DNA from: Apostichopus japonicus
Taxonomy: Eukaryota > Echinodermata > Holothuroidea > Aspidochirotida > Stichopodidae
Length of the DNA: 64,000 nucleotides
Direction: 5' to 3'
Assembly: GCF_037975245.1 (NCBI RefSeq)
Contig: NC_092568.1
Location: 33,698,501-33,762,500 of the forward strand
Under the pieces are notes generated by a model that made no database searches, was not told the origin of the DNA, and saw nothing but the letters and a program-made list of their open reading frames with translations. How positions within the stretch are numbered: the stretch's first letter is position 1; each line of letters starts with the position of its first letter. The translations under genes and the position numbers were made by a program. This document shows positions 1 through 64,000 of this stretch, piece after piece.

Positions 1-2167
1 GAATTGATTCTTGTTACATTACATAAAGTTATAAAATGATTAGGAGAACAAGCTTTGCCGTATCATTTGTTACTCAAGTTCCTAACCGGGTGAAGAGGGG
101 TGGGTTGGGAGGGGGGGGGGGTGGGTGGGGTTACCAGTGTCATCCGAACCCCTGTTTATATTAATAATATTAATACGAAATTAAAAACACTTAAATCTTA
201 TTCATATCAAGAAGAGGGAAAATTACTACTCAATTTCTTGAATACCTCAGTCCTTTTAATATATATCTTGCACAAAGTTGAAAGAGCTATCGGCCAGATT
301 CTTCAACATATTTCATCAAATTTACGCTACAGATGGAAGAGTCCATTTTAAAGAAACAGAAAAATGACTATATTTTCCCGAATAACATGGTTTAAAGAAA
401 CCTTTAGTTTATGGTAAAACAACAGAGTTACTCTTATTTCCGTAAAAAATATATTAAGTTTGTATATTAAAGAAGCATTTAGAAACATTTATTACAGGAA
501 GGACTACAAAGTTTGTACCATATATATGTATTAAGATATAAATTAAATGGCAGCAGAAAAAAAAAAATAGAAAAAAATTGTCTCTTTTTTTCTTGACACG
601 AAATAAGAAAACTATAAGTGCTAAAGACTAAATGCGGTGACTGAAGAGAAACAGGAAGAACTGGCATTTGGTGACTGAAAAACATTTTTCCCCAGTCTTG
701 TTTATTTTAAGGTCTAATAACACATGATTCCAATTCTCACATTGCAATTCTTTGAGTATTAGTAATGGCAAAACTATTTTTTTAATATTTACATTTTTTA
801 TAAATACCGATTGTGATCTTTTGAGTGTGGTTTGGAATGTGACAAAAGAATCATCTGTGCATGGTATCTCCACTTTCAGTTTCACTCATACATGCCTTCC
901 GTGTCATAAAAGAATGTATCAAAAAGTAAAATTAAAGGGTCCTTATGTCTCTATGAATATCACACTTATGATTAAAAAATGGATCTGTAAAGGACGGTTT
1001 CGCTTTTAAGAAAAAAATCTGTAACTTTAATACAAAGAAGTATAAAACACAACCGTTTTGAAGTACCATATACCAAATGCTTCATTCAGAAAATTGTTGG
1101 TTGTTATTCTACACAAGAGATGATTACAATGATTAAGTGAGTACTTGTCTATATATTCGTAAGCTTTGAAATGGATATATTCAAACTTGTTCACGTTGTT
1201 TCGGAAAGCTTTTTGTGATGTTAGGGAGGGAGCCAAACTGCAAATTCAATAAAAGCGACACTAATAGACATGGCCATCTCACTTGAAAAACTGGGTGCAA
1301 TAACAAGTTAAAGTATTTCCGCCCACATAATTAACTACGAATGCCCTACTTATGAAACACTCTGCAAGGAATGGAGACATTCGCCTCTTTTGCATGAGTG
1401 GGATCGAGTGTGTCTCGTTGTTTGGTTGTTCTATTTACTTTCCTAGTGTCTCTTCATTATTGTTCTTTAAGTTTGTTATACATCCAAATTATATTTATAT
1501 ATATATTAGCCTATTCCTTTTTGATCCAAAACAGTCAATTTTATGGAATCAAACCGTGGTCACATGTTGTTACAAGTTGTCACAAGTTATTACATTATAT
1601 AATCACAAGCTTTTTTACAAGCTTATTAACCGCCAGCCAAGGTCCGGTTCTGAAATGGACTTTTCCAAACAGATTCATTTCACACAAAGACTAACTTGTT
1701 CACACTGTACGCCACAAAAAGGGGAAAGTTTGTCAGCTTCATTGTTGTGGTCATAGGTGTTCAAATAACTAAACAGTGGGTTAGAGAGGGGAACTAAGGT
1801 TTTGATTTCAAAGCAACACATCCCAGGACAATTGATGTAGCCTACAGGTTTTCACGTGATGTTTTGTTGCAAGGGGGAAGAATATTGGTAAATAACTTAT
1901 GACGTAACCTTGATAAGACCGATAAAAACAAAGAAACACTTAGTATATCCATAACATAGTATGGTATGCCGTGCGTGTTACTACTCGTTAACTATAACAA
2001 GAAATCACAAGACATATATTTAAATACGACTTTTGTAATCCCGTGATTACTGCTTCGAATCCCGTGCAACTATGGCCAAAGATTTATTTGTTCTTTTCCA
2101 TTGTCGATAATTTCAAACTGTTCCGTTTTCGTTGTTCATTTAATTAGATAAGTAATCTATTTATAAG
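1..2167. other. no recognisable gene
   Basis: A-T rich DNA with a G run at 107-127. Short open frames only, none with a recognisable motif or splice partner. Confidence 0.6.
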
Positions 2168-2175
2168 TATGTATA

Positions 2176-2554
2176 CAGTGGCGTAGGAAGGTACTTTTGA
2201 GTTGGGGGGGGGGGGCTGAAGACTGATGGCCGGCCTGGTGGAGGGGTCTAAGGGGAGGGGGTGTCCCCCTCCCTTTTGGATTTTTTTTTGCATTTCCAGG
2301 TGGCCTCAGATGCAATTTGGTGCAATAAAGCACACTTCAACCCACCCACTCCATTTTGTATATAATTTTGCATTTTCACCTGGCCTTAGATGCAATTTGG
2401 TGCTCCAAATGAGATTTTTTTCTCAATTGGAAATGAAAAAGGGGTTTTTCTGACTTGCGAAGCGGGGGGCGGAATGATACTTCCGCCCCTCCATATTTTT
2501 CGCTGGGGGGGGGGGGGGGCTGGCGCCCCCAGCCCCCCGGTTCCTACGCCCTTG
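2176..2554. mobile_element. short hAT-like element with 8-bp target duplication
   Basis: The inverted ends CAGTGGCGTAGGAA and TTCCTACGCCCTTG are flanked by a perfect 8-bp duplication TATGTATA (2168-2175 and 2555-2562). The interior has long G and C runs near the ends and a block ATGCAATTTGGTG repeated twice. There is no coding capacity. The 8-bp duplication fits the hAT superfamily. It shares internal blocks with the partial element at 63515. Confidence 0.85.
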
Positions 2555-2699
2555 TATGTATACGTTTGATTACAAAGTTGTAAAATTAACTCCTCAGTTA
2601 AACATGTCAAAAAGAAAAGAAAAACAAAGCGTGAGAGAGAGAGAGAAGAAAGACTTGAAAAAAAGAGACCGTTTTGAATTGCTGAATAACACAAACCTG

Positions 2700-2795
2700 T
2701 TTTTATCTTGTATGTATGTATGCGTGTATGTATGCGTGTATTTATGTATGGGCGTATGCGTATGCGTGTGTGTGTATGTATTATGTATTTTAGAT
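2700..2795. repeat. TGTATG/TGCG simple repeat
   Basis: Interspersed TGTATG, CGTATG and TG units, a degenerate dinucleotide-type microsatellite. Confidence 0.8.
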
Positions 2796-2988
2796 CCTCC
2801 TGCAAGCAGGAACTCCCGAAGAATCCTCATTGGCTTATCAAAGCCGCAAGCCGACCGAAGTCAGTCTCTTACATTCATATTTAACGTCCATGATTATAAA
2901 TTGTCAACAACTCTGTAACTGGACGACATACATTAAATCTTGGAGTGACTCGAACCGGGGGGGGGGGGGGGGTTGTGTAAAAGGAAGT

Positions 2989-3033
2989 GGGCCTGACGTT
3001 TCGATCCTAACAGAATCTTCTTCAGCGGCTGCT
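2989..3033 (-). ncRNA. hammerhead-ribozyme-like remnant
   Basis: On the minus strand CTGAAGA, a short imperfect stem, then GAAACGTC. This is the order of a hammerhead core (CUGAUGA, stem II, GAAAC) with one core base changed. Similar motifs are known in the terminal repeats of Penelope-like retroelements. It sits next to a G run, so it is probably the broken edge of such an element. Confidence 0.4.
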
Positions 3034-3444
3034 TTTTATGTTGTTTATATAAAAAAAAGCAATCCTTTGATGCTGTTTTTGAATAACATGGCAATTAGGC
3101 TGTGTGGATGATAGTTATTCAAAATGCAATGTCTTATTTTGACAAATCCGTGTCAATTTTCAAGGTCAGTAGCTAGACCATCGAGGTCAAATTCTAAGGG
3201 CAATTGTGAACGCTTCCAAGATATATCAGCTTTCTATTTTCGGGTTCTGCCTCAAAAAAAAAAAAAAATAAATAAAAAAAATACGAATGCCAGTACGGGA
3301 GGGAGGGTGGGTGGAATGGGAGCAGGACATGTTGTGCCATATGGGTTTATTTGTATGACACAGATACTAACAATTGAGAGAAATGTCAGTAAGCATAGGC
3401 GTACGAGGCGGGGGGGGGCAGGGGGGGGCAGATTGTCCCCCCAA

Positions 3445-3592
3445 ATTTCCAGAGGACAAGAAATTCGGGCAAAAGTCCTGAAAAATTCGGGCAGCCTAAG
3501 AGGAGAAAATATATATATATATATATTTTTTTCTCCTCTTAGGCTGCCCGAATTGTTCAGGACTTTTGCCCGAATTTCTTGTCCTCTGGAAA
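3445..3592. repeat. long hairpin with an AT-repeat loop
   Basis: Two near-perfect inverted arms of about 64 bases (3445-3510 and 3529-3592, around CTAAGAGGAGAAA / TTTCTCCTCTTAG) face each other across a short (AT)n loop. A second (AT)n run follows at 3593-3612. As a transcript it would fold into a long stem. Confidence 0.85.
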
Positions 3593-3793
3593 TATATATA
3601 TATATATATATAAATATGCAGTAGCTTGCCCGAATCTTTTTCAAATTTTTGCCCGACAATTCCATGATTTTCTTTATTTAGCATCATGATGCCCGAATAT
3701 TTCCGTGTAACACCTCCGTAAGCGCAGTTCATCTGGGCTACCACGCTTTTTGAAATCAATTTTTTTTCTAACTAGTCAATTGTATACCTGGAC

Positions 3794-4439
3794 CAAGGGC
3801 GGCGGAACCGGGGGGGGGGCACAGGGGGCACGTGCCCCCCACTTTTCCTCAGGTTAAAAATGTGCCTTTTTTCTACATAAAAATTGAGGTGCCTCAAGTT
3901 AGCAAGAGGCCAGGGAACCAGAATGAACACTCGGGAAGGGCCGTTTCCGGCCATCTGAGGGCTTTGTAAATCCAAACATTTTCTAGTACGCTCCGCGCCA
4001 ACCAATGGTGGCGCTCCGCTCAGATAGTCGTGCATACAACTTTGCAAATCCTGGCTAAGCCCGTGACTTACAATGAATTTCTGCGGGTCAAACTCAAAGC
4101 TATTTCGAATGGAAAAGATTTGTTTAGATATTAACAAGAAAGAAAACTCTAATTCGGAAGATTCCTACATTAGCAACTAGCATGATTTCACCTCATTTTG
4201 TCTCAAAAGAAAACTTGTTCTTTGTTTCCCAATTTGCGCATTAGATGCAGTGCTAGTATGCATATTTTCCTTTGGGGGGGGGGGGCGTTGATGGAGTGAT
4301 GTGTTTACACAAATAAGATAATACAATAAGAGTTATAAGGGGTACTAAATATAATGCTGCATCAGTCCAATCGAATATCTGCAAAGTGCCCTTTGATGTC
4401 GGTGCCCCCCCAAGATTAGAAGTGCTTCCGCCGCCCTTG
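3794..4439. mobile_element. hAT-like element nested inside 3394-5003
   Basis: Inverted ends CAAGGGCGGCGGAA and TTCCGCCGCCCTTG with a perfect 8-bp duplication ACCTGGAC (3786-3793, 4440-4447). 646 bp, no coding capacity. It carries the same internal GGCCGTTTCCGGCC and GCGCCAACCAATGGTGGCGC blocks as several other elements of the window. Being inside another hAT element, it is the younger of the two. Confidence 0.88.
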
Positions 4440-5011
4440 ACCTGGACATTCCCAACATGAGTGTATATAAGAAACGTATTCTTGTTCATGGACGGTGGGG
4501 GGGGGGGTGCCTACAAGCCTAGAAGTACAGGTTTATCGTATTCTTTGTTATATTTTATACTTTTTTGTGAGACAAATTGCAGTCTCACCCGACACAGCGA
4601 CATTATCCCGCCTACGTGTCGTTGAACAATGTATGTTTTTCTGGAGGTAGCTGAGTACTGTGTTAAAATAATAAATAAGGTAACTAAATAGGAGCTTAAA
4701 AAAGATACTGTCCCATTTTTCCCCTTCAAAGTGATGTTACCATTTTTTTCTTTTTCTAATTTACCAAATTTTTGCGGAAGTGTAAATTTCTAAAACGTGA
4801 GATTATAAAATAAAGAATGTTTAGATGCAACTTGCAAGGCCTCAGAAGTGCCGTTTCCGGCAATCTGAGAGGCATTGTGTGCCAAAAATTTTCTTGTACG
4901 CTACGCGCCAACCGATGGTGGCGCTCCGCTTAGAAAGTGTCACGGGAACTTCCGGGCACAAAAAGTTCTGCCCCCCAAACTGAAATGGTCCCGTACGCCT
5001 ATGTCAGTAAG

Positions 5012-6689
5012 CAGCCTTTCAAGTTTTGAACAAACACTGATTTGGGTATTGGTTTTTACTGCTTTTGTTATTTAGCCCCCCTCTCCCTCCCCCATGGCAT
5101 CTCTTTAGAGAGAAACCGTCTCCCTTCTCAAGGAACAAGGTGGCATAGTGGGCTTGAATATGACAACAAAAGTAACCCAACTAGGCCAATAGACACAAAT
5201 AATAACAACAGCTTTACAAATAAATTATTTTGCACATATCACATACCGATGGTATATTGTTTATTCTCACACAAGCTGTCTGGGTAAACTTGATTGTTAA
5301 TAACTGGGATGGGGGGGGGGGGGTATTTATCCTGTAAGTCAACTCCGTACATGATAAACTGTATAGAAAGAACTTAATTCAATATTATTTCATCAATGAC
5401 CCTCGCCATATGTCATTAAACTTCACGTTCCCCTCGACTACCCCATTATCTGCTTTCTACCTATTAGAGAGTTCTCTGTCAGATACGACCCCCCCACCCC
5501 ATCCCTTCACTCCTCACCCTATCTTTCTTTAACTTATGACTTAATAAAGAAGTTGAAAAACTATGCATCTAAAGCACTGAGCAGCATCACAGCAAGTTTT
5601 GTCCTTTTACAGAATTTGAAGTTTACACCGCATTTTTGGTTTGAAAATCAAAGTAGTTTGACACACATCTTGCTTGCATACCACATAGGATAATGATGAT
5701 GACAATAGCGAATTATGTTGAAAACCAGGCCAAAAGGAAAATGATGTGGAAATACTGTCAGGGTTAACAACCCAATCCATCAATTCCACAGAAATTAAAT
5801 AGAACAATAATGACATATATGCATAACATGCTCTCATGAGAGCAGCTTATTCAGAGTTACACAGATCTCTCTCATAACTACGGCTGGAGATTTTCAGAAG
5901 ATATCATTTTACACATTGTAGATTAATATGCTACAATTACTGACTCATTCGCGGCAACCAAACCAATCGCTTTCTTTAGCCCCTTCCTCCCCCACCCCTT
6001 CTTCACAGCTGATTGATTAGTGACTTCCCAAATCAGCTGGTTACATTCATTTCTAAGAATTACTAACCCGGATTAACTAATCCGGATTAATTAAGTATGT
6101 ATTACGGCTCTAAAATGTAAACTTTCACCCAAAGTGCATCCTGACCATGGCAAAAAGCATTTGTGACCAAATGTGCATACCCTGAGTAGGCTAGCCAAGA
6201 GTCCAAAATGCTATGAAAGAGTTGTTGGACATTGGTGACGATTGATGTTAGTTTTTATATATATATTCTCTCAAGGTTTAACACATCTGAGCGACCATAA
6301 TTCAAGAAAACTAAATAAAAGTTTATCTTCACGCCTTTTCTAAAATTGCTCGACATGGTGTAAAGAAATTTACTCGGTGGATACAAACACAACTGGGTTT
6401 CATGAATCAGACAGAATTTTAACTTGACTGCTTAACTTTACTATTAAAGTTCACTATGTAGTATTATGATCAAGATCTTCACGGTTATTTTGGTATTGAA
6501 CAGAATAAAAATGAACCAAAATCATTGATGGATGATACTTTCAATTGTTTTTAAGCAAATCAACGAAAGGAAGCAAGGAGACGACACAAGATTAACTGGT
6601 TATGCTGAATTTTGAGAGTCGGTGGAAAGCCACCTATTCCAGATATGATCTTTCAACTTGGCACATGTGAATCAAACTAAAAAAGAAAA

Positions 6690-6730
<41 letters not shown>

Positions 6731-8053
6731 TAACTTTGCAGACATAATTTTACAGTGGTTCAAAACAAGGACACTTAAAACTAAGTCACTATATTTATAC
6801 CTTTCTCAAACCCAAGCTAAAATGAACATTGTTAAAAGATATTTGAACAAAGGCAATTTAACGTCACTTGACTCGATTTAATACTAATCAAGATGACTTT
6901 TTCAAAGAAATGTACATAATGTAGGGTCGGCATACCACCTGAAAAATTGTATTTTTTTCTGTTTCTCAGAGTAAAAAAGTGACCGCACAGAGAACATCAA
7001 ATTATGCTTTTTGTCCTGATGTTAGTCACACCATGAAGAAAAAATAACTTATTGGTGTTTGTAGACATTAATCTGACAAATGGTTAAACTACTGCCCATA
7101 TTTCACACTAGCATTTGTTTTCCTTCACAAAAGGAAATCACCAAAATATGTAGCTATATAAATGAACTGACAAGACTAAAAATCAACAACTCATGCGGTC
7201 ACCATGGATTTGAACATGTAGCTAGTGATGTCAAGACACAGAAAACCATGAAAATATGTCTTCACATAAGATCTGGTTTTAAGCAGTCATGAAACTAGCA
7301 ACCACAGTGTGTATTCATTCCCGAGACTATGTGCGGAAGAAAGGAGCTGTCCCAGGGGAATAATTTATTACTCAAACTTTGCATGGCAGCTCTGAAGGTT
7401 CTGAACTTTGTCAACTATAAAATGATATTGTTCCTTTGTACAAAAAACTGCTAACATATCTTTATAGAACTTATGAAGCATTTTGCTGTGCGATACTGGA
7501 TAAATTATTCCCTGGTCCCTATTGAACAGTTAATAGATATGGCAATCCTTCAAGCAACTGGATGTACCCTGGAAGTCTGTAAACAAACTCATCACGTTTA
7601 AAAAAATTTAAAACTCTGAAATGAACCCAGAACACATTTTACTGTAACTATTATACATAAATCTCTTGTAGAATTCTACAGGGTTCTGTTAAAAGATGCT
7701 CTCCTTTTTAACATTTACTTCAAAATTGATCCAACTATTGGAACAGACTTCTCATTTCTAAATTTGCCGCTGGAACGGGACAATCTCTTTCTTAACTGCA
7801 ACGAGACTGATGGAAAGATAAAATATTAAAAGTCAAAATAAGTAATATTAAATAAATATCTTTGCATCGTGATGTAGTATTAGAAAAGGTGACAACCATT
7901 AGCATTGCACTGCACTTGTGAATAAGGGTCGTTGTACCACGTATAATTAACCGACACCTGATAAGAAATGATGAAACACTTAACAAGTTAAAGTTATTAA
8001 GTAACAGATCCCAAACCCCCCCCCCCTCACCCCTATTTTTCACTCCACCTTCA
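5012..8053. other. downstream of ABCC10, no further gene seen
   Basis: It includes the ABCC10 3'UTR (at least the part next to 8054), the (TA)n at 6691 and G or C runs. No protein or RNA gene was recognised. Confidence 0.55.
6691..6726. repeat. (TA)n microsatellite
   Basis: About 18 TA units in an otherwise featureless stretch downstream of ABCC10. Confidence 0.95.
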
Positions 8054-31680
<23,627 letters not shown>

Positions 31681-34487
31681 TATCAGATCTGTCCGAGGTG
31701 ATTTATTTTGCCTTGTTAAGAGTCAGGACGGTAGCTCTAGTCTTAGGCTCCTTGATATTTCCCCCCACTTCATCTACACACCTGTAAAAGAGCCAAAGGG
31801 AAGATTCATGGATAATTAGAAGAAAACATCATAGAGAATAGCAGAAATTTTCGGTCCTAACATTATAAATTGGCACTTTGAGACAGAGACCACTGTACAA
31901 ACTTTGGTGGTGAAAAGCTTGCTTAGCATTTTAAATTTGTAAACAAACAGTAATGACACAAAGTTTAACTTTCTATGGGACTGGACAGTAGGAGATTAAT
32001 TAGTTGAATGACACAACTAAATCAAACAGCAAACTCTGAGAACTAACTACTGTAGCATACTGGTAATTCCATTGAAAGGCAAATTGTGTTCTTACTTGAG
32101 CATACAGCTAGTTTAAAATAAAGGAAAAGAAATACAACAATAACTATCAAATTTTGAAGCGGTAAATTTAGCCATGTAGACTAGTTACCATACAGTATAT
32201 ATATGCCAAGCTAGACATTGTGCAATTCACACTATTGTACGGTATACAACTCCCTTACATAACTTTATTCAAAGTTGAACGAACATATATTCCCTTTTCC
32301 TGACAACTATAGGCAAGTCGATCCAACCCCAGCCAGTTTCAGTCCCTTTCCCATTAAAGTGGGTACTGTAAATAACTTCATTTTTTCGTCCTTCGCTGAA
32401 ACATTGCATATAAGAAGCAGAATCTTGTGTTTGTATCTTTGCTGCGCATGATAGCTAGCTTGGGCTATTGAATTTGATGTACAGATAAAGAACTCAAACA
32501 GTGGCGGAGCGTCCATACAGTCAGGGGGGGGCGGATGCCCCCCCTGACGGACCCAAATGGACTGCTGGTGCCCTTTTCAGCTTTTTACAACTTTTTACTC
32601 GCGATTATTGCCTTTTTTATTGTGCTCTCATCTACCTATTGACATTTGTCACATTATCTGCAAATTAGCAAGGCCCGGAAAGGGTCATTTCCGGCAATCT
32701 AGGAAGTATATTTACTCAAAAAATTTCTGTATGCTCCGCGCCAACCCGTGGTGGCCCTCCGTTTGGATAGTGTCGAAAGTGCCCCTACAGACCATTCTCG
32801 CCCCCTCTGACCAATACCCCTAGCTCCGCCACTGACCTCAAAGTCTCAGTTTTGATGTAAGATAGAAATCTCAGTACAGTAGCTGCCAACTACAGTAGGC
32901 CTGATGTTCTGCGAGCCATTTAGTTTCAGCCAGTCATTTCCCCAAGGGCCTAACTGAGATATTTCCTGGTAATCTACAGTCAACTAATTTGTCACATAAC
33001 TAATATTAGCAATAAGACACTTACTAGTATAAGGCACTTACTTATACTTTCTAATCATCTTTTACCTGATTAACATTACATTTAATATTTCAACAAACGT
33101 GCAGTATATTCCATACCTTGCAAAAACGTTCCAGTTTTTGCCATGGCAGAAAGCACCTATTTGTATGGTAAAGGCGTTTTTCTACCATTTTTCTAAGGAG
33201 GGAACATCTGCGCATACATACACTGTAATGCATCTCTCGATATCATAGCCTAGTACTGAAGACAGGGCATTATTGGCTGGCTTAGAACTAGCCGATTAAG
33301 TACTATATTAACTTAGTACTACTGAGTACTGTGGGAGAATCACCTAAGGCAGCCTAAGTTATAGTAGGCTAGCATAAGTATAGGCTAGCCTGGTTACGCT
33401 AGTATTAATAATTAGGCCTAGTAATGCCGACGAAAAGTGTGTAACTCCTAAATGTAAATGGATATTTACGGGATCGTGCAACTTGTGGACATAACAAACG
33501 AAACGTATGATTACCCAGATTTTTCCTAACAGCAAGGAGTCAAAAGTGGTTCCTGTTTCAGCATACGTGCAGTATTCGTGTAACTTGTTCGTCTATGAGT
33601 GGGTACATTCGAATTCCAGGTGTTGTGTGTACACATGACGTACAATTTACTGTGCAAGTTGCAAAGTGAGATAGCAGACGGCAAAGGCAACGACAGTGTA
33701 TTTTTTATAGAGGTCAGGTGTATTTGTAAAGTTAGTCCATTTGTGTATAGTGTCTGCTCAGATAAAATATCCTACATTGTAGCTTATACATCACATTTAT
33801 ATGGACAATGCATAAGGGCCGTGAGCTGGGGAAGGAGGAAGGTGAAACCTCCAAAGTGCCCCTATTCATAAATCAGAAGTGTCTCGTTCCATTTGGTAAT
33901 TAAGAGAAACGAACAAATAATAATCAAAATGTATAACTGTTTTGTTGAAAAACATTCAAATATATGGAATATGTGTTAAGATCGAGTACACAGAGGGATC
34001 ATTTATGTCTGGCGGCTTTGAGGTGATTCTCCCCCAATCATATCAAAGTCACATGTCCCACTGCCCTACGAAGTCTCCATCCCTTCTCTTTGTACATTGG
34101 CAGATTGAACCTCTTCCGTCGCCTAATCTGCTATTCACCTTACAATATAGGATTTGCATTGTTCCAAGGATAATTGAAGTAACACAAGATGATGATGCTC
34201 TCTAATCTATTCAGCGTGTTCTCTCTACTACTAGAATATACGTGACCACAGAAACAATATGAACTTTCCAAGAAGTGATAACCTCTGACCCTTATTATTT
34301 TTCTATGACTATAATAGTTGCTTTGGGGTATCAAGTGAGAGGATTTGAGAGATTGGAATGGTTGATTGTATTACTACAGGTGCTTAATACATGACTGAAA
34401 GAAGGTATAAAAGGTAGCATCGTTTAAACACTACAGGCAGTGTTCAGTCAATACATCCTAGTACCTTTACTTAAGGTTCCGAGTACC
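31681..34487. other. ABCC10 upstream region
   Basis: Holds the putative 5'UTR part of the first coding exon (31681-31780), an upstream intron ending at 31781, and the hAT-like element 32499-32834. The first non-coding exon and promoter are not identifiable by eye. Confidence 0.5.
32499..32834. mobile_element. 336-bp hAT-like element
   Basis: Inverted ends CAGTGGCGGAGC and GCTCCGCCACTG. The flanking 8-mers AACTCAAA (32491-32498) and ACCTCAAA (32835-32842) differ by one base. Inside is the GGGTCATTTCCGGC block and a CGCGCCAACCCGTGGTGG hairpin shared with the other elements. It lies upstream of ABCC10. Confidence 0.85.
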
Positions 34488-34498
34488 AAGTACCATAG

Positions 34499-34571
34499 TC
34501 GCTTCGGCCTTTCTCGCTTCGGCGCTTCTCGGCCTTTTGGCTAAGATCATGTACGTGTAGTATGTGTTCCC
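34499..34571 (+). ncRNA. U2 snRNA-derived head of the retrotransposon
   Basis: The run CGCTTCTCGGCCTTTTGGCT followed by AAGATCA (34521-34547) matches the first bases of U2 snRNA. After a 5-base insertion, GTGTAGTATGTGTTC matches the next U2 segment with one change. Beyond that the similarity fades; the branchpoint-pairing and Sm regions are absent, so this is not a working U2 gene. Two shorter partial copies (TCGCTTCGGCC) precede it, as if the head had been duplicated. Confidence 0.75.
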
Positions 34572-34625
34572 TTTCGAGGGGAATGGTGATGAACACCCGA
34601 CGATGATCACACAGTCACAGTCCCG

Positions 34626-37035
34626 ATGCAAGGGAACTGGGACATTGAGTTACTTGCTGTGAGAGCTCGTCCTCGGTTTCTGCCCAGTGACATATCAAAC
34701 ATGACTATCGTAAATGTGTATACTCGCCCTTCAGCAAACTTCACGGTTTCGAACGCAGCGTTGAAAAATGCTTTAACATCAATTTTAATGGAGAATCCGC
34801 GTTCATATATCATTATTGTTGGGGATCTCAACAGGGACCGTTTACCATTCCTCGAAACAATGGGCTACAACAACCTCGTAAATTTTGTCACCTTCCCAAG
34901 ATCTAACACCATTTTGGATGCTGTGTACGTTAAAGGTTGGAGTTACTTCACTGCCAAGAAAATGCATCCTATAGCTACATCAGATCATTTCAGTGTTCTA
35001 ATTATGCCACGATACACAGAACGTTATCGAGAAGTTCAAAAGATACCAAGACCAAAGGAAAGAGACACCAGGAAGAGTAATGTTGACAATTTACGAGTGA
35101 TGTTGGATTCAACAGATTGGAGGGTTTTTACAGATACGTGTGACACCTTAGATGAATTGACACAAGTAGTATCATCTTACATCAATTTTACAACTGATAT
35201 CTGCATTCCTTATAGGACAATGTCACACTCAGAAGTTATGAAAAGATTGCCAGCCGATGATAAGATCAAGCAGTTGGAGAAAGAGAAAAAGGAAGCAATT
35301 GATGACGGTGACACTACTCTACGGAACAGGTTACAGAGGCAAATAAACAAACATGTGTTCAAGAGGAGGAATGAATACTTTCAAAAGGTAACAACAGACA
35401 AACAGTCTCTGTGGGATCTACTCAAATCAATACGGAAACCAGATGAACAGCAAAGAAACTTGGTAACTGATGAGTTTGGCCAAAAATTAAGTCAACACTT
35501 CGGACGTTTTAATGATGCTTCGAGCAAAGATATTTCATTTATACTACCAGACCTATCAACTGCTGAACCACCAGTAATACTAAAGAAAGATGTAAAAAGA
35601 CAATTTGGACTTGTTAAGATAGGAATTGCGTCTGGTTTTGATCAAATTCCCTGGTGGGTGTACAAGTATTGCTCTGAAGAATTAGCTGGCATATTCACTA
35701 ATTTATATAATGTAAGTTTAAATGAGAATTCAATTCCGTCCCTATGGAAGCACGCTAAAACATCACCTGTGCCTAAAATCTCTATTCCAACATCTGTAAA
35801 CGATTTTAGACCAATTGACATGTCCAGCATTGGTTTTAACTGTATGCAAAAATTATTATTTCCATACTTGACGCAGGCAATCGTATCACACGGTGATAAA
35901 AATCAGTTTGCCTACAAAAAAGGCGTGTCCTGCACAGATGCTATACTCAAGCTCGTACATTGTGTTTGTTTCTGGTTTAAATCAGAGTGACACAACAGTC
36001 ACTAAAGTTTTATTCTTAGATTTTTCAAGTGCTTTTAATACGGTTTTACCAAATCGGTTAATCCAAAGTTTGTGTAGTTTTATCAATGAGCCTTGGCTTA
36101 TACATTGGTTGGCTAATTTTTTACATGGATGGTCTCGACAAGTCAAGCTACAGAAAGGTTATTCAGAGGAATCAAATATTACAGTGGGAGTCCCCCAGGG
36201 AGGTCCTCTATCTGCGTTACTTTTTACAATATACACAGATGATATACGTTCTTCAATGGGGTGTGATGTAATTAAGTACGCTGATGATACAGCCATATCC
36301 TGTAACATTTCAAAGCGGACACACCTTGAAAATCAAAATGACTATAAATACTGTATTGATAATATGGTCAATTTGTGTGAGCAGAAGAACCTCTTACTTA
36401 ATCCAAAGAAATCTAAAGAAATAATTTTTGAAAACATTAACATTAAACATCAAGGTCTCATTCAGACCAGGGATCAGAAAACTTATGTTCAAGGCTCCAT
36501 TGTTGAGCGGGTGTCTCATACTATGTACTTAGGGGTTGATATTGACGCCAAGTTAACCTTTACTAAACATATATCTAAATCGATGTCTAAGGTGTATTAT
36601 ATTGTATCAACGTTGGCATATATTACTCCTTATTTTCATTCTAATGTAAGAGATAAGGTTTTCAACTCATCAATTCTGCCAGTGATTGTGTATGCAGTTC
36701 CTGTCTGGTATCACTTTCTACTTGAAAAGGACAAGAAAAGAATTAGAAGTTTCTTGAAATACTGCTCCAAAATATTTAATCTCGACTATGAAAGCCTTGT
36801 TGGTAAAGTAAACACTGCTGCTAAAAATGAATTCATAAGACTAGCTAAGAATATACATAGTTCTAAAGATCACCCACTTCACTCCGAGTTGATCTCTCTG
36901 TGCAATAGAACCAGCAAGTACAATCTACGTAATCCTACTATCTTGCCATCTTTTAGAATTATGCTTTTTAAGAACTCATTTATCTACAGAGCAGCCATTT
37001 ATATTCAAAATGGGTTCTTAGAATCTCTGTTATAA
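34626..37035 (+). pseudogene. LINE endonuclease-reverse transcriptase, single frameshift
   Basis: The first frame (34626-35990, 454 residues) has the C-terminal half of an APE-type endonuclease: the GDLNRD motif and the SDHF motif are present, but the N-terminal catalytic part is missing. It then has the fingers of a reverse transcriptase up to the conserved AYKKGVSCTDAILKLVH. Around 35960-35990 the reading shifts by one base into the second frame (to 37035). That frame continues with VLFLDFSSAFNTV, the GVPQGGPLSALLF motif and the catalytic YADDTAISC, followed by the thumb. There is no other stop or shift, so the copy is recent or nearly intact. A truncated 5' end joined to a foreign head fits template switching during insertion. 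Confidence 0.85.
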
Positions 37036-37299
37036 TCCTTTTAATCTTTAATCTTTAAAACTTCTATTCCTCTATCTTATTTCTTGTTTTTGTTTCATGC
37101 TTTCATTTTTGTACATGTTTACGTCTTTTATGAATCATCTTTTATGTGTCCTATTTATAAATGTTATCATTTATACTGGAATAAAGAAATTGAAATTGAA
37201 ATTGAATTGGGGTTGAGAGCGGATCAGTCGTTTGATAGTTTGGTTCTCGTGCCCAGGTTCTATCCTGGGCGACTTCTCCTTAAAAAAAAAAGTACCATA

Positions 37300-40282
37300 T
37301 GGTCCGAGTACATTCTTAGGATGCGAGTACTACTGAGTAATATTTCTCCCTAGTGATGGTCGTTGTAACTAAATCAGTTAACAGTTTAATGTGACGATAT
37401 TGCTCGGATGTCGTTATTGTCTACCAAATTCAGAATGTTTCTTTCTGATATTGCAGTGACAATTGTGGCAGTAGCAATTAAACAACTTCCAGATGTTTTT
37501 ACAGGAATTTAGACGAAAGTGCACAATATATCATGCTAAAAATTGTTCCGTAAGCTAGCAACATATAGGCCTACCAAACTCATGCATTCCTCATATTCGC
37601 ACAGCCTATACTATTTTGCTTGGTTCTATTTGGCTACTTGTATATAGCGCTGGATTAGAGACGTATGGGTGAAATGGCCTGCCATTACAAAGTGATACGA
37701 TGGAATTCAAAGGATTAGAACATTATTCGGCTTGTTGTTGGTAAGGTCATTTTAAAGTTGTACATAAATTAGTACTCCTAGTACAAATATCATTACTAAG
37801 TTCAGCATCCTAGTGCGAGTACTAACTGACAACTACGGGTACTTTATTATCCGATTACTTTTCAGCGAGTGCTAGCACCGAGTCATGATTTGCAAAATGG
37901 TACTCGAGTACCGACCTCCTTTCGAGTACTATAGGCTACAACGCTGCTAAGTTGGGGGCAATACTGAATGAACAATTAACCTAGCTGTAATGCTCAAGTC
38001 AGAAATGTGCGACAAATTCGACGCAGCAAGACATAATATCTAAAAGGAAAACACGTTTTAAGTTTAAAATAATTTTAAGGAATATAGGCTGTTGCATTTC
38101 AAACTGTCGAAACGAAGATTTGGATGTACGTAACCTCTGCATATAAAGATAAATAAAAATTGCTTCTAAGTATCACCAGTTTACATCTAAGCACCTTAAA
38201 GTACAATGATTCATTTTCTACTCATCTAAGCCAAATCTAATCGGTCGTGTATGGAAATTTGCAAGTATTATGACTGTCCAACATCATATGACGGGTAGAA
38301 ATTGCAAATTGAAAGTTTCAATGGATGCTGATCAGGCGAACTCCCAAAGTCCTTACTCGTTATAATGTGTACACGACGGTCAACGGAACACTCGATTGTG
38401 GAACCCATCAGGCTTTTACATGGAATAGTAATCTGGAATCGCGCCCTCTTTTTAATTCTTCGCTCCAACAATTACGACTGGGTGGGTTACATACTCGAAA
38501 GAGAAGGTGGAGGGTGGGTTGGGGGGGGGGTGAGGGGGTGCGGGGAAGGGAAGGGGAGTGGAAACAGAAAAAGGGAAACTAGACGAGCGAACTTTTACTT
38601 CGTTTTGCCGAGGGAAGGTGCACAGGAAATTTGGAAACATGGAACGTAAGGGTCAACCCTGACTGACAAGCACATACTACAATCGTAAACGAATAATATA
38701 TAGAGCAAGTTCATATAATCATGATTGATAACCAGATGAGTACACACGGAAACATCACCAAAGCATATCCATACATATCTGATTAAAATTTTGAGAGAAA
38801 ATGACATTTAAAACTTACCACAAGCCTCAAAAATGTTAAACGGTACGAATATGGTTGTAACGTCACATATTTGCATATTTGTAACCCAATTAAAAGGAAG
38901 GTATTACAGTGTGGTGGGGGAGGGGGGGGGGTGCGGGGGAGGGAAGGGGAGTGGAACCAGATAAGGGAAACTAGACGAGCGAACTTTTACTTCGTTTTGC
39001 CGAGGGAAGGTGCACAGGAAATTTGGAAACATGGAACGTAGGGTCAACCCTGACTGACAAGCACATACTACAATCGTAAACGAATAATATATAGATCAAG
39101 TTCATATAATCATGATTGATAACCAGATGAATACAAACGGAAACATCACCAAAGCATATATATACATACCAGATTAAAATTTTGAGAGAAAATGACATTT
39201 AAAACTTACCACAAGCCCCAAAATGTTAAACGGTACGAATATGGTTGTAATGTCACATATTTGTAACCCAATTAAAACTATTGCACAGATTAGATCGAAA
39301 CAAGTAATTAAGTGTTGTTATATTCGATAAAAACATGAATTCCTAGCATTCTTTCTCTTAACATTCGTCAAACGGATCTGCGAATCACTAGGATAAAAAT
39401 AGCAGTTGAAGGTTAAGATTATTTGCAAAGGTTCTTTATAGGAAATATATTGAGTATGGATTTAAAAAAAGCCAGTCTCTGTTAATGACATGGTTTACCT
39501 GAACTAACGTAGTGTGAACGTGCAACATTTGTACCACAAACATGAATAAGAAATTTGAAGATTATCTAACGGACAAAACACAACAAACGGAGTATGATTC
39601 GAGAGCCTGGAAGGAAAATACAAAATAATATTATATAAGGAAATATGTCAATTAAATTGAAGTTACCAAACAACAAAATAATACCACGTTACTCTAAAAT
39701 GTAGAGACTTTTGTTGTGACAGTGAAAACAATAACTAGTTGTGTGGGGACAATGAGGAAGGCGGTTAATTAAAAATAAGGTATCAAAAACATTGTTGAAC
39801 GAAGAAATCGTTCTCGGTTGATTCTGACTAAAACACAAAGTAATGACACTTCCGTGGAAATACATAGAGCGGGTTGGAATAAACACATAGTAAAAATCAT
39901 CGTCATTTCAAACGATTATGGTTTGTCATAGAAATCAGCAACAGAAACAATAAAGGTGTTCACTATTGCCCACAGCCCCCCCCCAACCCCCCAAAATTGT
40001 TAGAAATTTAAATATGCCTACTGGTTACTCCTGCTCAAACTTGAACAGTCACTCCATTCCTTTCAGCAAAGACAACAGAAGGTTGTTTAATCTGGATGGC
40101 GCAACCATTTCATATTAATCTCAAATCATCTCAGAAAACTGGATCCTCTGTGCTTTGCGATCCACAAGCTTCAGTATTTGAATCATTTTTAACAAAAGGG
40201 TATATTATTAATTTCCACCAACCCCCCCCCCCTCTGTACCAATTGGCATAAATATCGGAGGGCAAATGTCTTCCTCATTATA
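37300..40282. other. intergenic, duplicated and repeat-rich
   Basis: Apart from the tandem duplication 38527-39280, nothing recognisable. Words such as GAGTAC recur at 37300-37930. Confidence 0.5.
38527..39280 (+). repeat. tandem duplication of about 370 bp
   Basis: Two copies (38527-38895 and about 38914-39280), each with a G-rich start, ACTAGACGAGCGAACTTTTA and an end GTAACCCAATTAAAA. They differ by few bases, so the duplication is recent. No gene. Confidence 0.85.
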
Positions 40283-40290
40283 GTCTCTGC

Positions 40291-41137
40291 CATGGGCGGC
40301 GATCCGTACTTCCGAGTGGGGGGGGGGGGATATGACCTTGTTGACTATCTAAGCGTAGCGTCACAATGTTTTGGCGCGAAGCGTACAAGAAAATTTTGGG
40401 TTTTACAAACCCTCTAGATGGCCGGAAACGGCACTTCCCGAGGTTTCCAAGCGGCATATACCCAACTTTCAAATAGGGATATCATGTCCGAAATATCTCA
40501 TAATCAGGATCCAAAATACTTTTTTTTTTTTTAAATTTCGGGTGTTATTTTGGGAAAATTGCCCCTGTCAATCTTGTTTCAGGCGCTACGTTAGAATGTT
40601 CGAGAGCTCTTTACATTATTCGATGAAGAAAATTGCCTCATGCAGGCTATTATAGGCCTATACACATGCAATACACAATTACACATAGTAACATTCCTAG
40701 GTACCGATTGCTAGGGCATCCAGGTGAGACGTGTATTAAGCATTACCCTGGTAACATGAGATTCTCAGCTGTTCGAGGGAACACGTGTGTACGTGTGTAG
40801 GCCTACTATATGGGGCCTATATGAATACCATGAGGGTGCATATACTATATCAATACCGTGGGCGCAATAATACATTTTGTTGTTATAGGGCCAATGAAGC
40901 CTACAGTCAACTATTCTTGCTTTATAAAGACGGTTTATTTGAAAAGATCGCACTGCGTTTATGGTAGGCGAGAAATGAAGCTAAAAAAGAGCCGTACATT
41001 CACGATGATGCATAAATGTAGGCATGAACAAATTCTTATCCCTGGCATTTGGTGGGGGGATATGGTGTATTACATCCCCTCCACCCATTTTCATGGGGGG
41101 ATATATCCCCCCTTCCCCCCCAGGATCGCCGCCCATG
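40291..41137 (+). mobile_element. hAT-like element, left copy
   Basis: 847 bp with inverted ends CATGGGCGGCGATCC and GGATCGCCGCCCATG and G/C runs just inside. It holds the GGCCGGAAACGGCACTTCCC block and a TTGGCGCGAAGCGTAC arm. It still shows the intact empty site GTGTATTAAGCATTACC that is occupied in the right copy. Confidence 0.85.
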
Positions 41138-41564
41138 GAAGTTGCTATATAAGCAGTATTATTACTGTGATTTTTAATCTTACGTCCACGGGACGCAACA
41201 TCTAAAAAATGTTTGAGTCGGCTCAGTAAACCTTGCGTCTAGGCTGCTGTCCTCCATGAAAACCTGCACTTTAAAATACCTCTACATGCAGGAATACGAA
41301 ATACGTAAATACATAATGACCCTGACAATACGCTGGCTTGTGCTTAAGGGAAGCGTGCAGTGGTATGCCTAAACAAGTACAAAAACATTTAATGAAGAAA
41401 CTTCTAATTAATATACAATAACAAAATTACTGTCAAATTGCGAAGAGAGAAATTTGGCTGCAGAGCTTGTTAATAACCATATATGCAGGCATAGACGGCA
41501 TACCATTGCAAACAACTAAAGTGTATATGATAATGTTATAGGCTATGTATATGCTGTGAGTTGT

Positions 41565-41985
41565 CTGAAATCAAGTATAACGAGTGTCTATAGACATGCA
41601 TGCCAGCATAAAAATACGGCACTAGTCAACTGATTTAAGAGAACCACTAATGTTGCGTGCATTTGCCGTGAATGTCGAAAACAAGTAAAACGATTTATAA
41701 TAGACAAAATGCCAGCATAAAAATACTGAATTAGTCAACTGATTTAAGTGAACCATTAAATGTTGCGTGCAATGGCGTGAATGTCGAAATAAAATGAAAC
41801 GATTAAAGTTAGATAAAATGCTAGCATAAAAATACGGTACTTGGCAACTGATTTGAGTGAACCATTAAATTATATCCGTGCATCTGCTATGAATGTCGAA
41901 TATCAAGTAAAACGAGTGTCTAGACATAATGCCAGCATAAAAATACTGTAGTTTTCAACTGATTGAATTGAACCATTAAAGGAAT
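41565..41985 (+). repeat. tandem repeat, about four units of 105-125 bp
   Basis: Units share ATGCCAGCATAAAAATAC, CAACTGATTTAAGTGAACCA and GTGAATGTCGAA, in a regular order at roughly 120-base spacing. It lies in the interior of the composite unit. Confidence 0.8.
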
Positions 41986-42182
41986 AACGAAGGCAAGGAT
42001 CATATTTAAAAAATATAATAAAATACCCTCCTGAAATTTGTTGTACAAACAGGGTGGTACTAAATTTCTTGTAAAACAAATAATCAGATTTTTTCAGCAT
42101 GAAACTTTTGAGATAATAGCTGTCAAAGATGACCTCGTTTTGTACAGAACAACTTTGTAAGTTGTACAAACTGTATACGATG

Positions 42183-42975
42183 GGTCATTCCGTGTCAAAT
42201 AACGGATGGATGTTGCTGCACCCTCTCCAAAACTTCATAAATTTATTGTATGCTTGGAACACCATGAAATAAGCATATTCTGAAAATGTCAGTTGCATTG
42301 CTTCAACATTGGCCGATTTGTCACACTTTGAAATTCCGCCATTTGTCGCCACAGCAATTAAACATCCTACTACCTTTCTATTACAGATGCATATATAGTC
42401 TATCTGATAAAAAAGGAATAACAAGTTGGGCTATAAAAACATTGTCTTGTGGAGTAAGGTCAACTTAAAAGTGTTAAAATTTTCGATTTTGGTATTTTTC
42501 ACTAAAAAATGTGCTATTTTTAGTGATATATTACTCCTAAACCATCGATTCAGGGTACTTGATTCTTTCAGAGGTTAGTATGTCTAGTAAAAACAATATA
42601 AAATAATGATTAAAATGCTTTCCGATAATATTGCTATTCATGCTGCGATTTAGCAAGAGGAAGGGGTCTTGATGCCAATTTTTCACCAAAGTAACCATGC
42701 TAGAGCTGTGAGGGTTTCATACTTTAATTATAAGTATACAATCCTTACACCTAAGCAAATATCAGGGTATTTGCATTTTTCAATATTAATTTATGAGCTT
42801 GTAAAGTTGCTCTGATGTACAAAAGAGCTCTTCTGTAACAGCCAATAACTCAGAACGCGTCAAGTTAAAAATTCTGATGATTTTTTGCAGGAAGAGAATA
42901 GTACCGGTACTACCCTGTTTGTACAACATATTTCAGGAGGGTCTTATTTTGAAATGAAAAATCTCAAAGTTTGGG
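42183..42975 (+). repeat. dispersed repeat beginning GGTCATTCCGTGTCAAAT, copy 2
   Basis: Second copy of the repeat at 27711, about as long and with small deletions. It is preceded by an inverted piece of its own right part (42023-42165, containing CCTCCTGAAATTTGTTGTAC), so the locus can fold back on itself. Confidence 0.8.
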
Positions 42976-43776
42976 ATTTTTACAACAAACAAAAAGTTTT
43001 TGACTGTTTTGACGTTCCCTATGTTTTGAGCTTGGGTATTGTACTTCAATTCAATACTGTGCAGATTTCAATGTCATATAAACAAATACTATTTGCATTG
43101 TACTTGCCTGCTACTGCTTTAGTTCATTAAATTGATAGACTATAAAATGAAAGTCAACCAATACACACATGTAGGCTACAAAAAAAAAAAAAAAAAAATA
43201 CACCTAACACTATTACACACTGCACATATACACACTGTACATGTGTGTACTGCAAACACTGTACATGTTAGCGTTTCCTATCAAGAGTTATTTATTCCAC
43301 CTCATATATAGAAACAAAATTGATTATTTAGACTGCAAACGATGCATTTCTTAGCGATATTTAGACTGTAAATGAGGTCTACATGTAAATATCCCTAAAC
43401 ACATTGCTCAAATTACTTTTTAAAAGGTTGAAAATATAGGGGGGGGGGAGATTAGAAACCCCGTATAAGTGGTGCATTCTTCAACTGCTACATGCAAAAG
43501 TTCCCCGACTGAACAATGTCCCCCGACTGACGATCTAAGCTGGGAGAGGTAGGGGGAGGGGGCATGGTCCCCCGAAGCTCGGCTTTGTTCAAATTAACTT
43601 TGTGGTTTCCCCCTCTACAATACTTCTACAATAGTTATACACTGAGATTAGCTTAGGATTTAGATTTTAAAGAAAATTTAATGATATAGTTGAGACATCC
43701 CTCTTTTCCCTCTTATCAAATACAATACTCTTAGAAGGACGTGAGCTCGTTTGAAACAGCGAAGGGAGATTTCTAC

Positions 43777-44020
<244 letters not shown>

Positions 44021-44188
44021 TGTGCACAAGTGGGTGAGAGAGCGGGTCATTGTCCAGTCGTGGATTTTTTCAATCACTGGGGAAGAATTTATCCACTCCC
44101 CCATGTGGCCGACCCCCCCCCCCCCCTTCAACCTCACACGAAGTATGTATATATAAGCACCATTTGACATCCAAATGTTTATTTTTTG

Positions 44189-44575
44189 TGAGGGCGTTGT
44201 GGTCAAGTGGTTAAGGCAGCGGACTTGTGATCTAAGGATTATAGGTTCGAGCCCTGGCCAGATCATTGCGTTGTGTCCTTGGGCAAGGCGCTTTATCTCC
44301 ATTGCCTCTCTTCACCCAGGTGTATAAATGGGGACTTGCGTGGTAACTTGTAAATATAGTTGCGTGCGCCGGTTTGTGGCTGCACCCTATGGGAAGTCCC
44401 CCGGGGGACACGTGGTTGTGGTGCACTGTGGTGCCCCACTGGCAGGAGAGATTGATTGAATTGTGCACACTTTGGTGTGTAGGTGTGACAAGTTACCAAT
44501 GACCAGGGTTAAGTTGTAAAAGTCGTGTGAAAGGGCCTTGGCCCTGTACAAGACTGTAAACCTAAATAAAAAATA
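44189..44575 (+). mobile_element. tRNA-headed SINE
   Basis: The tRNA-like head has a box A TGGTCAAGTGG (44200-44210) and box B GGTTCGAGCCC (44244-44254), closest to tRNA-Ser by arrangement. It is followed by a body with TCCTTGGGCAAGGCGCTTTA and CACCCAGGTGTATAAATGGG, similar to the conserved central domain seen in many metazoan SINEs, and a tail of AAATAAAAAATAATAATAAA. It lies next to the long (TA)n. No functional tRNA is likely. Confidence 0.85.
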
Positions 44576-45057
44576 ATAATAAACCCCCTACATGGGAATT
44601 GGCTTCAGTTTCCCCAGGGCAGAAACCCTCCTTTACAAAATAATTGATTCGCTTCTGGCCCTCCCATAAAACTTCATAAAGCTCTGACCTAAATCAATCG
44701 ATTCAAGTTTGGATTTATTATTATTCATTAGCGCATTCTTGCGTCTCTAGAGCTGCTTCACATACACCTAACGTATAGTCTAAATATGTCTCAGAAAGCA
44801 CCATTTTGAGGGCTAAAAATGTGTTTCCCTACGTGGGAGTTGGGAGGTTTCAATGATCCCAGAGCAGCACCCCTCCTTTATAAAAGCTTTGGATCCACAC
44901 TGATCCTTCTGTCAAGGTTCACGCCCCTACAGAAATCAGTCGACAAAATTTGAACCCGTTCGAAATCCTAAGCACGCCACTGCTATTACGCCTAGACAAT
45001 CTCTTTTCCTCCCCTCTGTGCATTCTTATAATTCAATTCCTCTTCAAACTGAAATAA

Positions 45058-46258
45058 CATGGGCGGCGATCCGTACTTCCGAGTGGGGGGGATATGACCT
45101 TGTTCACTATCTAAGCGTAGCGCCACCATGAGTTGGCGCGAAGCGTACAAGAAAATTTTGGGATTTACAAACCCTCTAGATGGCCGGAAACGGCACTTCC
45201 CGAGGTTTCCAAGCGGCATATACCCAACTTTCAAATAGGGATATCAGGATCCAAAATACTTTTTTTTTAATTTCGGGTGTTATTTTGGGAAAATTGCTCC
45301 TGTCAATCTTGTTTCAGGCGCTACGTTAGAATGTTCGAGAGCTCTTTATATTATTCGATGAAGAAACTGGCCTCATGCAGGCTATTATAGGCCTATACAC
45401 ATGCAATACACAATTACACATAGTTACATTCCTAGGTACCGATTGCTAGGGCATCCAGGTGAAACGTACGTGTATTAACAGGGGCGTCGGAAGCTATTTG
45501 GGATTGGTAAGGAAGATCAGAGTGTGGCCATCTACCATAATTATCGGGGGGGGGGGGACGTTTGGAAGGTCAAACTACGCTACGCGCCACCATTGGTTGG
45601 CGCGTAGCGTAATGGAGAAAATTTTGAAAAATGCCTCCCAGATTGCAGGAAATGGCACTTCCCGAGCTTTTCTTCTGTGCATTCTCCCTTGTCTGTTTTT
45701 GTACCCGATTAATCTTCTGAAACACATTTTGAAGTATGTTTCATTTTGGTTCTTTATTTTATGCCTTTTTTTTCTTCTTAGTGCTACTTTTTTTCTCCCT
45801 TTTTTTTGCGCCGTGAATATTGGTCCGGCGAACCGCTCCGACGCCCCTAATTAAGCATTACCCTGGTAACATGAGATTCTCAGCTGTTCGAGGGAACATG
45901 TACGTGTGTAGGCCTACTATAGGGCCTATATGAATACTATGAGCGTGCATATATGTACTATATCAATACCGTGGGCGCAATAATACATTTTGCTGTTATA
46001 GGGCCAATGAAGCCTACAGTCAACTATTCTTGCTTTATAAAGACGGTTTATTTGAAAAGATCGCACTGCGTTTATGGTAGGCGAGAAATGAAGCTAAAAA
46101 AGAGCCGTACATTCACGATGATGCATAAATGAAGGCATGAAAATATTCTTATTCCTGGCATTTGGTGGGGGGGGGGGGATATGGTGTATTACATCCCCTT
46201 CACCCATTTTCATGGAGGGATATATCCCCCCATCCACCCCCCAGGATCGCCGCCCATG
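45058..46258 (+). mobile_element. hAT-like element, right copy, with insertion
   Basis: Same ends and sequence as 40291-41137, apart from small indels and the 371-bp element inserted at 45479. Its right end is 88 bases from the broken tandem-UBL gene. Confidence 0.85.
45479..45849. mobile_element. 371-bp element inserted into the right copy
   Basis: Ends CAGGGGCGTCGGA and TCCGACGCCCCTA. The flanks give a 5-bp duplication ATTAA (45474-45478, 45850-45854) when compared with the empty site in the left copy. It contains a GCGCCACCATTGGTTGGCGC hairpin like its relatives. hAT-like ends with a shorter duplication than usual. Confidence 0.85.
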
Positions 46259-46346
46259 GTCTCTGCTACTATAGATTACAATTTCATTCATCTTTCGATA
46301 TTATCAGTTGCTTGGGTAAGATTGTCATTTCACCCTGCAGGTTTTA

Positions 46347-48061
46347 TCAGTATTTCTGTATATCCATTCTAAATTCCTCTTGGGACAGAGATAGTTGATG
46401 ATCTCTTTTTAGTTTTTCTAGAATACCTCCGATTGTATTGCTGAACCCTACATCAATGACCTCTCTCCTACCTGAAGGAGTATGGACTACACACTTATAG
46501 TTAACGATTCCTGAAGCGCGACCTAACAAGTACACTTGACTGTGGTCCGTCAATCTACATTCTGACAAGCGCTTGGTGTCGGTCAGAATAGCTCCTTCAA
46601 AAATAATCAACTGATGGTCTGGTGGAATACTCTCCATTTCACTTATCATTTGCTTGAGGTCATTGACGGTTTGTGAGTCGTCCAAGTGCAGTGTTAAAAC
46701 CTTGCCGTTTCTCAGTTGGCAATGTAGTTGTATGAACCTCACTTTACTTATCTCCAACTTAATGATGGAGTTATCCTTCAGAGTATAGTCTGACAGATGT
46801 TTAGCTTCATCTAGTGTATTCCCGGCAATAGTCAGGAGTTGCTGTTTGGCGGTTACATTCAATTCTCTTTCTATGAGCAACTTTAAGGTGGTGATAGTAT
46901 CATTTGGTCGAACTTTAAAAGGCCTCGCAAGACCACCAGGGCACAGTATTAATACACACATCCAACCAGGTGATATTACCAAAAGAGTAAGGCGAGAGTT
47001 ATTTTCAATGTTGTTGCTAAAGAGTGTCGTATCATCGTTGAGTTCATGGCTAACGAGAAACAGGCGCTGCTGTTTAATGGATACACCTTTGGCACTTTGA
47101 ACTTTGGATTTTATCGATGCTATGGTGTCAAATGACTTCACACTTAAAGGCCAGATAGCTCCGTCTAGTAACTGCACCTCTATCTTCAGGGGCATTGAGG
47201 GGCGCAGCGTAAGCTGAAGGGTGAAATCTGATGCAAATAGGCACTCTTGGTCTTCCATTTTTCTTTCTTTGTACCATAAACTTGTTGATCTGGATGATAG
47301 CCAGTTTCGGAGTAGATAGAATATTTTATTGAAGAAAAGGTCGAGCCAGGGCTACCGATCACATTAAAGGAACAAGTTGATGTCTCTACTTTCAAAATGT
47401 GGCCGCCTCCTCCTCTTAGCCGTAAATCCATGTACACTGTACACCCATTACTGATGCCATAACTTAAAATACTCCTTTCGTCTTGCAGAGCGTAACCACT
47501 GTATATTAAACGCACCTGATCTGGAGGAAAGCCTGTCATATCTTGTAGTTGATTTTTTATATCTGTAACTGTGGCGCTGCGTACTACATTGAGCTGGAAG
47601 GATTTCCCGGATCGATCTTTAACAAGTACCTCTATGCCACGGCGATATAAATTGACAACGTAGAAATTGAAAAGATCTGCTAGATGTGAGATATTATCAT
47701 TTTTGGTTGATTTTAATGATCCATTTTCAGTAAGCAGATCTTTCTGCTGCATGCTAGGAGCCAACACTTCAAACTTGTAATTTGGCATTACCTTCATTTA
47801 CGTAGTTTCATCTAAAGATGTTTCAAGAGATATATTTGATCGACCTACGCTATTTGAGGGGCCTAAGCTATTTGGATACAAGTCGCCTTTCGTGGTAGTG
47901 TTCGAGTCTTCCCCTGTCGTTTCCCTCATGCTCATTCTCCCTAGTGCCTCTTGGGTGGAACGAAGACAATCATCAGTGCCATCATGATGTACCGTGTCTT
48001 TAAAATTATGAGATATTGCATTTCTGTTTCCCCGTTGGCTTCTCTTTCTTGGCTTATCCAT
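46347..48061 (-). pseudogene. paralog of the tandem UBL gene, broken by a stop and a frameshift
   Basis: It starts MDKPRKRSQRGNRN at 48061, just after an acceptor (TTTTCTGCAG ending at 48070). After 87 codons an in-frame TAA (47800-47798) interrupts, and the same frame continues with ATG at 47797. A 76-residue UBL follows, ending LRLRGG: Lys48 is Tyr, Lys63 is Asn, Ile44 kept. A one-base frameshift falls near 47270 in the second repeat, close to a run of A and GA. The rest (from 47258 to the stop at 46347) carries UBL3-6 matching the intact paralog, including DTIASIKSKVQS and the same truncated last domain. Both breaks could be sequencing errors. Alternatively the TAA could lie in an intron starting at the donor-like AC|GTAAAT. 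The 3' end is only 80 bases from a transposon target duplication. Confidence 0.75.
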
Positions 48062-48084
48062 GATGATGCCTGCAGAAAATATCA

Positions 48085-51000
48085 AATGTAAAACGGATTG
48101 AGATCATGGGTGTCCGAAAGTAGCCCCCCCACACATATATGGAAAATCAAGCTAACAAAACAAAAACAAGAAATATCACAAAATGCTGCAGCTACCGGCC
48201 CCTTCTCCCGATTGGGGTTTCGAACATTCCAATAAAATTTAATTCCTCTCTGACATGAATTTTCGTGCTTCAAGCTCGCTATGAGAGAAAAAGAACGCAA
48301 ATGCTGCAGCAGGCTGCGGAGGCTTCGCCCTCTGCAACCCTGTAGTCTGTTCCTGAGATATATTCCACAGAGAAAAATGAGAGCAATTATTCCTTTTTGT
48401 ATTTATGTATTGATATGCTTCAATATCGCTATAGCAGACGCCAACAAAGACTATGTGAAAATACCGTGTGGTATACCAAGTGAAGTATTATATGTGACCA
48501 TAGGCTAGGTTTTGCACATTTACTACTGTTGTCACTAGTCTGCTATATTCACATCGACTGTGAGCTATTCTTCGAGAAACTGAGAGTTCATTGATACTGA
48601 ATTCTGAATATGCATTACAGTGCGTTCTCTCATTGGCTTCTTTAAATCAAGAGGCATGGCGTAAGAGAATACATGAATAATAAAAAAAAAATAATGCTTG
48701 CAAGTGAAGTTTTCTTCTTGTCACTACAAAATGCAGACAGTAATGAAACGTGATACCTTTTTACTTTTATAGCTGGAACTTAGATGTCCATCGCTGTTTC
48801 GTTTGTACACCGTGCTGTGGGTATTGACCCCAGCTCTTTGTAATGGGTGTACACTAGTGTCTAACTACCCAAGGTAGCAAGCTGTGTACGTTTTTTCTGG
48901 GATCGATGGTGGTGTCTAGCACTTCTGTTTCACCTCATTCGAAACTAGGTCAGATTACCGGCTATAGACGTTTCTTTCTGCGCGAGTCTTTAAACGAAGG
49001 TCCAGTTTTTGAAATGAATATTTTCTGATTTCCTAATTCCAAACGCACGGAATCACTTTAAGAACTCCAAAATTGCATACTTAGCGCATATAACCAGATT
49101 CCATACAGGTCGGTGTATGTATAGCAATTCTACTGAAGTATACATATAGGAACAAGGAAATATGTTAGCTGACTTCATTATTTTCTGAATGTCGAATCGG
49201 GGGAAACAACCTTAGCTGGACTCACAAAATTCTTCTTTATCAACCGATTATGCAGGTTTATCAAAAGAAAACATTTGGAATGCGCCCTTTTACCGTAACG
49301 TTTTACCTGCCTCGTGCATTTTAATAGGCTCTCGCGGTCTGAGATCACGGGATATTTGAACCGTGCAAGTGACTTTTCCACGCTAGTTTCCTTTGCTAGG
49401 CTTGGCAAATTGATTACGTAACACGCTGGCTGAAGTTCCTAATAGTAAATAAGTCACCGTTAATAACCTTGAAAGGTGAAGAAGCGGGCAATGGCGAAAA
49501 ATGTACTGCAGTTTTACTAAAGGGCTGGTTTTCAAATGTCCAGGTTTTTCAACGATAAAATCAGGATTATCGCTTGAAAAATCTGAAATATCGCCAATAA
49601 ACTTGGATTATCAAAGGGAAATCTTGGATTATCGGTCGAAACACCTAGGTTTTCGGAGGAAAACCTAGATTTTCGGCGAAAACCTGGATCATCTTTCGTA
49701 ATACCTGTCATATCGGCGAAAAAAATCTGATTTATTTGCGAAAAACCTGCCTTACTAGTCGAAAACCCTGGATTACCAGCGAAAAACTTGCATTATGAAC
49801 CGATAACCAGGACCATCAACCGATAAACTTGGAATACCGTTCCATTAACTTGGTTTATCGGTCGAAAGCTAAGATTTTCGTTATTAGTCAACGTTTTGCG
49901 GAACCAATAATCCAATTTTTGGCGAAAACTTAATCCAGGTTTTTCGGCGATGAACTATGACCATCGGTCGACTCAATTTGACTTACCTTTTGTAGTGTGT
50001 TCTAAGCGATAGTCAACGAAGTAAATTGTCCACCAGTATATTACGTGAGATAAAAACGAAATCCTTGCAATATGGCCTCTATGGTCTCCTTTGTGGTTCG
50101 TGTATTTGGTGGTGGTTGTATCTTGTAACGTTTGTAATAGCAAATATAGTTGTTCTGCAACAGATACCCATAGGCTCTAGTTGCTCCGTGCCAGTTGCCT
50201 TATATAGAAACTGGTATGCACTTGGACTTTATACTGTTTTATTCAGAACTATACCGTTACACAAAAGAATGCGTATTTACTTCACTCGTACGTAAATTTA
50301 CATTCAGTGATCCCATTTCACCATCTTTATCCAATAGGCCTATGGTAAAGGATATTGTGATGAACCTCGATATACATCACTCTGCGGGTGTATTAAGACA
50401 AACCTCAGGCTTCGCAGGCAACGGAAGAATATGCTGAAACCACACAGGAGAAAATAACTAAGAAGGTTGTGACACAGTCAACATACACTCAACTAAATTG
50501 AACATATTTGTAGAACAGCTTAGGAGGCTTCGATAAGTCGGACACTTTGAATCAAAATTACTTTTAATTGTTATTGAGGCTTCGAAAAATCTAATTACTC
50601 ACAAAGTTACAGGAAATCTTCTCACCTTTTTTGTATGATTTTAATTATCTTTTGACCTTTGGTCATTTGCATTAATTAGAATGATTATACGATGATCATT
50701 TTAGACCACATTGAATTTTCATATAACATAATTGAAAAACAAAACAAAAACAGTGTCCATAATTCCCTGTAACCAAGTTTAGATTCCTTTGATGACATTT
50801 TTGTTTCCACCGTGTTAAAGCAAGTTGAATATACTGAAGCAAATATTTAACACGAAAGTATTTGATTTTGTGTTTGTGTGTGCTTCAGTGTATCAATGGT
50901 AGCACCTGCAGCCTCCGTTATGACAACAGCAATTTCAGACCCAACTCTGAGATGTGTGCTAAGTTATGTATCATGGTGAGCTTGTAGATATGTGGTACTT

Positions 51001-52352
51001 TTAGGCTAGGTTAATTGTAAGTTGCGCAAAAAAAGTTTCTTTTAAATTTGACATCCAGAGCAAAATAATGCAAATGCAGCGAATCGGGTCTGTAGTCAGG
51101 AATTCTGAGTTGCACCGAAACTTAAGACCAGACCAGATCTGACCAGACTCATGACTGCCAAGTTTAATCTTACACAAAGCTACACTATATTGTTAGGCCT
51201 TAGTAGGCGCGTTGCAGGGCTATATATGCTACATGTCGCCGTAGTAGCACTTAATTATCAAACAGACTAATTTAAACTCGGTAAGAAATGGCACTCTGAC
51301 GTTTTAGTGTGTGATTGGAAATAATGCTATAAACAATGTTCGGGCGGGGGGGGGGGGCCGCTATCGATTAGTAGGAGCGAATTTTTACATTTATAATTTC
51401 GTACCGTCAACTGTTATCAGACACATTTCTTTATCTTTGGGTAGGCGATAGAAGGCAAAGGGGGAAGTACCATTTAACCCGAGAGCTACAAATGATCAAA
51501 CGCTATACTGTTGACTTGCTTCCCTTTATCGTTACTTGAAGTATAGTACTATTCGTCAAAGTGGTTTCGCAAAGCAATCGATAGCAGGCGGTAACCTCCA
51601 ATGGTACCGCATGACTATTAAATTTCTTTTTCTTATTACAATTGACACGTCCACTTACCGAAGGGAATAAGTCTTTGGTAGTAACACAAGTCCAGCTACG
51701 TGTTTGTGAGCTTGTGTAATTAATGCAATATGCAAACTGAAAAATGCGGTTCCTGCTCCTAAATATCTGAGCTATGTATAACAGAACCATGGAAGACATA
51801 TGCCAATCTTTGTAGATCAACACCCCACATTTCCCCTCCCCTCCCCTTTTTTTGACTCGAAAATTGTATAAAATTATTCAGTGTTGAAGCATCACTGATG
51901 GTAATAAGAGTGAATATGGCACTTTAACCTGGTACAGCGAACAACGGTAGCCTGCAAGTATATGGATGACGTCATTCAAGTAAAGATTTAGACAGGCTAG
52001 GTGCCTAGGTGGCAATGCCACACCTATACCGAAGGACCAAAATGAAAGGCAACATAATACATGTGATCACACTGCATTACTGTAGCGAGTTTGTGAATGA
52101 AACATACCAGATGTTTGAATATCTGACAATACTGGCAATTCTTTGACAATGTACCCAAGGAGAGTGAAAACAGCTGCTGTGTGTATCGTGTTTGCTCTGT
52201 CACCAGGCAATTGTAAATATGTGTGATATTTCGGAACTTATTGATCGACCTTGTCGAAATGTTAGTGTCAAAGAAAATTGACAATTACCAATGACATTAT
52301 TCATTAACAAATAGGAGAGCGACTATGTTCGGAGATCAATGTATTGATGGAT

Positions 52353-52383
<31 letters not shown>

Positions 52384-52394
52384 TTATTGATATA
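48085..52394. other. upstream of the broken UBL gene, no gene seen
   Basis: It must contain the 5'UTR exon of the broken tandem-UBL gene if that is still transcribed. Otherwise there is the degenerate tandem repeat at 49537 and a G run at 51343. Confidence 0.5.
49537..49975 (+). repeat. degenerate short tandem repeat
   Basis: About 20 diverged units of 20-25 bases around CGAAAAACCTGGATTATCGG, varying at many positions but keeping CGAAAA, CCTGG and ATC. Confidence 0.75.
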
Positions 52395-52520
52395 TATTTG
52401 AAATTCGTAGTGAGTTGGGAAATCCAGAAAAGTGAAAAACCTTCCAGCCCCCACCGTGATTCGAACCCGGGCGCGAATTTTTTTCCCAAACAGGTTTGCA
52501 ATTACGGAGTTTTCCGCCAA
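52395..52520 (-). mobile_element. SINE fragment, family 2
   Basis: On the minus strand: GGGTTCGAATCACGG (box B-like), then GGTTTTTCACTTTTCTGG and CCCAACTCACTACG, ending in a TA-rich tail. The head is interrupted by GCGAATTTTTTTCCC/CAAACAGGTTTGCAATT, a module also next to the copy at 53780. Confidence 0.65.
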
Positions 52521-52844
52521 TCAGATTGCTCGTGACGTCAGCATCAATAATGGCATCGCTTCGAAGTTCGAAGACATGCACCGAGTTACACACTGACACT
52601 TAATTAAGTCTAGTCACGGGGTTTCCAATCAAACGCCCTAACTTTACTTTTAATGCTTGAATCACGTGTTGACCATACTTATGATACATACGCTACATTC
52701 TATTGGGTTCGTGTTTACGTTATTCAAGATTTATGAGCCGTTCTACTGCAATCGGAATTCGTTTCGTGGAATGGGTAGGCCTACACTAAAATCAACTTCA
52801 CGAGTCTTGAATGAATATACACAAACAGTTTAGTGTATAGTCAA

Positions 52845-53428
52845 GGCTTCATAATTGACGCACCCCGTAATTGACGCACCTTCAATTATTACTAGCAACG
52901 ATACAGCAGGCCACCTAAACTTTTTGCAGTCAAGCAGAATTACATTTTATATGAATTTGAATCCATTTCAGCTATTTGCTGACCAAATTGTGGTATTTTT
53001 TTAAGCTTTTAACACCCTCCAACAGTATTGCACGTTTTTTGGGCATTTGGAAATCTTAGATCCTAAAAATAACCAACATTACCTCAATATTATAAGACTA
53101 CTCTCTGGGACCTGACCTGTCTGCGCTTAGAGGCTCAGAGCATAGCAAACAGCATCTAAAGTCAATGGATGTATACTAAGGCCTGGACTACACGGTTAGC
53201 TAATCGACGAATGTGTCAATTTAGGGGTATGAAAGAACTTGACACGGCAGACATTTTGTGGTCAAATTCTGCTCAATTGTACTGTGCATAAGCACAGAAC
53301 CTTAAATATTTTGAGATCATAACATTTCTGATGAACTACACATATGAAAAACACATAGAGTTGAGTGATTTGGATTTTTCCTTGATATACATCTTTGATC
53401 AAATCCTTAAGTGCGTCAATTATGAGCC
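52845..53428. mobile_element. inverted-repeat element with repeated TAATTGACGCAC
   Basis: Ends GGCTTCATAATTGACGCAC (52845-52863) and GTGCGTCAATTATGAGCC (53411-53428), with an extra inner copy GTAATTGACGCACC at 52867. 584 bp, no coding frame. Target duplication not resolved. Confidence 0.65.
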
Positions 53429-53778
53429 CACCATGCTACAGTATGATATTTTTCCGTCAATGCACTATGTACACAGTTATAATACATATAGGCCTACAGC
53501 GCATGTGTGATGTACCATGTACGAACATTTCACTGTGCGTTGTTATCGACTAATGCCTTCACAGAAAACTTCGATCAAAGTAGATGATCATGCCATACTA
53601 GTGTGCTCAATATGTCTAAACCAATTCCAAACACATCTAAAACGAAAAGCTTCGGGTAATTTTGAACGGCTATATCTTCGTTGCAACGAATGGATGCAGA
53701 CACTTTGGTTATCTGGAAGTGAAGGTTTCTATCGTGATGACGTAACTTTTCCGACCAATCATGAGCGCCTATTAACAC

Positions 53779-53880
53779 GCAATTGCAAACCTGTTTGGGA
53801 AAAAAATTCGCAACCCGGGCCTCGCGCTTTATATGCGGACACCCTAACCACTAAGCTATGGACGCTGATTGTATATCCAG
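53779..53880 (-). mobile_element. SINE head, family 2
   Basis: On the minus strand: GTCCATAGCTTAGTGGTTAG followed by GGTGTCCGC, a tRNA-like box A region, then a degenerate box B and the same CAAACAGGTTTGCAATT module as at 52490. Confidence 0.6.
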
Positions 53881-54094
53881 AGGTTCGGAAACGGTAAGGA
53901 ATGTCGTAATTCCACTGTAGGCGTTTGTCACCTGTATCGAACAATACTTTTTTCTGTTTTGGTGACATATTTGCCTTGCTCTAGAGATCAAACATGATGC
54001 TTACAACTCGAACTAAAACCGAATCTCGAAAGAGATACTTTGAACAGACTTTGTAAATGAAATGGAGGTAAACGACAAAAGCAAATGAATATAT

Positions 54095-54180
54095 ATATAT
54101 TTGAAAACGTAGTGAGTTGAATAATCCAGAACAGTGAAAAAGCTTCCAGACTCCACCGGGATTCGAGCATGGGCCTTTAT
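54095..54180 (-). mobile_element. SINE tail, family 2
   Basis: On the minus strand: a box B-like CGAATCCCGGTGG, CTTTTTCACTGTTCTGG and TTCAACTCACTACG, ending in TATATATA. Same tail as at 52400. Confidence 0.6.
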
Positions 54181-54239
54181 AGGTGGCAAAAGCTTACAGT
54201 GGAATGACGACCCTTGTTTCTGGTTCGAACCCATGGACA

Positions 54240-54368
54240 CACTATCGGTGTCCATGGCCTAGTTGGTTAGGGTGTCCGCAAATAAAGCAGGAGATGCGGG
54301 TCCGTATCACTGTGGAGGTTTTTTCACTCTTCTGGATATTCCAACTTACTACCTCTTCAATTTCATAT
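54240..54368 (+). mobile_element. SINE, family 2, abutting the tandem-UBL gene
   Basis: Head GTCCATGGCCTAGTTGGTTA followed by GGGTGTCCGC (box A region), a degenerate box B GGTCCGTATCAC, and the family tail TTTTTTCACTCTTCTGG. It ends one base before the stop codon of the 54370-56040 gene, in opposite orientation, so it forms the gene's 3'UTR. Confidence 0.65.
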
Positions 54369-54369
54369 T

Positions 54370-56040
54370 TTATGGTTGTAATTCAAAAGTTATTTGTTCT
54401 TGCTCAATTTGTATTTTAGAGTCCTCTTTTATCTTCTGGAGGATAGCTTCCATCGTGTCACTTCGCGATGCACCAATATTGAACATCACATCACCAGCAG
54501 GAGAACGTAAACGAAACACTACCTCTCCGGACAATTTCGAAAACAGAAGAACTTTACAAACGTTACTGATTTCATAGTATGAAAGACATTTTGCGTCTTC
54601 TAATAGTGTCCCTTTATAAAGAATCATTTGTTGATCTGCTGGAAGTCCCTCTTCCTGACTGATTAGATGCTTTAGGTTCCTTACGGTTTCTGTGCGATCC
54701 ACGCGATATGTTAACATCTTGCCGCTTCTCATTTGAATATGGAGAGTTATGAATTCCAGCTGACTTACCGTCAAATGAATAATAGAATTACTCTCGATTG
54801 AATAATCTGATAGATTCTTTGCATCCTCTAAAATATACCCGGCTTTCATGAGACGCTGCTGTTTTGCGCTGACGTAAAATTTTCTTTCAATGATCGCCTT
54901 TAAAGATTTGACAGTATCCCGTTGATGGACTTCTATTGGCATTACCAGACCAGTAGTACACGTTACGTATAATGTCATGTACCCAAATGGTTTCACTATG
55001 AGGGTTAGGTGATGATCGTTTGTAATGTTATTATGAAACAGAGTTGTATCATTCTTTAATTCCCTATTTACACAGAACAGTTGTTGTCGTGCACTGGGAA
55101 TGTTTTGGGAACTTTCAAGCTTTGACTTTATCGATGCTATGGTGTCAAAATAGTTAACTTGTAAACGACATGTTGCTCCCGTCAGCGATTGTACCTGTAT
55201 ATTCATGGGACCGTCGCTACGCAGAATGACGACGAAATTGCTACCATCTGTCGAATACTTCGACACGGGACAATTATCACTGGTTTCTGTGTTTTCATAA
55301 TATATAATCTGTCGGTCAGGGTGGTAACGATATAACCAGTAGATTCTTAATTTCACTACGTTCATATTGGACTCTGGCGTGACTCCAGTTACAGAAAGCT
55401 TCTTACCAGTTAATGTCGTCACAGTCACTTCGAAGCCACCTCGCAATTTTTGAACCAAATGTAAAACGGATCCTTGCGTGATGCCACACAACGACAGAGG
55501 TCGAGTGAACTCCAATTGCAGTCCACTATATATAAGACGCATTTGATCTTGGGGGAGTCCTTCTTTTTTAAAAATTTGATCCGCAATATCTTGAACCGTA
55601 CCACTTCTAAGCACAGCGATTTCAATTGTTTTCCCTGTCAAAGTTTTGACAAATATCACTATACCATGTAGGTATAAATTGACAAAAGAAACATTTGGAA
55701 AATATGTGATGTTTGAAAAATTACCATCATAAGTTGTCGATTTGGGAGATGTCCCTTGTACACATGTACGCTTCTGATCTTGTTGTAAGCTTGTGATTAA
55801 TTCTTGCAATGTTTCACGTGGTCTTAGTTTGAATTCATTTAGCGCCCCGGAAGATGTTTTAAAAACCATCGTTGATACACCACTTAGGCCACCTTTCGTA
55901 CGTTTGGCGTCTGTCGATATCCACAATTCTGTGAGCTGAACTTCATCCATTAACTCAGTCAATCTTAATACAGGTGCCGTTTCTCTAAGGTGACGATTTT
56001 CTTTTCTTCCCTTTCCATCGTTGTTTCCAGATTTGTCCAT
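54370..56040 (-). CDS. tandem ubiquitin-like domain protein (six UBL modules)
   Basis: Single 556-residue frame beginning MDKSGNNDGKGRKEN. I chose this ATG because a good acceptor (CTCTTATAG|GAAAC) lies 5 bases upstream, and the paralog at 48061 has the same arrangement. A longer reading upstream to 56151 is therefore probably intron. After a variable N-terminal region there are UBL repeats at about 127-202, 203-277, 278-353, 354-428, 429-505 and a truncated sixth at 506-556. Repeat 1 is 76 residues, keeps Lys6, Lys11, Lys33, Leu8, Ile44, Val70 and ends KLRGG, but Lys48 is Leu and Lys63 is Gln. Later repeats lack the GG and resemble each other in motifs such as DTIASIKSKLES and QQRLMKAGYILEDAKNLSDY. 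Likely role: a modifier or scaffold that binds ubiquitin receptors; no named family can be assigned. A SINE lies directly past the stop. Confidence 0.85.
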   Translation of the reverse strand: MDKSGNNDGKGRKENRHLRETAPVLRLTELMDEVQLTELWISTDAKRTKGGLSGVSTMVFKTSSGALNEFKLRPRETLQELITSLQQDQKRTCVQGTSPKSTTYDGNFSNITYFPNVSFVNLYLHGIVIFVKTLTGKTIEIAVLRSGTVQDIADQIFKKEGLPQDQMRLIYSGLQLEFTRPLSLCGITQGSVLHLVQKLRGGFEVTVTTLTGKKLSVTGVTPESNMNVVKLRIYWLYRYHPDRQIIYYENTETSDNCPVSKYSTDGSNFVVILRSDGPMNIQVQSLTGATCRLQVNYFDTIASIKSKLESSQNIPSARQQLFCVNRELKNDTTLFHNNITNDHHLTLIVKPFGYMTLYVTCTTGLVMPIEVHQRDTVKSLKAIIERKFYVSAKQQRLMKAGYILEDAKNLSDYSIESNSIIHLTVSQLEFITLHIQMRSGKMLTYRVDRTETVRNLKHLISQEEGLPADQQMILYKGTLLEDAKCLSYYEISNVCKVLLFSKLSGEVVFRLRSPAGDVMFNIGASRSDTMEAILQKIKEDSKIQIEQEQITFELQP

Positions 56041-56045
56041 GTTTC

Positions 56046-57822
56046 CTATAAGAGTACAAAATGATGTATTGCTATATTTAACAACTATCTCTTTTATAAT
56101 ATCAAAAATGATAACAGCTGCTAGAACTAGGACTACATTGTGAGCTGACATTTTGGCCGGTTATGACCCATAGTAGAAAGCAGAAATTATTCCATAAAAG
56201 CCATAACTTAAATTTCCATACATAATTTATAGGCAGTGCCTCGGCTGGGCCTAATATAGGTCATCGACCAGTAAATTATAATATTTTTGGGCACAGTTCA
56301 AAGGTCCGGTTTATGTACTGTTGACCTGATATGGACTTAACTTATTTAATGAAACTTGTTTGGCATCTTTAGTAATTTATACAGTGTATTGATCATAAAC
56401 AAAGCAGTTGAAGTAAAACTTCACATACCGAAACATACTCGCATCCTTTGACTAAGGGTGGGGCTTGTGATATTCATTTTGACTTCATACACAGAAAACA
56501 CAAGTACTCACAAATGCGAGTAAACTTAGATCCCTGATTTTACTATCCGTGGTAGTATTTATACTTGCCGGTATTGAGTAAAGATACTGATTCGGAGCAG
56601 TTGATTTACTAGTTTAAATGTTTACAATTACTAGGCAGATAGTGAAAGTACTGCTTTCAGTGTTGTCCCTGATTTCACTAACCAAAGTAGTAACATATTA
56701 CATGGTCAGGCATGTAAACTTACTAATACATATTTATAGTACTGATATGGTAGTTAGTAGATATACACAGATGAGCGATGATAACAAACAGAAATTTAGA
56801 GTTTATTTCTCTTTTTATTGAACTTGTAAAGAACATTTTCATATTCCAACATCTCAAAACACAAATACCATGTTTTTGATAATGAAGTTCTTAAGATACA
56901 TATGATAAAAAACTGATGCTGTACTTCCCCATGACATACTAAACCTCTGACAATAATCAAGCAGCAAAATGCATGAGAAATTACGATTAACTTCGAGAGA
57001 AACACAAATGCTACTGTGGTAAAGTCAGTTGACAAAATCCATCTTCTTAGGTTCTTATAAATATTGCAATAGGTCTCTAAAGTTTTTTGGCAACTTTTAC
57101 TTAAAAACAGCTACTTTATACACTTAAACTCAATGAGACCTCACCGACACATTTGCAAGGACAAACCCTATAAACTGAATTAGGTGAAAAACAAGAAACA
57201 CAGATAAATGACTAACACAGATAAATAAACAACCATGAACAAAACACAGAACAAAATGTTTAAAACACTGATTTCTTTAAGTATGCACATCCTGCAATGT
57301 GATACTGTTAGCTTTTGATTTAAACAAATGCAATAACAGAAAACTTATATGTATTTTGGAACTGTTGAATCAGTAATGCTAATCATTTGGTAATCAATCA
57401 AGCTTAAAAAAATCAATTAATTCTGGCCTTAACTTATCTTTACTTTTGCGATCAAATCAGGCAAGCTCAGACTGAAACACTAATGCTGGTTTCTATGTAA
57501 ACCAGCCCTTTTTTTTTTTGATGGTATAATTTAACCACCATGAGAAATCACACAAATACCGACCTCTTCCTTTGCAATGAATCTCTGAACATGCTTGAGC
57601 TTTCCATCCTGTTATCCCGCAAAGAGATTTCTTCTGATTATCCAAAATTCAGAAAAAGTCCCCATTCTACGTCAAAACAAATAGAAATGGCTTCTCTCGA
57701 CAAGTACATAAGTGATCTAATTAAGGCAAGAAATATTGCAACAGTGTGCAACAAAAATGTTAAAGTAATGAACACAAAAAGATAAAAATCCTCAGGTAGC
57801 AAAGCTTTGCATCATATAAACA
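56046..57822. other. upstream of the intact UBL gene
   Basis: Begins with the acceptor of the 5'UTR intron (CTCTTATAG). The upstream exon and promoter are not identifiable. No other gene was seen. Confidence 0.5.
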
Positions 57823-58379
57823 TTAAAAGTCTTTATATTTTGTTACGAAAGTTGCAACAGATCTTGGGATCTTTTTGGATTTAAAGCCCAATAACAAATC
57901 CAGGAAAAATAAAGTCTTGTTACTTTTCTTTGGGAAGCTGATGTTGAATGTATAAAAGGCGGCAATCAAGCATTCAAACCCTTCAATGATTGAGTCTACT
58001 TCACTCACAACTTCGTTCTCCGCCTTAATCTGAATGTGTTTTGCACTTAGGTGATTCGGTCCTGATCCAATGAGACATGGCGCTGAGGACAGAGGCCCGA
58101 CGTTGTCAATCTTTCTGAACCACAGGTGTGGAGATAGTTCTTGCCATGTTTCCTTCTTATATATTTTTTTAGAGAATTGACAATACTATATGAGGCTTCA
58201 CAATGATTAATTCCACAGAAAACTCTGAAGTTCTGTTCTCCTGAGTGGACCATTTGAAGATGGTTAAGAAGGTTAATTCGAGTTCGGCTCTCATATCTAC
58301 AATGGCAGCATCTGAAGATGCCTGAATGCTGTGTGTACACATTTTCTGAATCAGTAAGACTGAAAGAAGAAGAAGCCAT
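57823..58379 (-). pseudogene. fragment of a C2H2 zinc-finger gene
   Basis: From 58379 the frame reads MASSSFSLTDSENVY, then a C2H2 finger (FRCCHC...HLQMVH) and a second finger-like unit (CGINHCEAS...YIRRKH). In the second unit the first zinc His is Tyr, so it probably does not bind zinc. Just downstream another frame (57823-58008) reads ECLIAAFYTFNISFPKKSNK and onward, which I recall as like the C-terminus of large uncharacterised C2H2 proteins common in aquatic animals. The expected several-hundred-residue middle is missing and the frame changes, so this looks like a degenerate or deleted copy; an exon pair of a live gene is possible. Confidence 0.45.
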
Positions 58380-60586
58380 TCTTAGTTGAAGACTTGAGAA
58401 AGTATTTCAGTATTGTCACAATGGACTAGCTCTTCCAGCTAAAATTTTCAATCAAATCAGGGAGGCCAATTAAGAATGTACCAACTTTAATGTGAAGAAA
58501 TCTTGCTTGCCCTTGAAGTACAGCACCTGTTTGAAAATGAGAGGCATAAAAAAGTTTTGCATTAAACAAAGCAAAGGCACTACCATGGAAAGTTAAACTC
58601 TAATTCAAGTGCTTTCATAATGTGCAATTTAACAGAAACAGTTCATTAGTGTTGAACAGGAGGCCAGGTTTAGTTAGCAAGGAAATCCTCCTACAGGAGT
58701 CTTCGAAGTCAGTGACTCTTTGTTGGTAACTGTAGTGAAATATATTTATCATGACAAGATAAGGACACAAATGATTGTCTGGATTTGCAAGAAAAGGCAA
58801 GCAGGTTTTTTAAATTCAAAGTGGCTGTCAAATTAGGCACCTTGATGTGTAGTACACCATGTGCACCACATGTCTATGCCAATAATATAAAACAGCCACT
58901 ATAATCTAGAAACACAGGCCTGTACATAGTACATGTATCTTACAGTACTCAATTACACTTGAACACTGACCTGTATGTGTACCTTATTTACTAGGGTAAG
59001 TCTATGGTTAAAGCTGTACACTCATCAATCCAGATGATTCATATTCTCCCAACATAGTTAAGTTTAGCTCTTCCTCGCACCCCCACAGATTAGTCTCATT
59101 CCCCCACAGCTATCTTTCTAACACAACAAGTAGCTTGCCAACAATTTTCAAAGAATACAGTATCCTGAGTACCTTGCAGTAATTATAGAATGCTGTACAA
59201 TGTTTTGTGTTTAAAGAACGCAAGAGCGGTTATTAAGTCTGGGAGGAGGATTATATCAGTTAACTTAGAACAAGACGCCTTAACATTTTAGAACGATTTA
59301 GTTCCATAAGTCCGCTTGCACGATTAACATACTGCGCAGGCTTAAAAAGGTTATATCAGCTGTTCAAATTTCCCTGTGGTTTGCTGTTGTTACATGTGCT
59401 GTACTAATTATACTACTCCGTACACCACTGCACATAAAAAGTTTACTGTATCAAACCAGTCCGTACCACTACCAGTACATGTGCGGCACGTGTGCATGTA
59501 GAAAATGTGAGGAGCGGAACTGTGGGCTATTGTGTGAGTGTATGTACACACTATGCGTACACAGCCTTACCACGGATTGAGACGATAATCGTTTCTTGCA
59601 GTTAAATTTCGTCTGAATTAGTTGTAATTTTGTTGATTCTACAGTTGTTTTGTTATGGTTCTGAGCAATTATGACTTGAAATTTGTTAAAATAATCATAA
59701 AACTGTCCATCATATGAATAAGTGCAATTTGTTATGGAAGGTAATAGGCTACTAACATATGTTCATGAAAATCTATATCTAGCGTTTTCTGGGGTTTTAC
59801 TTTTGCAAATCTAGCGTTTTTGGGGCATATGCCGCTGGTAACGCTGACTACATTGTTCAATTCACAGTAGTTACCACACCAATCACATCATAATAATGTG
59901 TCCAATACTTTCACATAATACTTTTATAACTTGGGCAGTACGTGTAGGCCTAAGCTGGCGGGCTTATTACAGAATCACTTATAATATGCACTTGGATCCT
60001 ACATACGTTCAATGCAGTGCATTGCTGCAGTGCAAAGAAAACGTCAAACTAAACGTAAATTGCTTAGGCCTATGGAGATTGCTTCCATAGCATACACTAC
60101 GCCAGTAGTCATGTGATGATAATGTTGTTAGTAATATTTATCCGCCATTACCTTTGACTATTTGGAAAGGCGAAATTCGGTTGTTGCCGTGTATTTCCGC
60201 AATAATACTAACTTTGCTACACTAATTGGGCAGTTTGTTGTAAGCTGACTTTGTTTGGACGAAATGACTGGTTCCAAAATCAGGCATATCAATGCAAAAG
60301 CTTTGTGTTACGCTTACGTTAGGCTAACCGCAGAGTTTAACACGAGGCCTCTTCCGCTAATGATCAGTAAGATGTTCAGAATAATGTGATATAATTGCAT
60401 CAAAATTAGAAAATATTTATTTTAACTACCTAAAAATAACATACATCATAGTACTAAACAAAACACATGACAACTTACCTTGATTTTCCAAAATATCAAC
60501 AAATATGTCCATAAATTAGAAAGAGCAGTTGTGTCTTATCTTGCATGTCTTGGTCGTTGCGTCGCTCTGGTACTACATAGTATAGT
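58380..60586. other. no recognisable gene
   Basis: Short frames only. No conserved motif on either strand. Confidence 0.5.
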
Positions 60587-61063
60587 CAGTATTGCGAAGT
60601 TCGGCATACTGCGAAGTTCGGACCACCCTAAGAAATACACGATTTTACCATGAAAACCTAGAGGAAGAGTCAAATTTCACCAAAAAGTACGAAGCTACAG
60701 TTATTTTCTCTCCAAAATGACCCGTGTGCAATAAATTACTTACATATTTGTCGATAAAATGACGAAGATCTATGAAGTCTGTTATAATTACTGAAAGAGC
60801 AACTGCGCCACCAATTTTATCACCAGCGCCACACTGTGGGTTGCGTGTCCGAACTTCGCAATACTCTAGCAAAGAAATACCAGTTCCACAATCACGAAGA
60901 ATCTTCTTGGAAAACAACGTGAAAACAGTTTGCAGGAAAGAAAGTTTGGCCGTGTATCGTACTATAACAAAATTCTCCCACCATATGAAGTATATTTTCA
61001 AATGATTTATACCAGAAGATTTAGTTTTGGGGTGTTTTAAGTCTTAAGTGTCCGAACTTCGAA
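60587..61063. mobile_element. inverted-repeat element with repeated GCGAAGTTCGG
   Basis: GCGAAGTTCGG is present twice at the left (60594, 60611). It appears inverted at 60850 (CCGAACTTCGCAATACT, complement of the left edge), with a further CCGAACTTCGAAG at 61052. Boundaries are uncertain: the unit is either 60587-60866 or up to 61063. Confidence 0.5.
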
Positions 61064-62100
61064 GTCACCATCCTACTAACTGAATGGCATGGGCAGTACT
61101 TCTACGAAAGGCAGTTCGCACAATTACGAGGCGGGTAGTTTAATCGCTATGTAGAGTTGTAGAATCACTAGTTGATCACTCTTAATACTTGGAAACAATC
61201 TGTAAATGTACGTGTCACGTTAGTATTTCGACCAACTACAACATTCTTAATCTACTCACGATGAGTAACTTCGTTCACATCGTTTATTGTAAGCATTAAG
61301 GAAGTATCGAAACTCAATGCATGAGTAAGTTTACGAATTAGATCAATGAGTTGACTACCTTAGAATTCGGCGTCTAGCATCTGTACACATTGCCCCATGT
61401 ATTTTCAGTACTGATTAAAATTTGCAAGTACATGTATGCGCATATTTTGTGAAATAAGAGTCGCACTACGAGTTGAGGTGCATCCCTACTCATTAAAGGT
61501 ATAACACCTTACTAACAGACGAGTAAGCAGATTTTCTGTGTAGGAAAATTGGTTTCCCAAAAACGATTTAGAATCATCCGCGCGAAAATCAATCTTTAGA
61601 TTTGGAGGGTGTCACATTAATCTTTGGAAGTTTCAACTTCATAATTATGACTCATTTTTAATCTGTTTTTGATATGAACAGTTGAATTAGTTGGAACAAG
61701 TCGAAATTTCAACATAGGGAATTCTTAGAAAACGTCACTACTGAAAATATCACGTAGGCCTAGCGGGTGAAATACATAATTACACATGGCAACGTTCAAG
61801 TATACCTGAGCCTAGATCTATAGGGGCCTATTGAATGAACAAAATGAATGCTTCCACCTTGATTTATTTAACATTAAAGGGAAAGCTCGGTTAGCTAATC
61901 AAGCTTATCTACCAGAAGCCCTGGCAAATATAAAAACTACAAGCAGAACAAAAAGAATGTAGTCAAATTAAAAATAAAATAGAATACAAACGGAAACAAT
62001 AAGACGACATTGAAAAGGAAAAAACATACCAAATTTGAAAAAAAAATGGCATAAATACAACATGGAACAATCAATGAAAAGAAATCAAGTGCATAAGAAA
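61064..62100. other. no recognisable gene; LINE 3'UTR at right edge
   Basis: The part next to 62100 is probably the A-rich 3'UTR of the decayed LINE on the minus strand. Nothing else recognised. Confidence 0.45.
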
Positions 62101-62690
62101 TTAGTTAAAGTCCTGGACAAAACCTTTAAAGGTATTTAAGGAGTTGGCATTCTTACATTCCGCTGATAAGTCGTTCCACTCACTAGCAGCAACATATGAA
62201 CGTGTTTTCAGATGATACTGGGTATTACCACGTTTTTTCGAGTGAGGACCAGTTCAAAGTTTTAAAAAGATCTTCAGATCTAACATCAAATGTTGCATTG
62301 AGAAAAATTCTTTGTTGCAGCCTTCTGTATCCGACTAAGTCCGAGAACATTTCTGACATTACCCATACCCCATACTTAACTACAATACTAAAGCATCGGT
62401 TAAACATACTGTATCCATTTTAAAATAGCTGCAACGTTATTCGTATCAATGAATGGTTTTATACGTCTTAGTAAAGCCAATCTACTGGAAAGTAGCTTAC
62501 AAACAGAATCGACTTGTTTATTCCAGGATAATTTATTGTCAACTTTTACGCTAAAAATCTATTCGCTGCAAACATTTTCAATTAAAAAAAAATCTTCGAC
62601 GGTAATATTTAATTTGTTCGGAATGGATTTCAGCCTTCGTCTTGAACCAATCAACATGCTGTTAGTTTTATTACTATTTATAACCGATAT
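62101..62690 (-). pseudogene. decayed LINE reverse transcriptase C-terminus
   Basis: Read on the minus strand in several frames, the typical C-terminal LINE blocks appear in the right order. SMLIGSRRRLKS is just below 62665, VDNKLSWNKQVDSVCKLLSS near 62550-62490, RRIKPFIDTNNVAAILKWIQ near 62465-62415, then YRRLQQRIFLNATF and SEDLFKTLNWSSLEK near 62330-62240. SYVAASEWNDLSAECKNANS then runs to a stop at 62101-62103. At least two frameshifts and one stop break it, so it is a dead 5'-truncated copy. It is not close to the LINE at 34.5 kb. Confidence 0.75.
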
Positions 62691-63514
62691 ATTTTTCTAT
62701 CTAAGATTTGTACGTAATACAAGATGCATAACTTACAGATTTTTGCTTACTGACGATGAGGCGTCTGCAGTACAGGATTGCTTGACAATGCACACTCGGA
62801 ACGCGACTGTAATGCAACTAACCGAGTCGTGTGATTTTGGAATCCACAGATGAGGTGTTGCTGTATTGTGAAACTCGGAATTCCCCCGTGTCGTAATTGC
62901 CTACAAGGTGGCGTCACGCATATGCAACATGTCTCCTCTCCAAGCGGTTGTTTTATTATACTAGCAGATATACCCGCATATAAAATATGCCAATATACTG
63001 GTTGTATAGTTATGGCTGTTATGGCTGTAACTATGGCTGCTCTTTGTGAAATTGTACCGATTGAAAGGTGAAGAGGCATTATTAGATAGAATTAGGGGCT
63101 GTGCCTGTGGCAGGGAGGCGGTGAAATATTGGTCAATTTTTTGACCAGTATTTCATGACCAATATTTCATAACCAATATTTCATGACCAATATTACATGA
63201 CATTACATCTTTGTCATGTAATGACAAAGATGTCATTACATCCTTCAGACAATGTAACAAATGAGAACATATATCTACATTCACTGCAACTAAGTCTGCA
63301 CCCTTCAGGTAATGTAACAGATGAAATTTGGTACCTGTCAAGCTAAATACAGTAGTCAGTAACATGTTGTCTCTTTACTGTGGCTATCACTAAGCATTCA
63401 CTGTTCATAGCATACTGTGTATACCATTGAAAACTATGCAAGATTTTTCAGTAGAACACTTAACCCCAGTAGACTATTGACAGTACTGTCCTTCTTGAAA
63501 AGTCATATGGTTAT
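62691..63514. other. no recognisable gene; short palindromic repeats
   Basis: Four close copies of GACCAATATTTCAT-like words and the palindromic ATGACAAAGATGTCAT lie at 63130-63245. No gene. Confidence 0.5.
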
Positions 63515-64000
63515 CAGGGGCGGATCCAGGATTTTGAGAAAGGGGGGGCCGACATCCCGATGGTAGCACTTTAGTGATCTGCGTCCTGGGGAGGGGTCTA
63601 GGGGGAGGGGCACCCTCCCCCTTGGAAATTTTTGGTTAATTGTGAGTGCTTAGATGCAAAATGGTGAAACATTTCGCCAAAAACTAGAAAAACCAGAAAC
63701 GTTGCAGACACGCTTTTTTGTGCACATATTTTTGCTCGATAGACACATATTTAAGAACGCTCAACAGTGCATGTACAATGGATACACTATTATAGCGTCG
63801 ATTCGTTTTTTCTTTTGCGCGAAAATTATGACGCCAGATTCACCCCAAGAAAAAACATAAAACAAGATATGTTCAATGAGATAATTATGATATACTTATT
63901 AATGAAAGGGGGGTGTAGGCGGTTTTACACTATCTAACGCAACGTAGTCGCCAAGAACCTGAAGTATTTTTAAGGGAGGGCCCGATAATAAGCGGAAACG
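63515..64000. mobile_element. hAT-like element cut by the window end
   Basis: It begins CAGGGGCGGATCCAGG and has GAGGGGTCTAGGGGGAGGGG, then TTAGATGCAAAATGGTG, blocks shared with the element at 2176-2554. The right end is outside the window. Confidence 0.65.

Follow-up and report, generated by a model that had tools for sequence, protein, structure and literature searches.

Polyubiquitin genes such as UBB, UBC and UBI4 encode ubiquitin as head-to-tail units of 75-76 residues in an uninterrupted frame. Few proteins are as conserved as ubiquitin, and the repeats within a polyubiquitin gene normally stay near identical. According to PMC11354881, these genes typically hold four to nine repeats. 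Gene A, found in the 64,000-nucleotide stretch of the Apostichopus japonicus genome analysed here (the window, C8:33698501-33762500), has the same head-to-tail organization and, like the polyubiquitin gene of this genome, an acceptor motif shortly before its ATG. It differs from polyubiquitin in that its full modules are only 28-54% identical to ubiquitin, just one of the five ends in GG, and an N-terminal extension and a half module have been added to the array.

A has escaped strict conservation, as have UBQ7, UBQ8, UBQ9 and UBQ12 of Arabidopsis and some ubiquitin genes of Plasmodium. The four Arabidopsis genes are diverged genes of the polyubiquitin type, and their repeats are far closer to ubiquitin than those of A. 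We know of no diverged plant or Plasmodium ubiquitin gene in which a single tail is conserved within a long array. The diverged Plasmodium genes described in PMC10457151 are ribosomal fusions or carry a one-codon insertion.

Diverged tandem ubiquitin-like domains (UBLs) are also present in ISG15, FAT10 and avian OASL. In these proteins the GG is terminal or nearly so, whereas in A it is internal and four and a half UBLs follow it. ISG15 and FAT10 have two tandem UBLs; in A the segment that precedes R1, M0, is only weakly UBL-like, and the GG would have to be exposed by a cut before it could serve in conjugation. Avian OASL ends in LRLRGG, which ISG15 uses for conjugation, and chicken OASL is described as conjugating itself (PMC8764230), a precedent for a conjugating tail of this kind on a diverged tandem UBL. 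OASL has an OAS nucleotidyltransferase domain, and USP7 and USP47, in which diverged UBLs that lack GG are lined up as in A, carry a protease domain. Neither an OAS nor a protease domain was found among the 14 Pfam matches of A (up to E 10). To our knowledge, USP7 and USP47 have no near-ubiquitin module with LRGG.

No description of the layout of A was found in the literature searched, which agrees with an earlier note on this DNA that knew of no named family for it. The layout is not isolated, however, as the window contains another copy and contig C16 six relatives. This family has left the strict-conservation regime of polyubiquitin and diverged module by module, and its copy A has a single candidate cutting tail and a record of long-term selection. 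Regarding the wider setting, PMC8195603 mentions animal proteins in which TRADD-N is fused to polyubiquitin, and it counts echinoderms among the groups in which TRADD-N has expanded. Polyubiquitin and RNF31 are reported to be up in the injured holothurian nerve cord (PMC9657328), and a putative polyubiquitin-B is listed for the coelomic-fluid proteome of one sea cucumber (PMC12119288).

Anatomy of gene A

Gene A, coding for a polyubiquitin-derived multi-UBL protein, lies on the minus strand at 54370..56040, stop codon included, and is an intact frame of 556 residues. The frame is open for 596 codons (54370-56160), with the ATG at 56040 as the likely start. A chance open frame is ruled out, as no open frame exceeded 192 codons in 60 windows generated by a first-order Markov model. 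A likely splice acceptor AG is placed at 56046..56047 (minus strand), 5 bases 5′ of the ATG, from the motif alone (CTCTTATAG / GAAACATGG). An AG acceptor motif occurs 2 to 8 bases 5′ of the ATG in the canonical polyubiquitin gene, in A, in copy B and in two of the C16 copies, c1 and c2. No AATAAA poly(A) signal is present on the minus strand in the approximately 1.9 kb past the stop of A. Copy B has one at 46047-46052, and the motif is not enriched across the window. Heat-shock elements were absent from the 3 kb upstream of A or B, in a search that had no valid control from the canonical gene.

The protein starts with an extension of 55 residues (residues 1-55; 55876..56040), followed by the 71-residue segment M0 (residues 56-126; 55663..55875), five full UBL modules and a half module. 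All are encoded on the minus strand, and the modules are joined head-to-tail without linkers. The first three residues are M-D-K in A and copy B, and MDQ in c1 and c2. R1 (55435..55662), R3 (54982..55209), R4 (54754..54981) and R5 (54526..54753) are each 76 residues long, and R2 (55210..55434) has 75. R6 (54373..54525), with 51 residues, is a C-terminal half module that has the same end in copy B. Thus the six modules of the earlier note are five full UBLs and a sixth that is only half a module.

In an HMM search against UBL families, a check that the note had proposed, Pfam PF00240 matches the whole protein in five stretches with 226 bits (E 2.9e-68). When the modules were scanned singly, four of them (R1, R3, R4 and R5) exceeded the family cut-off and R2 fell slightly below it (23.8 bits vs 25.4). 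The same scan gave no match for the segment before R1, which includes M0, and none for R6. R6 reaches 62% in hhalign against a UBL profile. For M0 the evidence is weak: it has no Pfam match, an hhalign probability of 29% local and 3% global, and a shuffle z of 3.5, so it is at best a possible degenerate UBL. Among solved structures, 367 distinct sequences match A at E 0.001 or better. In the 60 of these matches that were listed, polyubiquitin entries rank at the top, and the best stretch of these top entries is R1, approximately residues 126-212.

The fold appears to be kept beyond R1. At the 15 positions that we take to form the ubiquitin core, hydrophobic residues occur at 15 in R1, 12 in R2 and 14 in each of R3, R4 and R5, and at 8 in M0. 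R2-R5 are 28 to 41% identical to ubiquitin and, as had been noted before, none of them ends in GG. Few exact residues of the binding face remain in these modules. From among Leu8, Ile44, His68 and Val70, one is kept in R2, one in R3, two in R4 and none in R5, although positions 44 and 70 are hydrophobic in all four.

R1 is 54% identical to ubiquitin and retains Phe4, Lys6, Leu8, Lys11, Lys33, Ile44, His68, Val70 and the tail Leu73-Arg74-Gly75-Gly76. The earlier note had described a module of ubiquitin size that keeps Leu8, Ile44, Val70, Lys6, Lys11 and LRGG and has lost Lys48 and Lys63, and this description holds; the two lysines are replaced by Leu and Gln. Its account of the losses was incomplete, as Lys27 has become Ala, Lys29 has become Gln, and next to the tail Arg72 has become Lys and Leu71 has become Gln. 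The LRGG (55435..55446, minus strand) is a candidate cleavage site and the sole GG ending among the five full modules. The residue directly after it is Phe, not Met, and A has no Gly-Met junction.

Elsewhere in the window, ABC-transporter exons lie within 8887-31722 on the minus strand, with ABC_tran matches at 8887-9201 and 20726-21277 and an ABC_membrane match at 30034-31722. A LINE-type remnant lies at 34593-37032 on the plus strand, with matches to a reverse transcriptase and, below the cut-off, to an endonuclease, in two overlapping frames. Short dispersed repeats, 79-87% alike and, as judged by eye, apparently tRNA-derived, are found just downstream of A at 52390-52464, 53826-53933 and 54093-54288.

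Relatives in the genome and descent from polyubiquitin

The genome searched is a 671.6-Mb assembly of 35 contigs. Of seven genetic codes tried, six leave its COX1 open; read with table 9 (AAA = Asn, ATA = Ile), the protein has Asn and Ile at the sites where these are conserved, which supports an echinoderm. The genome contains at least 97 matches to PF00240. Protein A, used as a query against the whole genome, found 53 matches, of which the best after A itself were copy B and the C16 relatives. The canonical polyubiquitin gene, with nine near-perfect units, is on contig C13, which rules out that A is the ordinary polyubiquitin gene.

Copy B was found by tblastn within the window, on the minus strand at 46347..48061, with its ATG at 48061 and a stop codon ending at 46347. 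It is about 40% identical to A and has in common with it the MDK start, modules R1 to R5 and the half module, so A cannot be a one-off layout. Comparison with A places an in-frame TAA at 47798..47800 and a frameshift in module R2 (region 47270..47290, near 47280), both on the minus strand, and B therefore looks like a pseudogene. Its R1 (47408..47635, minus strand) ends in LRLRGG and also lacks both chain-forming lysines, with Tyr48 and Asn63 in their place. It has lost Leu8, His68 and Val70 as well, replaced by Arg8, Tyr68 and Asp70. As B keeps the tail and loses these face residues, the tail and the binding face evolve separately.

A longer relative is present on C16 as a tandem series of six copies, each whole or partial, over approximately 90 kb (17131.8-17222 kb). 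Indels shift the frame in c1 and c2, and c2 also has a stop; c3, c4 and c5 are short pieces spread over several frames. The last copy, c6, has an open frame of 2123 codons at C16:17215260-17221628 on the plus strand (loci L017-L018), and its 5′ part is interrupted. Beside diverged modules, this frame encodes 18 head-to-tail units that are 70-89% identical to ubiquitin. GG is kept at five of the 18 unit junctions, all KGG, and lost at 13; four junctions read RGS and others RRS or RRG. Met follows each of the first 17 junctions. With so few GG endings and with RGS junctions, c6 on paper encodes a long, largely cut-resistant linear ubiquitin-like chain.

Eight copies of the family were found. Seven of them, B and c1-c6, have stops, frameshifts or truncations, and A is the sole copy free of lesions. 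The lesions in B and the six C16 copies suggest a dispensable family. Viral contigs, scanned once for a viral origin, gave two pattern matches and no relative. A search of the genome for the HOIP UBA domain gave no match and is uninformative, as its controls gave no match either.

A tree of 40 modules was built from six modules of A, five of B, 14 of c6 (including five of its 18 near-ubiquitin units), ten of c1 and five others; it did not include R2 of B, because of its frameshift, nor any module from c2-c5 or some further two-UBL units. It pairs the modules of A with those of B at supports of 0.85 (R1), 0.99 (R3), 0.93 (R4), 0.99 (R5) and 0.85 (R6). It also joins R4 of A to two C16 modules (0.92), R2 to a C16 module called HPD (0.84) and R6 to the half module at the C-terminus of c6 (0.80), and it groups R3 with the C16 module X1 (0.79), which is located before HPD. 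However, blastp ranks HPD seventh for R2 and finds no match between R6 and the c6 half module. Given these blastp results and the position of X1, module order is shared only in part between A and C16. Sequences of 76 residues give weak trees, so we regard the A-B pairing as firm but the connection with the C16 tail only as partial.

The position of the acceptor motif, the 75-76 residue phase of the units and the mixed arrays of C16 all point to descent from polyubiquitin. The frame of A is also uninterrupted, with head-to-tail units as in a polyubiquitin precursor, apart from the 75 residues of R2 and the half module R6. The natural reading is that the family formed by A, B and the C16 copies arose from a polyubiquitin gene, probably in an echinoderm lineage.

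Several other ubiquitin-like frames were seen in the genome. A two-UBL frame of 176 codons lies at C11:18416955-18417482 on the minus strand (L021). Its unit 1 ends in LRLKGG and its unit 2 in LRLPGGS before the stop, and its size and layout are those of ISG15. Two similar two-UBL open frames, at C16:15606549-15607139 (plus strand, L019) and C16:15660898-15661482 (minus strand, L020), have short charged linkers (such as NRHADETRSG), a C-terminal FMKFVY and module ends without GG. A single unit 51% identical to ubiquitin is found at C10:12768323-12768658 on the minus strand (L023) and ends in LRLRGGEDDYGC.

Selection on the array and on the tail of R1

A and B were compared in a piecewise alignment of 538 codons, from which gap columns and one stop codon had been dropped. 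The two are 40% identical over these codons. At fourfold sites, 58 of 91 differ, so silent change is near saturation. Omega is 0.25, with a likelihood ratio of 86.3 against omega 1 (p 1.6e-20). Neutral evolution of the array, which the earlier note had named, together with a lack of transcripts, as fatal to its proposal, is ruled out by this value. By segment, omega is 0.233 for the N-terminus with M0, 0.044 for R1, 0.133 for R2, 0.295 for R3, 0.367 for R4, 0.353 for R5 and 0.222 for R6, all of which are rough values as the segments are short and silent sites saturated. Omega 1 is rejected in every segment (p 0.0061 or less), and R1 has the lowest, if rough, value of the seven. Purifying selection acted over the history of A and B, and it appears to have kept A. 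On C16 the constraint is weak: 13 comparisons, of which two may be between different units, gave omega values from 0.25 to 0.77, and the units of c6 have a median omega of 0.67 (136 pairs).

The tail of R1 was examined by itself. The LRGG residues are equal in A and B even though all four codons differ. Under the silent clock estimated from the entire A/B alignment, and for these two sequences only, the probability that four residues stay unchanged is 9e-5 at omega 1 and 0.035 at the gene-average omega. Just two of the 535 four-codon windows have identical residues with every codon changed, LRGG and YHPD. Over the last five residues of the modules, R1 matches between A and B at four, R3 at two, R4 at one and R5 at two; no value is given for R2, which is frameshifted in B. 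The LRGG of R1 thus appears to be conserved beyond the gene average, with mild significance (0.035). The tail of ubiquitin sits outside the fold, and conservation of the fold alone would not preserve LRGG. Its persistence through four codon changes favours a function for the tail.

Possible workings of the protein

We propose as the leading reading, rating it as somewhat short of probable, that A encodes a precursor that is cut once after R1, which would release a modifier extended at its N-terminus and leave an array of UBLs. The earlier note had offered both a cut of this kind and an uncut decoy or scaffold. The family would have lost the self-cutting design of polyubiquitin, as four of the five full modules of A lack the GG that deubiquitinases need. 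Because GG is kept only after R1, the translation product would most likely be cut once. A single cut after the LRGG at residue 202 would release a piece of about 22 kDa, consisting of the extension, a possibly degenerate UBL and R1 with a free LRGG, and would leave a piece of about 40 kDa with four and a half UBLs (both masses are from residue counts). Without Lys48 and Lys63, R1 cannot build chains through either residue. If conjugated, it may act as a chain cap or as a tag of the Lys6/Lys11 type. The leftover array may be a multivalent partner of ubiquitin receptors. Deubiquitinases grip ubiquitin by the face formed by Leu8, Ile44, His68 and Val70, and the retention of all four in R1 of A counts for a single cut. 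Changes at Arg72 and Leu71 may weaken contacts with E1 and with deubiquitinases, and Lys72 and Gln71 in R1 count against it, as do the doubtful standing of M0 as a UBL, the loss of face residues in B despite its intact tail, and the lesions in the other seven copies. The 13 junctions of c6 without GG also fit an uncut chain better than a cut one.

The close rival of this single-cut precursor is that A stays whole, as a tandem-UBL scaffold or decoy that binds ubiquitin receptors and stands in for a ubiquitin chain while resisting cleavage. We consider this possible, and c6 leans towards it. The LRGG of R1 would then be a leftover or part of a binding surface. GG has gone from every full module of A except R1, and c6, with GG at five of its 18 junctions and RGS at four, has gone the same way. 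The core of the fold is kept in R1-R5, and positions 44 and 70 stay hydrophobic in R2-R5. There are also parallels for such a protein: OASL is described as binding RIG-I through its tandem UBLs (PMC8764230), and a tetraubiquitin with Ser76-Met1 junctions is reported to be left uncut by OTULIN (PMC3690481). However, the tail of R1 is conserved above the gene average, exact mimicry of ubiquitin outside R1 is doubtful given the few face residues kept in R2-R5, and the residue after the GG of A is Phe rather than Met. We judge it unlikely that A is a decaying gene, one that diverged after duplication of polyubiquitin, has no present function and is open by luck. The lesions in seven of the eight family copies and the weak constraint among the C16 copies (omega 0.25-0.77 in 13 comparisons) agree with decay, yet an omega of 0.25 between A and B, with silent sites near saturation, indicates a protein constrained for a long time, and 556 codons of A are still open. 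It is highly improbable that A is an artefact of the assembly or an ordinary polyubiquitin gene. R1 does have the size of ubiquitin and 54% identity to it, but the canonical gene with its nine near-perfect units lies elsewhere, identity to ubiquitin is only 28-54% across the full modules of A, and B repeats the layout.

Should the single cut after R1 take place, it would show how polyubiquitin can naturally give rise to a new modifier of the ISG15 or FAT10 kind. Should the protein remain uncut, the genome would encode a cut-resistant ubiquitin-like chain. It is tempting to speculate, though we hold it to be doubtful, that echinoderms made a new modifier system from polyubiquitin in which one conserved cut would launch a conjugable tag that forms no Lys48 or Lys63 chains. 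The rest of the chain and the RGS-type relatives on C16 would then be encoded cut-resistant linear ubiquitin-like chains that influence the receptors of ubiquitin, with a possible part in immunity.

One further observation concerns the assembly. Besides the mitochondrial contig C35, pieces of COX1 with internal TGA codons are present at C29:14745-31219 on the minus strand. They may be rearranged or nuclear mitochondrial DNA, or a by-product of assembly.
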